Of a stretch of DNA of 64,000 bases, positions 1-64,000 are shown one piece after another. Numbering within the stretch: the stretch's first letter is position 1; the number at the start of each line of letters is the position of its first letter. Source of the stretch: Actinoplanes octamycinicus (GTDB taxonomy: Bacteria > Actinomycetota > Actinomycetes > Mycobacteriales > Micromonosporaceae); the NCBI RefSeq assembly GCF_014205225.1, contig NZ_JACHNB010000001.1, forward strand, positions 8,909,501-8,973,500. Direction: 5' to 3'. The notes under the pieces were generated by a model. The model did not search any database and was not told where the DNA came from. It worked only from the letters and a program-made list of their open reading frames with translations. The translations under genes were made by a program, and so were the position numbers.

Positions 1-846
1 CAGCTCCCAGGACCCCACCTCGGTGGTCATGATCGCGCCGGCCGCGCCCCAGTCCGGCCGCCCGCCGGGGAACCGGTCCTCGATCACCCACTGGTGGAAC
101 GGCTCGGCCACGACCGGGACGCTGTCCTCGACGCCGAGCGCGGCGGCCGCCCGCCGGATGTGGTCCGCGCTGGTCGCCGGCACGATCCGGTCCACCATGG
201 TGGCCGGGAACTCCACCCCGGCGGGCAGCTCCGCGCCGGCCACCTCGAGGGCCTGCTCCACCATCCCGCGGATCCGCGGCCCGTTGCCCTGCAGGTTGTC
301 GCAGCACAGCACGGTCAGCGGGGCCTCGCGGACGAGCAGCGCCCGGGCCAGCAGCGCGGGCACGCTGACCGGCGGCCGCGCCCCGGTCAGCTCGGCCCGC
401 AGCTCGTCGTCGAGCAGCAGTCTCCCGTCCGGTCCGAGCCGGTACGCCTTCTCCGTCACGGTCAGCGACACGATCCGGATCCCCGGGTCGGCGATCGCCG
501 CGAGCACCCCGTGCGGGTCCCCGGCGACGTGCCCGAGCCCGGCCATGATCCCGACCGCGCGGGCGTGGTCCGGCCCGCCGCCGACGGTCAGCACGCTGTA
601 GAGCCGGTCCTGCGCGCGCAGCTTGTCGAGGATTTCCCGGGAGCGCGGCGCGACGCCGACGATCCCCCAGTCGCCGCCGCTGGCCGCGACCGCCGCCTCG
701 GTGTAGACGGCCTGGTGGGCCCGGTGGAACGCGCCGAGCCCGAGGTGCAGGATGCCGGCCCGGACGTCGCCGGGACGCACCGCGGGGCGGCACTCGGGCG
801 CGAGCCCGGGCAGCGCGGCGGCGCCGAGTGTGGTGGTCACCGTCAT
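1..846 (-). CDS. uxuB: Mannitol dehydrogenase family oxidoreductase, fructuronate reductase type (3' end outside window)
   Basis: Only the N-terminal 282 residues lie in the window; the frame is open to base 1. The family NAD(P)-binding signature LGLGAFHRAHQ sits at residues 35-45, as in UxuB, UxaB and mannitol dehydrogenases. The ATG start at 846 overlaps the uxaC stop by four bases (ATGA), so the two are translationally coupled. Next to glucuronate isomerase, the expected reaction is NADH-dependent reduction of D-fructuronate to D-mannonate in the cytoplasm. Family and partial state are read from the sequence; the substrate is inferred from context, and tagaturonate or mannitol are the alternatives. 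Confidence 0.85.
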   Translation of the reverse strand, partial: MTVTTTLGAAALPGLAPECRPAVRPGDVRAGILHLGLGAFHRAHQAVYTEAAVAASGGDWGIVGVAPRSREILDKLRAQDRLYSVLTVGGGPDHARAVGIMAGLGHVAGDPHGVLAAIADPGIRIVSLTVTEKAYRLGPDGRLLLDDELRAELTGARPPVSVPALLARALLVREAPLTVLCCDNLQGNGPRIRGMVEQALEVAGAELPAGVEFPATMVDRIVPATSADHIRRAAAALGVEDSVPVVAEPFHQWVIEDRFPGGRPDWGAAGAIMTTEVGSWEL

Positions 847-2255
847 GCCGCCGGCCCGTCCAGCCGGAAGACCTTCTTCGGCAGGTGGTAGGCCAGGTCG
901 GCGATGGTCTCGGCGGCCTCGTCGAGCGGCAGCCGGCCCTCGGCGACCAGCCGGGCGAGGAACCCGGCGTCGACCCGGCGGGCCACGTCGTGCCGGGCCG
1001 GGATGGAGCAGAAGGCGCGGGTGTCGTCGACGAAGCCGGCGGTGTTGTAGAAGCCGGCCGTCTCGGTGACCGTCTCCCGGAACCGGCGCAGCCCCTCCGG
1101 GCTGTCCAGGAACCACCAGGGCGCGCCCAGGTAGAGGGCGGCGTAACCGCCGGCCAGCGGGGCGAGCTCCCGGGTGAACGCGGTCTCGTCCAGGGTGTAG
1201 AGCACGATCCGCAGGCGGGGGTCGTCGCCGTACCGGTCGAGCAGCGGGCGGAGCGCCTGGACGTACTCGGTCGCCGACGGGATGTCGCCGCCGACGTCCC
1301 GGCCGTGCCGGGCGTACAGGGCCGTGTTGTGGTTGCGCACCGAGCCCGGGTGCAGCTGCATGACCAAGCCGTCGTCCAGGGACATCCTGGCGAACTCGAC
1401 CAGCATGTGCGCCCGGAACGTCTCGGCGTCCCGGGCGTCGGTCGCGCCGCCGAGGCCCTTGCGGTAGAGCACGGCCGCCTCGGCGTCGGTGAGATCGGCG
1501 GTGGCGGCGGTCGGGTGGCCGTGGTCGGAGCTGGTCGCGCCGGCCGCGATGAACAGCTCGCGGCGGGACCGCAGCGCGGCCAGGAAGCCGGGGTACGTCC
1601 CGACGTCCTGCCCGGTCAGCTCGCCGAGCGCCGCGACGCGTTCCGCCCAGCCGGCCCACTCCATGTCGACCAGGTTGTCCGGGCGGAACGTGGTGATCAC
1701 CCGGCCGCCCGGCCCGCCCCAGCCGTCGGCGGCGAGCTTGGCGTGCGCGGAGAGGTCGTCGATCGGGCTCTCGGTGGTGGCCAGCACCTCGATGTTGAAC
1801 CGGGTGAACAGCGCCCGGGGGCGGAACTCCGGCTCGGCGAGACGGTCGGACAACTCGTCGTAGATCTCGTCGGCGGTGGCCGTACCGAAAGCCTTCTTGA
1901 TCGAGAAGACCTCGGCGAACACCTTCTCGATCCAGAGCCGGGACGGGGTGCCGCGGAAGAGGTGCCAGTTCGCGGCCAGCAGCCGCCAGATGGCTCGGCC
2001 GTCGGTCTCCACCTCGCTGCCGTCGATGCTCGGCACGCCCAGCCGGGCCGGTGGGATGCCCTGGCTAGCCAGCATCCGGGTGACGTAGTGGTCGGGCACC
2101 ACGAACAGCCGGGCCGGGTCGGGGAACGGCTCGTCGTCGGCCAGCAGCGCCGGGTCGACGTGGCCGTGCGGGCTGATCAGCGGCAGGTCGCGGGCGTGGG
2201 CGTACAGCTCACGGGCGATCTCTCGCTGGGTTGCCTCGGCGGGGAACAGAGTCAC
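843..2255 (-). CDS. uxaC: Glucuronate isomerase
   Basis: A 470-residue protein, normal length for UxaC, which isomerises D-glucuronate to D-fructuronate (and galacturonate to tagaturonate) in an amidohydrolase-like barrel. The N-terminal metal-binding HxH motif is visible as SPHGHVDP (His30, His32), followed by the typical DHYVTRML segment. The ATG start overlaps the stop of the upstream oxidoreductase (ATGA, 2252-2255) and the stop overlaps the uxuB-like start, so the three genes form one coupled minus-strand operon. The LacI-type operator at 3565-3576 probably controls it. Identification is secure. Confidence 0.95.
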   Translation of the reverse strand: MTLFPAEATQREIARELYAHARDLPLISPHGHVDPALLADDEPFPDPARLFVVPDHYVTRMLASQGIPPARLGVPSIDGSEVETDGRAIWRLLAANWHLFRGTPSRLWIEKVFAEVFSIKKAFGTATADEIYDELSDRLAEPEFRPRALFTRFNIEVLATTESPIDDLSAHAKLAADGWGGPGGRVITTFRPDNLVDMEWAGWAERVAALGELTGQDVGTYPGFLAALRSRRELFIAAGATSSDHGHPTAATADLTDAEAAVLYRKGLGGATDARDAETFRAHMLVEFARMSLDDGLVMQLHPGSVRNHNTALYARHGRDVGGDIPSATEYVQALRPLLDRYGDDPRLRIVLYTLDETAFTRELAPLAGGYAALYLGAPWWFLDSPEGLRRFRETVTETAGFYNTAGFVDDTRAFCSIPARHDVARRVDAGFLARLVAEGRLPLDEAAETIADLAYHLPKKVFRLDGPAA

Positions 2256-3550
2256 CTGATCTCCTCAAGATCTAGGAGGTCGTGCACGTTGACGGCCTGT
2301 CCGGTTGCCAGGCTTTCGTTGGCGGCCAGGCCGGTGAGCAGGGCTCGGGCGCCGTCCACGGCGTTCGCGGTGCGCCCGAGCGGGTCGGGGGGCGCGTCCG
2401 GCCGGATCAGGTCGGCGAGCATGCGCACATCAGCCCCACCGTGCCCCTGCCGGGAGTACCCGTCCACAGTGATCTCACGCGGCGGCGCCCAGAACGGCCG
2501 GAGCAGCAGCCTGCGGCTTCCCTGCTCGGCGTCGGACAGCGAGCCGGGCTCGCCCTTGACCCCGGCGGCCGCGGCCGGCGCGACGTGGTCGGTCTCGACC
2601 ACCTCCAGCTCCAGGCGGCCCCGGCTGCCGTTGAACATCACCCGGTAGCCCTCCCACGGGGCGTACGCGGTGAGGTGGTAGCTCATCGAGGCGCCCCGGG
2701 CGTAGCGGACCAGGACGGCCATGTCGTCCTCGATGGTCACGCCGGGCCCGAAGACGTTCCGGTCGCGGTGGTACCCGTCGTGCTGCTCGGCCTCCAGATA
2801 CAGCTCGCGCATCGCCGGCTCGTCGGCCATCCGCAGGGCGAACGGGTCACCCTCCGCGGCGGCGGCGCCGTGCGCGCGGTCGTAGTCGCGGGCGTAACCG
2901 TGCCGGCGGCCCTGCTGGCCGTAGAAGAACAGCCGTCCCGCCGCGAAGACCTGCGAGGGGGCGTCGTCCAGCCACCAGTTGACCAGGTCGAAGTGGTGGC
3001 CAGCCTTGTGCACCAGCAGGCCGCCGGAGTTCGCCTTGTCGCGGTGCCAGCGGCGGAAGTAGTCGGCGCCGTGCCGGATGTCGAGCAGCCACTCGAAGTG
3101 CACCGAGCCGATCTCCCCGATCTGGTGGAGCTCCTTCTTGACCGCCTCGTGCAAAGGGTTGTAGCGGTAGTTGAAGGTGACCCGGACGTCGCGGCCGGTT
3201 CTTCGCTGGGTCTGCAGGATCCGGCGGCAGGACGCGGCGTCCACCGTCATCGGCTTCTCGGTGATCGCATCGCAGCCCGCCTCCATGGCCGCCACCAGAT
3301 AGCGCTCGTGAAATCGATCGACGGTGGTGACTATCACCACGTCGACGCGTTCCCGCTTGAGCATCTCGGTGAAGTCCTCGACGGGATAAGTCGGTATGTC
3401 GAGGTCATGTCGCTTCTTGTACACGGCCGGCCGGGCCGGGTTGGTGTCGGCCAGGGCGACCAACTCCGCGACGTCGGCGTGGTCGGTGGTGAGCGCCCGG
3501 ATGAACATCCCGGCCCGGGCGCCGGCCCCCACGAGGGCGTAGCGAGTCAA
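2252..3550 (-). CDS. Gfo/Idh/MocA family NAD(P)-dependent oxidoreductase
   Basis: A 432-residue protein from a TTG start at 3550. The N-terminal Rossmann motif GAGARAG is at residues 8-14 and the family EKPMT motif at 98-102, where the Lys is catalytic. I chose TTG 3550 because GGAGG lies just upstream; a longer reading from TTG 3568 would begin inside the palindrome GCAAACGTTTGC. It is the first gene of a coupled operon with uxaC and a fructuronate-reductase-like gene. It may oxidise or epimerise a uronate or a released sugar; the substrate cannot be read from the sequence. Confidence 0.85.
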   Translation of the reverse strand: MTRYALVGAGARAGMFIRALTTDHADVAELVALADTNPARPAVYKKRHDLDIPTYPVEDFTEMLKRERVDVVIVTTVDRFHERYLVAAMEAGCDAITEKPMTVDAASCRRILQTQRRTGRDVRVTFNYRYNPLHEAVKKELHQIGEIGSVHFEWLLDIRHGADYFRRWHRDKANSGGLLVHKAGHHFDLVNWWLDDAPSQVFAAGRLFFYGQQGRRHGYARDYDRAHGAAAAEGDPFALRMADEPAMRELYLEAEQHDGYHRDRNVFGPGVTIEDDMAVLVRYARGASMSYHLTAYAPWEGYRVMFNGSRGRLELEVVETDHVAPAAAAGVKGEPGSLSDAEQGSRRLLLRPFWAPPREITVDGYSRQGHGGADVRMLADLIRPDAPPDPLGRTANAVDGARALLTGLAANESLATGQAVNVHDLLDLEEIR

Positions 3551-3564
3551 GGCGCCTCCATTCG

Positions 3565-3576
3565 GCAAACGTTTGC
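3565..3576. promoter_or_regulatory. LacI-type operator, perfect palindrome
   Basis: GCAAACGTTTGC is a perfect 12-bp dyad with the central CG typical of LacI/GalR operators. It lies about 15 bp before the start of the minus-strand uronate operon, where bound repressor would block transcription. The adjacent LacI-family gene at 3759 is the obvious ligand-responsive regulator. Confidence 0.7.
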
Positions 3577-3694
3577 AACAGATTAGGGATCAGATGACGA
3601 TCCAAGTCAATGGACGTACCATAAATGTCCGGTTTTATCACGCTTGAAGTGACTGACGGCAACACGATCGACATCGAAGGGCGTTGACACCGCC

Positions 3695-3706
3695 GCAACC
3701 GTTTGC
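3695..3706. promoter_or_regulatory. Second LacI-type operator, one mismatch
   Basis: GCAACCGTTTGC differs by one base from the perfect palindrome at 3565-3576. It lies 130 bp away, centre to centre, and just upstream of the LacI gene. It would give autoregulation and control of the ABC importer arm; the pair could support looping. Confidence 0.65.
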
Positions 3707-3758
3707 ATTAATGGCTGCACCAGAGAGAGCCGGATCACATTCCGCCGGGGAGGGCATC

Positions 3759-4784
3759 GTGGCCGTGACCATCCGGGACGTCGCCAAGGCGTCCGGAGTG
3801 CACATCTCCACGGTGTCGCGCACCTTCTCGGCGCCGCACCTGGTCAACCCCGAGACACGGACGCGGGTGCTGGCCACCGCGGAGGAACTGGGCTACCGCC
3901 CGAACCGGGCCGCCCGGGCGCTCATCACCGGACGGACCCACAACATCGGCCTGATCGTGGCCGACATCGCCAACCCCTTCTTCCCGCCCATGATCAAGGC
4001 GGCCGAGACCCACGCCCGGCGGCGCGACTACCACGTCTTCGTCGCCGACACCGACGAGGACCCGGTCGTCGAGACCGACCTCGTCCGGGCCTTGGCCAAG
4101 CAGGTCGACGGGATCCTGCTCTGCAGTCCCCGGATGAGCGACGACCAGATAGAGCTGATGCGCCGCGAGGTGCCGCTGGTCGTCGTGAACCGCTTGATCG
4201 ACGGGCTTCCGGCGGTGGTGATGGACGTCGGCACGGGCGCACGCTCGGCCGTACGCCATCTCGTCGACCTGGGCCACCGCCACCTCGTCTACCTGTCCGG
4301 TCCGCGCGGGTCGTGGACCAACCGGGAGATCCGCCGAGCCGCCGGGGTCGCCGCCCGGGCCGGCGGAGCGGAACTCACCGTTCTCGGCCCGCACCAGCCG
4401 GTCTCCGCGGCCGGCGCGGACGCGGCCGAGGCGGTGCTCGCCACCGGCGCCACCGCAGTGCTCGCCTACAACGACCTGATGGCCATCGGCCTGCTCCAGT
4501 CGTTGCAGGACCGCGGCGTCGCCGTTCCCGACCGGATCAGCGTCGTCGGTTTCGACGACATCGCGACCAGCGCGCTGGTCCGGCCCACGCTCACCACCGT
4601 GGCGAACCCGACCGCGGCCGCCGGGCGCGCCGCCGTCGACATGCTGCTTCAACAGGGCGACGACGGCGCCACCGGACAGGTCACCCTCCGGACCGATCTG
4701 GTCATCCGCAACTCCACCGGGCCCGGGCCGTACGCCCCGGCCGGCGCGACCACCGCTCAGGTCGCCGCATACGCCAAGGAGTGA
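3759..4784 (+). CDS. LacI family transcriptional regulator of the uronate locus
   Basis: 341 residues from GTG 3759, which follows a GGGGAGGG ribosome-binding site. The frame is open further upstream (ATG 3711, TTG 3684), but those starts would add a tail before the helix-turn-helix. The HTH covers residues 2-25 (TIRDVAKASGVHISTVSR), the hinge ends near GYRPN, and a periplasmic-binding-protein-like sensor domain follows (IGLIVADIANPFFP, then GFDDIATS). It diverges from the uronate catabolic operon and is followed after 9 bp by the importer genes. It probably releases the two operators upstream when it binds a uronate-derived inducer; the inducer is not known. Confidence 0.92.
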   Translation: MAVTIRDVAKASGVHISTVSRTFSAPHLVNPETRTRVLATAEELGYRPNRAARALITGRTHNIGLIVADIANPFFPPMIKAAETHARRRDYHVFVADTDEDPVVETDLVRALAKQVDGILLCSPRMSDDQIELMRREVPLVVVNRLIDGLPAVVMDVGTGARSAVRHLVDLGHRHLVYLSGPRGSWTNREIRRAAGVAARAGGAELTVLGPHQPVSAAGADAAEAVLATGATAVLAYNDLMAIGLLQSLQDRGVAVPDRISVVGFDDIATSALVRPTLTTVANPTAAAGRAAVDMLLQQGDDGATGQVTLRTDLVIRNSTGPGPYAPAGATTAQVAAYAKE

Positions 4785-4793
4785 CCCACCCCC

Positions 4794-6077
4794 ATGACCG
4801 CACCCCGTTTGATGCGTGGCCTGATGGCCGCCGTGATCGCGCTCCCGCTCGCGCTGCTCGGCGCCTGTGGCGGCGACGACAATTCCAGCAGCGACGGCAA
4901 GACCGAACTCACCTTCTTCTGGTGGGGCGGCGAGGCCCGGGCCAAGCTCACCGAGCAGGCCCTGGCGCTGTACACGCAGAAGCACCCGGATGTCACGTTC
5001 AAGACGACCTGGCAGGCGAACCAGGGCTACTTCGACAAGCTGGCCACGCTGACCGCCGGCTCGGACGCCCCGGACATCTTCCAGATCGACGACAACTACC
5101 TGGCCGAGTACGCGACCCGCAACGTCACCTTGGACCTGACCTCGTACAAGGACTCCGGCAAGGTCGACGTGTCGAAGTTCCCCGAGGGCCTGTGGAAGTA
5201 CGGGGTGGTCGACAACAAGCTGGCCGGCCTGGCGATGGGCGAGAACACCCAGGGCCTGGTCTTCAACAAGACCAAGCTGGAGGCGGCCAAGCAGGAGCTG
5301 CCGAAGACCGGCATCAGCTGGGCCGACTTCATCACCTGGGCGCAGAAGGCCGGCGCGGCCACCAAGATCCCCGGCACCCAGGACCCGAGCGCCGACTACA
5401 AGGCGTTCTGGGTGTGGCTGCGGCAGAACGGCAAGGACCTCTACAACGGCAACCAGCTCGCGTTCACCAAGGACGACGTGCAGAAGTGGTTCGAGCTGTG
5501 GAAGGGCGCCCGCGACACCAAGGCCACCCCGACCGCGGACGTGATCCACGAGGGCAACGCCACCGACATCACCAAGCAGCTGGTGGTGACCAACAAGGCG
5601 CTCACCTCGTGGGTGTGGGCCAACCAGATGCCGGACATCCAGAAGAACACCAAGGACGAGCTCGCCGTGGTGGCGTACCCGGGTGACCCGTCCGCGCAGT
5701 GGGCCCGCGCCTCGATGTACTTCTCCGTCTACCGCGGCAGCAAGGACAAGGACAAGGCGGTCGACGTGATCAACTTCCTGGCCAACGACCCGGAGGCCGC
5801 CAAGATCCTCGGCACCGACCGCGGCCTGCCGTCCAACCTGGACAACCGCACCGCGGTCGCCGCGACCGTCACCGACCCGGCGATGAAGGCCTCGATCGCC
5901 CTCGAGGACGAGCTGGTCAAGAAGTTCGGCCCGGCGCCGAGCGTGCCGCCGAAGGGCCACAGCACGGTCAAGAGCGAGCTGATCAAGGCCGCCGAGGCCG
6001 CCCAGTTCGGCACCGCCACCCCGGACAAGGCCGCCGAGCAGTTCTTCGCCGCCGCCCAGGCCGCGGTGGCCGGGTGA
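4794..6077 (+). CDS. Sugar ABC transporter substrate-binding lipoprotein
   Basis: 427 residues. A lipoprotein signal peptide ends in LLGAC with Cys25 as the lipidated residue, followed by a Gly/Ser/Asp linker and an extracellular solute-binding protein type 1 fold (TELTFFWWGGEARAKLTEQ). It would capture an oligosaccharide outside the membrane and deliver it to the two permeases that follow. The AAGGAG within the end of the LacI gene serves as ribosome-binding site. No ATP-binding subunit is encoded here; such CUT1 importers commonly share an MsiK-type ATPase encoded elsewhere. The substrate, a uronate-containing sugar, is inferred from neighbours. Confidence 0.9.
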   Translation: MTAPRLMRGLMAAVIALPLALLGACGGDDNSSSDGKTELTFFWWGGEARAKLTEQALALYTQKHPDVTFKTTWQANQGYFDKLATLTAGSDAPDIFQIDDNYLAEYATRNVTLDLTSYKDSGKVDVSKFPEGLWKYGVVDNKLAGLAMGENTQGLVFNKTKLEAAKQELPKTGISWADFITWAQKAGAATKIPGTQDPSADYKAFWVWLRQNGKDLYNGNQLAFTKDDVQKWFELWKGARDTKATPTADVIHEGNATDITKQLVVTNKALTSWVWANQMPDIQKNTKDELAVVAYPGDPSAQWARASMYFSVYRGSKDKDKAVDVINFLANDPEAAKILGTDRGLPSNLDNRTAVAATVTDPAMKASIALEDELVKKFGPAPSVPPKGHSTVKSELIKAAEAAQFGTATPDKAAEQFFAAAQAAVAG

Positions 6078-7057
6078 GCAACGTGGCAGTCAGCACCCGG
6101 CCGCCCGCCCACCGGCCGCAGTCCGGTCCCGCCGCTTCCCAGCGGCGGGGCCGGCCCGCCCGGCACCAGGACGACGGGCGCGCCGGATACGTCTTCCTCT
6201 CCCCCTGGCTGCTTGGGCTGGCCGCGGTCACCGCGATCCCGATGCTGCTGTCGCTCTACCTGAGCTTCACCAACTACGACGTGCTCAGCTCGTTCTCCGA
6301 GGCGGACTGGGTCGGCCTGGACAACTACCGGAAGATGTTCACCGACGACCCGGCCTTCTGGCACGCGGTCCGGGTGACGCTGGTCTTCGCGCTGATCGGC
6401 ACCCCGCTCAAGCTGGGCGCGGCGCTCGGCGTGGCGATGCTGCTGAACCGGTCGTTCCGCGGCGCCGGGCTGTTCCGCGGCCTGTTCTACCTGCCGTCGC
6501 TGCTCGGCGGCAGCGTCGCGGTGGCGATGATCTGGCGCAGCATCTTCGACCGGTCCGGCGCCTTCAACGCGTTCCTGAGCTGGTTCGGCATCGAGGGCAA
6601 GGCCTGGGTGAACGACCCGTCCACCGCCCTCGGCACGCTGATCCTGCTGGCCGTCTGGCAGTTCGGCGCCCCGATGGTGATCTTCCTGGCCGGCCTGAAG
6701 CAGGTGCCGAACGAGCTCTACGAGGCCGCCGAGGTGGACGGCGCGAGCTCGGTGCGCAAGTTCCTCAGCGTCACCCTGCCGATGCTCTCCCCGGTGATCT
6801 TCTTCAACCTGGTGCTCGAGACGATCCACGGGTTCCAGGGCTTCACCTCGGCGTTCGTGCTCTCCGGCGGGACCGGCGGCCCGGTCGACTCGACCCTGAT
6901 GTACACGCTCCAGCTGTACCTGAAGGGCTTCGCGAACTTCGAGATGGGCTACGCCTCGGCGATGGCCTGGGTCTTCCTCATCACCATCGGCCTGGTCACC
7001 GTGGTGCTGTTCCGCACCGGCCGGTTCTGGGTCCACTACTCGGACGGAGACGACTGA
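6074..7057 (+). CDS. Sugar ABC transporter permease (MalF type)
   Basis: 327 residues from GTG 6074, which overlaps the binding-protein stop as GTGA; the frame upstream of this is an overlap with that gene. After a charged N-terminus there are six predicted membrane segments and the EAA loop (ELYEAAEVDGASSVRKF) that contacts the ATPase. It is the first of two membrane subunits of a CUT1-family importer. Confidence 0.92.
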   Translation: MSNVAVSTRPPAHRPQSGPAASQRRGRPARHQDDGRAGYVFLSPWLLGLAAVTAIPMLLSLYLSFTNYDVLSSFSEADWVGLDNYRKMFTDDPAFWHAVRVTLVFALIGTPLKLGAALGVAMLLNRSFRGAGLFRGLFYLPSLLGGSVAVAMIWRSIFDRSGAFNAFLSWFGIEGKAWVNDPSTALGTLILLAVWQFGAPMVIFLAGLKQVPNELYEAAEVDGASSVRKFLSVTLPMLSPVIFFNLVLETIHGFQGFTSAFVLSGGTGGPVDSTLMYTLQLYLKGFANFEMGYASAMAWVFLITIGLVTVVLFRTGRFWVHYSDGDD

Positions 7058-7923
7058 TGGTCGCCGTGACTGCCGCCCGCCGGCCGTTCAACCCCCGCTC
7101 GCTGATCCGGCCGGCCGTCCTGCTCGTGCTCACCGCGATCGTGCTCTACCCGCTGGTGTGGATGCTCGGCACCTCGTTCAAGGCGCCGGAGGAGGTGCTG
7201 AACAACGTCTCGGTGCTGCCGGACGACCCGACGCCGGCCAACTATCCGGACGGGTGGACGCACTTTGACATCGGGTTCGGCCGGTTCTTCCTGAACAGCT
7301 TCATGGTGGCCACGCTGACCGTGGTGGCGAACTGCGTCTCCTGCCTGCTGGCCGCGTATGCCTTCGCCCGGCTGCGGTTCCGGCTGCGCGGCATGTGGTT
7401 CGCCGTCATGATCGGCACGCTGCTGCTGCCCAGCCACGTGCTGATCGTGCCGCAGTTCGTGATGTTCAAGTCGTTCGGCTGGGTGGGCGGGCCGTGGCCG
7501 TACCTGCCGCTGATCGTGCCGCACCTGCTGGCCACCGACGCGTTCTTCGTCTTCCTGATGGTGCAGTTCATGCGCGGCATTCCCCGCGAACTCGACGACG
7601 CCGCGAAAATCGACGGCTGCAGCGCGTACAGCGTCTTCCGCCACGTGATCCTGCCGCTGTCCCGCCCCGCTCTGGTATCGACCGCGATCTTCTCCTTCAT
7701 CTGGACCTGGAACGACTTCTTCCGCCAGCTGGTCTACCTCTCCGACCTGGAGAAATACACCGCCCCGGTGGCGTTGACGCTGTTCATCGACTCGACCGGC
7801 CAGTCCGCGGTCGGCCCGATGTTCGCCATGTCGGTGCTGTCGCTCGCCCCGGTCTTCCTGTTCTTCGTCGCCTTCCAGCGCCTGCTCGTGGAAGGCATCA
7901 ACACGACAGGCCTGAAGGGATGA
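7057..7923 (+). CDS. Sugar ABC transporter permease (MalG type)
   Basis: 288 residues with six predicted membrane segments and an EAA loop (RELDDAAKIDGCSAYSVF). Its ATG shares one base with the stop of the preceding permease (TGATG), showing tight coupling. Together with that protein it forms the channel of the importer. It is followed by a DUF624 protein through an ATGA overlap, an arrangement also seen in Bacillus pectin and galacturonan operons with YesL. Confidence 0.92.
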   Translation: MVAVTAARRPFNPRSLIRPAVLLVLTAIVLYPLVWMLGTSFKAPEEVLNNVSVLPDDPTPANYPDGWTHFDIGFGRFFLNSFMVATLTVVANCVSCLLAAYAFARLRFRLRGMWFAVMIGTLLLPSHVLIVPQFVMFKSFGWVGGPWPYLPLIVPHLLATDAFFVFLMVQFMRGIPRELDDAAKIDGCSAYSVFRHVILPLSRPALVSTAIFSFIWTWNDFFRQLVYLSDLEKYTAPVALTLFIDSTGQSAVGPMFAMSVLSLAPVFLFFVAFQRLLVEGINTTGLKG

Positions 7924-8813
7924 CCATCCCGCACCGGGAGCTTCCGCTCCCCACCACCGTCATCCCGGGCGGGCGGGCCACTTCCGGCCCGCCCGCCCCC
8001 GGGCCACACTCCTTTTCCGGTACGCCCGCCGCGTGCCTTTCTTCTCTTTCCAGCACGCCCAGCGCGGACGATCCGCCCCTTTCCGGAACGCCCAGCCCGG
8101 AGCCCTCGTCCCTTTCCCGGACGCCCAGCCCGGAGCCCTCATCCCTTTCCCGGACGCCCAGCCCGGAGCCCTCATCCCTTTCCCGGACGCCCAGCCCGGA
8201 GCCGTCGTCCCCTTCCGGCGTGCAGGAAGCTCGGCTGAACTGGCCGGTGGAGGAGTCGCCGCCGGCTCGGATCGACTGGCGGGACCGGCTGGCCCTGGCA
8301 ACCGACCTGGCCCTGATCGGCCTCGCCGTGACCGCCCTGGCCCTGCCCGTGGTCACCGCCCCGGCCGCCCTGGCCACCGGCTCGGCGGCCGTGCACGGCC
8401 GCTGCCGCGACGGCCGGTTGCCGAGCTGGCGCCCGCTGCTTCGCCAGTACGTCCACGGCATCCTGCCCGGCCTCCCGGCCCTGCTCGCCGCCGTCGCACT
8501 GCTGATCGACCTGACCGCGATCCGCAACGGCTGGGTCCCCGGCGGCCCCGCGCTGCTCGCGGTCACCGTCCTAGCCGCGGTCTACCTGTCCGGCGTGGCC
8601 GCCCTCACCGTGGTCGCCCTCGGCCGCTCCCCGGAACTCCCCTGGCGCACCGCCGCCCGCTGGTCCTGGGAACGCCCGACATGCGCCACCGCCCTGGCCG
8701 CCACCGGCGTGATCGCGCTGGTCCTCACCCTGGCGGTCCCGGTCACCCTGCCCTTGGTGATCGGCTTCCACCTGTTCGCCCTGCACATGATCGCCAACCG
8801 TTTGGCCCGCTGA
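7920..8813 (+). CDS. DUF624 (YesL-like) membrane protein with Pro/Ser repeat N-terminus
   Basis: 297 residues starting at an ATG that overlaps the permease stop. The C-terminal 190 residues match the DUF624/YesL pattern: a first hydrophobic segment ending in LPVVTAPAALATGSAAVHGRCRDG, then about four more membrane segments. YesL-type proteins accompany ABC importers for plant polysaccharide fragments; their role is unknown. The first 110 residues are unusual, with a low-complexity stretch of 11-residue repeats (SRTPSPEPSSL) encoded by 33-bp DNA repeats. Because the overlapping start keeps the repeats in frame, I accept them as translated, though a later start cannot be excluded. Confidence 0.72.
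   Translation: MTIPHRELPLPTTVIPGGRATSGPPAPGPHSFSGTPAACLSSLSSTPSADDPPLSGTPSPEPSSLSRTPSPEPSSLSRTPSPEPSSLSRTPSPEPSSPSGVQEARLNWPVEESPPARIDWRDRLALATDLALIGLAVTALALPVVTAPAALATGSAAVHGRCRDGRLPSWRPLLRQYVHGILPGLPALLAAVALLIDLTAIRNGWVPGGPALLAVTVLAAVYLSGVAALTVVALGRSPELPWRTAARWSWERPTCATALAATGVIALVLTLAVPVTLPLVIGFHLFALHMIANRLAR
8045..8209 (+). repeat. 33-bp tandem repeats inside the DUF624 gene
   Basis: About five head-to-tail copies of a 33-bp unit, the first degenerate and those at 8078, 8111, 8144 and 8177 nearly identical. The unit is 11 codons, so copy-number change would not break the frame; it encodes Ser-Arg-Thr-Pro-Ser-Pro-Glu-Pro type sequence. Confidence 0.85.
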
Positions 8814-8814
8814 C

Positions 8815-8986
8815 CGCCCCGGCCCCGCCCGACCTGAGGGATGAACCTGCTGGTCACCGCGGGTGTTGCCCGGGGCGGTGCCGCCACTATCCAGACCCCG
8901 CCCGCCCCGGCCCCCGCCCGACCTCAGAGATGAACCTGCTGGTCAACGCGGGTGTTGCCCCGGGCGGTCCCGCCACTCTCCAGACC
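8815..8986. repeat. Imperfect tandem duplication of an ~86-bp segment
   Basis: Two adjacent copies (about 8815-8897 and 8902-8986), each carrying GATGAACCTGCTGGTCA, GCGGGTGTTGCC and CCAGACC in the same order with few differences. No gene is supported here. It begins the gene-free stretch 8814-9662 downstream of the uronate importer operon. Confidence 0.75.
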
Positions 8987-8993
8987 CCGCCCG

Positions 8994-9033
8994 CCCAGGG
9001 GGAGCCGCCCGAAGACAGTGTGGCGCGGAAGCG
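8994..9033. repeat. 40-bp dispersed repeat, copy 1
   Basis: Forty bases identical to 60968-61007, running from CCCAGGGGGAGCC to GGCGCGGAAGCG. Weaker similarity continues beyond (both copies have TGTGGAC soon after), so the element is probably longer. The rest of the gap to 9373 holds only a short direct repeat (GAACTGTGCGCTCACA, two full copies and a partial one, about 9088-9125). Confidence 0.8.
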
Positions 9034-9373
9034 GCACCTCACGCGGCGGGATTGTGGACAGCTGGCCAATGTGGATAGCGCTGAAGGAACTGTGCGCTCA
9101 CAGAACTGTGCGCTCACAGAACTGCGCGCTGAAGCAGACGGCGCTGAACGGATATCTACCGCTGTGCCGACGGTGGCCGACCTAGGTGTGATGGCGGTCA
9201 CCAGCGGCAACCTTGGAGGTGGGTCCGGCCACTTAGCGGATGACCCAACTCCGCCGAGCAACAGCGAAGACCGGTGCGCATTCCCTCAGCTCCCCGCCCA
9301 CAACGGCCCTATCCACCCCGCCCGCCACGGCGGCCGTCTCCGTCCCGGCCCGCCGGCACCCGCTCCGCGCGGC

Positions 9374-9605
9374 GCGACGTGACGCGACGTGACGTGACGT
9401 GACGCGACGCGACGCGAGGCGACGAGACACGACGCGACGCGACGCGACGGGACACGACGCGACACGACGCGACACGACGGGACACGACACGACGCGACGC
9501 GACACGACACGACACGACACGACGCGACGCGACGCGAGGCGACGCGACGGGACACGACGCGACACGAGGTGACGGGACACGACGGAACGTGAGGCGACGT
9601 GATGT
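9374..9605. repeat. Pentanucleotide (GACNN) low-complexity array
   Basis: About 230 bp of near-perfect 5-bp periodicity, with units GACGC, GACGT, GACAC, GACGG and GAGGC. It reads as Arg/Val/Ser-rich frames on the minus strand without start signals or domain content, so I treat it as non-coding. It lies just after the 3' end of the minus-strand Lrp gene. Confidence 0.9.
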
Positions 9606-9662
9606 CGTACCGGAGGATCGCGGAGCGACGGACAGCCGTGAGCCGCCGGCGGACCGCGCGCG

Positions 9663-10133
9663 TCAGGCGCCGCGGCGGTGTTCGAAGATCAGGTAGGTTT
9701 CGGTGCCGGCTATCAGGCGGGTGCCGCTGAGGCGTTCGGTGATGACCGCGCGGAGGTCCTCGACATCGGCCGCGGCGACGTGCAGCAGGAAGTCGTAGTT
9801 GCCGGAGACGAAGTAGACGTCCCGGACGGCGGGGATGCCGGCCAGCGACTCGGCGAACTTGCCGATCGCGTCGCGGGCGTCGGAGCGGATCCGGACCGCG
9901 ATCATCGCCTGGATCGGGCGGCCGATCCAGGCCGGGTCGACGTCGGCGTGGAAACCGCGGATGGCGCCGATCTCGCGCAGCCGGCGGATCCGGGTCAGGC
10001 AGGTGGACGGGGCGATGCCGACCCGGTCGGCGAGAGCGTTGTTCGGCATCCGGCCGTCGGCGCGCAGCAGGCTCAGCAGCTCCAGATCGATGTGATCCAG
10101 ACCTCGAACATCCTTCGGCAGGTCGGTCACCAC
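9663..10133 (-). CDS. Lrp/AsnC family transcriptional regulator
   Basis: 156 residues from GTG 10133 (GTG 10130 is equally possible); the frame continues upstream to 10325, but Lrp proteins are about 150 residues. The N-terminal winged HTH is clear (DHIDLELLSLLRADGRMPNNALADRVGIAPSTCLTRIRRL shortened here to its span, residues 12-50), followed by the RAM ligand-binding domain ending in LIFEHRRGA. It diverges from alanine dehydrogenase, the usual target of Lrp-type regulators that sense alanine, so it probably activates that gene. Confidence 0.88.
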   Translation of the reverse strand: MVTDLPKDVRGLDHIDLELLSLLRADGRMPNNALADRVGIAPSTCLTRIRRLREIGAIRGFHADVDPAWIGRPIQAMIAVRIRSDARDAIGKFAESLAGIPAVRDVYFVSGNYDFLLHVAAADVEDLRAVITERLSGTRLIAGTETYLIFEHRRGA

Positions 10134-10269
10134 GCGCCGCCGAATCGAAGGAATTCCCCTCGGCTGCGGCGAACAGAATCTTCTTCGCTGCACTTGCCGT
10201 CTCACTGCACATCGTTCCACTCTAGCGGCATCGCGCGTCACCCCGGACGCCGAGCGAGAGGAAATACCC

Positions 10270-11388
10270 ATGCACATCGGTGTGCCGAAAGAGGTCAAGA
10301 ACCACGAGTACCGGGTGGCGATCACGCCCGCGGGTGTGGTGGAGGCCGTGCGTCACGGGCACGAGGTCGTCGTGCAGACCGGCGCCGGGGTGGGCTCGGC
10401 CATCAGTGACGACGACTACGTGGCGGCCGGCGCCCGGATCCTGCCGGACGCGGACGCGGTCTGGGACGCCGCCGACATGATCCTCAAGGTCAAGGAGCCG
10501 ATCGCCGAGGAGTACCACCGGCTGCGCGCCGGCCAGGTGGTTTTCACCTACCTGCACCTCGCCGCCGACGCCGAGGGCACCAAGGCGCTGCTGAACAGCG
10601 GCACCACCGCGATCGCGTACGAGACCGTGCAGCTGGCCGACGGCTCGCTGCCGCTGCTCGCCCCGATGTCCGAGGTGGCCGGGCGGCTCGCCCCGCAGGT
10701 CGGCGCGTACAGCTTGATGCGCAACAGCGGCGGCCGCGGCGTGCTGCCGGGCGGCGTGCCGGGGGTCGCCCCGGCGAAGATCACGGTGATCGGCGGCGGC
10801 GTCTCCGGCGCGAACGCGGCGACCATCGCGCTCGGCCTGGGCGCCGAGGTGACCGTGCTGGACCTGAGCATCCCGCGCCTGCGGCAGTTGGACGCGCAGT
10901 TCGGCGGCCGGGTCAAGACGCTGGTCTCCAGCACCTACGCGATCGAGCAGTCGGTGCTCGAGGCGGACATGGTGATCGGCGCGGTGCTGGTCCCCGGCGC
11001 GAAGGCCCCGACGCTGGTCAGCAACGACCTGGTGAAGCGGATGAAGCCCGGCTCGGTGCTCGTCGACATCGCGATCGACCAGGGCGGCTGCTTCGAGGAC
11101 TCGCGCCCGACCACTCACCAGGACCCGGTCTACCAGGTGCACGGCTCGGTCTTCTACTGCGTGGCGAACATGCCCGGCGCGGTCCCGAACACCTCGACCT
11201 ACGCCCTGACCAACGCCACCCTTCCGTACGTGCTGCGCCTCGCCGACCTGGGCTGGCAGGAGGCGCTCCGCACCGACCCGGCTCTCGCGCAGGGCCTGAA
11301 CACGCACGCCGGAATCCTCACCAACGACTCCGTCGGCTCAGCGCTCGGCCTCCCCACCGAGTCCGTCAGCTCGGTTCTCGCGGCCTGA
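10270..11388 (+). CDS. ald: Alanine dehydrogenase
   Basis: 372 residues, the family length. It begins [20 protein letters not shown], the canonical Ald N-terminus, with the substrate-site Lys in LKVKEP, the His in FTYLHLAAD and the NAD-binding motif [10 protein letters not shown] near residue 178. It catalyses reversible NAD-dependent deamination of L-alanine to pyruvate and ammonia. GAGAGGAA precedes the ATG. It is monocistronic: a strong hairpin follows 12 bp after the stop, and the Lrp-type gene lies divergently upstream. Confidence 0.97.
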
Positions 11389-11400
11389 CCCGACGCACCC

Positions 11401-11440
11401 GCGCGCCCTCCGTCCTCGCCTTCAGCGACGGAGGGCGCGC
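11401..11440 (+). terminator. Terminator hairpin after ald
   Basis: A perfect 14-bp GC-rich stem (11401-11414 with 11427-11440, GCGCGCCCTCCGTC) and a 12-base loop, between the convergent ald and metQ genes. There is no real T-tract; it could serve both directions. Confidence 0.85.
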
Positions 11441-11467
11441 TTCATCTCGCCGTGCGAAGTCCGGCGA

Positions 11468-12286
11468 TCAGAACGCCGCGAGAACACTTCCCTGGTACTT
11501 GTCGGTGATGAACTTCTTCACCTCGGCGGAGTGGAGCAGCGTCTCCAGCTTGACGATGCGCGCGTCACTCTCGTCACCGGCGCGGACCACCACCAGGTTG
11601 GCGTAGGGGTTGTTGTCGCCGCTCTCCAGCGCCAGCGCGTCCGTCGACGGCTTCAGACCGGTCTCGATCGCGTAGTTGCCGTTGATCACCGAGAGCGCGG
11701 TGTCGTCCAGGCTGCGCGGCAGCTGGGCCGCCTCGAGGGTCTTGAACTGCAGGTTCTTCGGGTTGGTGGCGATGTCCTTCTGGGTCGCCTTGACGCCGGC
11801 GCCGTCCTTGAGGGTGATCAGGCCGTTCTTGGCGAGCAGGTTCAGCGCGCGGCCCGAGTTCGACGGGTCGTTCGGGATCGCGACCAGGCCGCCGCTGGGC
11901 ACGTCGGCCAGGTTCTTCACCTTCTTGGAGTAGACGCCGAGCGGCTCGATGTGCACCGGCTTGAGCGCGGTGAACTTGTAGCCCTTCGACGCCTTCTCCT
12001 CGTCCAGGTACGGGATGTGCTGGAAGTAGTTGGCGTCGAGCTGCTTCTCCTGGAGGGCGACGTTCGGCTGGACGTAGTCGTTGAACGTGACGATCTCCAG
12101 CTTCAGGCCCTCCTTGGCGGCCAGGTTGTCCTTGACGTACTGGAGGATCTCCGCGTGCGGGACCGGGCTGACCCCGACCTTGAGGGTGTCCGACTTGGCA
12201 TCGCTCGAGTCGTCGGAGCCGCACGCGGCCAGCCCGAGGGCGAGGGAGGCGGCGGCCAGGACGGCGGCGAGGGAACGGCGGCGCAT
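11468..12286 (-). CDS. metQ: Methionine ABC transporter substrate-binding lipoprotein
   Basis: 272 residues with a lipoprotein signal (GLAAC, Cys22) and the NlpA/MetQ fold: LKVGVSPVPHAEIL, then NVALQEKQLDANYFQHIPYL and AIPNDPSNSGRAL. It binds methionine or a derivative outside the membrane. It is the last gene of metN-metI-metQ. Some NlpA homologues bind other small ligands, but the three-gene context supports methionine. Confidence 0.93.
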   Translation of the reverse strand: MRRRSLAAVLAAASLALGLAACGSDDSSDAKSDTLKVGVSPVPHAEILQYVKDNLAAKEGLKLEIVTFNDYVQPNVALQEKQLDANYFQHIPYLDEEKASKGYKFTALKPVHIEPLGVYSKKVKNLADVPSGGLVAIPNDPSNSGRALNLLAKNGLITLKDGAGVKATQKDIATNPKNLQFKTLEAAQLPRSLDDTALSVINGNYAIETGLKPSTDALALESGDNNPYANLVVVRAGDESDARIVKLETLLHSAEVKKFITDKYQGSVLAAF

Positions 12287-12300
12287 CGAGTAATGCCTTT

Positions 12301-12957
12301 CTATCGGTGGGAGAGCCGGCGGGCGAGCAGATCGCCCGCCATCTGGATGAGCTGAACGAAGATCAGGAGGATGACGACCGCGGCGAGCATCGCCTTGCCC
12401 TCGAAGCGGTTGTAGCCGTAGTCGATGGCGAACGCGCCGATGCCGCCGCCGCCGACCGTGCCGGCCATCGCGGTGTACCCGGTGAGCGCGATGATCGTGA
12501 TGGTGAAGCCGGAGATCAGCGCGGGCAGCGCCTCGCGGAGCAGCACCTTGCCGACGATCGCGCCGCGGCCGGCGCCGATCGCGGTGGCCGCGGCCACCAC
12601 ATCGCCGGGCACCTCGTGCAGCGCCGTCTCGACGATCCGGGCGAAGAACGGGATGGCGCCGACCACGAGCGGGACGATCGCCGCGTCGGTGCCGATGCTG
12701 ACGCCCGCGACCAGCCGGGTGAACGGGGTGATCGAGACCATCAGGATCAGGAACGGGATCGAGCGGCCGAGGTTGACGATCAGGCCGAGCAGCGCGTTCA
12801 CCGGGCGGGCCGGCAGCAGGCCGCCCGGCTCGGTGAGCACGAACAGCACGCCGATCAGCAGGCCGCCGATCGCGGTGAACAGCGCGGAGACCCCGACCAT
12901 GTAGAGGGTCTCGGTGGTCGCCGGGCCGAGCAGCTCGAACACTTCGGACCAGGTCAC
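12301..12957 (-). CDS. metI: Methionine ABC transporter permease
   Basis: 218 residues, about five membrane segments, with the MetI-type loop ALHEVPGDVVAAATAIGAGR that docks onto MetN. The start overlaps the metN stop by four bases; metQ follows 14 bp downstream. Confidence 0.94.
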   Translation of the reverse strand: MTWSEVFELLGPATTETLYMVGVSALFTAIGGLLIGVLFVLTEPGGLLPARPVNALLGLIVNLGRSIPFLILMVSITPFTRLVAGVSIGTDAAIVPLVVGAIPFFARIVETALHEVPGDVVAAATAIGAGRGAIVGKVLLREALPALISGFTITIIALTGYTAMAGTVGGGGIGAFAIDYGYNRFEGKAMLAAVVILLIFVQLIQMAGDLLARRLSHR

Positions 12958-13937
12958 GACGCCACCCCCACCTCTGCGCCGCGGCTGCGCAGGAATTCCA
13001 GGGCCGCGCTGTTCTGCTCCGGGCCGCCGGGCAGGGCGAGCCGCCAGCGACCCGCGCGGGTCGCGGCGAGCGTCTCCACCGAGCCGCTCAGGATGCGTAC
13101 GTCGGTGTCGAACCGCCGGGCCAGCTCGGCGATGATCGGCGCGTCCGCGTCGGCGCCGCTGACCGTGACGTCGACGACCGTGACGCCGGGCAGCTCGGCC
13201 GGGGCGTCCAGCGGGAACAGGTCCCGGGCCAGCTCGGAGCCGGGCCGCTGGAGCAGCTCGGCGACCGTCCCGGACTCGACGAACCGGCCGTCCCGCATGA
13301 TCGCGGCGGACGTGCAGATCCGTTTCACCACGGTCATCTCGTGGGTGATCAGCAGGATGGTCAGGCCGAGCCGCCGGTTCAGGTCGAGCAGCAGGCGCAG
13401 GATCGACTCGGTGGTCTCCGGGTCGAGCGCCGAGGTGGCCTCGTCGGAGAGCAGCACCTTGGGCCGGGCGGCGAGCGCGCGGGCGATGCCGACGCGCTGT
13501 TTCTGACCGCCGGAGAGCTGCGCCGGGTACGCCTCGGCGCGCTCGCTCAGCCCGACCAGGTCGAGCAGCTCGGCGACCCGGGCCCGGCGCTCGGCGCGCG
13601 GCGTCCCGGTCACCTCCAGCGCGAACGCCACGTTGCCGGCCACCGTGCGCGAGGAGAGCAGCGCGAAGTGCTGGTGGATCATCCCGATCCGGTGCCGGGC
13701 CAGGCGCAGGTCTCGGCGGCGCAGCGTGGTCAGCTCGACGCCGTCCACGGTGACCGTGCCGGCGTCCGGGCGCTCCAGCATGTTGACGCAGCGCAGCAGG
13801 GTGCTCTTGCCGGCCCCGCTGCGGCCCAGCACGCCGTAGACCTCGCCGGCGCCGACGGTCAGGTCGACCCCGTCGACCGCCGTCACGGACCCCGATCGGG
13901 AGCGGTACGTCTTTCGGAGTCCGCTGATTTCAATCAC
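12954..13937 (-). CDS. metN: Methionine ABC transporter ATP-binding protein
   Basis: 327 residues from GTG 13937; a longer frame to 14012 exists, but the ABC domain begins at the GTG (IEISGLRKTY). Walker A is GRSGAGKST, the signature LSGGQ and Walker B LLSDEATSALD. The C-terminal ~80 residues form a NIL domain, the methionine-sensing regulatory domain of MetN proteins. It is the first gene of the operon. Two inverted repeats lie upstream at 13972-14000 and 14023-14066. I found no recognisable SAM riboswitch. Confidence 0.94.
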   Translation of the reverse strand: MIEISGLRKTYRSRSGSVTAVDGVDLTVGAGEVYGVLGRSGAGKSTLLRCVNMLERPDAGTVTVDGVELTTLRRRDLRLARHRIGMIHQHFALLSSRTVAGNVAFALEVTGTPRAERRARVAELLDLVGLSERAEAYPAQLSGGQKQRVGIARALAARPKVLLSDEATSALDPETTESILRLLLDLNRRLGLTILLITHEMTVVKRICTSAAIMRDGRFVESGTVAELLQRPGSELARDLFPLDAPAELPGVTVVDVTVSGADADAPIIAELARRFDTDVRILSGSVETLAATRAGRWRLALPGGPEQNSAALEFLRSRGAEVGVAS

Positions 13938-13971
13938 GTAAACACCCTGGTGAAGCAATGTGATCCGGATC

Positions 13972-14000
13972 GCAAAACCTATCGGAGCGATGGGTTTTGC
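13972..14000 (-). promoter_or_regulatory. Inverted repeat in the metN leader
   Basis: GCAAAACCTATCG and CGATGGGTTTTGC are 13-base arms with one mismatch and a 3-base spacer, 35 bp before the metN start. It could be an operator or a small attenuating hairpin for metNIQ. Function is inferred only from position. Confidence 0.5.
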
Positions 14001-14022
14001 CGTGCGGCCCACGTTAGCCGTG

Positions 14023-14066
14023 AAGATCCGGTGAGGCCACCAGGTGTAACGACCCTCACGGATCTT
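14023..14066 (-). terminator. Probable terminator after the two-component operon
   Basis: Arms AAGATCCGGTGAGG (14023-14036) and CCTCACGGATCTT (14054-14066) pair over 13 bp with one bulge, starting 10 bp after the stop of the small gene ending at 14076. It most likely ends the operon that starts with the MFS gene and separates it from metN. Confidence 0.6.
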
Positions 14067-14075
14067 GTAACTTTC

Positions 14076-14261
14076 CTAGCCGGCGGCGTAGCGGAGCGCC
14101 TGCTCGTCCTCGTTCAGCGCCGGGGCCGGGCGGCCCTGGGCGCTGCGGGTCTCGGTCAGCTCGACCATCTCGTCCGGCCGGACGCGCGGCGGCAGCGCCC
14201 GGAAACGGGCAATCCGCTCCTGCTCGGCGTCGCTGGCGGTGAGCAGCGGGTCCGGCTCCAT
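14076..14261 (-). CDS. Small hypothetical protein
   Basis: 61 residues, charged and hydrophilic, without membrane segment or recognised domain (starts MEPDPLLTASDAEQERIARF). GAGAGGA lies at good distance before the ATG, it begins 12 bp after the response regulator stop, and a hairpin follows its own stop; these support a real last gene of the operon. Function unknown. Confidence 0.6.
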   Translation of the reverse strand: MEPDPLLTASDAEQERIARFRALPPRVRPDEMVELTETRSAQGRPAPALNEDEQALRYAAG

Positions 14262-14273
14262 CCACCGATCCTC

Positions 14274-14933
14274 TCACTGCCGGGACTCGTGCACCAGGAT
14301 CGCGACCTGCACCCGGTTGGCGCAGCCCAGCTTCTCCAGCAGCCGGGAGACGTAGGCCTTCACGGTCGGCACGCTCATGTGCAGCTCGGCGCCGATCTCC
14401 GCGTTCGAGCTGCCGGTGGCCACCGCCTCGGCCACCTCGCGCTCCCGCTCGCTGAGCCGGTCGAGCGCGGCCCGCGCCCGAGCGGCGCCCTCCCCCGGCC
14501 CGGCCTGCTCCGGCCGGCCCACCGCGTGGGTGATCAGGCGGGGCAGCACCGCGGGCGCGAGGATCGGCTCCCCGGCCGCCGCCCGGCGGACCGCGTCCAG
14601 GATCGCCTCCGGGGCGATGTCCTTGAGCAGGAACCCGTTCGCCCCGAGCCGGAGCGCACCGAGCAGGTGCTCGTCGGTGTCGAAGGTGGTCAGCACGATC
14701 ACCGCGGGCTCCGGGCCGGCCCGGCGGATCTCCCCGGTCGCGGTCAGCCCGTCCATCCGCGGCATCCGGATGTCCATCAGCACCACGTCCGGCCGCAGCC
14801 GCCGGGCCAGCTCGACGGCCTCCGCGCCGTCCGCGGCCTCGCCGACGAGCTGCAGGTCCGGCCCGGCGCCGAGGACCATCGACAGACCCACCCGGACCAG
14901 CGGATCGTCGTCCGCGATCAACACCCGAATCAC
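14274..14933 (-). CDS. NarL/LuxR-family response regulator
   Basis: 219 residues from GTG 14933, whose GTGA overlap with the kinase stop decides the start (a start at 14942 would add three residues). The receiver domain has the acidic ADDD pocket (residues 7-10), phospho-acceptor Asp54 in LMDIRMP and a C-terminal LuxR-type HTH (LSEREREVAEAVATGSSNAE). It is the partner of the upstream histidine kinase. Confidence 0.93.
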   Translation of the reverse strand: MIRVLIADDDPLVRVGLSMVLGAGPDLQLVGEAADGAEAVELARRLRPDVVLMDIRMPRMDGLTATGEIRRAGPEPAVIVLTTFDTDEHLLGALRLGANGFLLKDIAPEAILDAVRRAAAGEPILAPAVLPRLITHAVGRPEQAGPGEGAARARAALDRLSEREREVAEAVATGSSNAEIGAELHMSVPTVKAYVSRLLEKLGCANRVQVAILVHESRQ

Positions 14934-16081
14934 ACCGGCCACGGTAGCCAGGCCTCCAGCCGGAAGGTCAGCGCCCCGTCCGGGTCGTGGTGGATGCCGT
15001 GCCGGAGGCGGCCGCCGAGCAGGTCGACCCGCTCGGCGAGGCCGATCAGCCCGGCTCCGGCACCCGGCGGCGCCGGCGCACGCCGTACCGGGATCGGGTT
15101 CTCGATCCGGACGTGCAGTTCCCCGGAGCGGCTGCCGGACAGCTCGACCCGGACGACCGCGTCCGGCGCGTGCTTGCCGGCGTTGGTCAGCCCCTCCTGG
15201 ACCAGCCGGTAGACGGTCCGCCCGAGCGCCGGCCCGGCCGGACCGTCGTCCCGCCGATCGACGAGGTCGATCTTCATCCCGGCGGTCCGGGCGTCCGCGA
15301 GCAGCTCGTCCAGCTGGGCCAGCCCGGGCTGCGGCCGCAGCCCGTCCCCCGGCCCGGCGCGCAGCACCCCGAGGATCTCGCGCAGGTCCTCGAGGGCCTG
15401 GTGGGCGCTGTCCCGGATGGTCGTCGCCGCCTTCGCCACCTCGTCCGGGGTGAGGTCCGGCCGGATCTGCAGCGCCCCGGCGTGCAGGCTGACCATCGAG
15501 ATCCGGTGCGCGAGCGCGTCGTGCATCTCCCGGGCGATCCGCTCCCGCTCCCGCGCGCGCAGCCGCTCGGCCCGTACCCGGGCCCCCTCCTCGGCCCGCG
15601 ACGCCCGCTCGCGCAGCACCTCGATCAGGTCACGGCGGGCGCGCATGGCGACGCCGACCGCCAGGGTCGCGACCGAGAAGACCAGGGTGAAGACGAACTC
15701 GCCGGCCATCGACATGTCCGGGTCCGGCCGGAACCGGCTGTAGACCAGCGCGCCCGCCAGGGTGCCCGCCAGCACCACCCCGATCACCCGGCCACGCCGC
15801 AGGGTGACCAGCGTGTAGAAGGAGATCAGCCCGGCCACCCCGGCGAAGTCGGTGACCGCGCCGACCGGCACGAACAGAAGGGCGACCGCGACCGGGCAGC
15901 GGCGCCGCCACCACAGCGCCAGCGACGCCGCCATCGCCAGCAGCAGGCTGAAGAAGGTCGCCTCGCCGCTGATCCGCCCGCTGGCCTCCGCGGTCCCGGC
16001 GATCACCAGCGCGCCGAACCAGGAGGCCACGATCGCCGCCAGGTCGAAGACCCGCTCGGCGGCCCGCTCCGACACCCTCAC
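14930..16081 (-). CDS. Sensor histidine kinase, HisKA_3 (NarX/DesK-like)
   Basis: 383 residues from GTG 16081, which overlaps the stop of the upstream membrane protein (GTGA); sequence before it in this frame is that gene's shadow. About five membrane segments fill residues 12-145 with little extracellular loop. The phospho-accepting His187 lies in RIAREMHDALAHRI, and an ATPase domain with EGLTNAGKHA follows. Such kinases often sense membrane state or a lipophilic drug. It is co-transcribed with an MFS efflux pump, which points to sensing the pump's substrate. Confidence 0.9.
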   Translation of the reverse strand: MRVSERAAERVFDLAAIVASWFGALVIAGTAEASGRISGEATFFSLLLAMAASLALWWRRRCPVAVALLFVPVGAVTDFAGVAGLISFYTLVTLRRGRVIGVVLAGTLAGALVYSRFRPDPDMSMAGEFVFTLVFSVATLAVGVAMRARRDLIEVLRERASRAEEGARVRAERLRARERERIAREMHDALAHRISMVSLHAGALQIRPDLTPDEVAKAATTIRDSAHQALEDLREILGVLRAGPGDGLRPQPGLAQLDELLADARTAGMKIDLVDRRDDGPAGPALGRTVYRLVQEGLTNAGKHAPDAVVRVELSGSRSGELHVRIENPIPVRRAPAPPGAGAGLIGLAERVDLLGGRLRHGIHHDPDGALTFRLEAWLPWPV

Positions 16082-16749
16082 GAGCGCACCAGCGGACGCC
16101 AGAACTGCTTGTCGCCCTCGTCGCGCACCGAGAAGCCGAGCTTCTCCAGGGTGGTCCGCAACTCGCCGGCCTCCTTGCCGGCCTTCTTCCGGACCGCGAC
16201 CGCGCGGGCCGACAGCACCGCGTCCACCTCCGGCGGCAGGTCGTCGCCGGTCTGCCACGGGCGGTAGAGATCGGCGTACGGATCGGCGTCCCGCCACGGG
16301 TAGCCGAACTCCGGAAACGTCGCGGCCAGCGCCGAGCGCCGGGCCCGCGGCGTGCAGCGCACCGCCTGCCGCGACTCCCGGTCCAGCACGACCAGCGTGT
16401 CGCGGTCCAGGAAGAGCGCGGTGATCTCGGACCGGGACAGCGTCCGCTCGCCGAACCGCGCCTGGTCGAAGGTGACCGTGACCGGCGTCAGGTGCTCGAC
16501 CAGCGCCGCGGTCACGAACAACCCGGCCACGACCAGGACGGCGCCCTGCACCGCCAGCTCCCACGGCGAGTCAATCTTGCCGATCAGCACCACGGCCGGC
16601 CGGAACGGCAGCGGCAGGTGCAAGCCGAGCGCCCACCGGGCGACGGCCGGCAGCGCCGCGGTGAGCAGCAGCCCGAGCGCCGCCGGGCCGCAGAGGATCA
16701 GCAGGCGGTCCAGCGGCGCGAAGCCGAGCTCGGCGGAGGTCCGGGTCAT
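16078..16749 (-). CDS. Two-segment membrane protein with cytoplasmic domain (YqeB-like?)
   Basis: 223 residues. Two hydrophobic segments (about residues 15-40 and 63-85) are followed by a soluble domain that begins VTVTFDQARFGERTLSRSEI, resembling the PH-like part of YqeB-type actinobacterial proteins; I am not certain of that family. It sits 9 bp after the MFS gene and overlaps the kinase start by four bases, so it may be an accessory sensor or modulator. Function unknown. Confidence 0.75.
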   Translation of the reverse strand: MTRTSAELGFAPLDRLLILCGPAALGLLLTAALPAVARWALGLHLPLPFRPAVVLIGKIDSPWELAVQGAVLVVAGLFVTAALVEHLTPVTVTFDQARFGERTLSRSEITALFLDRDTLVVLDRESRQAVRCTPRARRSALAATFPEFGYPWRDADPYADLYRPWQTGDDLPPEVDAVLSARAVAVRKKAGKEAGELRTTLEKLGFSVRDEGDKQFWRPLVRS

Positions 16750-16758
16750 GCCCTGACG

Positions 16759-18084
16759 CTAGGCGGGCCGCCGGTCGTGAGCCAGTCGCCGAAAGTCGGC
16801 GGGCGCCGACTTTGGTCTATGCAGGCCGAGGCTGACCGGCAGCAGCAGCACCGCGCCGGCGACCGCCAGCATCCCGACCACGGTCAGCAGGTCCTGCCCC
16901 GCGGCGTGCAGGGCGTCCCCGACGGCCAGCGCCACCGAACCGCCGACCTGACGGAAGAACCCGAGGTTGCCGGTCGCCGCGCCGAGGAACTCGCGCGGCA
17001 CCGCGCCCTGGATCACCACGGTCAGCCCGGACATGGTCGGCCCGAGCCCCAGCCCGATCAGCGCCAGCCCCACGAGCAGCACCCCGCCGAACCCGGCCAG
17101 CAGCGCACCGGCCGCGATCAGCACCGCGCCGGCGGCCAGGCAGACCCGGACATGCCGGATCAGCGCGCCGGTGAGCGCGCTGCCGGCCACCATGCCGAGC
17201 ATCAGCGGGTACATCCGGACGCCCGAGCCGGTGGCGCTGACCTGCTCCACCTCCTGGAGGAACCGCGGCACCAGGACCAGCGAGGCGTAGAGCGCCCAGG
17301 CCCCGCCGAACGCCCCGGCACAGGCCAGCGCGTAGGACCGCACCCGGAACAGCCGCAGCGGCATGACCGGCTCCGGCGCCCATGTCTCGACCAGCAGGAA
17401 CACCACGCCGAGCAGCACCGCCAGGCCGATCGAGCGCCAGTCCCGCTGGTTCAGCCCGATCAGCAGCGCGGCGACCGCCGCGGTGAAGACCGCGACGCCG
17501 GTGTAGTCCGGCCGGCCGGCCGCGGCCGGGTTGCCCGGCCGCCGGGGCAGCCGGGTGGCGATCAGCAGGATCACCACCAGCCCGATCGGCAGGTTGACCA
17601 GGAACACCCAGCGCCACCCGGCGTGATCGGTGAGGAACCCGCCGGCCAGCGGCCCGGCCACGTAGCTGAGCCCCATCACGCCGCCGAGCATGCCCTGCAC
17701 CCGGCCGCTCTTCCCGGGCGGGAACATCTCCGCGGCGAGCGCCAGGCAGAGCGGCAGCAGCGCACCCGCGCCCAGGCCCTGGACCGCGCGGAACGCGATG
17801 AGCTGGCCCATCGAGCCTGCCGCGGCACACAGCGCCGAGCCGAGCAGGAAGATCCCGACGCCGGTGAGCAGCAGGGGCTTGCGCCCGTACCGGTCGGAGA
17901 GCCGGCCGTAGAGCGGACCGGACGCGGTGATGCTCACCAGGTACGCGGTCACCACCCAGCTGTAGTGCGCGGACCCGCCCAGCTCCGCGGTGATCCCGGG
18001 CAGCGCGGTGCTGACGATGGTCTGGTCGAGGAGGGCGAGCAGCATGCCGCCGACCACGGCGGCGAGCACGATCAGATCTTTCAC
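16759..18084 (-). CDS. MFS drug efflux transporter (DHA2/EmrB-like)
   Basis: 441 residues, GTG start at 18084 within the PadR operator region, with no clear ribosome-binding site, so perhaps leaderless. The motif LDQTIVSTALPGI in the first helix and GRLSDRYGRKP between helices 2 and 3 are typical of DHA2 multidrug exporters; roughly 12-14 membrane segments. It is the first gene of a likely five-gene run (pump, membrane protein, kinase, regulator, small protein) and diverges from a PadR repressor that probably controls it. Substrate unknown. Confidence 0.92.
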   Translation of the reverse strand: MKDLIVLAAVVGGMLLALLDQTIVSTALPGITAELGGSAHYSWVVTAYLVSITASGPLYGRLSDRYGRKPLLLTGVGIFLLGSALCAAAGSMGQLIAFRAVQGLGAGALLPLCLALAAEMFPPGKSGRVQGMLGGVMGLSYVAGPLAGGFLTDHAGWRWVFLVNLPIGLVVILLIATRLPRRPGNPAAAGRPDYTGVAVFTAAVAALLIGLNQRDWRSIGLAVLLGVVFLLVETWAPEPVMPLRLFRVRSYALACAGAFGGAWALYASLVLVPRFLQEVEQVSATGSGVRMYPLMLGMVAGSALTGALIRHVRVCLAAGAVLIAAGALLAGFGGVLLVGLALIGLGLGPTMSGLTVVIQGAVPREFLGAATGNLGFFRQVGGSVALAVGDALHAAGQDLLTVVGMLAVAGAVLLLPVSLGLHRPKSAPADFRRLAHDRRPA

Positions 18085-18116
18085 ATGTCAAAAACTACAT
18101 GTCGTCTTTGACATGT
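18083..18116. promoter_or_regulatory. PadR operator: three ACATGT cores at 14-bp spacing
   Basis: ACATGT occurs at 18083-18088, 18097-18102 and 18111-18116, exactly 14 bp apart. This makes two overlapping copies of the known PadR box ATGT-N8-ACAT. The right-hand core lies in a perfect palindrome TTGACATGTCAA (18108-18119). The element covers the start of the MFS gene and sits just before the PadR gene, so it should repress both. Confidence 0.85.
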
Positions 18117-18128
18117 CAAGATGGGGTC

Positions 18129-18674
18129 ATGTCGCTTCGGATCGCGCTCCTCGGGATGCTCGCCGCCGGCGGCCCGACCTCCGGCTACGACCTGGCGAAG
18201 AAATTCGACGGCTCGCTCAGCCACGTCTGGCCGGCCCGGCACAGTCAGATCTACCCGGAGCTGGCCAAACTCGCCGCCGACGGGCACGCCACGGTGCGCG
18301 ACGAGGGCAGCCGGGGCCGCAAGCTCTACGAGCTGACCCCGGCCGGCCGGGACTTCCTCGACGAGTGGCTGCGCAGCGCGGATCCGGCGCCCAAGGTCCG
18401 CAGCGAGTCGAGCCTGCGGCTCTTCCTGCTGCCGCTGCTCCCGCCGGAGGTCGCGGTGCCGCTGTTGCGCGCGGAGGCTTCCCGGTACGCCGAGCAGGCC
18501 CGCGTGCTGGCCGCCGAGCGCGACGCCCGGCAGCCGCCCGACACCCCCGGCCGCAACGGCTGGTACGCCGCCGACCTGGGCGTCCGCAACTTCACCGCGA
18601 TCCGCGACTGGGCCACCGCGACGGCCGATCACATCGAAGCGCTCCCCCGGTCCGGAATGGACGGAAAAGTTTGA
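18129..18674 (+). CDS. PadR family transcriptional regulator
   Basis: 181 residues from ATG 18129 (MSLRIALLGMLAAGGPTSGYDL); the open frame from 18099 would start inside the operator. A winged HTH covers residues 1-75, with the conserved SGYDLAKKF and the IYPELAKLAADG wing, then a C-terminal coiled-coil dimerisation region of the Vir type. It diverges from the MFS efflux gene; PadR proteins of this layout commonly repress such pumps and release on binding a phenolic or drug ligand. Confidence 0.92.
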   Translation: MSLRIALLGMLAAGGPTSGYDLAKKFDGSLSHVWPARHSQIYPELAKLAADGHATVRDEGSRGRKLYELTPAGRDFLDEWLRSADPAPKVRSESSLRLFLLPLLPPEVAVPLLRAEASRYAEQARVLAAERDARQPPDTPGRNGWYAADLGVRNFTAIRDWATATADHIEALPRSGMDGKV

Positions 18675-18754
18675 TCAATGTCGCTATGGTGATCACCGAT
18701 CGATCGCCGGACGCACCTGTCCGGATCACGGGGTATCGATGTAAGGAGATCACC

Positions 18755-19675
18755 ATGCGCACACTCACGCGCGCGGGCGTCATCGCCCTCGCCACCGGCA
18801 CGGTCGTGCTGGGCGGCACCGCCGCCGTCCAGGCCGCGCCGGCCGGCGTCGTGTCGGTCAGCGTCAACCGGCTGGTGCTGGAGCCGGGCACGTCCGGCCA
18901 CACCGGCACCGTCCGGGTCGTCATCAAGAACCGGACCAGCGAGCCGTGGAGCGGCGCGGTCGCGGTGACCGAGCCGATCGCCGGCACGTTCGTGGAGGCC
19001 GCCGGCACGTCCGGCTGCACCGGGGACGTGACCGCGGACAACCGTCAGATCGCCTACTGCTACCTGGACCACGACATCGCGCCCGGCGCGAAGGACGTGG
19101 TCACGGTGAGCTTCCGCTCGCCGGCCGAGCCGCAGGCGTACCCGCAGGTGGCGCCGGCCGCCGGCCGGGTCGAGGTGGCCGGGGCCGCCGCCGACTTCCC
19201 GGCGCTGTTCCGCTCCACCACCGGCTCGCTGCGCAACCCGCGGCCGTACGCGCAGGACACCGCCTCCGCGCTCACCGTGACCGCGGGCACGGTGACCCTG
19301 ACCCGGCAGGCGGACGGCAGCTTCGCCGGGCAGGTGCCGGTCACCGTCCGCAACGACGGCGACGCCCCGCACAGCGGCCTGCTGGCCGAACTGGTCGCCC
19401 CGGCCGGCGTCGACGGCGCCTACCTGGCCGACTCCGGCCCGTGCATCGGGGCGAACGTGCTGCCCGTCCCGCAGGGCGGCTACGGCGTCGGCTGCTCGCA
19501 GAGCGGCCAGCTCGACGAGGGCCAGTCGCGCACCTTCGACTGGACGCTGACCGCGCCCGCCGGGACCCCGGCCGGCCCGCTCGGCGACGCCGCCACGCTG
19601 GTCCAGCTGGAGGGCGGCCCGGCGCAGACCGGTGGCGCCAACATCGCCGGTTTCGCGGTCACCGTCGCCGGCTGA
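18755..19675 (+). CDS. Secreted hypothetical protein, two Ig-like/DUF11-type segments
   Basis: 306 residues after AAGGAGAT, with a signal peptide ending near AVQAAPAG. Two similar beta-rich halves (residues ~35-135 and ~170-305) each have the pattern 'GTVTV..KN.T..PWSG' typical of conserved-repeat or fibronectin-like extracellular domains, and two Cys pairs. No catalytic motif. It is monocistronic with a terminator after it. Exported structural or binding protein; function unknown. Confidence 0.75.
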   Translation: MRTLTRAGVIALATGTVVLGGTAAVQAAPAGVVSVSVNRLVLEPGTSGHTGTVRVVIKNRTSEPWSGAVAVTEPIAGTFVEAAGTSGCTGDVTADNRQIAYCYLDHDIAPGAKDVVTVSFRSPAEPQAYPQVAPAAGRVEVAGAAADFPALFRSTTGSLRNPRPYAQDTASALTVTAGTVTLTRQADGSFAGQVPVTVRNDGDAPHSGLLAELVAPAGVDGAYLADSGPCIGANVLPVPQGGYGVGCSQSGQLDEGQSRTFDWTLTAPAGTPAGPLGDAATLVQLEGGPAQTGGANIAGFAVTVAG

Positions 19676-19696
19676 CCCACCGGTCGGTGCACCATC

Positions 19697-19730
19697 CCGG
19701 CGGCTCCGATCCTCGGATCGGGGCCGCCGG
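19697..19730. terminator. Bidirectional terminator hairpin
   Basis: A 16-bp stem with one G-U pair (CCGGCGGCTCCGATCC with its complement at 19715-19730) and a 2-base gap, between the convergent secreted-protein and PucR genes. Confidence 0.8.
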
Positions 19731-19742
19731 CCCGTTGCCGGG

Positions 19743-20936
19743 TCAGCCCTCGGCGAGTGGCACCGCCAGGGCGATGGTCAGCGCCAGTACCCACTGCGGG
19801 TCCTTGAGCTTCTCGCCGTAGAGCTCGCGCAGCCGGGCCATCCGGTAGCGGACCGTCTGCGGGTGCACGAAGAGCTCGGCCGCCACGTCCTCCCGCCGGC
19901 CGTGGTGCAGCAACCAGCTGCGCAGCGTCTCGACGAGTTTGGCGGCGGCCGCCCCGCGCTCCCCGGCGAGCGGCGCCAGCGCCCAGTCCCGCAGGTCGGC
20001 GAGGGCGCTCCGGTCGGCGGAGACGACCAGCTCGGCCAGGTGCTCCTCGGTGTCGACGACCTCGCCGCGGGCCGGGGTGTGCAGCTGGTGGACCCGGACC
20101 GCGCGCTCCACCGAGCACTGCGCGCGCTGCCACGGCCGGGCCGGGCCGATCACCGCGTTGTGCCCGGTGAGCAGCCGGGTCAGGTGCGGGCGGGTGGCCC
20201 CCTGCGGGTCCGGGACCAGCAGGATCGCGGTGCCCGGCAGGTCCGGCAGGGCGCCGGCGAGCGGCAGTGTGCGCGGGTCGAGCAGGTCGATCAGCGAGCG
20301 GGAGGACCGCTCCGGCAGCAGGATCGCGGTGAGCGTCTGCGGCGGGGCCCACTCGGCGCGCTCGGCGGCCGCCTGCAGCACGTGCGCCGGCTCCCCGGCG
20401 ACCAGGGCCTGGGCCAGCTGCTGCAGGTGCCGCAGCCGGATCCGGCCGGAGGCGGCCAGTTCGTCGGCGTGCCCGGCGACGCTGGCCGCGGAGAGCTCGT
20501 CGATGTAGGCGAAGACCAGCTCGGCGAAGTCGGCGATGGTGCCGGCCGGCTGCCCGGAGCGGACGCTGATCGCGGCCAGCTCGCGCCAGGCCACCCGGGC
20601 GCCGACCCGGTAGGCGGAGAGCAGCGCGTCCAGGCTGCGGCCGTTGCGGGCCTCGCCGCGACCGAGCGCGTAGGCCGCCTCCAGGGCCGAGGCGAGCGGC
20701 GTCCCGGGGTCGGTGCCGGGCCGGGAGACCAGGTTGAGGAAGGTACCCAGGGCCGCCTGCACGGCCCGCTCGATCTTGTGGCCGAGCTCGCCGGCGAACG
20801 GTTCCGCGTACGCCGGGACCTCCATCACGATCGCCGCGATGGTCTGCACGGCGACCTCGGGCAGCCCGCGCCGGAGCGGCTCGACGACCTCGACGGGCAA
20901 GCGGTACGACCGAACGTCCCGCAACGGCTCGATCAC
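19743..20936 (-). CDS. PucR/CdaR-type transcriptional regulator
   Basis: 397 residues. The C-terminus carries the PucR HTH_30 domain (LVETLRSWLLHHGRREDVAAELFVHPQTVRYR... in residues ~330-375), with a GGDEF-like middle region and an N-terminal helical sensor domain. It diverges from the ferredoxin reductase and desaturase genes; regulator, reductase and desaturase in this order recur in actinobacteria, so it probably controls membrane lipid unsaturation. The ligand is not known. Confidence 0.85.
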   Translation of the reverse strand: MIEPLRDVRSYRLPVEVVEPLRRGLPEVAVQTIAAIVMEVPAYAEPFAGELGHKIERAVQAALGTFLNLVSRPGTDPGTPLASALEAAYALGRGEARNGRSLDALLSAYRVGARVAWRELAAISVRSGQPAGTIADFAELVFAYIDELSAASVAGHADELAASGRIRLRHLQQLAQALVAGEPAHVLQAAAERAEWAPPQTLTAILLPERSSRSLIDLLDPRTLPLAGALPDLPGTAILLVPDPQGATRPHLTRLLTGHNAVIGPARPWQRAQCSVERAVRVHQLHTPARGEVVDTEEHLAELVVSADRSALADLRDWALAPLAGERGAAAAKLVETLRSWLLHHGRREDVAAELFVHPQTVRYRMARLRELYGEKLKDPQWVLALTIALAVPLAEG

Positions 20937-21013
20937 CCAGACTCCCTATGTTTCATGTCCGAACCTTGTCCCCGCCGAACAATTATGCTGCCCCGGATTC
21001 ACTTCCCCTGGTC

Positions 21014-22120
21014 ATGACTTCGCCCGTCCGACCCACCAGGCTTGGTCACGTGCCGGTTACCCAGACATTGCGCAACGGAGCGTGGCGAGTCGTCGAGCTG
21101 GTCACCACTCCGGTGGTGCCCTCCGATTATCTCGACGTGATCGCTCCCCTGCGCAACCCGAACGTTCTGCGCGCCCGGGTCGAGGCGGTGCACCGGGAGA
21201 CCGCCAACGCGGTCACCCTGGAGCTGCGGCCGGGCCGCGGCTGGCGCCCGCACCAGCCCGGGCAGTACGTCCGGCTCGGTGTCGACGTCGACGGCATCCG
21301 CCTGTGGCGCTCCTACTCGGTGAGCAGCGCCGCCGGTCAGCCGTCCGGCCGGATCAGCGTGACGGTCAACGCGGTCCGCGACGGCGTGGTCAGCTCCTAC
21401 CTGCTGGCCCACGCGCGCCGTGGCATGGTGCTCAACCTCGACCTCCCGGCCGGCGACTTCGTGCTGCCGCCGGCCCGCCCGGCGAAAAGCCTGTTCGTCA
21501 CGGCCGGCAGCGGGATCACCCCGGTGATGGGCATCCTGCGCAGCGCCCTGCACGAGCTGCCCGACGTGGTCGTGGTGCACTCCGCCCGCACGCCGGAGGA
21601 CGCGGTCTTCGGCGCCGAGCTGCGCGCCCTCGCCGCGGCCGGCAAGCTCACCCTGATCGAGCGGCACACCGGCGCCGACGGCCGGCTGAAGCCCGCCGAC
21701 CTGGCCGAGCTGGTCCCCGACCTGTTCGAGCGGGAGACCTGGGCCTGCGGCCCGGGCGAGATGCTGGACGCGCTGGCCGACCACTGGAGCGAGGCGGGCG
21801 CCGCGGAGCGGCTGCACGTCGAGCGGTTCCGGCCGACCGTGCTGGTCGCCGGCGACGGCGGCTCGGTGACCTTCGAGCGCTCCGGCGCCGAGGTGGAGGC
21901 GCCGGCCGGGGTCTCCATCCTGGACGCCGGCGAGGCGGCCGGGCAGCTGATGCCGTCCGGCTGCCGGATGGGCATCTGCTTCAAGTGCGTGCTGCCGATG
22001 CGCCAGGGCATCGTCCGGGACATGCGCGACGGGCAGATCACCACCGCCGTGGAAGGCGACAACGTCTTGATCCAGACGTGCATCTCGGCCGCGGCCGGGC
22101 CCTGCCACCTGGATGCCTGA
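21014..22120 (+). CDS. Ferredoxin reductase with C-terminal 2Fe-2S domain
   Basis: 368 residues from ATG 21014; an open frame from 20948 would start 11 bp from the divergent PucR start and is less likely. Domains in order: FAD-binding (RLWRSYSVSS), NAD(P)-binding (VTAGSGITPVMGI) and a plant-type 2Fe-2S cluster with C-x4-C-x2-C (CRMGICFKC) and a final Cys in IQTCIS. It delivers electrons from NAD(P)H to the desaturase encoded next, like Rv3230c with DesA3 in mycobacteria. Confidence 0.92.
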   Translation: MTSPVRPTRLGHVPVTQTLRNGAWRVVELVTTPVVPSDYLDVIAPLRNPNVLRARVEAVHRETANAVTLELRPGRGWRPHQPGQYVRLGVDVDGIRLWRSYSVSSAAGQPSGRISVTVNAVRDGVVSSYLLAHARRGMVLNLDLPAGDFVLPPARPAKSLFVTAGSGITPVMGILRSALHELPDVVVVHSARTPEDAVFGAELRALAAAGKLTLIERHTGADGRLKPADLAELVPDLFERETWACGPGEMLDALADHWSEAGAAERLHVERFRPTVLVAGDGGSVTFERSGAEVEAPAGVSILDAGEAAGQLMPSGCRMGICFKCVLPMRQGIVRDMRDGQITTAVEGDNVLIQTCISAAAGPCHLDA

Positions 22121-22162
22121 GTTCCCCCCAGCAAGAGATCGCCGAGAGAAATCGAGGAACCC

Positions 22163-23317
22163 GTGACGACGCTGCAACGTCTGGAAGACAACCCGATCGC
22201 CCACCTCACCGCCGAGGACATCGAGGCGATCGGCCGGGAGCTGGACGCGATCCGGGACGAGGTGATCGCCGCCCGGGGGGAGCGCGATGCCGCCTACATC
22301 CGCCGCGTCATCAAGGTGCAGCGCAGCCTGGAGATGGGCAGCCGCGCGGTGCTGCTCTTCTCGCTCTTCCCGCCGGCCTGGATCGTCGGCACCGCCGGTC
22401 TGTCGGTGGCCAAGATCCTGGAGAACATGGAGATCGGCCACAACATCCTGCACGGCCAGTACGACTTCATGCGCGACCCGAAGATCCACTCCACCACGTG
22501 GGAGTGGGACATGGCGACGCCGGCCGAGCAGTGGCAGCACTCGCACAACGAGATCCACCACAAGTACACCAACGTGGTCGGCAAGGACAACGACCTCGGC
22601 TACGGCATCATGCGGGTCGACGAGAACCAGCGCTGGCACCCGTTCTACCTGGCCCAGCCGCTGTGGAACTTCATCAACGCGCTCTTCTTCGAGTACGGCA
22701 TCGCCGCGTACGACCTGGAGCTGGGCCGCAACCTGAAGACCAAGAAGCGGCGCAGCAACCCGATCTTCCGGAAGAACCTCAAGGCGGTCGGCCGCAAGAT
22801 CGGCAAGCAGGCGCTCAAGGACTACGTGATCCACCCGGCGCTGTCCGGCCCGTCGTTCCTGCACACGATGGCCGCGAACTTCACCGCCAACGTGGTCCGC
22901 AACGTGTGGAGCCACTCGGTGATCATGTGCGGGCACTTCCCGAACGGCGTGTCCACCTTCGAGCGGACCTCGATCAAGGGCGAGACCCGCGGCGAGTGGT
23001 ATCTGCGGCAGATGCTCGGCTCGGCCAACATCTCCGGCAGCAAGCTGATGCACATCATGACCGGCAACCTGTCCCACCAGATCGAGCACCACCTCTTCCC
23101 GGACCTGCCGGCCAGCCGCTACGCCGAGGTCGCGGTCAAGGTGCGGGCGCTGTTCGAGAAGTACGACCTGCCCTACGTCACCGGCCCGCTGCCCAAGCAG
23201 GTCGCCTCGGCCTGGGCCAAGGTGATCCGCCTGTCGCTGCCGAACCGCAAGCCGACCCCGGACCCGGACCCGATGATCCCGCCGCGGCGCCCGGTCGCCG
23301 AGCCGGTCACGGCCTGA
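22163..23317 (+). CDS. Membrane fatty acyl desaturase (DesA3-like)
   Basis: 384 residues from GTG 22163. The three His boxes of the integral membrane diiron desaturases are present: GHNILH, HSHNEIHH and HQIEHH, with hydrophobic segments before and between them. It would introduce a double bond (probably delta-9) into acyl-CoA or lipid-linked chains at the membrane, using electrons from the adjacent ferredoxin reductase. Family certain, regiospecificity inferred. Confidence 0.93.
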   Translation: MTTLQRLEDNPIAHLTAEDIEAIGRELDAIRDEVIAARGERDAAYIRRVIKVQRSLEMGSRAVLLFSLFPPAWIVGTAGLSVAKILENMEIGHNILHGQYDFMRDPKIHSTTWEWDMATPAEQWQHSHNEIHHKYTNVVGKDNDLGYGIMRVDENQRWHPFYLAQPLWNFINALFFEYGIAAYDLELGRNLKTKKRRSNPIFRKNLKAVGRKIGKQALKDYVIHPALSGPSFLHTMAANFTANVVRNVWSHSVIMCGHFPNGVSTFERTSIKGETRGEWYLRQMLGSANISGSKLMHIMTGNLSHQIEHHLFPDLPASRYAEVAVKVRALFEKYDLPYVTGPLPKQVASAWAKVIRLSLPNRKPTPDPDPMIPPRRPVAEPVTA

Positions 23318-23323
23318 CGTCAG

Positions 23324-23650
23324 TCACTCGGGGCGCGGTCCGTCGGGCCGCGCCTCCGCCGTGCGCAGGATCAGCAGCGAGAACAGCCACATCGGTAGAT
23401 AACCGAGCAGCACCGCCACCGCGTAGGGGAAGTCGGAACAGGCGAAGACGGCCACGAACATCAGGGTGAGCAGCGCGCCGAGCAGGTAGGCGCCGATCGC
23501 GAACCGCAGCGGATGGCCGCCGCCGCGCCGCTGGTGCCGGATGACCAGCGCATAGGTGAACGGGATGGCGCCCGGCTGGATCAGCAGCAGGAGAACGCCC
23601 AGCACGAGGATGACGACCCCGGGTGAGACCGAGACTTCGACGTTCGGCAT
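23324..23650 (-). CDS. Small membrane protein, hypothetical
   Basis: 108 residues from ATG 23650, three predicted membrane segments (about residues 8-30, 46-65, 75-95) and short polar ends. No recognised family. Starts 9 bp after the stop of the hydrolase gene on the same strand, so it may be its operon partner. Confidence 0.65.
   Translation of the reverse strand: MPNVEVSVSPGVVILVLGVLLLLIQPGAIPFTYALVIRHQRRGGGHPLRFAIGAYLLGALLTLMFVAVFACSDFPYAVAVLLGYLPMWLFSLLILRTAEARPDGPRPE
23332..23354. terminator. Possible terminator between convergent genes
   Basis: GGCGCGG (23332-23338) pairs with CCGCGCC (23348-23354) around a 9-base loop. It is embedded in the 3' end of the minus-strand membrane protein gene, 15 bp after the desaturase stop. 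Confidence 0.4.
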
Positions 23651-23659
23651 CACCGCACG

Positions 23660-24838
23660 TTACTTGCCGGTAGCGCGCCGCGCCAGAAGCCAGCGGGCGA
23701 TTTTCCGGACCACCGCCGGATGGACGTGCCCGCCCCGGTAGAACATGTGGTCCAGGCCGCGCAGCACCCGGATCCGCACGTCCCGCCGGGCGCCGAGCCC
23801 GGCCCGCCAGCGCGCCAGATCGTCGGCCACGGTCACCTGACGGTCCCGGCCGCCCTGCAGGATCAGCATCGGCCGCCGGAGCGCCGCCGCGGTCCGCACC
23901 GGGTCGTAGTCGCGCAGGTCCAGCCAGTAGGACGCGGGAAAGCCGAAGGGCAGGTCCGCGGCCGGCGTCTCCGCGGTCAGCGCGTCGTCGACCACCGCCA
24001 CCTGCCGGTCGACCGCGGCCAGCATCGCCGCGCTCGCCGGCCCCGGATCACGCGCGGCCAGCTGCCGCGCGACCCGCTGCGCGGATCGGTGCGTCGGCAT
24101 CGCCTCGGCCGCGAGCAGGATCAGGCCGGCGATCGCGGGCTCGGCCGCGGCCACCCGCGGCGCGACCTTGCCACCCAGGCTGTGGCCGAGGAGGAAGATC
24201 CGGTCCGGGTCCACGGCTGGTCGCTGTTCCCGCAATTGGCGTACGGCGGCGAGCGCCGGGGCGACGTATTCCTCGGTGAGGGTGCGCTCGGGCGGCGGCT
24301 TGTCGAAGCGGAGCACCGCGATGCCCCGGCCGGCCAGGCCCCAGGCGAGGTCCTTGAGGGGTTTGTGGGGGCCGTCGGTGCCGTCCCGGTCCTGCTGTCC
24401 ACCGCCGGGAAGCAGGATCACCGCCTGCCCCCTGCTCGTGGTGTTCGGCGTTTTGTTCGGCAGGGACAAGACTCCGGCGCTGGTCTCGCACTCGGTGAAG
24501 CGGAACGGCCTCGCGTAGCGCGGCGGCTGCCACGGGGCCCCGGCGGCCGGGGCGAGACGCAGGCCGTGCAGGCGACCGGACTCGTCGTGGGACAGGACGA
24601 TCACGAAGTCGCCGGTCGGGCAGCGCACCGGGAGTCGTACCCGAAGAAGCCCTTGATCTGTCTCCTCGGCGGCGGGGTCGCCGGGCTCGGTGGGCGCGCC
24701 CGCGGTCTGCACGGTCCAGGCGACCCGGACCGTCTCCGGGGCGACCACGGCCCGCATCTCCGGAGTGAACAGCTCGGCCAGCTCGTCGAAGCGCCCGGCC
24801 CTCAGCTGGTCGTAGACGACGAGCGCTATCGTTCTCAT
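23660..24838 (-). CDS. Alpha/beta hydrolase with N-terminal DUF3887-like domain
   Basis: 392 residues from ATG 24838. An N-terminal ~110-residue domain (FDELAELFTPEMRAVV) resembles DUF3887; the hydrolase domain has the nucleophile elbow GHSLGG, Asp in GGRDRQV and a final His in GLDHMFY, a full catalytic triad. It probably hydrolyses an ester or peptide-like substrate in the cytoplasm. It diverges from an HTH regulator with a shared palindrome overlapping its start codon. Confidence 0.85.
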   Translation of the reverse strand: MRTIALVVYDQLRAGRFDELAELFTPEMRAVVAPETVRVAWTVQTAGAPTEPGDPAAEETDQGLLRVRLPVRCPTGDFVIVLSHDESGRLHGLRLAPAAGAPWQPPRYARPFRFTECETSAGVLSLPNKTPNTTSRGQAVILLPGGGQQDRDGTDGPHKPLKDLAWGLAGRGIAVLRFDKPPPERTLTEEYVAPALAAVRQLREQRPAVDPDRIFLLGHSLGGKVAPRVAAAEPAIAGLILLAAEAMPTHRSAQRVARQLAARDPGPASAAMLAAVDRQVAVVDDALTAETPAADLPFGFPASYWLDLRDYDPVRTAAALRRPMLILQGGRDRQVTVADDLARWRAGLGARRDVRIRVLRGLDHMFYRGGHVHPAVVRKIARWLLARRATGK

Positions 24839-24847
24839 AGTTGAGAA
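24832..24847. promoter_or_regulatory. Inverted repeat overlapping the hydrolase start
   Basis: TTCTCA-TAGT-TGAGAA, 6-bp perfect arms, covering the hydrolase start codon (24836-24838) and lying 25 bp before the divergent HTH gene. A natural operator for that regulator. Confidence 0.5.
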
Positions 24848-24872
24848 AGGTAGCATGGATTAGATTGATCGG

Positions 24873-25409
24873 GTGGAGACCGCTGAACTGCTGGCACATC
24901 CGGTCCGGCTGCGGATCGTGCACGCGCTGCGTGGCGGCCGCGAGATGACCACCGCGGAGCTGGTCGAGCGGCTGCCGGACGTGTCGAAGGCGACCGTCTA
25001 CCGGCACATCGACCTGCTCGGCAACGGCGGGGTGCTGGAGGTCGCGGCCGAGCGGCGGGTGCGCGGGGCGGTCGAGCGGCGCTACCGGCTGCGGCAGGAC
25101 CGGGCGTCGATCAGCGCCGCGGCGGCGGCCGGGCTGACCGCCGAGGAGCACCGGCGGGCGTTCACCATCGCGATGACGGCGCTGATCGCGGAGTTCGGCG
25201 CCTACCTGGACCGGCCCGGCTCCGACCCGGCGCGGGACCTGGTCGGCTATCGGCAGCACGCGGTCTGGCTCAGCCCCGAGGAGCTGACCGAGCTGATCAG
25301 CGAACTGCGCGCGGCCATCGTGCCCCGGCTCGCCCAGGAGCCGGCCCCGGGCCGCGCGCAGTACCTGCTCAGCCCGATCCTGTTCCCGATCGAGCCACCG
25401 CCGGCTTGA
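24873..25409 (+). CDS. ArsR-like winged HTH transcriptional regulator
   Basis: 178 residues from GTG 24873. An N-terminal winged HTH (LLAHPVRLRIVHALRGGREM, then VSKATVYRHIDLL) is followed by a helical C-terminal domain of about 100 residues, as in YdfF/YwnA-like regulators. Divergent from the alpha/beta hydrolase, which it probably represses. The gap to 25516 holds no supported feature. Confidence 0.85.
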   Translation: METAELLAHPVRLRIVHALRGGREMTTAELVERLPDVSKATVYRHIDLLGNGGVLEVAAERRVRGAVERRYRLRQDRASISAAAAAGLTAEEHRRAFTIAMTALIAEFGAYLDRPGSDPARDLVGYRQHAVWLSPEELTELISELRAAIVPRLAQEPAPGRAQYLLSPILFPIEPPPA

Positions 25410-25516
25410 GTCCGCGAGCCGGCCGGGATCACCGGAGTGGCGAGCCCGGTGGCCGGACGGGAGCGGCCAGGCCGGCGACACCCTCGACGTGGCTCGGGCG
25501 ACTGCCGAGCGGAGGC

Positions 25517-26056
25517 CTAAGCCGGGCAGGCCTTGCCGACCGGGACGTGGATCGTGGTGGTGCGGCCGTCGGCGCGGACCTCGACCGGGAGGCAGACCGG
25601 TGCGGTCACGTAGTAGCCGCCCGGGTAGACCTGCCAGTCGCCGGCACCGAACTTCGGGCAGGCCGGGATGTGCAGGTGGGCGGCGCGTTCCCGGTCGCCG
25701 GTGTTGCCCCACTCCACCTCGGCCCTTCCCCTGGGGACCAGCAGCTCGGCGGGGTGTCCGGTGCGGATCAGCAGGCCGGTCTTGGCGAACAGCGTCCCGT
25801 CACCGGAGTCGTTGGCCTGCAGCAACTCGGTGGAGAGCGCGACCGCGTCGAGCATCGGGGTGTACCCGGCCGGCGGGGCGGCCAGGGTGTCGATCGGCGC
25901 GGCGCAGTCCAGGCTGGGCCCGGAGAGAGCGCTCTGGCCACCCGACGCTTGAACACCAGGCGCCGGGCCGGTCGGCGCCGGGCTGCCCTGCTTCGGGTCG
26001 GGGGCGCAGGCGGTCAGCGTGAGCAGCACAACCACCATCGAGATCCGGACGAACAC
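25517..26056 (-). CDS. Lipoprotein, hypothetical
   Basis: 179 residues from GTG 26056, which has GGGAGG upstream; the longer frame is less likely. The lipobox LTAC puts Cys17 at the mature N-terminus, followed by a Pro/Ser/Gly linker and a ~130-residue beta-rich domain (VEWGNTGDRERAAHLHIPAC). No recognised family. Anchored on the outer face of the membrane. Confidence 0.7.
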   Translation of the reverse strand: MFVRISMVVVLLTLTACAPDPKQGSPAPTGPAPGVQASGGQSALSGPSLDCAAPIDTLAAPPAGYTPMLDAVALSTELLQANDSGDGTLFAKTGLLIRTGHPAELLVPRGRAEVEWGNTGDRERAAHLHIPACPKFGAGDWQVYPGGYYVTAPVCLPVEVRADGRTTTIHVPVGKACPA

Positions 26057-26204
26057 CGGCAACCTCCCTCGTCCCTTCCATGACACCGTCGATCGCGTCG
26101 AGGTTCCAGGCAGGACCGCCGAGGTTTGACGGCGACCCATATTCGCGAAAGTTGTTCAACTCGCGGACACTCGACGGACACTGCCAACGCCCAGGATCTT
26201 TCGC

Positions 26205-26606
26205 ATGGTTTCCGACGTCGTCCAGGCGCTGCCCGCCGTCTCCGGATGGGTGGCGCTGCGCCGGTCGGCGATCGGCGCGGGCCTGGCGCTCGCGGCGTGC
26301 CTGCTGATCGCACTGCTCGGGCGGCCGATGGGCGCCTTCCCGGCCCCGACCGTCCTGGTCTGGGCGAGCGTCGCGCTGTACAGCGGTTTCGACCGGCACT
26401 GCCGCGTCGCCGCGGTCGCGGCCTGGGCGGCGGCGGCCCTGGTCTGGTTCGGCGTCGCCCCGCTGCTGCCCGGCGGGATCACCGGCGACGTCGTGCGCGC
26501 GGCGGCCGGCGTGCTGGCCGCCAGCCAGATGTACGCCCTGGTCACCCACGCCGGCCGCGAGCCGCAGTTCATCCCGGCCGGAGCGAGCTGGCGCCAGGAC
26601 AGATAG
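26205..26606 (+). CDS. Small membrane protein, hypothetical
   Basis: 133 residues with three to four hydrophobic segments and short polar ends; starts ATG 26205. No family recognised and no clear ribosome-binding site, so the start is uncertain. Confidence 0.5.
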   Translation: MVSDVVQALPAVSGWVALRRSAIGAGLALAACLLIALLGRPMGAFPAPTVLVWASVALYSGFDRHCRVAAVAAWAAAALVWFGVAPLLPGGITGDVVRAAAGVLAASQMYALVTHAGREPQFIPAGASWRQDR

Positions 26607-26623
26607 GACCGCCCCGGGTGGGG

Positions 26624-27952
26624 TCAGGTCAGGTAGGACAACTCGGGCAGCTCCGCTCGGTAGGAGTCGACCAGCCGCTCGGCGACCGCGCGGTCGGCGA
26701 TCAGCGGGTGGGTGGCCATGGCCTGGACCGCGGCCTCGCGGGAGCCGGTCGCGACCGCCCGCAGGACCAGGCGGTCGACGGCCTTGACCGTGCGGACCAG
26801 GTCGACCGCGTGCGCCGGCAGCGGGCCGACCGGCAGCGGCACCGCGCCCCGGGCGTCGACCCGGCAGGGCACCTCGACCACCGCGTCGTCGTCCAGGACG
26901 TCGAGGGTGCCGCGGTTGCGGACGTTGAGGATCAGGGTGGCCGGCTCGTCCCGGGCCAGGGCCCGCATCACCGCCAGCGCCACCCCCTCGTAGCCGGCCG
27001 GCCGGCCCTCGTCGTGCTCCCGCTCCCCCGCGCCGGCCAGCTCCCGGTTCTCCGCCATGTAGGTGGCCTCCCGCTCCCGCCAGGCGTCCAGCCAGGCATC
27101 GAGCGGATCCCGGGCGGCGAGCTCCCGGTAGGTGCGCTCCTGCTGCTCGCGCAAGAAGGCGCCGCGGGTCTGCGGGGCGTCGCGGACGGCCTCCAGGGTG
27201 CCCTTCGGGTCGTAGTAGTAGTGCAGGTACTCGTTCGGGATCGCACCGAGCGAGCGCAGGTCGCCGAAGAGCCGGCCCTCCTCGATGCCGGCCAGCCGGT
27301 CGTCGTCGGCGAGCAGCCCGGGCAGCAGGTCGCGGTCGCCGGCGTGCACGCCGTAGAGCCAGCCCAGGTGGTTGAGGCCGGCGTAGTGGACGCGTACCTC
27401 CGCGGGGTTGACCTGGAGCGTCCGCAGGACGCGGTCCACCAGGCCGGTCGGCGAGTCGCAGATGCCGATCACCCGGTCGCCGAGCGGGCCGGACATCGCC
27501 TCGGTGACCAGGCCGGCCGGGTTGGTGAAATTGATCAGCCAGGCGTCCGGGGCGAGGCGGGCGGCGCGCTCGGCGATGCGCAGGGACTCCGGCACCGACC
27601 GCAGGCCGTAGGCGATCCCGCCGGCCCCGACGGTCTCCTGCCCGAGCACGCCGGCGGCGAGCGCGACGTGCTCGTCGACCACCCGGCCGCGCAGCCCGCC
27701 GACCCGGATCGCGGAGAAGATGAACGCCGCCCCGGTCAGCGCCTCGTCCAGGTCGGTGGTGGTGACCACGGCGGGCGCGTCCGGCACGTCGCGGGCCAGC
27801 GCGGCCAGCACCCGGCCGATCCCGTCCAGCCGCCCGGGGTCGACGTCGTGCAACGCCACCTCGGTGATCCCGGTGTGCCGGTGGTCGGCGAGCAGCGCCT
27901 TGTAGACCAGCGGCACCCGGAAGCCGCCGCCGCCCAGAACGGTCAGTCGCAT
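26624..27952 (-). CDS. Glycoside hydrolase family 4, 6-phospho-beta-glucosidase type
   Basis: 442 residues. It begins with the NAD-binding motif MRLTVLGGGGFRVP and carries the GH4 hallmarks NFTNPAGLVTEA, GICDSPTG (metal-site Cys) and LNHLGW (metal-site His). GH4 enzymes use NAD and Mn to cleave glycosides by a redox-elimination mechanism, mostly 6-phosphorylated ones. It is the last gene of the operon kinase, permease, permease, binding protein, GH4; the gap to the binding-protein gene is one base. Exact substrate not known. Confidence 0.92.
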   Translation of the reverse strand: MRLTVLGGGGFRVPLVYKALLADHRHTGITEVALHDVDPGRLDGIGRVLAALARDVPDAPAVVTTTDLDEALTGAAFIFSAIRVGGLRGRVVDEHVALAAGVLGQETVGAGGIAYGLRSVPESLRIAERAARLAPDAWLINFTNPAGLVTEAMSGPLGDRVIGICDSPTGLVDRVLRTLQVNPAEVRVHYAGLNHLGWLYGVHAGDRDLLPGLLADDDRLAGIEEGRLFGDLRSLGAIPNEYLHYYYDPKGTLEAVRDAPQTRGAFLREQQERTYRELAARDPLDAWLDAWREREATYMAENRELAGAGEREHDEGRPAGYEGVALAVMRALARDEPATLILNVRNRGTLDVLDDDAVVEVPCRVDARGAVPLPVGPLPAHAVDLVRTVKAVDRLVLRAVATGSREAAVQAMATHPLIADRAVAERLVDSYRAELPELSYLT

Positions 27953-27953
27953 G

Positions 27954-29195
27954 TCAGCCCTTCATCGCTTCGTTTCCCGCGTCCTGCGCTCTCCGCAGGC
28001 CCTCCGGAACCCCGAGCTGGCCGAGGAAGACCTGCTGCAGGATCGGCGTGTAGGCGGTCCCGCCGGCCCCGACCTTCGGCCCGACCGGGGCCGGGAAGGT
28101 GGTCCCGCCGGCCGAGTCCAGGAACGGCTGCACGTCCACGCCCTGTTTCTTCCAGTAGTCGACGAAGGCCGGCTGCGCCGCGGTCACCCCGGGGAACGCG
28201 TAACCACCCTCGGCGAGCGGTCGCTGCCCCTCCGCCGAGCCGAGCCACCTGAGCACCTCGACCGTGGCGTCCCGGTGCGGCGTTTTCGCCGAGGCGACCG
28301 CGGCCACCCCGTGCACCACCCCGACCCGCCCGGCCGGGCCGGTCAGCATCGGCGCCAGCCCCCAGGCGAACCCGGCGCCCTCCTGGATGCTCTTCAAGTG
28401 GTACGGCCCGGACTGGAACAGCGCGATCTTGCCCTGGGTGAACAGCTGCAGCGTCTTGTCGCCGTTGGTGTTGGTGTCGGCGGCCGGCGGCGCCACGTGG
28501 TCCTTGTTGATCAGGTCGACCACGTACTGCACGGCCTGCTCGGTCTTCGGCTGGCCGGCGAAGGTGAACGAGTCGCCGGACTGCCAGGTGCCGCCGTTCG
28601 ACCCGACGAAGTCCCAGAGGATCGCCTGCTGGTCGAAGGCCGCGTTGATGCCGAAGACGCCGGCGCCCGGGTCGGTGAGCTTGCGGGCCGCCGCGCGCAG
28701 CGTGTCCTTGGCCCCGGCCGGGTCCCAGGTGAGCGTGGCCGGGTCGACGCCGGCCCTGGCGACCAGGTCCTTGTTGTAGAAGAGCGCGATCGAGTCCCAC
28801 AGCTGCGGCACGCCCCACAGCTTGCCGTTGCGGGTGTAGAGGTCGACGACCGGTGTCGTCCAGCCCGGGTCGGGGTCGACCGGCAGCAGCTGGTTGTTGT
28901 CGGCGTAGATCCCGAAGTTCGAGGTGTTGGTCCAGAAGATGTCCGCGGTGGTGCCGGCTGCGATGTCGGCCGGCAGTTTGGTCCAGTAGTCCGCCCACGG
29001 CACCAGCTGGACGGTCACCTTGACGTCCGGATGGGCTTTCTCGAAGGCGGCGAACGACTGCTCGTACGCCTTGGCCACCTGGTCGTCCCAGAGCCGGAAG
29101 GTGACCGTGGTCTTGCCGTCCTGCTCGTCGCCGCCGGCCACCGAGCAGCCGGCCAGCAGGAGCAGGGTCATCAGCAGCAGGGACAGTCGTCGCAT
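27954..29195 (-). CDS. Sugar ABC transporter substrate-binding lipoprotein
   Basis: 413 residues; lipobox LLAGC with Cys17, then a type 1 solute-binding protein (VTFRLWDDQVAKAYEQSFAA). It lies between the second permease (4 bp upstream) and the GH4 gene. It probably binds a beta-linked disaccharide or a related glycoside. Confidence 0.9.
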   Translation of the reverse strand: MRRLSLLLMTLLLLAGCSVAGGDEQDGKTTVTFRLWDDQVAKAYEQSFAAFEKAHPDVKVTVQLVPWADYWTKLPADIAAGTTADIFWTNTSNFGIYADNNQLLPVDPDPGWTTPVVDLYTRNGKLWGVPQLWDSIALFYNKDLVARAGVDPATLTWDPAGAKDTLRAAARKLTDPGAGVFGINAAFDQQAILWDFVGSNGGTWQSGDSFTFAGQPKTEQAVQYVVDLINKDHVAPPAADTNTNGDKTLQLFTQGKIALFQSGPYHLKSIQEGAGFAWGLAPMLTGPAGRVGVVHGVAAVASAKTPHRDATVEVLRWLGSAEGQRPLAEGGYAFPGVTAAQPAFVDYWKKQGVDVQPFLDSAGGTTFPAPVGPKVGAGGTAYTPILQQVFLGQLGVPEGLRRAQDAGNEAMKG

Positions 29196-29199
29196 GTGC

Positions 29200-30024
29200 T
29201 CACCTCATCCCGGTGATGGTGATCGATCGGACGATGTGCTTCTGGAAGATCACGAAGAGCACGAGCAGCGGCATGGTGGCGAGCGTGGTGGCGGCCATCA
29301 CCAGCGTCCAGTTGCCCTGGTACTGGCTCTGCAGGCCGGCCACCGCCACGGTCAGCACCTGCCACCGCTCGCCGCTGGTGATCACCAGCGGCCAGAGGAA
29401 GTCGTTCCAGTGGGTGACCACCGTGATGATCAGCAGGGTGGCCAGGATCGGGCGGCTCAACGGCAGGATCACGTGCCGCAGCACCCGCAGGTGGCCGGCG
29501 CCGTCGATCCGGGCGGCGTCCAGCAGCTCCTGCGGGATGGCCCGGAAGAACTGGCGGAGCAGGAAGATGGCATAGGGCGAGCCGAACATCGCGGGCAGCA
29601 CGATCCCCCAGAACGTGTTCCCCAGGCCGGCCTCGCTGAGCAGCACGAACCGCGGCACCAGGACCGCCACGATCGGCACCATCAGGGTGGCCAGGTAGAC
29701 CCAGAAGAGCGCGTCCCGGCCCGGGAAGTCGAGCCGGGCGAACGCGTACGCCGCGAGCACCGAGCAGGTCAGCTGCCCGAGCACGACCACCAGCACCACC
29801 TGCAGGGTGATCACCAGTGGCGGGACCAGGGTGTGCCCGCCGACCACCAGCTCCGCGTAGTTCGCCCCGGTCACCGGGTCGGGCGGGGCCAGCGGCGGCT
29901 GCTGGGCGAACTGCCGCGGCGTCTTCACCGACGTCTGCACGCTCATCAGGTAGGGCGCGAGGATCACCAGCGCGCCCAGTCCCAGCGCGAGATAGGTCAG
30001 CACGGCTCGCCGCACGGTCCTCAC
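29200..30024 (-). CDS. Sugar ABC transporter permease (MalG type)
   Basis: 274 residues from GTG 30024, which overlaps the stop of the other permease (GTGA); the long frame upstream is that gene's shadow. Six membrane segments and the EAA loop QELLDAARIDGAGHLRVL. Confidence 0.92.
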   Translation of the reverse strand: MRTVRRAVLTYLALGLGALVILAPYLMSVQTSVKTPRQFAQQPPLAPPDPVTGANYAELVVGGHTLVPPLVITLQVVLVVVLGQLTCSVLAAYAFARLDFPGRDALFWVYLATLMVPIVAVLVPRFVLLSEAGLGNTFWGIVLPAMFGSPYAIFLLRQFFRAIPQELLDAARIDGAGHLRVLRHVILPLSRPILATLLIITVVTHWNDFLWPLVITSGERWQVLTVAVAGLQSQYQGNWTLVMAATTLATMPLLVLFVIFQKHIVRSITITGMR

Positions 30025-30893
30025 CCCATCTCCTCCGTGGTACGCCGGCGGAAATACGTCTGCTGCGCCAGGGTCACCGTGATCAACAGCAGGAACAGCA
30101 GCACGGACATGGCCGCCGCCCGCCCCATCCGGAAGTCGACGAACGCCTCCCGGTAGATCGCGTAGGCCACCACCTCGGTGCGCCCGGCCGGCCCGCCCCG
30201 GGTCATCGCGTAGACCGTGTCGAACACCTGGAAGCTGCTGATCACGCCGGTCACCAGGACGAAGAACATGGTCGGCCGGAGCAGCGGCAGGGTGATCCGG
30301 CGGAACCCCTGCCACGGGCCGGCGCCGTCGATCCGGGCGGCCTCGGAGTACTGCGGCGGGATGCCGGCCAGACCGGCCAGGAAGAACAGCGCCACATAGC
30401 CCACATTGGTCCAGACGGTGACCGCGGCGACCGACGGCAGCGCCAGGACCGGGCTGGTCAGCCACTCGACCCGGTGGCCGAGCAGCTGGTTGACCGCACC
30501 GTCGGACGGGTCGAGCAGCCAGCGCCAGACCACGCCGAGAGCGAGCGGGGCGCTGATCCAGGGCAGCACCAGCACCGCGCGGAACACCGTGGAGCCGGGC
30601 AGCCGCTGGTCGAGCAGCACCGCGGCGGCCAGGCCGAGCGCGGTCTGCACCGGGATGACCAGCAGCACGAAGAAGGCGGTGACGGCCAGCGAGCGGCCGA
30701 AGGCCGGGTCGGTGAGGATCGACCGGTAATTGTCCAGGGCGGTCCAGTGCGCCGGGCTGACCAGGTCCCACCGGAACAGGCTGATCCCGGCCACCACCGC
30801 GACCGGCAGCAGCAGGAAGCCGCCGACCCCGACCAGGCTGGGCGCCAGGAAGGCATAACCCACCGCGGTGTCGCGCCGGTGCCCGGCCGTCAT
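30021..30893 (-). CDS. Sugar ABC transporter permease (MalF type)
   Basis: 290 residues from ATG 30893, overlapping the kinase stop (ATGA). Six membrane segments, EAA loop PQYSEAARIDGAGPWQGF. With the following permease it forms a CUT1-type channel. Confidence 0.92.
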   Translation of the reverse strand: MTAGHRRDTAVGYAFLAPSLVGVGGFLLLPVAVVAGISLFRWDLVSPAHWTALDNYRSILTDPAFGRSLAVTAFFVLLVIPVQTALGLAAAVLLDQRLPGSTVFRAVLVLPWISAPLALGVVWRWLLDPSDGAVNQLLGHRVEWLTSPVLALPSVAAVTVWTNVGYVALFFLAGLAGIPPQYSEAARIDGAGPWQGFRRITLPLLRPTMFFVLVTGVISSFQVFDTVYAMTRGGPAGRTEVVAYAIYREAFVDFRMGRAAAMSVLLFLLLITVTLAQQTYFRRRTTEEMG

Positions 30894-31954
30894 TGCTCGG
30901 CGAGCGCGTCGGACAGCTGGGCGATCGTCGCGGTGGCCCGGTGCACCGCGTTGCGCCGGCCGGGTGGGATCACCTCGGGCAGGAACCCGAACCGCCGGGC
31001 CAGCTGGCCCTCGCTGGACTCCGGGTGGCGCCGCTCGGCGGCCCGCAGGGTGGCCTGCCACCAGTCGGCGATGTCGCCCCAGCCGGGCGCCGACAGCGAC
31101 CCGCCGAAGTGCTGGACGGAGAGCGCGGCCACCAGGTTGGCGAAGGCCACCCGGTCGGCGAGCGGCCAGCCGCCGAGCGTGCCGGCGATGAACCCGGCGG
31201 TGAAGACGTCACCGGCGCCGGTCGGGTCGAGCGCCTCCACCGGCACGCCCGGCACGGTCGCCACCTCGCCGGTCGCCGAGTCGACGGCCAGCGCGCCGTC
31301 CCCGCCGTCGGTCACCACCACGATCGGGACCAGGCCGGCCAGCTTGTCGAGGGCGGCGGCCGGCGTGCCCGTGCGGGTGTAGCGCATCGCCTCGACCGCG
31401 TTGGGCAGGAAGGCGTGGCAGTCGGGCAGCACCGCGAGGGCGTCGACATCCCACTGGTCGGTCTCGTCCCAGCCGACATCGGCGAAGATCAGGGTCCCGT
31501 TGCGCCCGGCCCGGGACACCCAGCCGGTGCCCGAACCGCCCAGGCTCACCGCCGCCGCGCGCGCCGCGGGCAATCCGTTGACCAGGCCCTGGTCGTCGGT
31601 GGGCAGCGGATGCCCATGGGTGATCATGCTGCGGTCCCGGTCGTAGGCGACCGAGACGGTGACCGGCGAGTGCCAGTCGTCCAGGCGGCGGGACGCGGAG
31701 AGGTCGATTCCCTCCTGCCGGCTGAGCACCTGATGACAGAATTCGCCGTAGGCGTCCGTGCTCAGCGCGGTGCCGAGCCCGGTGCGCAGGCCGAGCCGGC
31801 TGGCCGCCACCGCCAGGTTGGCCACGCCGCCCGGGCAGGAGCCCATCCCGGAGGCACGCACCTCGGCACCGGGCCCGGGCAGCTCCCGCAACCCGGTGAA
31901 GATGACATCGAGGAACACCACCCCGGGGACGAAGAGATCGAGCTGGCGTGCCAT
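30890..31954 (-). CDS. PfkB family carbohydrate kinase
   Basis: 354 residues with both PfkB signatures: the N-terminal GGVANLAVAASRLG and the C-terminal DPTGAGDVFTAGF, where Asp is the catalytic base. First gene of the sugar operon. A kinase beside an ABC importer and a GH4 enzyme suggests that imported or released sugar is phosphorylated in the cytoplasm; GH4 enzymes usually need a phosphorylated glycoside, which PTS systems normally supply. Phospho-acceptor sugar unknown. The C-terminal ~50 residues after the motif are an extension. Confidence 0.9.
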   Translation of the reverse strand: MARQLDLFVPGVVFLDVIFTGLRELPGPGAEVRASGMGSCPGGVANLAVAASRLGLRTGLGTALSTDAYGEFCHQVLSRQEGIDLSASRRLDDWHSPVTVSVAYDRDRSMITHGHPLPTDDQGLVNGLPAARAAAVSLGGSGTGWVSRAGRNGTLIFADVGWDETDQWDVDALAVLPDCHAFLPNAVEAMRYTRTGTPAAALDKLAGLVPIVVVTDGGDGALAVDSATGEVATVPGVPVEALDPTGAGDVFTAGFIAGTLGGWPLADRVAFANLVAALSVQHFGGSLSAPGWGDIADWWQATLRAAERRHPESSEGQLARRFGFLPEVIPPGRRNAVHRATATIAQLSDALAEQ

Positions 31955-31997
31955 CAGCCGATCTTACCCCCGCATCGATAGGTCAAGTGGTGATTGA

Positions 31998-32393
31998 TCA
32001 CTGGCTGCGACGCAGGTCTCCATGGGCCGCACGCAGCGTGTCCACGTGGCGGTCGGTGCCGTGCGGGTGCAACTGGTCGAGCAGCTGCCACGCCTCGTCC
32101 AAGGCGTGGGACAACTCGCGGATCCGCCCGGCGTGCTGCCGGCGCACGTCCTCCCGCACCTTCTCGATCCGGCGCAGCCAGCCGGCCCGGGCCTCGGCGC
32201 TGACCTCGGCGGCCGGTCGTGGCGGGTCGGGTGGCGGCTCCAGCACGTCGCGGGCCGGGACGATGGCGGCGATCGGGCGGCCACCGTCGGCCACCACGGT
32301 CACCTGGCCGGTCAGGCCGGTGAGCCGGACCAGCTGCTGGAAGCGCAGGCGGGTCTCGGCGACGGACAACTCGATGCGGCGACGGATCGGCAT
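31998..32393 (-). CDS. Phd/YefM-like antitoxin, no adjacent toxin
   Basis: 131 residues from ATG 32393 (GGGAGA upstream; ATG 32408 is the alternative). Residues 1-50 fit the Phd/YefM DNA-binding fold (LSVAETRLRFQQLVRLT, then VTVVADGGRPIAAIVP); the C-terminal half is a long charged helix. No RelE, Doc or PIN gene follows; the next gene on this strand is the PfkB kinase. An almost palindromic GTGATTGATCAC spans its stop codon (31990-32001) upstream of the sugar operon. It may be an orphan antitoxin or a plain regulator. Confidence 0.65.
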   Translation of the reverse strand: MPIRRRIELSVAETRLRFQQLVRLTGLTGQVTVVADGGRPIAAIVPARDVLEPPPDPPRPAAEVSAEARAGWLRRIEKVREDVRRQHAGRIRELSHALDEAWQLLDQLHPHGTDRHVDTLRAAHGDLRRSQ

Positions 32394-32441
32394 GGCTGGT
32401 TCTCCCATGCCGCGATGATGCGCGCGGGGTATGACAAAAAC

Positions 32442-33206
32442 TCAGCGAGTGACGGTCTCGCGGTAGGGCTCGGGCACGGCGGCGGCCCGCCGGATGTCGT
32501 AACCGGGCTCCAGCGTGCCGAGCAGCCGATCACACACGGTGGTGTAGAAGCCCAGGTTGTAGCGGGGATCGGCGTGGTGTCCGACGTGCATGGTGGGCGT
32601 GGCGATCCATCGGAAGAGCAGATTTCCGCGTACGGCCGGCGGCAACGGCTCGACACCGAGGTGGCCGAGGATCCCGAAGATCAGGTTCAGTGCCGTGTAC
32701 GCCGCGAGGGCCGCGATCGAGAACGGGTGGACGGCGAGGACCACCAGCCACATCGCCCCGAACCCGATCGCCTCCAGCGGGTGCAGCGCGAACAGCGTGA
32801 TCGGCCGGGCGTCGGCGAAGACGTGGTGCAGCCGGTGCACCCACGGGAACAGCACCCGCACGTGGACGGTGGCGTGCCCGGCGTACATCAGCACGTCCAT
32901 CACCATGATCAGCACCAGGAGCTCGGCGACCGCGGCGAAGCCCAGGCCGGTGCGCAGCACGATGACATCGGACTTCCACAGCCACCACCCGGCCACGGTG
33001 ATCGCCGTGTTGATCAGCGTGGTGCTGCCGACCAGCGCGAGCTCCAGCCGGCTCACCGGCCCCGGGTCCGGGGTGAGCCGCTGGGCGCCGGGCAGCCGCA
33101 GCGCCCCGTGTCCGAGCAGCGCGCCCAGTCCGACCAGGACGATGTTCTCCGCCAGCGCCAGCAGCGCGAACCAGCCCGCCCCCAGCGTCTCCAGAAACTG
33201 CAGCAT
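32442..33206 (-). CDS. Sterol desaturase/fatty acid hydroxylase superfamily protein
   Basis: 254 residues from ATG 33206; the upstream frame has no good start context. Four or so membrane segments and the diiron His motifs GHATVH, HRLHH and HVGHH characteristic of this superfamily. It would oxidise a lipid chain or isoprenoid in the membrane; substrate unknown. Confidence 0.88.
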   Translation of the reverse strand: MLQFLETLGAGWFALLALAENIVLVGLGALLGHGALRLPGAQRLTPDPGPVSRLELALVGSTTLINTAITVAGWWLWKSDVIVLRTGLGFAAVAELLVLIMVMDVLMYAGHATVHVRVLFPWVHRLHHVFADARPITLFALHPLEAIGFGAMWLVVLAVHPFSIAALAAYTALNLIFGILGHLGVEPLPPAVRGNLLFRWIATPTMHVGHHADPRYNLGFYTTVCDRLLGTLEPGYDIRRAAAVPEPYRETVTR

Positions 33207-33431
33207 GCCGCATCTTGCTGCGCTTCCGGCCACCGGCACAAGGCCGGCGTGCGCCACCCCGGCGCTAGCGCCTGCTTCGGAGTCCGACCGGGGCTGCGGC
33301 GTGGCCAGGAGCGCGCCTGGCAGCGTCCCCGGATCACCCACATACAACCCCGGTATGCGGGCGATCCGGGGCCGTTGCCAGCCACCCTCCTGACCTCGCC
33401 TCGCACTCGGCCGGACTCCGAAACAGGCGCT

Positions 33432-34871
33432 CTAGGAGTCGCCGAGCCGGGGGATCACCGTGCGGACCGCGACCGGGGCGCCCGGGGCGCCGCCCGCCCG
33501 GGAACGGTACTCCGGCACGCCCACGCAGGTGAACAGCAGCGTCGCCAGGTCGTCGGCTTCGCCGAGGAGGGCCGGCACCTCCGAGTCCAGGAAGGTCATC
33601 CCGGACGCGCTCGCACCCAGCGCGTACGCCGCCAGGTGCAGCCGGCCCTCGACCAGCCCGGCGGCCAGCTGGGCGTCGCGGTAGCCGCGGTCGTCCAGGC
33701 CGGCGAGCGGGACGGCCGCGATCACCACGTACGCCGCGTCGGCGGCCAGCCCCTGGTCCAGGCAGATCCGCAGCAGCTCGCCGCGCAGCTCCGCGGCCTG
33801 CCGCGGTTTCTCCAGGTCCGGCCAGCGGTACACCCCCGGCGTCATCCCGTCGACGCCGTGCACGGCGACCCAGTGCGGCACCGGCACCCCGCGCAGCGCC
33901 GCGGCCAGCGGCCACCGCAACGACTCCGGCGGCAGCGTCCGGCTCCGGTCCATCCGCCGCTGCGAGCCCCGGCGGCGGACCACCTCGTCGAGCGTGGCGG
34001 ACGGCGGCGCGTCGGCCAGCGCCGGGGCGGCCGGCCACGGCGCGCCCAGCGTGTCCCGCTCGCCGGCCCGCTGCGCCGCGGTGCACAGCGGGAACTCGAC
34101 CGGCGGCAGCTCGCCGCGCAGCGCCGGACCGGCCGGGCCGATGGCCGGCTCGCCGTCGCCGAGCGAGAGCAGGGCGAGCGGGTACTCGTGCACGCCGTCC
34201 GCGCCGACCAGCTCGCGCACCGTCGCGTCCGGGAACAGCGACCGCAGCCGCGGCGCGAGGCCGGCGCTGTCGGCCGCGGCGGTCAGCTGGGCCAGCAGCG
34301 TGCCGCCGTCCCAGTAGAGGTGCCGCCAGCCGCGCTCGGCGTAGCGCCAGCCGGTCCGCCACGGCACCCCGGTGACGACCAGGGTGGTCACCGTGCCCGC
34401 GGCGGCCGGGCCGATCCGGGCCAGGGCGTGCCGCAGCGGGTCGTACCAGTACACCGCGTCGGGGACGCCGGGCACGCCGCGGGCGCTGACGTAGACCTCG
34501 AGCGGGAACCGGGCCCCGGCCGACCCGGCGGCCCGGAACAGGACCGGCCGCCCGTTGCGCTCGGCGGTCCGCACCACCCCGGCGCCGAGGAAGAGCACCC
34601 GGCCCAGCTGCGCCGCGTCCAGTGGCCGGGCCGGCGCCCGCGCACCGGCCAGCACGGCGGTCGCGGCCACCCCGGGGTCGGGCAGCTCGCGCGGCAGGTC
34701 CAGCACCTCGATCGGGTCCGGGTACGCCTTCATCGGTGGCGGCAGCGTCGCCGGATCGTTCGGGACCAGGTCGTGGCGCACCCGCGGGTCGTCCACCGGC
34801 ACGTCCCACTCGCGGTCCGGCACGTACGACGTGAGCCGGTGCAGCAGCCCGGCACCCTTGTCGAGATCCAT
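33432..34871 (-). CDS. SagB-type (ThcOx-like) dehydrogenase, two nitroreductase-fold modules
   Basis: 479 residues from ATG 34871. Two nitroreductase-like halves: the first around residues 80-240 (GRVLFLGAGVVRT, VYWYDPLRHAL) and the second from about 270 (RRGSQRRMDRSRTL, VYRWPD, DAQLAAGLVEGRLHLAAYALG, GMTFLD). SagB enzymes are FMN-dependent and oxidise azolines to azoles in ribosomal peptides, but many family members have unknown roles. A GAF gene lies 16 bp upstream; no YcaO or precursor gene is certain nearby. Confidence 0.82.
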   Translation of the reverse strand: MDLDKGAGLLHRLTSYVPDREWDVPVDDPRVRHDLVPNDPATLPPPMKAYPDPIEVLDLPRELPDPGVAATAVLAGARAPARPLDAAQLGRVLFLGAGVVRTAERNGRPVLFRAAGSAGARFPLEVYVSARGVPGVPDAVYWYDPLRHALARIGPAAAGTVTTLVVTGVPWRTGWRYAERGWRHLYWDGGTLLAQLTAAADSAGLAPRLRSLFPDATVRELVGADGVHEYPLALLSLGDGEPAIGPAGPALRGELPPVEFPLCTAAQRAGERDTLGAPWPAAPALADAPPSATLDEVVRRRGSQRRMDRSRTLPPESLRWPLAAALRGVPVPHWVAVHGVDGMTPGVYRWPDLEKPRQAAELRGELLRICLDQGLAADAAYVVIAAVPLAGLDDRGYRDAQLAAGLVEGRLHLAAYALGASASGMTFLDSEVPALLGEADDLATLLFTCVGVPEYRSRAGGAPGAPVAVRTVIPRLGDS

Positions 34872-34887
34872 CACATCACCCCACGAC

Positions 34888-35394
34888 TCAGCGCCGGAAC
34901 CGGAGCAACGCCTCCATCGCCTCGTCCGCGCTGTCGCTGAGCACGGCGAGGTCCACATCGGTGTAGATCCGGCGCCGGGTGTCCACCACGCAGTGCGCCC
35001 CGAGCATGATCCCATCCGGCGCGACCAGGGGCACCCCCAGGTAGCTGCGCAGACCGCTGGTGGCCAGGAACGGGTTGGCCGCGTGCGCCGGGTCGTCGCT
35101 GAAGTCGGCCACGCAGTACGGCTCGCCGTTCAGCACGGTGCGGCTGCACACCGCCCACTCGGCGGGTGCGCCCTGTGCGGCCGCGACCCAGTCGGCCACC
35201 CCGTACGCCCCGACGATCTGCTGCGCGTCGGCGCCCAGCACGGACACCAGCGACACCGGGGTCTCCAGGAGTTTCGCGCTGCGCTTGGCCACCTCGTCGA
35301 GCGCCGCTCGCAGGGTCGGGTGGACCAGGTCGTACCGGGCCAGCTCGGAGAGGCGGGCGGGCTCGGCGAGGCGGTCGTACAGACCAGTTCTCAT
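34888..35394 (-). CDS. GAF domain protein
   Basis: 168 residues from ATG 35394, with CCGGAGG upstream. A single GAF domain covers most of the protein (TPVSLVSVLGADAQQIV, VCSRTVLNGEPYCVADF, SYLGVPLVAPDG). No output domain is attached, so it may sense a small ligand and act on a partner. It is 16 bp from the SagB-type gene and likely co-transcribed with it. Confidence 0.85.
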   Translation of the reverse strand: MRTGLYDRLAEPARLSELARYDLVHPTLRAALDEVAKRSAKLLETPVSLVSVLGADAQQIVGAYGVADWVAAAQGAPAEWAVCSRTVLNGEPYCVADFSDDPAHAANPFLATSGLRSYLGVPLVAPDGIMLGAHCVVDTRRRIYTDVDLAVLSDSADEAMEALLRFRR

Positions 35395-35475
35395 GGGGCC
35401 TCCGGAGGGGAAGTCGGGACGGACCACGACCAGGATGACGGATTCCGGCCAGGGAGAAAGGGACGAACCTGTCGG

Positions 35476-35613
35476 CTAGTGGCGGAAACCTCCGACCGGC
35501 GCGGTGGCGGTGCGGGCCACCTCGCCGAGCCGGGACCGGGTGATCGCGTCCGCGACCACGATCGCCGCCATGCTCTTGAGGCTCGCGCTGCGATCCGCCC
35601 AGAACCGTTTCAT
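35476..35613 (-). CDS. Possible 45-residue peptide
   Basis: ATG 35613 to a stop at 35476, upstream of the GAF and SagB-type genes on the same strand (MKRFWADRSASLKSM... ending PVGGFRH). Amphipathic, no Cys, no strong ribosome-binding site. Listed because small peptides near SagB-type enzymes can be substrates; coding status is doubtful. The stretch 35614-35822 holds nothing I can support. Confidence 0.3.
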   Translation of the reverse strand: MKRFWADRSASLKSMAAIVVADAITRSRLGEVARTATAPVGGFRH

Positions 35614-35822
35614 ACCCACAGAGTCGGCACCCGGGCGGAGCTGCTGAGAGCCGGTCAGCGCCGGGCTGCGGAGCCCCGCTCCGGCGTACCGGAAAGAGGG
35701 TCTTCGATCTTGTCGGGTCAGCCCGCCAGCAACCGGGCGCGGTCCGGGCCAGGCGCGATGTCCGAGACGCCTCCGGAACGTCGGCCGGGCGACAGCCTGC
35801 CCAGAAGCAAGTAAACAGCCGT

Positions 35823-36269
35823 TTACCAGCTGGGTCGCTTCCTCCGCGACATGTGGGTCACCTCCGGGGTGATCCGGAGCCGGCGCAGGAACGGGGCGAA
35901 CGGGTCGCCGAAGCTCTGCGCCGCCGTGTTCAGCAGCAGCGCCGCGGCCACCATGCCGACCGCCGGGGTGCCGATCAGCAGGGCCAGCACCGAGGCGACC
36001 AGGCCGCCCCAGACCATCACCCGCAACCCGACGTCGACGACCGGGATGCCGCTCGGCCGGTGCCGGGTCCAGATCGGCAGGAAGGAGCAGGTCAACGCGA
36101 TCGCCACGGCGCCGAGCACGGCGGCGGCGGTCAGGAAGGCCTGCGGCCAGTGGTAGTGCCGGCCGAGCGCGTAACCACCGGAAAGCACGCAGCCCAGCCA
36201 CACCTTGGCGAGCGCCCAGCGCCCGAAGCGGACCAGCGGATCGTCGAAGTCGTCGGCCACCCGCATCAT
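35823..36269 (-). CDS. Membrane protein, hypothetical
   Basis: 148 residues (ATG ATG start, 36269 or 36266) with four hydrophobic segments and a basic C-terminus (FLRRLRITPEVTHMSRRKRPSW). No recognised family. Starts 12 bp after the stop of the PARG-like gene, so possibly its operon partner. Confidence 0.65.
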   Translation of the reverse strand: MMRVADDFDDPLVRFGRWALAKVWLGCVLSGGYALGRHYHWPQAFLTAAAVLGAVAIALTCSFLPIWTRHRPSGIPVVDVGLRVMVWGGLVASVLALLIGTPAVGMVAAALLLNTAAQSFGDPFAPFLRRLRITPEVTHMSRRKRPSW

Positions 36270-36281
36270 CCTAGGGGGCTT

Positions 36282-37073
36282 TCATGATCGAAAAACCTGC
36301 TCGAACGCGCCGCGGGTGGCGCCGCCCCGGTCCAGGATCGCGAAGACCACCCGGTCGAACCACGGGCTGACCGCGAGCGCGCCGGCGAAGACCCGGGCCA
36401 CCTCGCCCGGATCGTTGCCGAAGACGCCGCAGCCCCAGGCGCCGAGCACCAGCTCGCGGTGGCCGTGCGCGGCAGCGACCCGGAGCACCCGCGCGGCCCT
36501 GCGGGCCAGCGCGCCGCTGATCGCGGGCAGGGATTCCGGTTGGTTGCGGCTGATCGCGGACCGGTTCGGGGCCGCCGACACCAGGAACGAGACGGGGTAC
36601 GCCGTGGGCAGCAGCCGGCCCTTGTCGTCGCGGAACACCGGAACCGCCGGCGCGTAGATCACCCGGTCGGTGTAGAGCAGCGAACGTTCCGCCCGGTGGT
36701 GCTCGTAGAACTCGCCGGCCGCCAGCAGGCACGGGTAGAGCGCGGAGCTGCGGGCCAGGCTCTCCTCCTGGGCCTGGGCGCCGTTCAGGAAGCCGCCACC
36801 CGGGTTGCGCGCCGAGGCGAAGTTGAGGCAGGCCGGGTTCCCGCCGAGGCGGCGCGCCGCCCCGAGGGTGGACTCGGCGGTCACCTCGATCACCGGCGGA
36901 CCGGCCGCCGGGGTGGGCTCCGGCAGGTCGTCGGCGGGCAGGTGCAGCCGGGTGCCGGCAACCGCCCGGGCGACCTGCCCGGCGATCTCCACCGGCCCGT
37001 CCGGCCCGGGATAAGAACCCCGCTCGGCGATCTCGACGGCTTCCCGGCCCAACGCCCGCAACCTGGCACTCAT
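36282..37073 (-). CDS. TIGR02452 family protein, bacterial-type poly(ADP-ribose) glycohydrolase fold
   Basis: 263 residues from ATG 37073. It carries the PARG signature: NFASARNPGGGFLNGAQAQEE spans residues ~88-108 with the GGG loop and the two catalytic Glu of the QEE motif. An N-terminal ~55-residue accessory helix region is typical of bacterial PARGs. It should remove ADP-ribose chains from proteins or handle ADP-ribosyl products. No PARP-like gene lies in the window. Confidence 0.88.
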   Translation of the reverse strand: MSARLRALGREAVEIAERGSYPGPDGPVEIAGQVARAVAGTRLHLPADDLPEPTPAAGPPVIEVTAESTLGAARRLGGNPACLNFASARNPGGGFLNGAQAQEESLARSSALYPCLLAAGEFYEHHRAERSLLYTDRVIYAPAVPVFRDDKGRLLPTAYPVSFLVSAAPNRSAISRNQPESLPAISGALARRAARVLRVAAAHGHRELVLGAWGCGVFGNDPGEVARVFAGALAVSPWFDRVVFAILDRGGATRGAFEQVFRS

Positions 37074-37208
37074 GCCGCCGATCATGCGCGACGCGGTCCG
37101 CCGCGCGCGAACGCTTTGGCTCGCCGCCCGACTTCCGGCTCCGAGCCGAAGTCACCGCGGATCCAGGCCCTGGTGTCATCGCGGCACTGGCGTGCAGACT
37201 TGGGACCC

Positions 37209-37949
37209 ATGCCGGTACTTGATCCCCCCGAATTGACGGCGACGGGTAGCCCGCTGCCCTCAGTTCGCGCTCTCGTCGAAGAGCGCATCATCTTCAACTA
37301 CCGCCTGCCCGCCGACCACCTGGAACGCCTGCTCCCGGTTGCCTGGCTGACCCCCCAACTCGTCAACGGCGACGCGGTCGCCTCGGTGTGCGTGTTGCGG
37401 CTCAGCAAGGTCACGGCCGGTCCGGTCCCCTCCCTGTTCGGCGTCCGAAGCGTCAGTGCGGCGCGGCGCTACGGAGTTCTCGATCAGAGGTCAGGCGGCC
37501 GCCCCGCCGTCTTCGTCACCGAGCGCACGACCAACTCGGCTCTCGGCTCCCTCTTCACCGGGGCCGGGTTCTCGGCCCAGCACGAGCATCTGTCCGCGAC
37601 CATCAGCAGAGACGACGAGTCGTTCGTGGTCGCCTTGGGGAACGACCACTTCAACGGTCGAGCCGTCCCGGCTCAACGATGGTCGTCGTCGCTGTTCCCC
37701 ACGCCCGGGGACTTCTCGGCCTTCTTGGCCGGGGGGATCCGGAGCTACGGAACGTCCCGGTACGAAGGGCAGCTCACCGTCCTCGACCTGCGCAAAGAGG
37801 ACAACGGCTATGAACCGCTGGCCGCTCGTGAGGTCCGTGGATCCCTGGTGCAGCCCTGGCTGGACGCCGGAGCCGTTCTGGACAGTGTCGCCCGCACAAC
37901 GAACGCGACATACCGCTGGACCTACCACGGGCTCACTCGCCGGCCCTGA
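37209..37949 (+). CDS. DUF2071 (YqjF-like) protein
   Basis: 246 residues from ATG 37209. It fits the DUF2071/YqjF pattern, with an acetoacetate-decarboxylase-like beta fold (FNYRLPADHLERLLPVAWL, then GVRSVSAARRYGV). Biochemical role unknown. This gene and the next use more varied third positions than their neighbours by eye, a possible sign of transfer. Confidence 0.72.
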   Translation: MPVLDPPELTATGSPLPSVRALVEERIIFNYRLPADHLERLLPVAWLTPQLVNGDAVASVCVLRLSKVTAGPVPSLFGVRSVSAARRYGVLDQRSGGRPAVFVTERTTNSALGSLFTGAGFSAQHEHLSATISRDDESFVVALGNDHFNGRAVPAQRWSSSLFPTPGDFSAFLAGGIRSYGTSRYEGQLTVLDLRKEDNGYEPLAAREVRGSLVQPWLDAGAVLDSVARTTNATYRWTYHGLTRRP

Positions 37950-38062
37950 ACCGGGTCTGGCATGTCGGAGGTGACGACACCCAGCTGCCTACCGGCGAAG
38001 ATCTGGCCTTTGTCGCCGGGAGGGCGGGGCAGCCGATGGTCCAGTGTTCTAGCCTTCGGTCG

Positions 38063-39199
38063 ATGACTGACACACCTGCTGGCGACGTTCGTGACCGGGC
38101 TTGGGCCAGACTGACCGCAACCGCCAACCTCGACCGGCGAGTAGCCCTCTGCTGGTTGTTCGGGCTGGGACTCAACCGCTCAGCGCCTGAAGACGTGCTG
38201 CTTGACCTGTTGGATCTCGGCGAAACCGGCCTTCTTCACCGGGATGACCTTCCTGCCGGGGTCATGGATGCCGCAGTAGTCCACGACGCCGCGCGGGTGC
38301 GCGCCGGCGCTGCAGAATCCGGCCGCCTTTCAGCTACGCAGTGGGACAGGCTCCTCACCACCACGCCAGATCCGCGACAGCGAGAAAAGTTCGCGGAGCT
38401 GGCGGCGGAGCAACTGGCCGCTCAGCAACGCTCCCGCGGGGGCCGTGGCGTCGGCGATGCTCCGCACCCTGACGCCACACCACCCCGGACGCCGCAGGAA
38501 ATCGCGGCGGCGGCGGCCGAAGTCCCCGACATCGACCCGGCCGACGTCACGACCGCGCTGTGGTGGGTCGGCGCCCTCCACGAGAACGCCGAGGCCATGC
38601 GCCAGCTGGCCGCCTCGCCGAAACTGCTGGTCCGGCGAAGCGTCGCACGAGCACCTCGCCTGCCCACCGACGTAGTGGCGACGCTCGCCCGTGACCAGGA
38701 CCGCATCGTGCGACTCTTCCTCGCCGAGTCATGCGACGACGCTCCGCCGGCGATGCTCCTGGAGGTGGCTGCCTGGTGGGAAGGAAGCCCGTCCTTTCCC
38801 GGCCGACCGCACACCCATCCCAACTTCCCCCGGGACGGGCTGCTGCGCTATGCGGCCGATCCCAACCCCCGGATGCGGATCCTCGCCCTCGCCGACCCGG
38901 CCTCCACCAGCGCACTCGCCGAACAGCTCAGCCACGACCCCGACCCGATCGTGCGCAGAGCCGCCAGCGAGGACCACCGACTCTCGCCACCATCGCTGCG
39001 CAGGCTCGCTGCCGACACCGATCAACGCGTCCGCCTGCGAGCCTGGCTCAACCCCTCGATATCGGCGGAAACCCTGGTGACACTCCTGCTTGACACGCGC
39101 AGTGCGAAACATGCCGCCCGCAATCCCGGCATCCCGATCCCCGTCATGCGCCATATGGTCACCGTCGCGAGGCTCCCCTCCCCAGCACCATCCATGTGA
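38063..39199 (+). CDS. HEAT/LRV-like repeat protein
   Basis: 378 residues from ATG 38063. The C-terminal 220 residues contain at least five ~25-residue helical repeats with the pattern 'DP.P.VR..A' (ASPKLLVRRSVARAP, DQDRIVRLFLAES, DPNPRMRILALAD, DPDPIVRRAASED, DTDQRVRLRAWL), typical of leucine-rich variant or HEAT-like scaffolds. Probable protein-binding scaffold; partner unknown. The gap 37950-38062 shows no feature. Confidence 0.72.
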   Translation: MTDTPAGDVRDRAWARLTATANLDRRVALCWLFGLGLNRSAPEDVLLDLLDLGETGLLHRDDLPAGVMDAAVVHDAARVRAGAAESGRLSATQWDRLLTTTPDPRQREKFAELAAEQLAAQQRSRGGRGVGDAPHPDATPPRTPQEIAAAAAEVPDIDPADVTTALWWVGALHENAEAMRQLAASPKLLVRRSVARAPRLPTDVVATLARDQDRIVRLFLAESCDDAPPAMLLEVAAWWEGSPSFPGRPHTHPNFPRDGLLRYAADPNPRMRILALADPASTSALAEQLSHDPDPIVRRAASEDHRLSPPSLRRLAADTDQRVRLRAWLNPSISAETLVTLLLDTRSAKHAARNPGIPIPVMRHMVTVARLPSPAPSM

Positions 39200-39285
39200 C
39201 TACCCGAGGATGACTACGACGGTGCGCGATGGCTGCATTCATCGACGGGTGCCACGGCCGGGCGAGCTTGCGCTAGCTTGAGGCG

Positions 39286-39936
39286 ATGTCGCAAGATCCC
39301 AGACTCCAACGAGCAGCTGAGCTTTACCACGCGGCCACCTTCAACGGCGATCCTGACGCGGTACCAGCCGCGACCGAGCAGTTGGACAGCCTCGAAGCCG
39401 ACCTGGCACTGGCGCGGGGTCGGGTTCTGCACGCGGCGTTCCTCCGCGACCGCCGGGAGGACCCGCGTGAGTTGGTCGCCTTCAACCGGGCCGCCGAGCT
39501 GTACGCCGCGCTCGGCGACGACCACGCGCTGGCCGAGGCGGAGTTCTGGCTGGGTTGTTTCCACCAGGTCGTGCGCGAGGACGGGGATGCGGCGCACCCG
39601 CACCTGCAGCGCTCTGCGGCCCTGGCCCGGGCGACCGACAATCGGCTGACCCTGTCCTACGCGGTGCGGCACCTGGGCTTCGCGGCGGGCCTGGCCGGGG
39701 ATCACGCCACGGCGCGCCTCCTGCTGGAGGAGTCGGTAGCGCTCCGCCGAGAGCTCGATTTCCCGGCGGGGGTAGCGGCCGGGCTGGTGGCGCTGGCGGA
39801 CCTGGCCTACCGGGACGGTCGTCCAGACGAAGCCGAGCGACTGCTCGACGAGGCGACGGCAGTCGCGACGGAGTGTGGGGCCATCGGGGTGCTCGGCTGG
39901 GCCGACAACACCCGCGAGGAACACACCCGGCCATAA
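39286..39936 (+). CDS. TPR-like helical repeat protein
   Basis: 216 residues, all helical, with TPR-like units (FNRAAELYAALGDDHALAEAEFWLG, HLGFAAGLAGDHATARLLLEESV, ADLAYRDGRPDEAERLLDEAT). Likely cytoplasmic protein-binding domain. Separate transcription unit from the preceding scaffold gene by 86 bp. Confidence 0.75.
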   Translation: MSQDPRLQRAAELYHAATFNGDPDAVPAATEQLDSLEADLALARGRVLHAAFLRDRREDPRELVAFNRAAELYAALGDDHALAEAEFWLGCFHQVVREDGDAAHPHLQRSAALARATDNRLTLSYAVRHLGFAAGLAGDHATARLLLEESVALRRELDFPAGVAAGLVALADLAYRDGRPDEAERLLDEATAVATECGAIGVLGWADNTREEHTRP

Positions 39937-40138
39937 CGATCGGTCCTCGAGCAATCCGAAGCGGCGCCCGAAGAACATCACATGGACCTTCAGAAAGTAG
40001 CCGGCGATCCCGCAGACCTGCACCTTCCCTACTCGCTAGCCTCGCGCTCCTCTCGGCAGACCCGGTACTCAGCGGGTCCGTCTCCGAACCGGCCGCTGTG
40101 ATCGAGCGTCACGCGGCGCCGGGGGCAGCTGCCGCCTC

Positions 40139-40376
40139 GGCATGAGGCTGCGGCCCGCGGCCGGCGGCAGTACGTCGCACCGCCGCGGCCGGCGGGATCC
40201 CGTGGTTCGGGTCGCGGTCGCGGCCGGCTGGGCGGTGCGGCGGGGTCGCGGACCCGCACGACACGCGCAGCGGCCGGGAGCGGGCCGGGCATCGCGGGCC
40301 GACTGCCACGGGGCTGCTGGTCGTACAAGTAGAAGATCCGTAAGGGTGTGGGCGGCATCGCGGCAGCGGGGATGGT
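40139..40376. repeat. Dispersed repeat element, copy A
   Basis: A segment sharing long stretches with 49130-49480: GCGGACCCGCACGACACGCG near 40246, GTCGTACAAG near 40319 and GCGGCAGCGGGGATGGTT near 40360, in the same order and orientation. Its left part is a different GC-rich block that can fold with itself. It fills the gene-free gap 39937-40449. Not a credible gene: no start context or domain in any frame. Confidence 0.75.
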
Positions 40377-40449
40377 TGGTCATCGGCCGAACCGGCCGCC
40401 GATCCCCGCGAGCGCGAGCGCGGCCGCGACCACCGGCGGGCGCCGCGCC

Positions 40450-40749
40450 TCACTCCGGAAGAAGCACGTCGCGGACTTCGATCACGCGGGTGGCCGGTGC
40501 GGCGTCGCCGAGGCCGGCACGCAGGGCCAGCCGATCGGGATCGGTCATGAAGCTGTCGTAGCCGGCCCGATTCCGGAACCGGATCAGATGCACCTCGGCG
40601 GCGCCGGTGGTGGCCCGGGTGCGGCGTTCCAGGGTGCCGCCGTGGCGGGGCAGCAGCGCGAGGACCGCGTCCTCGTAACGCGTGCCCGCCTCGGCGTGCC
40701 CGTCGGCCATCTCGACGATCGCGGCGAGCAGCAGTCCGTCATCGGTCAT
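40450..40749 (-). CDS. DUF1330-like dimeric alpha-beta barrel protein
   Basis: 99 residues from ATG 40749; the frame is open to 40812, but the ATG gives the family start. The pattern GTRYEDAVLALLPRHGGTLERRTRA and EVHLIRFRNRAGYDSFMTDP fits small dimeric alpha-beta barrel (DUF1330/EthD-like) proteins. Function unknown. Two terminator hairpins separate it from the upstream flavoprotein gene. Confidence 0.75.
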   Translation of the reverse strand: MTDDGLLLAAIVEMADGHAEAGTRYEDAVLALLPRHGGTLERRTRATTGAAEVHLIRFRNRAGYDSFMTDPDRLALRAGLGDAAPATRVIEVRDVLLPE

Positions 40750-40775
40750 CTCGGCAGTATCCCCATCGGATGAGA

Positions 40776-40820
40776 GGTCCCGGGTGCTGCCTCCCCCATA
40801 CGGAGGCAGCACCCGGGACC
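40776..40820 (-). terminator. Strong hairpin, 19-bp perfect stem
   Basis: 40776-40794 pairs perfectly with 40802-40820 (GGTCCCGGGTGCTGCCTCC) around a 7-base loop, downstream of the flavoprotein gene and before the DUF1330-like start. Second of two tandem hairpins; likely a back-up terminator. Confidence 0.8.
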
Positions 40821-40827
40821 CTCGGGA

Positions 40828-40858
40828 GGACCGTCCGGGGGCATCTTCCGGACGGTCC
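40828..40858 (-). terminator. Terminator hairpin after ferric-reductase-like gene
   Basis: An 11-bp perfect stem (GGACCGTCCGG with CCGGACGGTCC) around a 9-base loop, 5 bp after the flavoprotein stop. Confidence 0.8.
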
Positions 40859-40863
40859 CGTCT

Positions 40864-42207
40864 CTATCCGGCCAGCCGGAAGCGTTCCGCGTGCACCTGC
40901 CGGGACGGGACGCGCAGCCGGCGCAGGCTGGCCAGCACGGACGTGGTCATCGCGTCCGGGCCGCAGACGTAGACGTCGCGGGCGGTGATGTCCGGGACCA
41001 GGGCGAGCAGCCGCTCCGGGGCGAACGGCTGGTAGCCGGTCCCGGTGCGCCCGGTCAGCAGGTGCAGCCGTGCCCGGCGGACGTCGGCCAGGTTGCGCAG
41101 CTCGCCGAGGAGCACCGCGTCCTCCACGGCACGTACCCGGTAGAGCACCACCACATGCCCGGTCAGGTCCGGATCCTCGAGCAGCGCCCGAATCGGGGTG
41201 ACGCCGATGCCGCCGGCGATCAGCACGGTCGCGCCCCGGGTCCGGTGCGCCGCGGTGAACGCCCCGTACGGGCCCTCGGCGTACACCTTGGACCCGATCG
41301 GCAGGTCCCGCAGGCCGGCGCTGGTCGCCCCGACGCCCTTCGCGGTGAGCCGCAGCGACCGGCTGTTCGGCGCGGCCGACAGCGAGAACGGGTTGACCTG
41401 CCACCACCGGTTCTGGCCGGGGAACCGCCAGAGGAAGAACTGCCCGGCGCGGGCCGGCAGCCGGTCCAGGTCACGGCCGGTGACGTGCACCGACACGGTG
41501 TCGTCCGACTCGGCGACGATCGCGGCCACCCGCAGCCGGTGCCGGGAGTTGCGGATCAGCGGGACCACCAGACGGCCGGCCAGCAGGGCGCCGATCGCGA
41601 ACGCCCACAGCCCCCACCAGTACGCCTGGGTGAGCACGTTGACCTTGAACGCGGTCCCCTCGTAGACCTGGTGCAGCACGCCGAGCAGGACCACGACGTA
41701 GAGCAGGAAGTGGATGGCGTGCCAGGTCTCGTAGGACAGCCGGCGCCGGGCCACCCGGATGGACAGCGCCACGATCACCAGGAGCAGGCCGGCGGCGATC
41801 ATGCCGAGCAGCACCGGCGGCTGTTTCGCCAGGGTGACCGCCACGTCGAGGACCGGGACGCCGTCCTGCCGGGCGAAACCGAGCAGCACGAACGCCGGGT
41901 GCGCGGCGGCCAGCCAGAAGATCGCCATGCCGGTCCAGCGGTGCCAGGAGGTGAGACGGTCCATGCCGTACGCCCGGTCGACCATCGGCAGCCGGGCGAC
42001 CAGCAGCAGCTGGAACGCCATGGCCAGGGCCAGGTAGAGGCCGAGCAGGCGGCCGATCGTACCGAAGAGGTCGCCTGCCGGTCCGGCGGCGGCGAACATC
42101 ACCTGGACCGCGGCGAGGTTGAGCACTAGGAAGGCGACGATCGCGACGCGCGCGACGCGGATCGATCGGCGGAAGGTGAGAACTCGAGGCTGCGTCATGG
42201 TGGTCAT
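40864..42207 (-). CDS. Ferric reductase-like membrane flavoprotein
   Basis: 447 residues from ATG 42207 (GGGAGA upstream). The N-terminal 215 residues hold a six-segment ferric-reductase transmembrane domain with haem-ligand His pairs (SWHRWTGMAIFWLAAAH, ETWHAIHFLLYVVVLLGVLH). A ferredoxin-reductase module follows: FAD site (NPFSLSAAP) and NAD(P) site (IAGGIGVTPIRALL). It would move electrons across the membrane to ferric iron or another acceptor. It starts 91 bp after the tRNA-Cys gene on the same strand and could share its transcript. Confidence 0.88.
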   Translation of the reverse strand: MTTMTQPRVLTFRRSIRVARVAIVAFLVLNLAAVQVMFAAAGPAGDLFGTIGRLLGLYLALAMAFQLLLVARLPMVDRAYGMDRLTSWHRWTGMAIFWLAAAHPAFVLLGFARQDGVPVLDVAVTLAKQPPVLLGMIAAGLLLVIVALSIRVARRRLSYETWHAIHFLLYVVVLLGVLHQVYEGTAFKVNVLTQAYWWGLWAFAIGALLAGRLVVPLIRNSRHRLRVAAIVAESDDTVSVHVTGRDLDRLPARAGQFFLWRFPGQNRWWQVNPFSLSAAPNSRSLRLTAKGVGATSAGLRDLPIGSKVYAEGPYGAFTAAHRTRGATVLIAGGIGVTPIRALLEDPDLTGHVVVLYRVRAVEDAVLLGELRNLADVRRARLHLLTGRTGTGYQPFAPERLLALVPDITARDVYVCGPDAMTTSVLASLRRLRVPSRQVHAERFRLAG

Positions 42208-42298
42208 CCCGGTCTCCCTCTGCTGGGAGCTGTCTCTTGCCGGGGTGTACCGCACCCGTCCCGGACCGGTTCATGATTCTTTCCGGGATCCTGTGCAG

Positions 42299-42369
42299 AG
42301 ATCGCAGCCGGATTCGAACCGGCGTGAACCGCTTTGCAGGCGGCCTCCTGACCACTCGGACATGCGATC
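42299..42369 (-). tRNA. tRNA-Cys (GCA)
   Basis: 71 nt without CCA. Acceptor GATCGCA/TGCGATC with discriminator U73 (the Cys identity base), 3-bp D stem with GG in the loop, anticodon stem GCCGC/GCGGT with loop CTGCAAA, T arm GCCGG-TTCGAAT-CCGGC. Fully paired cloverleaf. Last of three tRNA genes in one orientation behind the attenuator. Confidence 0.9.
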
Positions 42370-42414
42370 GTGCTCGCCTTGAAGAGAGCCTTGCGGCGCC
42401 CTTGAAGGCGATCG

Positions 42415-42495
42415 TGCGGGCGGCAGGATTCGAACCTGCTCAGCGAAGCACCCGGTTTACAGCCGGGCCCGACTCTCCAGCGTCGGCGCGCCCGC
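42415..42495 (-). tRNA. tRNA-Tyr (GTA)
   Basis: 81 nt without CCA. Acceptor GCGGGCG/CGCCCGC with A73, 5-bp D stem CCGAC/GTCGG, anticodon stem CCCGG/CCGGG with loop CTGTAAA, an 11-nt variable region and T arm GCAGG-TTCGAAT-CCTGC. The variable region is on the short side for tRNA-Tyr. Confidence 0.88.
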
Positions 42496-42516
42496 GTGGC
42501 GTGAGCTGCCACGCTG

Positions 42517-42590
42517 TGCCCTCGGCGCGATTCGAACGCGCACCACCGGCGTCCTCAACGCCGGGCCTCTGCCAGTTGGGCTACGAGGGC
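42517..42590 (-). tRNA. tRNA with anticodon GAG (Leu), class I architecture
   Basis: 74 nt without CCA. Acceptor GCCCTCG/CGAGGGC with A73, D arm with GCC/GGC, anticodon stem CGGCG/CGCCG with loop TTGAGGA (GAG, reading CUC and CUU), variable loop of only 5 nt (GTGGT) and T arm GCGCG-TTCGAAT-CGCGC. All stems pair perfectly, so it is not decayed. Bacterial tRNA-Leu normally has a long variable arm; this one does not, so its charging enzyme is uncertain. Confidence 0.85.
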
Positions 42591-42605
42591 TCGTTTCGTG
42601 CACAG

Positions 42606-42643
42606 AAAACAAAAACCGCCATTCCCGTACGCGGGAACGGCGG
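42606..42643 (-). terminator. Rho-independent terminator of the tRNA attenuator
   Basis: On the minus strand, a 12-bp stem (arms 42632-42643 and 42616-42627, one G-U pair) with a 4-base loop, followed directly by TTTTTGTTTT (42615-42606). It lies between the leader ORF and the first tRNA, only 16 bp before that tRNA, so transcripts from the upstream promoter must pass it to reach the tRNAs. Confidence 0.93.
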
Positions 42644-42678
42644 CGCGAAGCTCGCGAGCGGTCTCAGCCGCGCCACCG
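42638..42678 (-). promoter_or_regulatory. Predicted antiterminator pairing
   Basis: CGGTGGCGCGG (42678-42668, leader codons 12-15) can pair over 11 bp, two of them G-U, with TCGCGCCGCCG (42648-42638). The second strand includes half of the 5' arm of the terminator, so the two structures exclude each other. A ribosome that reaches the leader stop covers the first strand; one stalled at codons 3-6 leaves it free. Confidence 0.75.
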
Positions 42679-42711
42679 GTCCGGGGCGAGATAAAGGCAG
42701 GTGCACAGCAT
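42664..42711 (-). CDS. Leader peptide of the tRNA operon, MLCTCLYLAPDRWRG
   Basis: 15 codons, ATG at 42711 with GAGGAG eight bases upstream and TGA at 42666-42664. Codons 3 and 5-8 are TGC, TGC, CTT, TAT and CTC, that is Cys, Cys, Leu, Tyr, Leu. They are read by exactly the three tRNAs encoded downstream (GCA, GAG, GTA). CTT and TAT are rare in DNA this GC-rich, which argues against chance. The ORF ends 20 bp before the terminator stem and its 3' end forms the antiterminator strand. It is best read as a sensor of charged tRNA, not as a functional peptide. Confidence 0.8.
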   Translation of the reverse strand: MLCTCLYLAPDRWRG

Positions 42712-42745
42712 GATCGGGTCTCCTCGGGAGCTCGGAACTGCGTCC

Positions 42746-42774
42746 AACCTATGTGGCCCGCCCCGGACCGGCAA
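42746..42774 (-). promoter_or_regulatory. Promoter of the tRNA operon
   Basis: On the minus strand TTGCCG (42774-42769) and TAGGTT (42751-42746) are separated by 17 bp, close to the actinobacterial housekeeping consensus. It lies 10 bp after the stop of the propeller gene and about 35 bp before the leader start. Confidence 0.65.
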
Positions 42775-42783
42775 CGCGTTTAA

Positions 42784-43821
42784 TCAGGCTGCCGGAACCG
42801 GCAGGACGTGCAGGTGGCCGCCTTCGGTCACCGCGTACAGCCGGCTACCGTCCGGCGACCACGCCAGGGCGCCGGGCACCAGGGTGTCGCCCGACCCGCC
42901 CACCTCGAACTGGGTGACCAGGGTTCCGTCCAGGTTGAACACGAAGACATCCGGGCCGAACGGGGCGTCGGCGCCGGCCGCTACCCGCGTACCGTCCCGC
43001 GCGGCCTCGACGGCGTTCGGGTACGACCCGGTTTCGTACGCCGTCCCGGTCTTGGCCATGTTCTCGACCGGGTACGACTGCACCTGGGACGGCGCCCCAC
43101 TCGCCGAGAACGCGGTGCTCCCGGCCGGGTCGAGCGCCACGTCGCGCCCGTTCGATCCGGAGTCGTCCGAGGTGGTGGCGCTGATCCGGGTCAGCTTGCC
43201 GTCGGCGCCGATGGCGTAGGCGATGTCGACCGAGGGGCTGAGGCGCTGGTTGCCCGCGAGCAGCACCCTGGGGTTGCGCGTGGCCGACGCGAGCAGTGGC
43301 GGATAGTAGAAGAAGGCGTCGGCGAGCCCCTTGGTCACCAGGGTCGGTCCGCGCAGGAGGTCGATCCGGCCGATGTTGCCGTCCCCGTTCTCGCAGCCGT
43401 AGCCGAACCAGACATACCGGCCGGTGTAGGCGAGCGACGACGGGCAGCTGCCCTCGCCGATGTCGTAGGTGGCCGTGCGCCGCAGCGAGCGGGTGTCGAA
43501 CGCGGCGATCTTCCCGGCCGGCGGCAGGGTCACGTAGAGGGTCCGGCGGTCGGTGCTGAGCTGCAGCCTGGTGGGTCCGTCCAGGCCGTCGACGGTGCCG
43601 ATGACCGCGCCGGCCGCGTCGGTCACGACGATCTGCTTGGACTCGCTGCCGCCGCTCACGAAGACCCGGTCCCCGGTGCTGACCACGTCGGACGGGTTGG
43701 TGAACGGCAGGACGGTGACGGCCGGCTCCGGCGCGGCCACCGCCGCGGCGGGCCTGAGCGCGGCCCCGGCGAGCAGCGCCAGGGACGCGATGAGCAGGGA
43801 TAACTTCTTCGAATGACGCAT
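42784..43821 (-). CDS. Secreted beta-propeller protein (YncE/WD40-like)
   Basis: 345 residues from ATG 43821, with GGGGGAG upstream. Signal peptide ending near AVAAPEP, then six to seven blade-like repeats (VSTGDRVFVSGG, LSTDRRTLYVTLPPAGKIAAFD, LAWSPDGSRLYAVTEGGHLHVL) of a YncE- or NHL-type propeller. Probably a secreted binding protein without catalytic site. Divergent from the TetR gene. Confidence 0.82.
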   Translation of the reverse strand: MRHSKKLSLLIASLALLAGAALRPAAAVAAPEPAVTVLPFTNPSDVVSTGDRVFVSGGSESKQIVVTDAAGAVIGTVDGLDGPTRLQLSTDRRTLYVTLPPAGKIAAFDTRSLRRTATYDIGEGSCPSSLAYTGRYVWFGYGCENGDGNIGRIDLLRGPTLVTKGLADAFFYYPPLLASATRNPRVLLAGNQRLSPSVDIAYAIGADGKLTRISATTSDDSGSNGRDVALDPAGSTAFSASGAPSQVQSYPVENMAKTGTAYETGSYPNAVEAARDGTRVAAGADAPFGPDVFVFNLDGTLVTQFEVGGSGDTLVPGALAWSPDGSRLYAVTEGGHLHVLPVPAA

Positions 43822-43928
43822 TTCCACTCCCCCGTGGACGATGGACGGTCATGACGCGGGACGCCCCCGCTTCATGATCGATTTCTATCTATGGTAGAAG
43901 CCGCGCGCGACCGGGCTTTCTAGACTGA

Positions 43929-43945
43929 GCATTCTGGAATTGCTA
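43929..43945. promoter_or_regulatory. Putative TetR operator, site 1
   Basis: AGCATTCTGGAATTGCT is a partly symmetrical 17-mer 11 bp before the TetR start. Its core TTCTGGAATTG recurs with one change (TTCTGAAATTG) at 44545-44555, just before the SDR gene. Confidence 0.5.
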
Positions 43946-43955
43946 GGGTGGCGGC

Positions 43956-44537
43956 GTGGGACGGAACAAGGAGTTCGACGTCGCCGACGCGCTCGACCGG
44001 GCGATGCGGCTCTTCTGGCAGCGGGGCTATGCGGCGACCTCGATGGCCGATCTGGTGGCCGCGACCGGGGTGGCCCGGGCCGGGCTCTACGCCACCTTCG
44101 GCGGCAAGCACGAGCTCTACCTGAAGGCTCTCGACGCGTACGCGACGGCGCGCGACCCGGCCGTCGTCGCCCGGCTGGCCGGCCCCGGCCCGGCGCTGCC
44201 CGCGGTGTTCGCCCTGATCAACGACTATGCGAGCGCGGACGAGGGCCGCACCGGCTGCTTCGTGGTGAACTCGGCGATCGAGCGGCTGCCCGCCGACGCC
44301 GCGGCCGCGCTCACCGTGGAGGCCAGCTGGTCGGCCCTGGAGGCGGCGCTCACCTCGGCGTTCAGCCGCGCCCGATCGGCCGGGGAGCTGCGCGCCTCGA
44401 CCGACCCGGCCGCCCTGGCCAGGATGGTGCTGGTGCTGCTCCAGGGCCTGCGCGTGGTCGGGAAGGGGCGGCCGGGCAGCGGCCGGGCGACCGACGCCGC
44501 CGCGCAGGCGATCGCGCTGATCACGTCACTTTCTTGA
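43956..44537 (+). CDS. TetR family transcriptional regulator
   Basis: 193 residues from GTG 43956. An N-terminal TetR HTH (FDVADALDRAMRLFWQRGYA, then GVARAGLYATFGGKHELY) and a helical ligand domain with Cys in RTGCFVVNSA, as in AcrR-type repressors of oxidoreductases. The SDR gene follows after 29 bp, and a similar motif precedes both genes, which suggests self-control and control of the SDR. Confidence 0.9.
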   Translation: MGRNKEFDVADALDRAMRLFWQRGYAATSMADLVAATGVARAGLYATFGGKHELYLKALDAYATARDPAVVARLAGPGPALPAVFALINDYASADEGRTGCFVVNSAIERLPADAAAALTVEASWSALEAALTSAFSRARSAGELRASTDPAALARMVLVLLQGLRVVGKGRPGSGRATDAAAQAIALITSLS

Positions 44538-44544
44538 CCGGACG

Positions 44545-44555
44545 TTCTGAAATTG
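44545..44555. promoter_or_regulatory. Putative TetR operator, site 2
   Basis: TTCTGAAATTG, one base different from the core upstream of the TetR gene, lies just before the GGAGG of the SDR gene. Confidence 0.45.
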
Positions 44556-44566
44556 TGGAGGATGAC

Positions 44567-45298
44567 ATGGGGGATCGCTTCACCGGCCGGGTCGCGCTGG
44601 TCACCGGCGGCGGGTCCGGGATCGGGCGGCACACCGCGCGGGCGCTGGCCGCGGAGGGCGCGACCGTGGTGGTCGCCGGGCGCGACAAGGACGCGCTGGC
44701 CGAGACCGGCGGCGTCCCGGTCGTCGCCGACGTGACCGTGGAGTCCGAGGTCGAGGCGCTGCTGGCCACCGTCGCCGATCGATTCGGCCGGCTGGACGTC
44801 GCGGTCAACAACGCCGGCGTCTTCGGCGGCGGGATGCCGCTGGCCGAGATGCCGTCCGCCGAGTGGGACCGGCTGGTCGCCACCAACCTGACCGGCGTCT
44901 ACCTGACGATGAAGCACGAGATCACGCTGATGCGCGGCACCGGCGGGACGATCGTGAACGTGGCGTCGAACATCGGCGCGCACGGGCGCCGGCCGGGGCT
45001 CGGCGCCTACGCCGCCACCAAGGCCGCGGTGAGCGTGCTGACCCGGAACACGGCCCTGGAGTACATCGGCGCCGGCATCCGGATCAACGCGGTCAGCCCG
45101 GGGCCGGCCGACACCGCGATGTCGCTGTGGCCCGGCGAGACCCCGGACGACCGGGCCGCCCGGCTGGCGTCGGCGCTGCCGATCGGCCGGGTGGGCAGCC
45201 TCGACGAGATCACCGGCGCGATCCTGTGGCTGGCCTCCGACGATTCGGCCTTCACGGTCGGTCACGACCTGGTCGTCGACGGAGGCGCCACTGCGTAG
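44567..45298 (+). CDS. Short-chain dehydrogenase/reductase
   Basis: 243 residues from ATG 44567 with GGAGG upstream. Classical SDR motifs: TGGGSGIG cofactor loop, NNAG, active-site Ser and YAATK (YxxxK), PG motif SPGPADT. An NAD(P)-dependent alcohol or ketone oxidoreductase; substrate unknown, probably a compound that also binds the adjacent TetR regulator. Confidence 0.92.
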   Translation: MGDRFTGRVALVTGGGSGIGRHTARALAAEGATVVVAGRDKDALAETGGVPVVADVTVESEVEALLATVADRFGRLDVAVNNAGVFGGGMPLAEMPSAEWDRLVATNLTGVYLTMKHEITLMRGTGGTIVNVASNIGAHGRRPGLGAYAATKAAVSVLTRNTALEYIGAGIRINAVSPGPADTAMSLWPGETPDDRAARLASALPIGRVGSLDEITGAILWLASDDSAFTVGHDLVVDGGATA

Positions 45299-45304
45299 AG
45301 GCTG

Positions 45305-46306
45305 CTACTTCGGGGCGTTCAGGCTGTCCAGGGCCTTCTCCGCGCCGCGGCTCAGCGGGACCGGCGCGGTCTTGCGGGCGGTGTCCAGGCTGATCCCCTT
45401 CGCCGCGGCGTTGGCCTGCTCCAGCTGCGGCTTGCGGTCGAACAGGGTCTTGGTCAGCACGCAGGCCACGTTCGGGTCGAGGTCGTCGCGGACCAGCAGG
45501 TAGTTCGGCACGATGATGGTCTTCACGTCGGCCGGGAGCTGGTAGGCGGTGGCCGGGATGGTGCCCTCCTGGTACACCTCGTTGATCTTCTGCATCGCCG
45601 GCAGCAGCGGGGTGATGTCGAGGAACTCGACCTGATCCTTCGCGGACGTCAGCAGGTCGGTGATGCCCGGGGTGGGCAGCCCGCCGGACCAGAACAGCGC
45701 GTCGATCGTGCCGTCCTTCATCCCGTCGACGGTCTTGGTCAGGTCGAGCTTCTGGGCGCTGATGTCCGTGGCCGGGTCGAGGCCGGCCGCCTTCAGCACC
45801 CGGTTGGCGATCACCTCGGTGCCGGACTTCGGCGAGCCGGTGGAGACCCGCTTCCCCTTCATCCCGGCCACGTCCTTGATCCCGGCGCCCTTGCGGACGA
45901 TCACCTGGGTGTAGTTGGTGTGGATCCGGGAGAGCGCCGCGACCGGCTGCTTCGAGGTGAAGCTGCCGGTCCCGTTGACCGCGTCGGCAGCGGTGTCGGC
46001 CAGCGAGAACGCGACCGCGTAGGTGCCCGCGACCAGCTGCTGGATGTTCTGCACCGAGGCGCCGGTCTCGGCGGCGGTGGCCTGCACCTTGCCACCGGCC
46101 GCGTTGATCTGCTCGGCGTAGGCGTTGCCGAGCGCGAAGTAGACCCCGGTGGCGTTGCCGGTCGCGATGCCGATCCGGGTGTCCTTGCCGACCTCGCAGG
46201 TGACCTCGCCGCCGGTGTCGGTGGCGGCGGTGTCCTGCCGGCCACCGCAGGCGGTGGTGGCCAGGGCCAGGCCGGTGACGGTCGCGGCAATCAGAATGCG
46301 TCTCAT
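45305..46306 (-). CDS. TAXI family TRAP transporter solute-binding lipoprotein
   Basis: 333 residues from ATG 46306 (AAGGAG upstream). Lipobox TTAC with Cys20; the TAXI-specific pattern IGIATGNATGVYFALGNAYA is near residue 45, then QNIQQLVAGTYAVAFSLAD. It captures a substrate outside the cell for the fused permease; TAXI systems carry carboxylates such as glutamate or 2-oxoglutarate, but the ligand here is unknown. Confidence 0.9.
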   Translation of the reverse strand: MRRILIAATVTGLALATTACGGRQDTAATDTGGEVTCEVGKDTRIGIATGNATGVYFALGNAYAEQINAAGGKVQATAAETGASVQNIQQLVAGTYAVAFSLADTAADAVNGTGSFTSKQPVAALSRIHTNYTQVIVRKGAGIKDVAGMKGKRVSTGSPKSGTEVIANRVLKAAGLDPATDISAQKLDLTKTVDGMKDGTIDALFWSGGLPTPGITDLLTSAKDQVEFLDITPLLPAMQKINEVYQEGTIPATAYQLPADVKTIIVPNYLLVRDDLDPNVACVLTKTLFDRKPQLEQANAAAKGISLDTARKTAPVPLSRGAEKALDSLNAPK

Positions 46307-48372
46307 GCTTCTCCTTGCGGGAAAGGGGTGCGTGCGGCGACATTGCTTGCGGTCCGCTGTTCCTCTTGCTGATCCTTTTCGGTACGTCCTCCGCCGGAGC
46401 CCCGCCCCCGCCCCCGGCTCAGCCCGGCGAGCAGCGCGGCCAGCACCAGCGCGCCCAGCCCGATCGCCACCGACACCGGGGCCAGGTAGAGCAGGAACAG
46501 CCCGGCCAGCGCACCGAGCACCCGGCTCGGCACCCCGGCCCGGCCGATCCCCGGCACCCAGCCACCGGTGGCGACAGCCAGCCCGAGCACCGCCAGCGCG
46601 GCCACCACGCTGGTCCACAGCACCCCGGTCACCGGCCCGCGGGCCAGCAGGTACTCCCCGCGCTCGGTGAGCACGAAGGCGATCGGCGCGAGGAAGGCGG
46701 GCAGCGCGTACTTCAGCGCCTGCCACATGGTCGGCATGGTCCGCCCGCCGGTGATCGCGCTCGCGCCCACCGCCGCCAGGGCGGTCGGCGGGGTCACCTC
46801 GGACAGCACCGAGTAGTAGAAGACGAACATGGCCGCCGCCGGGGCGCCCACGCCGAGCCCGAGCAGCGCCGGCCCGATGATCACCCAGCCGATGATGAAG
46901 CTGGCGGTGACCGGCACCGCGAGGCCGAGCACGGCGAGCGCCACGGCGGCCAGCAGCACGGTCAGCGCGAGCACCGCGGTCGGGTTGTCGGTGACCGCCC
47001 GGGCGCCGCTGACCAGCAGCGAGGCCAGCTGCGCGCCGAGCCCGGTCTTGGTGGTGATCGCGGTGATCACCCCGGCGGCGGCGCAGACCGCGACCACCGG
47101 GAGCACGCCGCGCACGCCGGCCGCGAGCGCCTGGAACAGCCGGGCCGGGGTGAGCCGGGCGCCCCGGTCCAGGAAGGACAGCGCGACCGCGAGCAGCGTC
47201 GCGTAGACCACCGCCCGGGTGGCGCTCTCGCCGAGGGCGAGCAGCACGACGATCAGGATCAGCGAGGAGAAGTGGTAGCCCAGCCGGGTCAGCAGCCGCC
47301 AGGCGCTGGTCGGGGGCATGTCGACGGCGCGGACCCCGAACCGGCGGACGTCGATCTCCACGGCGAGCAGGATCCCGAGGTAGTAGAGCAGGGTCGGGAT
47401 CATCGCCCAGCCGAGCACGGTCAGGTAGGACACGTCGAGGTACTCGGCGACGATGAACGCGGCGGCGCCCAGCGTCGGCGGCGACAGGATGGCGCCCACC
47501 CCGGCCGCGGCCAGCATGCCACCGGCCTGCTCGGGCGGGTATCCGGCGCGGCGCAGCATCGGCCAGGTGACCGCGCCGACGCTGACCGCGGTCGCGGTGC
47601 CGGAACCGGAGACGGTGCCGAGCAGGAACCCGGCGGCGACCGCGGTGCGCCCGGCCGCGCTGCGTGACCGGCGGAAGGCGGCCACCGACAGGTCCACGAA
47701 GAACCGGCTGGCCCCGGAGAGGTCGAGCACCGCGCCGTAGATGGTGAACAGCACGATGTACGTCGCGGCCACGTCCAGCGGCGTGCCGTAGAACCCGCTC
47801 CCCGAGTTGTACAGCGCGTCGACGATCTGCGCGAAGTCCAGCCCGGCGTGCGCGATCGGCCAGGTCTGCGGCAACAGCCCGCCGTAGTAGCCGTAGAGCA
47901 GGAAGACGCCGCAGACGATCGGCAGGGCCAGCCCGGTGGTCCGCCGCGCCGCCTCGATCACCAGCACCAGCAGGACCGCGCCGAAGGCCACGTCGATCGG
48001 TTCGAGCAGCGCCTGCCGGTCGAGGAAGCCGTCGTAGCCGCCGCCGAACGGGTTCAGCGGATAGAGGCAGACGATCAGCGCCAGCCCGGACAGGATCCAG
48101 TCCAGCCAGGTCGGCCGCTCCCCGCCGCGCAGGCGCGCCTTGTAGACCAGGAAGACCAGCGGCAGGGTCAGCGCCAGGAAGATGATCAGGTAGAACTGGC
48201 TGCCCTGGGCCAGCGGCCGGAACACCTGCCAGAGGGTGAACACCCCGGTCCCGGCGGCCACCACGGACACCAGCGCCCCGACGCGTCCGCGCAGCTCACG
48301 GGCCGGCCGCTCCTCCTCGTCGTAGTGCACCGCCGGTGGATCCCCGCCGCCCAGAGATCGATCATCACCCAT
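46303..48372 (-). CDS. TRAP transporter fused permease (DctQM, TAXI type)
   Basis: 689 residues with about 16-18 membrane segments: a DctQ-like N-terminal four-helix region fused to a DctM-like domain carrying GTVSGSGTATAVSVGAVTWP and GVGAILSPPTLGAAAF, typical of fused TAXI-TRAP permeases that use a Na+ gradient. The stop overlaps the binding-protein start (ATGA). A charged C-terminal tail of about 40 residues is lineage-specific. Confidence 0.93.
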   Translation of the reverse strand: MGDDRSLGGGDPPAVHYDEEERPARELRGRVGALVSVVAAGTGVFTLWQVFRPLAQGSQFYLIIFLALTLPLVFLVYKARLRGGERPTWLDWILSGLALIVCLYPLNPFGGGYDGFLDRQALLEPIDVAFGAVLLVLVIEAARRTTGLALPIVCGVFLLYGYYGGLLPQTWPIAHAGLDFAQIVDALYNSGSGFYGTPLDVAATYIVLFTIYGAVLDLSGASRFFVDLSVAAFRRSRSAAGRTAVAAGFLLGTVSGSGTATAVSVGAVTWPMLRRAGYPPEQAGGMLAAAGVGAILSPPTLGAAAFIVAEYLDVSYLTVLGWAMIPTLLYYLGILLAVEIDVRRFGVRAVDMPPTSAWRLLTRLGYHFSSLILIVVLLALGESATRAVVYATLLAVALSFLDRGARLTPARLFQALAAGVRGVLPVVAVCAAAGVITAITTKTGLGAQLASLLVSGARAVTDNPTAVLALTVLLAAVALAVLGLAVPVTASFIIGWVIIGPALLGLGVGAPAAAMFVFYYSVLSEVTPPTALAAVGASAITGGRTMPTMWQALKYALPAFLAPIAFVLTERGEYLLARGPVTGVLWTSVVAALAVLGLAVATGGWVPGIGRAGVPSRVLGALAGLFLLYLAPVSVAIGLGALVLAALLAGLSRGRGRGSGGGRTEKDQQEEQRTASNVAARTPFPQGEA

Positions 48373-48474
48373 GCCCGGACCCTACTACGCCCACGCCCCT
48401 CCCACGGTCCCGCTACTCCGAAGGTGGGCGCGGCCGGATGTGGCACTGCGATCTCGCACACCATGTACGTAGAC

Positions 48475-48494
48475 TTGTACGTGCGGAGGTACAA
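48475..48494. promoter_or_regulatory. YefM operator candidate
   Basis: TTGTAC (48475-48480) and GTACAA (48489-48494) form 6-bp inverted arms with an 8-bp spacer ending at the antitoxin start; a further TGTAC lies at 48464. YefM-type antitoxins bind TGTACA-like palindromes, so this fits autoregulation. Confidence 0.7.
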
Positions 48495-48495
48495 C

Positions 48496-48795
48496 ATGAA
48501 GGTTATGACGATCAGTGAGGTGCGGCGGAACTTCGCCGCCGTGGTGGACGCGGTGATCGACGACGCCGAGGAAGCGGTCATCCCGCGGGGTGGCGGGCGC
48601 GCGGTGGTCATCGTCTCGCTGGACGAGTGGAACTCGATGAAGGAGACCCTGCACCTGCTCGATACGCCCGGCCGCGCCCGCCGCCTGCTGGAGAGCATCG
48701 CCCAGGCCGACGCCGGCCTGGTCACCGACCGCGAGCTGATCGATCCCGCCACGCTCGCCCCCGAGACGAACGGCGAGCCCAAGGCCGTGGCGTGA
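48496..48795 (+). CDS. yefM: YefM/Phd family antitoxin
   Basis: 99 residues from ATG 48496. N-terminal Phd/YefM DNA-binding domain (MTISEVRRNFAAVVDAVIDD, then AVVIVSLDEWNSMKETLHLL) and a C-terminal segment that should wrap the toxin. Stop and toxin start overlap (GTGA). Neutralises the toxin and represses the operon. Confidence 0.92.
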   Translation: MKVMTISEVRRNFAAVVDAVIDDAEEAVIPRGGGRAVVIVSLDEWNSMKETLHLLDTPGRARRLLESIAQADAGLVTDRELIDPATLAPETNGEPKAVA

Positions 48796-49058
48796 GACTC
48801 AGCGTCAAGTTCACCCCGCACGCCTGGGACGACTACACCGCCTGGCGCGACCCGAAAGTCATCCGCCGGATCAATCGGCTGATCGCCGACATCCAGCGTG
48901 ATCCGGACGGCTCCGGGCTGGGCAAGCCGGAATACCTGCGCGGCGCGCTGTCCGGCTGGCTCTCCCGCCGCATCGACGACGAGCACCGCCTTGTCTACCG
49001 GGTGCGCGGCGACGTGCTGGAGATCGCGGCCTGCGCCGGCCACTACGACGACAAGTAG
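48792..49058 (+). CDS. yoeB: YoeB/Txe family mRNA interferase toxin
   Basis: 88 residues from GTG 48792, overlapping the antitoxin stop. The RelE-fold pattern FTPHAWDDYTAWRDPK, GLGKPEYLRGALSGWLSRRIDDEHRLVYRV and final GHYDDK matches YoeB, with catalytic Glu, Arg, His and Tyr positions present. It cleaves mRNA in the ribosomal A site when freed from YefM. Complete pair, apparently functional. Confidence 0.93.
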   Translation: MRLSVKFTPHAWDDYTAWRDPKVIRRINRLIADIQRDPDGSGLGKPEYLRGALSGWLSRRIDDEHRLVYRVRGDVLEIAACAGHYDDK

Positions 49059-49129
49059 CGGTCTCGGCCGGGGCGCATGGGTGACCCTGCTGGTCAAGTG
49101 AGGGTGGCCGCTGTCAGCGGGCGGGGATT

Positions 49130-49480
49130 TCTTCCAAGAGGAAGATCTCGCTGCCGCGATGTCCGCTTGCACTCTCGCGGATCCTTTTCTTGTACGACTG
49201 GGAGCCCTGTGCGAGCCGGCCCGCGAGGCCGCGGCCCGCGCACGGCCGTGGCGCGTGTCGTGCGGGTCCGCCGAGGAACCGCGAGGCTGTAGCCCGCGCC
49301 GGCCGCGACGCGACCCACGGGTGCGGCCCGACTGGAGCCGGTGCACAGCGGACCCGCACGACACGCGCGGCGGTCGTGAGCGGCCGCAGCCTCGCGGGCC
49401 GGCTGCCACAGAGCTGCGGGTCGTACAAGAGGAAGATCCGCAAGGAATCGGGCGGTGTCGCGGCAGCGGGGATGGTTCGA
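49130..49480. repeat. Dispersed repeat element, copy B, with ~95-bp inverted arms
   Basis: Left arm about 49177-49272 and right arm about 49347-49442 are imperfect inverted copies (each runs from GCGGATC through TTGTACGAC, GCCGGCCCGCGAGG and CGTGTCGTGCGGGTCCGC), around a ~75-bp centre, so the whole can fold into one long hairpin. The right arm and flank (GCGGCAGCGGGGATGGTT) match copy A near 40.25-40.37 kb. No transposase; perhaps a MITE-like or structured RNA element. It fills the gap between yoeB and the chemotaxis receptor. Confidence 0.8.
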
Positions 49481-49501
49481 GGCACCCGCAGGCAAGAAGG
49501 G

Positions 49502-51103
49502 TCAGCGGGAGACTTCGAAGCGGCGGACGGCTCCGGTGAGTTCGTCGGCCATGCCGGCCAGGTGCTGGGCGGCGGTGCGGGAGCTGGTGACGCCGGCGGT
49601 GGTGTCCGCGGCGGCCTGGGCGACCTCGGAGATGTTGCGGGCGATGTCCTCGGCGCCGGTGGCGGCCTCGGCGACCGAGCGGCTGATCTCCGCGGTGGTC
49701 GCGGTCTGCTCCTCGACCGCGGAGGCGATCGTGGTCTGGTAATCGCTGATCCGGACGATCACCTCGGAGATCCGTTCGATGGCGGCGACCGCGCTGTCGG
49801 TGTCCGACTGGATCATCTCGACCCGCTGGCCGATCGTCTCGGTGGCCTTCGCGGTCTCCTGGGCCAGCTCCTTCACCTCGCCGGCCACCACCGCGAAGCC
49901 CTTGCCCATGTCACCGGCCCGGGCCGCCTCGATGGTCGCGTTCAGGGCGAGCAGGTTGGTCTGCTCGGCGATGCTGGTGATCAGCTTGACCACGTTGCCG
50001 ATCTCGGCCGACGACTCGCCGAGCTTGCCGACGATGGTGCTGGTCTCGCTCGCCACCGAGACCGCCTCGCCGGCCACCCCGGCGGCGTCCGAGGCGTTGG
50101 TGGCGATCTCCCGGATCGACACGCCCATCTCCTCGGCGGCCGCGCTGAGCGTGCTGACCAGCCGGGCCACGTCCTCGGCGGCCTGCTGCGCGGCCGCGGC
50201 CCGCCCGGAGGCGGTGGTCGCGCCGGAGGACAGGTGGTCGTTGACCGCGTTCAGGTTGCGGGAGCTCTCCAGGACGGTCGCCGCGCTCCCGTTGATCGTG
50301 GTGACCGCTTCCCGCATGCTGGCCGTCGCCAGGTTCAGCGCGTCGGCCATCTGCCCCACCTCGTCGCGGCTGCGCACCCCGGAGTCCCGGGTCAGGTCGC
50401 CGGCCGCGACGGCCTTGAGCACCGCGGTGACCCGGCGCACCGGACCGACCACCGCGCGCACCACGAGCAGCGCGATCCCGAGGCCGAGCAGCAGCCCGAG
50501 CACGCCGATCACCCACACCTGCGTGGTGACCGTGGCCTTGGCGTCGCTGACCTCTTGTTTCGCCTGGACCGCCGAGTCGGCGTGCGCCTTCTCCAGGGTC
50601 TGGAACGCTTCGTCGATCTCGGCGTACAGGCCGGTGCCCTGGTTCCAGCTGTCCCAGAAGTCCTGGAGCCGTCCGTCCAGCGCGGCCGGCATCATCTTGC
50701 CGGTCCGCAGCTCGTTGAACTTGTCGAAGTTCGCCTTGAGCGCGGTCGCGGTCTTCTGGTCGGCGGTCAGCGGCAGGTACTTCGCCCAGATCTCGTCGAC
50801 GTGCGCGGTCCGCTCCGTCATCTCGGTGTCTTCCTTGGCCCGGTACTCGGCGTCCGACATGTAGTAGTTGAGCGCGAGCATCCGGACCCGGAGCACCTCC
50901 TCGTGCACCGCGGCGAGGTGTTCGATCGGGACCACGCCGTGGCCGTAGACGGCGTTCGCCTTCTCGTCGACCAGCCGGAGGCCGCCGACCGCGATCAGGA
51001 TGACGGCGGCGCAGGCCACCGCGACCGACACCACCGAGGTCAGCATCTTGACCGGGAGGGGCAGGTCCGCCAGCCGCTGTTTAACCGAGCGAGACGAGTT
51101 CAC
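49502..51103 (-). CDS. Methyl-accepting chemotaxis protein
   Basis: 533 residues from GTG 51103; an ATG at 51127 falls inside a terminator hairpin and is rejected. Membrane segments at about residues 20-45 and 180-205 frame a four-helix extracellular sensor, then a HAMP domain ([16 protein letters not shown]) and a long coiled-coil signalling domain with the hairpin tip [31 protein letters not shown] condensed here to its start at about residue 360. It signals to CheA/CheW elsewhere and implies motility. Confidence 0.93.
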
Positions 51104-51118
51104 ACCTGATGATCGGCA

Positions 51119-51150
51119 CCCGGCCATCCGGACTTAGCCGGATGGCCGGG
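51119..51150 (-). terminator. Terminator hairpin after galT remnant
   Basis: A 13-bp perfect stem, CCCGGCCATCCGG with CCGGATGGCCGGG, around a 6-base loop, 9 bp after the stop of the galT remnant. It ends the minus-strand GH35 transcript before the chemotaxis gene. Confidence 0.85.
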
Positions 51151-51158
51151 CAGAAACG

Positions 51159-51464
51159 TCAGCCGACGTCGCGAAGCCGGGCGGCGATCCGTTCCGGGGT
51201 GGTGTCGCTGATCCAGGACGCCATCGCCGATTCCACGCCGGCCAGGTACTTCAGCTTGCCGGGTGCCCGGAGCACGCTGAACACCTGCAGGTGCAGGCGG
51301 AACAGGTCGCGGCCCTGGCGGACCGGCGCCTGGTGCACGCCGGCGATGTAGGGCAGCGGCTCCGGCCCGGGGAAGTACCGGTCGAGCCGGCCGAGCACGT
51401 CGAGGTAGGTCCGGGCCAGGTCGTCGCGTTCCGGCCCGGTCAGCGCGGGCAGGTCGGCGACGTC
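51159..51464 (-). pseudogene. galT: galT remnant: C-terminal 101 residues of galactose-1-phosphate uridylyltransferase
   Basis: From about 51464 to TGA 51159 one frame reads as the GalT C-terminus: DVADLPALTGPERDDLA, PYIAGVHQAPVRQGRDLF, LHLQVFSVLRAPGKLKYLAG, ESAMASW. This includes the late part of the fold but lacks the N-terminal two thirds with the active-site HPH motif. No start codon or ribosome-binding site precedes it and it overlaps the GH35 end in another frame. It appears to be what a deletion left of a galT that once followed the GH35 gene, fitting the galactan role of the locus. An assembly error at the junction is the alternative. Confidence 0.8.
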
Positions 51465-53755
51465 TTGCGGACCCGGTGCTCGCGCTCCGGCTCGCCGGTG
51501 ACGCCGCGCCCGACCACCCGGATCGCGTCGATGGCGAGCAGCTGGGAGCCGGCCGCGACCAGCCGGTCCCGGGCCGGCGACGGCACCGAGACCGGGGACA
51601 CGGTGGCCAGCGGCAGCAGGTGCAGGGTCAGCCCGGCGCCGGCCCGGTAGCCGGCGTCGACCAGGCTGACCTGCCACGTCGAGCCGTCCCAGAACCGGTC
51701 GGTGACGGTGACCCCGTCGACCCGCAGCTCGCCGACGTCGCCGGCCCAGTCGATCCGCAGCAGCGCGTCGTGCTCCGGGTCGGCCGCCCAGTCCGGCAGG
51801 TGCAACTGGTACACCGCGGCGTGCTCGTCGAACGCCGCCGGGCTCGGGGCGGACGCGCGGCCGTCGTGCTTGCCGTACTCGGCGGGCACGTCGGTGGCCG
51901 GGCGCACCTCGGTGGTGGCCACGTCGACGGCGACCGGGGCGTGCGCCGGGGCCACCGGCAGGTCGGTGAAGGTCCGCGCGGCCGGGTCGTACCCGCGTAC
52001 CGAAGCAGTCGCGACGGTCTTGACCAGGATCCGGCCGGACGCGTCCCACTGCAGCTCGTCGTCGCTGAGCAGGACCCGGCGGCCGGCCGCCTCGCAGACC
52101 CAGAGCGAACCCGCGGTCGACGCCGGCAGGACGAGCACGTCGAGGGTGCCGGTCGCGGTCGCGAACCGGACCGGCTCCAGACCGGGGGTGATCGCGCGCT
52201 CCTCGCCGGCCACCGACAGCGACGGCGGGATGCCGGCCTCGGCGAGCAGCACCAGGGTCGGCACGGCGCCGGGCAGCAGGGTGAGCGCGGAGGCGGTGGC
52301 CCAGTCCACCCGGACGCCGCCGGCGGTCAGGCCGACCGGCCAGCGGGCCAGGGTGCCGGCCGGGATGTCCACCGGCTGGGACGGGAACACCACCTCGGCG
52401 TCGTCCAGCGTCACCCGGAAGCGGGCGCCGCGGTAGGTGTCCAGCGGGACGTGCGGCTGGTGCCAGGCGATGAAGACGAATCCGCTGGTCCCGTCGCTGC
52501 GCAGCGCCCAGCGCAGGGTGGTGCTGTCCTCGACGCCGTCCGGCCGCACGTCGGGCAGGCTGGACGGCATCTCGGCGAGCCGGTCGCCGAAGGCGGCCAG
52601 GAAGCTGTGCTGGCGGCGCAGCTCGGCGTGACTGCCGGCGAGCGCGCCGGCCTCCCCGATCGGGGCGTGGAAGTCGTAGCCGAGGCGGGGCAGGTCGTTC
52701 GGGTAACCGGTGGCGTGCGACTCCTGGAGGCCACCGGGGACGTCCGGGTTGGTGCCGCCGGCGTACATGTAGTAGCCCTGCCAGGCCGACCCGTTGCCGA
52801 TCTTGCAGTGCGCGATGGTGGCCACGTCGAGCGCGCTGGGCCGCGGCCGGCGGTGGTACGCGGTCGCCATCCCGCCGGCGAGTTCGCAGGTGGCGGGCGG
52901 GAAGAGGTCGGACGGGACACGCGGGCCACCCTTGGCCGCCTCGATGTTCTGCGCCCGGCGCACGTCGGCCCCGATGCCCGGGTCGTCCCAGACGTGCGAG
53001 AAGAAGTAGTGGTCCCGGAAGTTCGGCGCCCAGGGCGCGTCCGAGTCGACCCAGAAGCCGTCGCCGTACCCGCCGTAGAGCGGGAGCACCTCCGCCTCGG
53101 GCAGCTCGGCGCTGTCCCAGGCGGTGGCGGTCCAGAGCGGGGCGGTCATGCCGGCCGCCCGGGACATCCGCTTGAGCGTGCGCAGGTGCTCCGGCTGGGT
53201 GTAGAGCTCGTTCTCCAGCTGGATCCCGAGCACCTTGTCCAGCTGGCCGCCGAGCTGCCCGCCGATCGCGGCGAACCACTCCTCGACCATGCTCAGGTAG
53301 CCCGGGTCGTCGGTGCGGTGCCGGACCGGGGCCCGCTGCACCCAGTCCGGGAAGCCGCCGTTGCGGCTCTCCGCGTGCACCCACGGGCCGATCCGCAGCA
53401 CCACGTCCAGGCCGGTCCCGGCGGCCAGGTCGACGAAGGCGGCCACGTCCAGGTTGCCGTCGAAGCGGTACTGCCCGGGGGCCGGCGAGTGGTGCAGCCA
53501 GAACAGGTAGCTGGCCACCACGGTGACGCCGCCGGCCTTCATCTGGCGCAGGCGCTCCGCCCAGCGGTGCCGCGGGACCCGGCTGTAGTGCAGCTCGCCG
53601 GAGACCGGGACGACCGGCGAACCGTTCTTGATCAGGTACCGGTTGGTCAGTGACAGGCCGGCCCGGGCGTCCTCGTCGTTGCTCATCCGCGGGCGGCGCA
53701 GCGGCGTCGCCCACGGGTGGTGGTGGACGGAGAGTGGCTCCGTTTCAGTGGGCAC
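51440..53755 (-). CDS. Glycoside hydrolase family 35 beta-galactosidase
   Basis: 771 residues from GTG 53755 (AGAGGGG upstream). GH35 barrel with NRYLIKNGSPVVPVSGELHY, RIGPWVHAESRNGGFPDW and the acid/base motif GIQLENELY (Glu183), then beta-sandwich domains. No signal peptide, so it cleaves imported galacto-oligosaccharides in the cytoplasm. Divergent from the importer and flanked by its operator. The last ~10 residues (RKTSPTCPR) run into galT-derived sequence, so the native C-terminus was probably altered by the deletion. Confidence 0.92.
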   Translation of the reverse strand: MPTETEPLSVHHHPWATPLRRPRMSNDEDARAGLSLTNRYLIKNGSPVVPVSGELHYSRVPRHRWAERLRQMKAGGVTVVASYLFWLHHSPAPGQYRFDGNLDVAAFVDLAAGTGLDVVLRIGPWVHAESRNGGFPDWVQRAPVRHRTDDPGYLSMVEEWFAAIGGQLGGQLDKVLGIQLENELYTQPEHLRTLKRMSRAAGMTAPLWTATAWDSAELPEAEVLPLYGGYGDGFWVDSDAPWAPNFRDHYFFSHVWDDPGIGADVRRAQNIEAAKGGPRVPSDLFPPATCELAGGMATAYHRRPRPSALDVATIAHCKIGNGSAWQGYYMYAGGTNPDVPGGLQESHATGYPNDLPRLGYDFHAPIGEAGALAGSHAELRRQHSFLAAFGDRLAEMPSSLPDVRPDGVEDSTTLRWALRSDGTSGFVFIAWHQPHVPLDTYRGARFRVTLDDAEVVFPSQPVDIPAGTLARWPVGLTAGGVRVDWATASALTLLPGAVPTLVLLAEAGIPPSLSVAGEERAITPGLEPVRFATATGTLDVLVLPASTAGSLWVCEAAGRRVLLSDDELQWDASGRILVKTVATASVRGYDPAARTFTDLPVAPAHAPVAVDVATTEVRPATDVPAEYGKHDGRASAPSPAAFDEHAAVYQLHLPDWAADPEHDALLRIDWAGDVGELRVDGVTVTDRFWDGSTWQVSLVDAGYRAGAGLTLHLLPLATVSPVSVPSPARDRLVAAGSQLLAIDAIRVVGRGVTGEPEREHRVRKTSPTCPR

Positions 53756-53778
53756 GAGAACCCCTCTTTCGGTTGGGA

Positions 53779-53794
53779 CTGTAACCGGTCACAG
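53779..53794. promoter_or_regulatory. LacI-type operator, GH35 side
   Basis: CTGTAACCGGTCACAG, a near-perfect 16-bp palindrome, 23 bp before the GH35 start. An identical copy lies 90 bp away at 53869-53884. Confidence 0.85.
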
Positions 53795-53843
53795 CCCGGC
53801 GAGACCGAACGATACACAGGATCAACGGCTTGAAGGCAAGGGC

Positions 53844-53884
53844 TTGACACATCGACGTAACAGCAGCACTGTAACCGGTCACAG
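53844..53884 (+). promoter_or_regulatory. Promoter and second operator of the galactan importer
   Basis: TTGACA at 53844-53849 is a good -35 box; the -10 region about 18 bp downstream is covered by the second CTGTAACCGGTCACAG (53869-53884). Bound LacI-type repressor would exclude RNA polymerase. The two identical operators could be bridged by one tetramer. Confidence 0.75.
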
Positions 53885-53929
53885 GCATTGACCCGGGCCC
53901 CCGGCCGGCATGCCCATCAAGGAGGATCA

Positions 53930-55249
53930 ATGAAGAAGACCCTTGCGCCGCTCCTGGCAACTCTGACCGCCGCCGCCCTGCTCACCACCTCAGCGTGCAG
54001 CAACTCCGACGACAGCAAGTCCGATTCGAGCAGCACGGCCGGCGCCGGGAAGGTCGCGCTGACCTACTGGAGCTGGGCGCCGAACATGGACAAGGTGGTC
54101 GAGGGCTGGAACTCGACGCACCCGGACATCCAGGTCACCGTCAACAAGCAGGACGGCGGCGACCCGGCGGTCACCAAGCTGCTGACCGCGATCAAGGCCG
54201 GCAGCGGCGCGCCGGACGTGATGCAGGCCGAGTACCAGAAGATCCCCACCCTGGTCTCCGCCGACGCCCTGGCCGACATCGCCAAGGAGGCCGGCTCGCT
54301 CAAGGACAAGTTCCCGGCCGCCGCCTGGAACAGCGTGACCCTGGGCTCCGAGGCGGTCTACGGCGTGCCGCAGGACGCCGGCCCGCTGATGTTCTTCTAC
54401 CGCTCCGACGTCTTCGAGAAGAACGGCCTGCAGGCGCCCAAGACCTGGGACGACTACGCCGCCGCGGCCGAGAAGATCCACAAGGCGAACCCGAAGCAGT
54501 ACCTGGGTACCTTCTCGGCGACCGACGCGGGCCTGTTCACCGGTCTCGCCCAGCAGGCCGGCGCGTCCTGGTGGGGCGTGAACGGCGACTCCTGGACCGT
54601 GAACATCAACGACGCGGCGACCCAGAAGGTGGCCGCGTACTGGGGTGGCCTGGTGGAGAAGGGGACCATCGACAACAAGCCGATGTACACCCCGGAGTGG
54701 AACGCCGCGCTCAACGACGGCACCCAGGTCGGCTGGGTCTCCGCGGTCTGGGCGCCGGGCGTGCTGGAGGGCAGCGCCAAGGACACCAAGGGCAAGTGGA
54801 AGGCCGCCCCGATGCCGCAGTGGGACGCGGCCAGCCCGGCGACCGGCAACTGGGGCGGCTCGGCGACCAGCGTCACCAGCCAGAGCAAGCACCCGAAGGA
54901 GGCCGCCGAGTTCATCGCCTGGCTGAACAGCGACCCGGCGGCGCTCAAGCTGCTGGCCGGCACGGCCAACGTCTACCCGGCCGCCACCGACGCGGCCGGC
55001 GTGCTGACCACGCCGCCGGCGTTCTTCGCCGGCCAGGCCGACTTCTACACGATCGCGGCCGAGGCCGGGAGGCAGGCCAAGCCGTTCACCTACGGCCCGA
55101 ACGTCAACGTCGCGTACAGCGCGTTCAACGACGCGTTCGGCAAGGCCGCCGAGTCGAAGAAGGCCGCCGCGTTCACCGAGTCGCTGGTGACCATGCAGAA
55201 GGCGACCGTCGACGACATGAAGAACAACGGGTTCACCGTCGCCGGATGA
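53930..55249 (+). CDS. Galacto-oligosaccharide-type ABC transporter substrate-binding lipoprotein
   Basis: 439 residues from ATG 53930 with AAGGAGGA. Lipobox TSAC (Cys23), Ser/Asp linker, type 1 solute-binding fold (VALTYWSWAPNMDKVVEGW). Followed by two permeases and flanked by GH35 and GH53 genes, the layout of Bacillus ganSPQAB, so galactan-derived oligosaccharides are the likely ligand. Confidence 0.9.
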   Translation: MKKTLAPLLATLTAAALLTTSACSNSDDSKSDSSSTAGAGKVALTYWSWAPNMDKVVEGWNSTHPDIQVTVNKQDGGDPAVTKLLTAIKAGSGAPDVMQAEYQKIPTLVSADALADIAKEAGSLKDKFPAAAWNSVTLGSEAVYGVPQDAGPLMFFYRSDVFEKNGLQAPKTWDDYAAAAEKIHKANPKQYLGTFSATDAGLFTGLAQQAGASWWGVNGDSWTVNINDAATQKVAAYWGGLVEKGTIDNKPMYTPEWNAALNDGTQVGWVSAVWAPGVLEGSAKDTKGKWKAAPMPQWDAASPATGNWGGSATSVTSQSKHPKEAAEFIAWLNSDPAALKLLAGTANVYPAATDAAGVLTTPPAFFAGQADFYTIAAEAGRQAKPFTYGPNVNVAYSAFNDAFGKAAESKKAAAFTESLVTMQKATVDDMKNNGFTVAG

Positions 55250-55307
55250 CGTGCTCCGGGCGGGACGTCCCGCGTCCCGCCCGGGCCCTGGAAGGAAGGT
55301 ACCGGCG

Positions 55308-56276
55308 ATGACACTGACCGCCACCCGACCCAGCACCACCGCACCGCCGGTGTCCCGGAAGCCCGCGTCGTCCCGGCGCGCCCGCGTCCCGTACGCCTTC
55401 CTCGCCCCCGGCCTCGTGCTGTTCACGCTCTTCCTGGCCGCCCCGATCGTCTACGCCGGCTATCTGAGCCTGCGCAAGGTGAAGGTCAGCGGCCTCGGCC
55501 TGGGCTCCAAGTCGCGCACCGAGGTGTGGGCCGGGCTGAGCAACTACGCCCGGTCGATGACCGACCCGGACTGGCTGCCCAGCGTCTACCGGATCCTCGG
55601 TTACGGCCTCGTCGTGGTCCCGGTCATGCTCGGCCTCGCGCTGCTGATGGCCCTGCTGCTGGACGCCGGCCGGACCCGGCCCGCGATCAGCGGCTTCGCC
55701 CGGCTCTCGATCTTCTTGCCGTACGCGGTGCCGGCCGTGGTCGCCTCGCTCCTCTGGGGTTTCCTCTACCTGCCCAAGGTCAGTCCGTTCGGCTACGCCC
55801 TGGACCGGTTCGGGATCTCCGCGCCCGAGCTGCTCTCCTCGTCCTGGGTGCTCTACGCGGTGGCCAACGTGGCGATCTGGGGCGGCACCGGCTTCAACAT
55901 GATCGTCATCTACACCGCGCTGAAGGCCGTCCCGACCAGCCTGTACGAGTCGGCCCGGATCGACGGCGCCTCGGAGCTGTCGATCGCCTGGCGGATCAAG
56001 ATCCCGATCGTGATGCCGTCGCTGATCATGACGTTCGTCTTCTCGATGATCGCGACGCTGCAGGTGTTCGCCGAGCCGATGACGCTCAAGCCGCTGAGCA
56101 ACACGATCTCGTTCACCTGGACCCCGCTGATGAAGGTCTACCGGGACGCCTTCGTCCGCAACGACGTCTACTCCGCGGCCGCCACCTCGGTGGTCATCGC
56201 GGTCGCCACGTTCATCCTGTCCTTCGGCTTCCTGAAGCTCGTCGGGCGTCGCGCGTTCCACCAGGAAGAGTCATGA
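55308..56276 (+). CDS. Sugar ABC transporter permease (MalF/GanP type)
   Basis: 322 residues from ATG 55308 (GAAGGAAGG upstream). Six membrane segments, EAA loop TSLYESARIDGASELSIAW. First channel subunit of the galactan importer. Confidence 0.92.
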   Translation: MTLTATRPSTTAPPVSRKPASSRRARVPYAFLAPGLVLFTLFLAAPIVYAGYLSLRKVKVSGLGLGSKSRTEVWAGLSNYARSMTDPDWLPSVYRILGYGLVVVPVMLGLALLMALLLDAGRTRPAISGFARLSIFLPYAVPAVVASLLWGFLYLPKVSPFGYALDRFGISAPELLSSSWVLYAVANVAIWGGTGFNMIVIYTALKAVPTSLYESARIDGASELSIAWRIKIPIVMPSLIMTFVFSMIATLQVFAEPMTLKPLSNTISFTWTPLMKVYRDAFVRNDVYSAAATSVVIAVATFILSFGFLKLVGRRAFHQEES

Positions 56277-57100
56277 GGAACTCCAAGCTGGCCACCACGC
56301 TGTTGCTGCTGGGTGCGGCGTACTGCCTGCTCCCGGTGGTCTGGGTGCTGATCGCCGCCAGCAAGAGCTCGTCCGAGCTGTTCTCCACGTTCACGCTCGC
56401 CCCGAGCACCCACCTGGCCGGCAACCTGGCCGACCTGAGCGGCTACCGGGACGGGCTGTACTGGCGCTGGATGGCCAACACCGCCCTGTACGCCGGGCTG
56501 GGCGCCGCCGTCTCCACCTTCATCTCGGCGATGAGCGGGTACGCGCTGGCCAAGTTCGACTTCCCGGGCAAGGGCTTCGTGTTCAACGTGATCCTGGCCG
56601 GCGTCCTGGTGCCCGGGGTCATCCTGGCCATCCCGCAGTACCTGCTGCTGGCCCGGATCGGGCTGACGAACACCTACTGGGCGGTGCTGCTGCCCAGCTT
56701 CATCAGCCCCTACGGCATCTACCTGGCCCGGATCTTCGCGGCCGCCGCGGTGCCCGGCGAGATCCTGGAGGCCTCCCGGATCGACGGGGCGAGCGACTGG
56801 CGCACCTTCCTGCGGGTGGTGATGCCGATGATGAGAACCGGTCTGGTCACCGTCTTCCTGTTCCAGTTCGTGGCGATCTGGAACAACTACATGCTGCCGT
56901 TCATCATGCTCGGCAACGACAAGCTCTACCCGCTCACGGTGGGCCTGAGCAGCCTGCTCAACCAGGGCGCCAGCCAGCCCTCGATGTACACCACGGTGGT
57001 GACCGGCGCGCTCGTCTCGCTCGTCCCGCTGATCGCGCTCTTCTTCACGCTCCAGCGGTACTGGCAGGTCGACCTGGCCGCCGGTGGCGTCAAAGCCTGA
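56273..57100 (+). CDS. Sugar ABC transporter permease (MalG/GanQ type)
   Basis: 275 residues; ATG overlaps the preceding stop (ATGA). Six membrane segments, EAA loop GEILEASRIDGASDWRTFL. Second channel subunit. As in the other sugar loci here, no ATPase gene is present. Confidence 0.92.
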   Translation: MRNSKLATTLLLLGAAYCLLPVVWVLIAASKSSSELFSTFTLAPSTHLAGNLADLSGYRDGLYWRWMANTALYAGLGAAVSTFISAMSGYALAKFDFPGKGFVFNVILAGVLVPGVILAIPQYLLLARIGLTNTYWAVLLPSFISPYGIYLARIFAAAAVPGEILEASRIDGASDWRTFLRVVMPMMRTGLVTVFLFQFVAIWNNYMLPFIMLGNDKLYPLTVGLSSLLNQGASQPSMYTTVVTGALVSLVPLIALFFTLQRYWQVDLAAGGVKA

Positions 57101-57118
57101 TCGAGGACGGTCACGACT

Positions 57119-58147
57119 ATGATCCCGAACGTGTCGCGCAAACGACCGACGATCCGTGATGTGGCCCGCGAGGCCGGCGTCTCGTACGCCACCGTCTCGC
57201 GGGTGCTGAACGGGCGCGACTGGGTGAGCCCGGAGGCCGTGCGCGCGGTCCAGGACGCCATCGCCCGGACCGGTTACACCACCAACCAGCACGCCCGGTC
57301 CCTGGCGACCGGCCGGTCGGGGTCGATCGCGTTCCTGCTCACCGAGCCGCAGCACCTGCTCTTCGAGGACCCGAACTTCTCGGTGCTGCTGCGCGGCGTG
57401 GCCCAGGCGCTCTCCGACCGGGAGCTGACCCTGATCCTGATGATCGCGTCCACCCCCGAGGAACGCACCCGGACCATCGCGTTCCTCAACGGCGGGCACG
57501 TCGACGGCGTCCTGCTGGTCTCCCCCCACTCCGGCGACCCGCTGCTCAAGCAGCTGGTGCAGGCCCAGGTGCCGATCGTGGCCTGCGGCCGGGTGCTCGG
57601 GCTGGAAGAGATGATCAGCTCGGTGTCGGCCGACGACCGGGCCGGGGCACGCACCGCGACCGAGCACCTGATCGCGGCCGGCTGCCGGCGGATCGCCACC
57701 ATCACCGGGCCGCTGGACACCTCCGGCGGCGTCGACCGGCTGGCCGGGTACACCGACGCGCTGATGGCCCACGGCCTGCCGGTCGACCAGGACCTGATCG
57801 TGCACGGCGACTGGACCCGGGAGAGCGGGGCGGCCGGCATCCGGGCGCTGCTCGACCGGGCGCCGGACGTGGACGCGGTGTTCGCCGCGTCCGACGCGAT
57901 GGCCGCGGCCACCCTGCCGGTGCTCCGGGACGCCGGGCGCGGCGTGCCGGGCGACGTGCGGGTGCTCGGGTTCGACGACTCCGGGCTGGCGGCCACCACC
58001 GAGCCACCGCTGAGCACGGTGCGCCAGCCGCTGGAACGCATCAGCGAGGAGATGGTCCGGCTCCTCGTGGACGTGATCAACGGGCGTACCCCGCTCTCCA
58101 TCACCGTGCCCACCGGCCTGGTCCTGCGCAGCTCCTCCCCCGCCTGA
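57119..58147 (+). CDS. LacI family regulator of the galactan locus
   Basis: 342 residues from ATG 57119. HTH at residues 9-30 (RPTIRDVAREAGVSYATVSR), hinge, then a sugar-binding sensor (GSIAFLLTEPQHLLFEDPNF, LGFDDSGLAA). Last gene of the importer operon. It probably binds the two CTGTAACCGGTCACAG sites and is released by galactose, galactobiose or allolactose-like sugar; role matches GanR. Confidence 0.92.
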   Translation: MIPNVSRKRPTIRDVAREAGVSYATVSRVLNGRDWVSPEAVRAVQDAIARTGYTTNQHARSLATGRSGSIAFLLTEPQHLLFEDPNFSVLLRGVAQALSDRELTLILMIASTPEERTRTIAFLNGGHVDGVLLVSPHSGDPLLKQLVQAQVPIVACGRVLGLEEMISSVSADDRAGARTATEHLIAAGCRRIATITGPLDTSGGVDRLAGYTDALMAHGLPVDQDLIVHGDWTRESGAAGIRALLDRAPDVDAVFAASDAMAAATLPVLRDAGRGVPGDVRVLGFDDSGLAATTEPPLSTVRQPLERISEEMVRLLVDVINGRTPLSITVPTGLVLRSSSPA

Positions 58148-58185
58148 TCCCCGCTTTCAGATAGGCCCTGCCGGGCCCCCCATGG

Positions 58186-58224
58186 GGGCCGATCTTGGTT
58201 CCCCCCTTAGACCGAGATCGGCCC
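58186..58224 (+). terminator. Terminator after the importer operon
   Basis: A 14-bp stem with one G-U pair (58186-58199 with 58211-58224) and an 11-base loop, between the LacI gene and the first GH53 gene. A shorter palindrome of C and G runs precedes it. Confidence 0.8.
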
Positions 58225-58265
58225 TCGCCATGGATTCTCGTCCCTTTTGTCCACAAAGGAGCGCC

Positions 58266-59345
58266 ATGAAGATCCCCGCAGTGCTCGCCGCCGCTCTCCT
58301 GCTCGTCCCGGCGGCGCCCGCCCAGGCGCACCCGCGCCCGTCCCTGTCCATGCTGGGCGCGGACGTCTCCACCCTCCCCCGCGCGCTCGACCTCGGCGCC
58401 CGGTTCTCCGACGCCCGCGGCCACCGCGCCAACCCCTACGAGATCCTCAAGAAGGCCGGAGTCAACTACGTCCGGCTACGCGTCTGGAACAACCCGACCA
58501 GCGGCTACAACAACAAGGCCGAGGTCGTCGCGCAGGCCCGCGAGGCGAAGCGGCACGGCCTCAAGGTGCTGATCGACTTCCACTACTCGGACACCTGGGC
58601 CGACCCGGGCAAGCAGTTCATCCCGAAGTCGTGGGCCGGGCACGACCTGGCCCAGCTGCGGCAGGACGTCTACGACTACACCTACGACGTGTGCTCGGCG
58701 ATCCGGCCGGACAGCGTGCAGATCGGCAACGAGATCAACACCGGCATGCTGTGGCCGGTCGGGCAGGTCACGAACAGCGACTTCAGTCCGCTGGCCACGC
58801 TGCTCAAGGCCGGGTACGACGCGACCAAGGCGTGCTCGCCGCGCACCCAGGTCATGATCCACACCGCGAACGCCGGGAGCCTCGGCGCGGCGCGGTGGTT
58901 CTACGACGGGATCGCGGCGCAGGGCGTGCGGTGGGACATCACCGCGCTCAGCTACTACTGCATGTGGCACGGCGACCTGGCCAACCTGAGGACCGTCCTC
59001 ACCGACGTCCAGCAGCGCTACGGCAAGCCGGCGGTGATCGCCGAGACCGCGTATCCGTACACCACGGAGAACTACGACCACCTGGAGAACATCATCACGT
59101 CGGCGGCGCCGTGCGACGGGATCGCCGCCACGCCGCAGGGGCAGGCCACCGAGTTCGCGCAGGTACAGGACGCCGCCCGGGAGGCCGGGGCGCTCGGCGT
59201 CTTCTACTGGGAGCCGGCCTGGACCGCGGTCGACGGGAACGGGTGGGACACCGAGGACATCGAGAACTCGGGCAACGCCTGGGAGAACATGGCGACCTTC
59301 GACGACGGCGGGCGGATCAACCCGTACGTCACGTGGCGCCGTTGA
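58266..59345 (+). CDS. Secreted arabinogalactan endo-beta-1,4-galactanase, GH53 (copy 1)
   Basis: 359 residues from ATG 58266 (AAAGGAG upstream). Signal peptide ending at AQAHP, then a GH53 barrel: VNYVRLRVWNNPTSGYNN, DFHYSDTWADPGKQ, acid/base Glu in IGNEINTGMLWP and nucleophile Glu in VIAETAYPYT. It cleaves galactan side chains of pectin outside the cell to feed the importer upstream. Confidence 0.95.
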   Translation: MKIPAVLAAALLLVPAAPAQAHPRPSLSMLGADVSTLPRALDLGARFSDARGHRANPYEILKKAGVNYVRLRVWNNPTSGYNNKAEVVAQAREAKRHGLKVLIDFHYSDTWADPGKQFIPKSWAGHDLAQLRQDVYDYTYDVCSAIRPDSVQIGNEINTGMLWPVGQVTNSDFSPLATLLKAGYDATKACSPRTQVMIHTANAGSLGAARWFYDGIAAQGVRWDITALSYYCMWHGDLANLRTVLTDVQQRYGKPAVIAETAYPYTTENYDHLENIITSAAPCDGIAATPQGQATEFAQVQDAAREAGALGVFYWEPAWTAVDGNGWDTEDIENSGNAWENMATFDDGGRINPYVTWRR

Positions 59346-59427
59346 TCCTGACCCTGATCTTGATCGCTTGACGATCGAGCCGGCGTCGCCACCGGCGCCG
59401 GAATCTCCTCCCCCCGACAGGAGAACC

Positions 59428-60534
59428 ATGCGAACATCCCTGCGCGCCGTCGTCGGCGCCGCGCTCGCCGCGGTCACGATGGTGGCCCTCACCCCCGCGC
59501 CCGCCTCCGCCGCCTCCCTCACCATGCTCGGCGCCGACGTGTCGTCGCTGCAGCGCACGCTCGACCTGGGCGGCAAGTACTACACGGCGGCCGGCGCCCA
59601 GGCCGACCCCTACGACATCCTCAAGGGAGCCGGCGCCAACTACATGCGGCTGCGGGTCTGGAACAACCCGGCCAGCGGCTACAACAACAAGGCGAAGGTG
59701 CTGCAGCAGGCCAAGGCGATCAAGGCCAAGGGGCTCAAGCTGCTGGTCGACTTCCACTACTCGGACACCTGGGCGGACCCCGGGAAGCAGTACCCGCCGG
59801 CCGCCTGGAGCTCGCACACCCTCGCGCAGTTGCAGACCGACGTCTACAACTACACCTACGACGTGTGCACCGCGCTCAAGTCGCAGGGCACCACCCCGGA
59901 CAGCGTGCAGATCGGCAACGAGATCAACGTCGGCATGCTGTGGCCGGTCGGCAAGGTGACGAACAGCAACTTCGCACCGCTGGCCAGCCTCCTCAAGTCC
60001 GGATATAACGCGACAAAAGCGTGTAACAGCGGCACGCAGGTGATGATCCACACGGCGGACGCGGACAGTGACGCCAACGCCCGCTGGTTCTACGACGGCA
60101 TCAAGGCGCAGGGTGTCACCTGGGACATCACCGCGCTGTCCTACTACTGCATGTGGCACGGCACGCTGGCGAACCTCTACAACGTGATCGCGGACGTGAA
60201 GTCCCGGTACGGCAAGCCGGTCGTGGTGGTGGAGACGGCGTACATGTACACCACCGCCAACGCCGACGGCCAGACGAACTCCATCCCCGGCACCACCACC
60301 TGCGACGGCCAGCCCGCCACCAAGGCCGGCCAGGGCACCGAGTTCACCTGGATCCAGAACACCGCGCGCAACGCCGGCGCGATCGGCGTCTTCTACTGGG
60401 AGCCGACCTGGTACGCCATCACCGGCAACGGCTGGGACCCGGCCAACATCAACGGCACCGGCGACGGCTGGGACAACATGGCCACCTTCGACGCCACCGG
60501 CAAGTTCAACAGCTACGTCAAGTGGACCGCCTGA
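59428..60534 (+). CDS. Secreted arabinogalactan endo-beta-1,4-galactanase, GH53 (copy 2)
   Basis: 368 residues from ATG 59428 (ACAGGAG upstream). Signal peptide ending at ASAAS, then the same GH53 motifs (NYMRLRVWNNPASGYNN, IGNEINVGMLWP, VVETAYMYT). Clearly a tandem duplicate of the preceding gene, diverged mainly in surface loops and with a few added residues (KSQGTTP). A strong terminator follows. Confidence 0.95.
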   Translation: MRTSLRAVVGAALAAVTMVALTPAPASAASLTMLGADVSSLQRTLDLGGKYYTAAGAQADPYDILKGAGANYMRLRVWNNPASGYNNKAKVLQQAKAIKAKGLKLLVDFHYSDTWADPGKQYPPAAWSSHTLAQLQTDVYNYTYDVCTALKSQGTTPDSVQIGNEINVGMLWPVGKVTNSNFAPLASLLKSGYNATKACNSGTQVMIHTADADSDANARWFYDGIKAQGVTWDITALSYYCMWHGTLANLYNVIADVKSRYGKPVVVVETAYMYTTANADGQTNSIPGTTTCDGQPATKAGQGTEFTWIQNTARNAGAIGVFYWEPTWYAITGNGWDPANINGTGDGWDNMATFDATGKFNSYVKWTA

Positions 60535-60551
60535 GCACCCATCCCCGATGA

Positions 60552-60587
60552 GGTCCGGCCCGGCGTCCCCCCACGCCGGGCCGGACC
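60552..60587 (+). terminator. Terminator after GH53 copy 2
   Basis: A perfect 15-bp stem, GGTCCGGCCCGGCGT with its complement at 60573-60587, and a 6-base C loop, 17 bp after the stop. Confidence 0.88.
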
Positions 60588-60699
60588 GGTTCCCCAGCGG
60601 GACCGAGGCAGGTCCTTCACTGCCGACCCCTTTTCGGTACGACCGGAAGGCCCTGGCCATCGTCGCGGCGTCAGCCCCTGCCCGCCTCACCCAAGCCCT

Positions 60700-60967
60700 C
60701 TTCCACCACTGTCCGTGCGAGTCGCAGCTCTCGCGGTCCCCGGCCTCGTGGTTCCCGCCTGACGGTTTGTGCCCCTCTCGCGGTTCCCTGCTCTGACAGT
60801 CCCCGCCCTGACGGTCCCCGTCCTCGCGGTCCCCGCCTGAGGGTCCGTGCCCCTCTCGCGGTTCCCTGGCCTGATGGTTCCCGCCCTTCCCCGGCCCCCG
60901 CCCTCGCGGTCCCCGCCTGACGGTCCGGGCCCCTCCCGCCGCTTCCTGCCCTGATGGTCCCCGCCCT
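60700..60967. repeat. Degenerate tandem repeat, ~70-bp units
   Basis: Three or four diverged copies containing CGCGGTCCCCGCCTGA, GGGTCCGTGCCCCTC and CGCGGTTCCCTG in the same order. Low complexity; frames on either strand lack start signals or domains. Part of the gene-free stretch 60588-61128. Confidence 0.7.
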
Positions 60968-61007
60968 CCCAGGGGGAGCCGCCCGAAGACAGTGTGGCGC
61001 GGAAGCG
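60968..61007. repeat. 40-bp dispersed repeat, copy 2
   Basis: Identical to 8994-9033. From 61008 to 61128 I see no other feature. Confidence 0.8.
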
Positions 61008-61128
61008 AGATCCGGCGGGGATGAGCTGTGGACGACGCGCTGATGTGGACAACGCGCTCGACCGGGCGGGTGCGGGCCGCCGCCTGTGCGTGTGGCTCAG
61101 CCGAGGCGGCCTCGCGCCCGCCAGGTGG

Positions 61129-62274
61129 CTATCGGGTGGCGGACGGGAAGGGACGAGCAGACGCGGACGCGGCAGTCGAGGGCAACGGGCCTGCGGCCTT
61201 GGCAGCGGGACCCGGGACTGCGGACTTGGCAGCGGGACCCGGGGCCACAGAGGTGGCAGCGGGGCCCGGGGCCGCTGAGGTGACGGCGGGACCTGGGGCT
61301 ACTGAGGTGGCGGCGGGACCCGGGGCCGCGGACAGGTCGGGTGCGACGGTCGTCGGGGCGGGGCCCGGCTCCGGGACGTCCGAGTCGGACGTCGGGGTCG
61401 GGAACGGGGACGGGGAGCGGAACGGGTTCGCTCGCGGGCAGTGTGGGTAGCCGCGCTGCCAGCTGGTCCACGACTCGCCGGTGTCCGGGTCGGTGCAGGA
61501 CTGGCCGCCGAGCTGGAGCGGGGTGCCGTTCTGGTCGTAGAGCTGGGCGTCCTCGACCAAGTGGCCCTGCGAGTCGTAGACGAAGACGTCCCGGATGTTG
61601 TCGTACTGGCTGTTGCCGCTGTAGGCCGGGTCGAAGGACGGGGTGAACCGGGTGCTGCTGTCCGCGCCGACGAAACCGGCCAGCGAGATCAGGATCAGCA
61701 GAGCGGTTCCCGACCACAGCGCGTACCGGGGCCACGGCTTGTCGGGCAGCTCCCGGCGGCCGAGCCAGATCGAGGCGACCACGCAGGCGGCGAGCAGCAA
61801 CAGGGCCATCACGTCGCTGCCGCCGATCCGGGGCAGCAGGCCGACCGGGGTGGGGCCGCTGTCGAGCAGGTGGGCGAGCACCATCGCGACCAGGTAGCCG
61901 CGGAGGACCCACCAGGCGGGGCGGAGCAGGGTCAGGAAGTGGCTGGCTCGCTCGTACCCCAAGATCGGGCCGACCTTGGCATCCGCGGTCCGCAGCAGCG
62001 GCAGGAACCGGTCGCGCAGCTCCTCGGGGGTGACCCAGGGCGACTGCGGCTTGTCCGCGCCGGGCAGGCCGGCGGCGGCGAGCAGCTCGGCGGCGTAGGC
62101 GGACGGGGGGCCCAGCCGCGCGGTCAGCGTGCCGGCGCCCTCGGCGAGGACCTCGGCCAGATGCTCCGGGAGGTCGTCGAGCAGCTCCTCGCGGGTGGCC
62201 TCGGGCAGGCCGCCGAGCGCCAGGCGCACCTCGGCCACGTACCCGGTGATCTCGTCCTCTGCGATGTCCTTCAC
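61129..62274 (-). CDS. HAAS/DUF1700-type membrane protein with repetitive tail
   Basis: 381 residues from GTG 62274, overlapping the PadR stop (GTGA). An N-terminal HAAS domain (VAEVRLALGGLPEATREELLDDLPEHLAEV), four membrane segments (about residues 118-215), then an outer region and a C-terminal tail from ~305 made of short Ala/Pro repeats (SAAPGPAATSVAPGP), encoded by ~30-bp DNA repeats at 61190-61330. HAAS proteins are typically paired with a PadR regulator; the role is probably in sensing or signalling at the envelope. Confidence 0.85.
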   Translation of the reverse strand: MKDIAEDEITGYVAEVRLALGGLPEATREELLDDLPEHLAEVLAEGAGTLTARLGPPSAYAAELLAAAGLPGADKPQSPWVTPEELRDRFLPLLRTADAKVGPILGYERASHFLTLLRPAWWVLRGYLVAMVLAHLLDSGPTPVGLLPRIGGSDVMALLLLAACVVASIWLGRRELPDKPWPRYALWSGTALLILISLAGFVGADSSTRFTPSFDPAYSGNSQYDNIRDVFVYDSQGHLVEDAQLYDQNGTPLQLGGQSCTDPDTGESWTSWQRGYPHCPRANPFRSPSPFPTPTSDSDVPEPGPAPTTVAPDLSAAPGPAATSVAPGPAVTSAAPGPAATSVAPGPAAKSAVPGPAAKAAGPLPSTAASASARPFPSATR

Positions 62275-62600
62275 GCGGTCCCCCGCTCGCGAGTCAAATC
62301 GTCCATGATCGATGCGAATGCGCGCCAGCCCTTGCCGTTGCGGTCGAGCTCCGCCCGGCCGGCGGCGTTGAGCGCGTAGTACTTGCGGTGCGGCCCCTCG
62401 TCGCTGGGGACCACGTAGGTGTTCAGGAAGCCGTTGGCATAGAGCCGGCGCAGCGTGCCGTACACCGAGGCGTCGCCGACCTCCTGCAGACCGGCGGCGC
62501 GCAGCCGGCGCACGATGTCGTAGCCGTAGCCGTCCTCGTCACGCAGGACGGCGAGCACGGCCAGATCCAGCACGCCCTTGAGGAGCTGGGTCGTATCCAC
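62271..62600 (-). CDS. PadR family transcriptional regulator (small type)
   Basis: 109 residues from GTG 62600. Winged HTH through the whole protein (LLKGVLDLAVLAVLRDEDGYGYDI, VYGTLRRLYANGFL, KYYALNAAGRAEL). Operon partner of the HAAS membrane protein, whose start overlaps its stop. A 14-bp palindrome lies 5 bp upstream of the start. Confidence 0.92.
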   Translation of the reverse strand: MDTTQLLKGVLDLAVLAVLRDEDGYGYDIVRRLRAAGLQEVGDASVYGTLRRLYANGFLNTYVVPSDEGPHRKYYALNAAGRAELDRNGKGWRAFASIMDDLTRERGTA

Positions 62601-62605
62601 GCACC

Positions 62606-62619
62606 GCACAGTACTGTGC
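62606..62619. promoter_or_regulatory. Palindrome upstream of the small PadR gene
   Basis: GCACAGTACTGTGC, perfect 14-bp dyad just before the PadR start; AGTAC recurs 10 bp further up (GAAGTACC). Likely autoregulatory operator. Confidence 0.65.
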
Positions 62620-62684
62620 ACTGCGAAGTACCGTCAACGCCGCCATACCGACGCGGCCGTTTTCCGGAGGCGGCAGGCGCCTAA

Positions 62685-62753
62685 CGGTCGTCGGCTGGCC
62701 TCCATGGGTGCCTCAAGGCTGTCGACACACCCATGGAAGCCAGCCGACGACCG
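62685..62753. repeat. Long inverted repeat, 26-bp arms
   Basis: 62685-62710 and 62728-62753 are inverted copies with one mismatch (starting CGGTCGTCGGCTGGC and containing CCATGGGTG) around a 17-base loop. Too long for an ordinary operator. It may be a terminator-like or mobile-element-derived structure. No gene touches it. Confidence 0.85.
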
Positions 62754-62920
62754 CGCCCCGCGCAAGCGGCCGGGCGCAGGGCCGAGAACGACGGACAGGC
62801 GGCGTGGCAAGAGGAACGGCGGCGCGGGAAGAGGACCGCCGTCGCGGGAGAAGGAACGGCGGCGCGGGAAGGGGAAACAGGCGGCACGGGAGAAGGAACG
62901 GCGGCGCGGGAAGGGGAACG

Positions 62921-63178
62921 GGCGGCACGGAAAGGGAACGGGCGGCGCGGAAAGGGAACGGGCGGCGCGGAAAGGGAACGGGCGGCGCGGAAAGGGAACG
63001 GGCGGCACGGAAAGGGAACGGGCGGCACGGAAAGGGAACGGCGGCGCGGAAAGGGAACGGGCGGCGCGGAAAGGGAACGGGCGGCGCGGAAAGGGAACGG
63101 GCGGCGCGGAAAGGGAACGGGCGGCACGGAAAGGGAACGGGCGGCACGGAAAGGGAACGGCGGCGCGGAAAGGGAACG
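62921..63178. repeat. 20-bp tandem array with 119-bp higher-order repeat
   Basis: Thirteen units of GGCGGCRCGGAAAGGGAACG (R is G or A), two of them 19 bp. Units 62941-63059 and 63060-63178 are identical six-unit blocks of 119 bp. More diverged units extend left to about 62810. Because 119 is not a multiple of three, the frame shifts between blocks, so the frames open here are not genes. Confidence 0.9.
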
Positions 63179-63224
63179 GGCGGCGCCGCGAGTGCGGCGC
63201 CGCCCGGGATGATTCGGCGAAGGG

Positions 63225-64000
63225 TCAGACGGAGGCGGGCTGGGTGTCGGCGCGGCGAGCGGCGGCGGCCTTGCGCTCCAGAGCGGCCCCCTCCACGTCC
63301 AGCTCCGGGAGCCAGCGCAGCCAACGCGGCAGCCACCAGGCGGAGCGGCCCAGCAGGGCCATCGCCGCCGGGACGGCGATCATGCGGACCACGAAGGCGT
63401 CGAAGGCGATGCCGACGGCCAGGGCGAAGGCGATCGGCTTGACCGTGTCGTTGCCCTCCGGGACGAACGCGGCGAAGACCGCGAACATGATGGTCGCGGC
63501 GGCGACCACGACCGGGGCGGCCTGGCGGAAACCGGTGACGATGGCGTCCCGCGGGGCGGCGCCGTGGGCGTGCGCCTCGTGCATCCGGGAGACCAGGAAG
63601 ACCTGGTAGTCCATGGCCAGGCCGAACAGGATGCCGACGATGATGATCGGCGCGAGGCTGATGATCGGGCCGGTCGAGCCGGCGTTGACCAGGTCGGCCA
63701 GCCAGCCCCACTGGAAGACCGCGACCGTGGCGCCGAACGCCGCGCCGATCGTGAGCAGGAAGCCGAGCACCCCGACGACCGGCACCAGCAGTGAGCGGAA
63801 GACCAGCACCAGCAGCACGAACGCCAGGCCGACGACGAGCGCCAGGTAGACCGGCAGGGCGTCGTTGAGTTTCTGGGAGACGTCGATGCTGATCGCGGTC
63901 TGGCCGGTGACGTACACGGTGGCGCCGTCACCGTCGGCGACCGTGTCCCGGATCGAGTGCACCAGGTCGACGGTCTTCTGGTCCTCCGCGCCGGAGGCCG
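63225..64000 (-). CDS. MMPL family transporter (5' end outside window)
   Basis: The C-terminal 258 residues of an RND-type MMPL protein; the frame is open to the right edge. Visible: an outer-domain end (TGQTAISIDVSQKLNDALP), five to six membrane segments, and the proton-relay helix GILFGLAMDYQVFLVSRMHEAH characteristic of MMPL/YdfJ proteins. It would export a lipid or hydrophobic compound using the proton gradient. The C-terminal ~30 residues are charged and cytoplasmic. Confidence 0.92.
   Translation of the reverse strand, partial: ASGAEDQKTVDLVHSIRDTVADGDGATVYVTGQTAISIDVSQKLNDALPVYLALVVGLAFVLLVLVFRSLLVPVVGVLGFLLTIGAAFGATVAVFQWGWLADLVNAGSTGPIISLAPIIIVGILFGLAMDYQVFLVSRMHEAHAHGAAPRDAIVTGFRQAAPVVVAAATIMFAVFAAFVPEGNDTVKPIAFALAVGIAFDAFVVRMIAVPAAMALLGRSAWWLPRWLRWLPELDVEGAALERKAAAARRADTQPASV

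Follow-up and report, generated by a model that had tools for sequence, protein, structure and literature searches.

A region on the minus strand of the window (the whole 64,000-nucleotide stretch of Actinoplanes octamycinicus DNA analysed here, part of a 10.28-Mb genome in one contig) is, with a probability that we put at about 0.84, a ribosome-mediated transcription attenuator that controls an operon of supernumerary tRNAs. A leader ORF with a ribosome-binding site, codons cognate to the product, a terminator and an antiterminator that co-varies with it are all found in this region, and this structure gives good support to the predicted attenuator action, in which a shortage would bring read-through. 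The match between leader codons and array tRNAs, the co-variation of leader tail and terminator arm, and codon changes at two loci lacking a tRNA all argue for the attenuator interpretation put forward in the original prediction. The three tRNA genes of the window are one case among at least 77 leader-array pairs that form a family. As far as our literature search reaches, leader-peptide attenuation would here be seen in a tRNA operon for the first time, and so would the simultaneous sensing of many tRNAs by one attenuator.

Organization of the trio locus and proposed mechanism

Read 5' to 3' on the minus strand, the locus consists of promoter-like boxes, a Shine-Dalgarno sequence, a 15-codon ORF, a terminator-like hairpin, a T-rich tail and three tRNA genes. 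The predicted leader ORF (42664..42711), which encodes MLCTCLYLAPDRWRG followed by a stop codon, was read directly from the sequence together with its Shine-Dalgarno AGGAG (42720..42724), and is kept in nine further genomes. Its codons are ATG CTG TGC ACC TGC CTT TAT CTC GCC CCG GAC CGG TGG CGC GGC TGA, of which TGC3, TGC5, CTT6, TAT7 and CTC8 are the putative sensing codons; CTG at codon 2 is unreadable by a GAG anticodon under strict pairing. Downstream of the terminator lie, as had been stated, genes for tRNA-Leu(GAG) (42516..42590), tRNA-Tyr(GTA) (42414..42495) and tRNA-Cys(GCA) (42298..42369), all on the minus strand; this 75-nt tRNA-Leu(GAG) is without the long variable arm of the 84-nt core tRNA-Leu(GAG). 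A ferric-reductase-like gene (PF01794; 40864-42255) lies directly 3' of the trio, and by eye a similar gene apparently lies 3' of the tRNAs at three other loci (L043, L048 and L126).

The predicted promoter boxes are present by eye as a -35-like TTGCCG (42769..42774, minus strand) and a -10-like TAGGTT (42746..42751, minus strand) with a 17-nt spacer, but a sigma-70 consensus scan returned no promoter-like site for the trio leader, so that the trio promoter is an assignment by eye. Similar to the trio -35-like block is AAATGCGTTGCCGGTCC, which precedes the leader of a second array in the same genome, and a loose -35-like motif lies, as a raw count, upstream of 41 of 49 non-redundant leaders. 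The hairpin (42615..42644, minus strand) resembles an intrinsic terminator, has a T-rich tail that runs to about 42606 and is conserved in relatives; it comprises 13 pairs and not the 12 originally described. Between 42200 and 42900, three terminator-like sites were counted on both strands, against 0.6 expected from shuffles. The Rfam scan of the window gave two matches, both tRNA, with the T-box family unmatched; in a scan of 14 array loci, the 150 matches listed of 197 were tRNAs and one RNase P RNA, again with no T-box.

We propose that RNA polymerase would transcribe a short ORF whose codons form a checklist of the downstream tRNAs. If this ORF is read quickly and in full, the ribosome at the stop codon would cover the last codons (...RWRG and stop), the terminator would form and the tRNAs would remain unmade; if an aminoacyl-tRNA is scarce, a slow checklist codon would hold the ribosome upstream, the last codons would pair with the emerging 5' arm of the terminator, termination would be prevented and the array would be transcribed. 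Several codon kinds in one leader would then constitute an OR gate over the array tRNAs, and since the exact place of a ribosome held upstream of the tail should make no difference, long leaders should be able to list many codons. Leader translation, the sign of the response, the stand-by role of the array and tRNA damage or depletion as its natural trigger are inferred.

Conservation of the trio leader and loci lacking one tRNA

Relatives of the trio were drawn from a search of 150 related genomes, among which nine further genomes of the genus carry this leader in front of tRNA-Leu(GAG)-Tyr-(Cys). The leader, TAT at codon 7 and the terminator occur in all ten trio-family loci, and codons 9-15 read APDRWRG in every one. 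The original idea that the leader samples the operon's own tRNAs stands for TAT7 (10/10 loci) and for Cys at codon 3 (9/10, L041 being the exception), but not for Cys at codon 5, which occurs in the window alone, the nine relatives having H, Y, S, Y, Y, S, R, R and D. Across relatives, leader codons, antiterminator pairing and terminator co-vary, which is the check that the original prediction had called for.

Four loci without tRNA-Tyr or tRNA-Cys give a mixed answer as to whether codons change when a tRNA is lost. At L041, which has Leu and Tyr and no detected tRNA-Cys, the Cys3 codon TGT reads TAT (Tyr); it is the sole one of the ten trio-family loci without tRNA-Cys and also the sole one without Cys3. 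At L126, where Cys stands alone with no detected tRNA-Tyr, the leader is MCRVCCTPDRWCG, and relative to the leader of L058 (MCRVCYAPDRWCG; Tyr and Cys) a TAT reads TGT. Two loci do not fit: L048 has kept two Cys codons with no tRNA-Cys detected, and L051 (genome G041), with an in-frame TAG in the leader tail and a truncated tRNA-Cys, looks like a decaying unit.

A family of leaders and tRNA arrays

A second array in the same genome, outside the window (G000:C1:9276027-9277845), contains 20 tRNAs behind a leader of 49 codons (MRWPIASMSQREMLRGASAPARSGRPQAALIMDLPLPSESKRDPEWWRG and stop) with a promoter block, tail and terminator similar to those of the trio. Codons for Cys, Tyr, Phe, His, Asn and Thr are missing from this leader, and the array is likewise without such tRNAs as far as detected; there are mismatches, in that no tRNA-Ile was detected to go with its Ile codons and the tRNA-Val of the array has no Val codon in the leader.

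Sixty array regions were selected from the tRNA places of the related-genome search, and a leader rule was run on 91 loci; it called for an ORF that is at least nine codons long, has a Shine-Dalgarno score, lies no more than 900 nt from the first tRNA and ends in a stop codon 8-70 nt before CCGCC...GGCGG plus TT. The rule yielded 76 distinct leaders, identical ORFs being counted once, and left 20 tRNA clusters leaderless. Six of these 20 have a leader by eye (L002, L042, L052, L105, L126 and the decayed L051), six resemble core tRNA genes and eight stay leaderless, two of the eight being one downstream stretch of a leader-fronted array. For the statistics, the doubtful L049 and L050 were removed and L002, L042 and L052 were added by eye (n=77), while L105, L126 and L129 carry leaders and stand outside this set. 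The 77 leaders are spread over 63 genomes, of which 54 belong to the same genus and nine to other genera or to a second family (f13), and L129 is a leader with tRNAs downstream in one more genus of the same family. Their arrays range from 1 to 31 detected tRNAs. Short examples include a Trp-Gln-Tyr-Cys array behind MYCWQQPCHYPGPIGRRS, Trp-Gln-Tyr arrays behind MRRWQYPYLVLTGRRS and MQRWQYQQTVATGRRS, and Pro-Ser-Met-Tyr, Leu-Leu-Ser-Tyr and Leu-Thr-Leu arrays behind MSFYPSYEPGRWRC, MSYLPSLESSLEHERWSG and MTLQALRLLDRWRC, respectively.

Applied to 24 core tRNA cluster starts of the same genome with 900 nt upstream, the rule found no leader, and no leader of this type was found at three plasmid arrays of other actinobacteria (L153, L154 and L155). 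A strict tail pattern gave two matches among 397 genomes of the order and two among 394 of the class; these counts are no measure of spread, because the pattern demands TAG and so misses the window leader (TGA), a reversed control pattern matched more often, and both samples hold hardly any genomes of the genus. Of the four loci with the strict pattern, L129 has tRNAs downstream, and L130, L131 and L132 had none within the 3 kb read. A similar pattern occurs in genome contigs at five Actinoplanes loci and one Parafrankia locus, the latter devoid of tRNAs.

Leader codons follow the tRNAs of their own arrays

We compared the content of leaders and arrays after removing the start Met and the last four residues, re-dealing the arrays among the leaders. 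Of 549 array isotypes, 522 are present as codons in their own leader, and 12 of the 27 missing ones are Met, whose place the start codon may take. Mean isotype coverage per array is 0.961, against 0.678 +/- 0.019 when permuted (z 14.8, n=77), and the fraction of leader residues with a matching array tRNA is 0.644 against 0.445 (z 16.2, n=77). Similar results were obtained for leaders less than 50% identical (n=50; coverage 0.958 against 0.694, z 11.7; residue match z 12.6), for arrays with five isotypes or fewer (n=22; z 7.0 for coverage and 7.7 for residue match), for all rule-found leaders (n=76; z 13.6) and for rule-found leaders below 35% identity (n=38; 0.971 against 0.729, z 9.1), the redundancy filter lessening the kinship among loci without removing it. 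Given the isotype, the isoacceptor also matches more often than in permutations in the non-redundant set (0.688 against 0.607 +/- 0.012, z 6.5), and leaders tend to be longer where arrays have more isotypes (rho 0.75, n=77), reaching up to 58 codons. Leaders are thus matched to their own arrays as firmly as comparative sequence allows.

The match is not complete. Against the detected array tRNAs, 618 of 2004 leader-body residues are unmatched, and the match is weak at some early positions (for example, position 5: 0.42 against 0.40). From residue -8 upstream the dependence on the array is clear, whereas the final six residues show little or none, which is what one would predict were the antiterminator made by the last codons. 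TAT makes up 34 of 51 Tyr codons in leaders and 18 of 355 in genes filtered for GC3, a contrast that this filtered gene set overstates; in unfiltered genes, the share of TAT among Tyr codons is 0.06-0.11, that of TGT among Cys codons is 0.22-0.28, and CTT/(CTT+CTC) is 0.08-0.32, ranges that depend on the choice among overlapping ORFs.

This codon match bears on whether the leaders could instead be general sensors of translation stress, in which any slowing of the ribosome, by antibiotics, starvation or ppGpp, would open the array and codon identity would be secondary. The same geometry would answer any stall, leaders reach great length, and the Anabaena trn operon is reported to be induced by ribosome-targeting antibiotics (PMC10272220); however, a generic sensor needs no codon match, whereas the codons follow each array's tRNAs and isoacceptors, and we regard this explanation as unlikely. 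As to what would trigger a codon-specific attenuator in nature, tRNA damage or depletion seems likelier than charged tRNA lowered by starvation, since extra tRNA genes would be no cure for a want of amino acids.

Array tRNAs as a possible stand-by set

The array tRNAs are divergent extras next to a complete core set. This core set, as detected by ARAGORN at the tRNA-place loci, comprises 52 tRNAs for all 20 amino acids, including the 84-nt Leu(GAG), Tyr and two Cys. The 23 tRNAs of the 20-tRNA array and the trio are about 46-84% identical to the best core tRNA with the same anticodon, and the anticodon loop differs from core in 18 of the 23, the Cys and Tyr loops of the trio being the same as core loops. 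As in the trio, the Leu tRNAs of the 20-tRNA array have no long variable arm (for example, a 75-nt tRNA-Leu at G000:C1:9277141-9277215).

Replacement of damaged tRNAs is our preferred reading of the purpose of this system. We suggest tentatively, at slightly less than even odds, that the arrays are stand-by replacement sets with bodies and anticodon loops that may be nuclease-resistant, one of them with its own RNase P RNA, and that the codon-checklist leader would deploy them once any listed tRNA is destroyed or depleted by tRNase toxins, defence systems or synthetase inhibitors. If this holds, the system would be a multi-input, self-referential feedback loop that evolves codon by codon with its array.

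Leaders and arrays could also be relics, now silent, of phage- or plasmid-borne tRNA arrays that carried such control. The arrays are accessory and resemble phage and plasmid arrays in general organization, HNH-like ORFs occur at five loci, and one leader has decayed (L051). Against this, searches of two collections, of phage and of plasmid records, gave no match to the trio region, leaders follow array content across 63 genomes, and up to 10 loci share neighbouring ORFs; the content tracking and the shared neighbours look like selection in place, and we consider silent relics very improbable.

A proposed switch between terminator and antiterminator

Returning to the attenuator reading, the proposed antiterminator would pair leader codons 12-15 (CGG TGG CGC GGC; 42667..42678, minus strand), over the span CGGTGGCGCGG, with a 3' half TCGCGCCGCCG (42638..42648, minus strand) that overlaps the 5' arm of the terminator. 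Computation recovered the predicted 11-bp pairing between these codons and the arm, at -30.8 kcal/mol including shorter outer pairings. Across the family, the last eight codons plus stop bind their own terminator 5' arm more strongly than swapped arms (-24.07 against -21.91 +/- 0.30 kcal/mol, z -7.2, n=74; non-redundant set -23.59 against -21.17 +/- 0.38, z -6.4, n=49), which is the tail-arm co-variation that the original prediction had sought in relatives. Codons farther upstream bind the arm far less (-12.35 against -23.87 at 38 loci). By eye, a tail-arm U-A pair of L058 becomes C-G in L126 with both sides changed, the tail from TGT to TGC and the arm from CAC to CGC. An element like an intrinsic terminator lies between leader ORF and first gene in the window, where it was computed, and at the 76 rule loci, for which the Shine-Dalgarno score and the terminator-like pattern were built into the rule.

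Folding of the trio leader indicates how a ribosome would throw this switch. With a ribosome on the stop codon the terminator remains (-26.9), and with a ribosome at Tyr7 and the 5' arm alone made, the antiterminator forms (-24.7). In the complete RNA with a ribosome-free leader end, the terminator (-43.8 kcal/mol) is favoured over a forced antiterminator (-35.7 kcal/mol), and it is still favoured with a ribosome held at Tyr7; the switch must therefore be kinetic and decided during transcription, and the mutual exclusion of the two structures would be co-transcriptional. The gap from stop codon to terminator arm is 16-32 nt (median 24, n=74).

These folds and this spacing speak against a response of opposite sign, a positive feedback in which expression of the array would require enough of its own tRNAs for the ribosome to complete the leader. 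Such a scheme would likewise couple leader codons to array content, but a ribosome that has reached the stop codon hides the tail, so that nothing hinders the terminator, and the antiterminator needs a ribosome upstream, so that we give this arrangement scarcely any weight. That the leaders are chance ORFs before ordinary terminators or processing hairpins is hardly credible: short ORFs are common and the whole trio leader folds no better than shuffles (z -0.85; 33/200 as good), yet the permutation results on content match and tail-arm pairing contradict it, and none of the 24 core cluster starts has such an ORF.

Relation to known systems

Ribosome-mediated attenuators control amino-acid biosynthetic operons such as trp, his and leu. 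The model of a race between ribosome and RNA polymerase (PMC1183508) and actinobacterial examples at trp, with candidates at ilvB (PMC1262725), have been described, and the leaders reported here are like them in having a leader ORF with regulatory codons, an antiterminator and a terminator (PMC1183508, PMC1262725). Unlike biosynthetic attenuators, the product here would be tRNA and not enzymes, and many codon kinds share one leader; because the antiterminator 5' half is the ORF end itself, codon position would matter little. Leader-peptide attenuators of aminoacyl-tRNA synthetase genes (pheST, leuS and trpS), named in PMC1262725, are similar in that sensing of a charged tRNA adjusts its supply; they sense one amino acid, and the regulated gene is the synthetase.

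Among accessory arrays, the Anabaena trn operon is a supernumerary array of 26 tRNAs that stays silent until translational stress turns it on, and differs in being controlled by a DNA-binding repressor, TrcR (PMC10272220); the main text of that paper contains neither 'leader' nor 'attenuat' (0 occurrences). Mycobacterial, phage and plasmid tRNA array units are likewise dense and accessory (PMC5966550, PMC12803027), the main texts of these two papers containing 0 occurrences of 'leader', 'promoter' and 'attenuat', and differ in that the three plasmid arrays that we read have no such leader. Phage tRNAs that counter tRNA-cleaving defences are spare tRNAs with altered anticodon loops (PMC10264068); ours are chromosomal and stand behind a leader that would sample codons. 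The accessible text of a survey of premature terminators (PMC2965389) has 0 occurrences of 'tRNA gene' and 'tRNA operon', and 99 tRNA genes are given for Actinoplanes SE50/110 in its genome paper (PMC3364876). In agreement with the original statement, no leader peptide controlling tRNA genes is described among the open-licence matches listed by our literature search, subscription papers lying mostly outside it. Such a leader would be a legible record of the tRNAs that the cell monitors, so that the role of bacterial tRNA arrays becomes testable; it would also provide a naturally occurring codon sensor with several inputs, and its sequence signature could be used to look for stand-by tRNA sets elsewhere in bacteria.

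Accessory features of the arrays

A search for a linked protein gene revealed no universal partner of the arrays, and found shared neighbourhoods, with neighbouring ORFs common to groups of up to 10 loci, and an ORF that by the look of its sequence resembles an HNH endonuclease in tRNA array gaps (L078, L079, L081, L090 and L107); the plasmid arrays L153 and L155 carry annotated HNH genes. By look, an EF-G-like GTPase ORF (L150:5369-7396; G000:C1, near 9.273-9.275 Mb) faces the end of the 20-tRNA array. By a loose pattern, 15 of 74 arrays (for example, L060, L075 and L096) contain, between leader and first tRNA, a GA(G/C)AACTCCACAG-like element, a putative boxA, which by eye resembles GAGAACTCAACAG in two rRNA leaders of the same genome; run on those two rRNA leaders, the element pattern gave no match. 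The leader-fronted array of 31 tRNAs (L111, genome G022) holds a complete second RNase P RNA (L111:4883-5249), and among 66 genomes searched G045 also has two RNase P RNAs, its second copy lying at G045:C119:688-1046; in both genomes the second gene is the lower-scoring copy.
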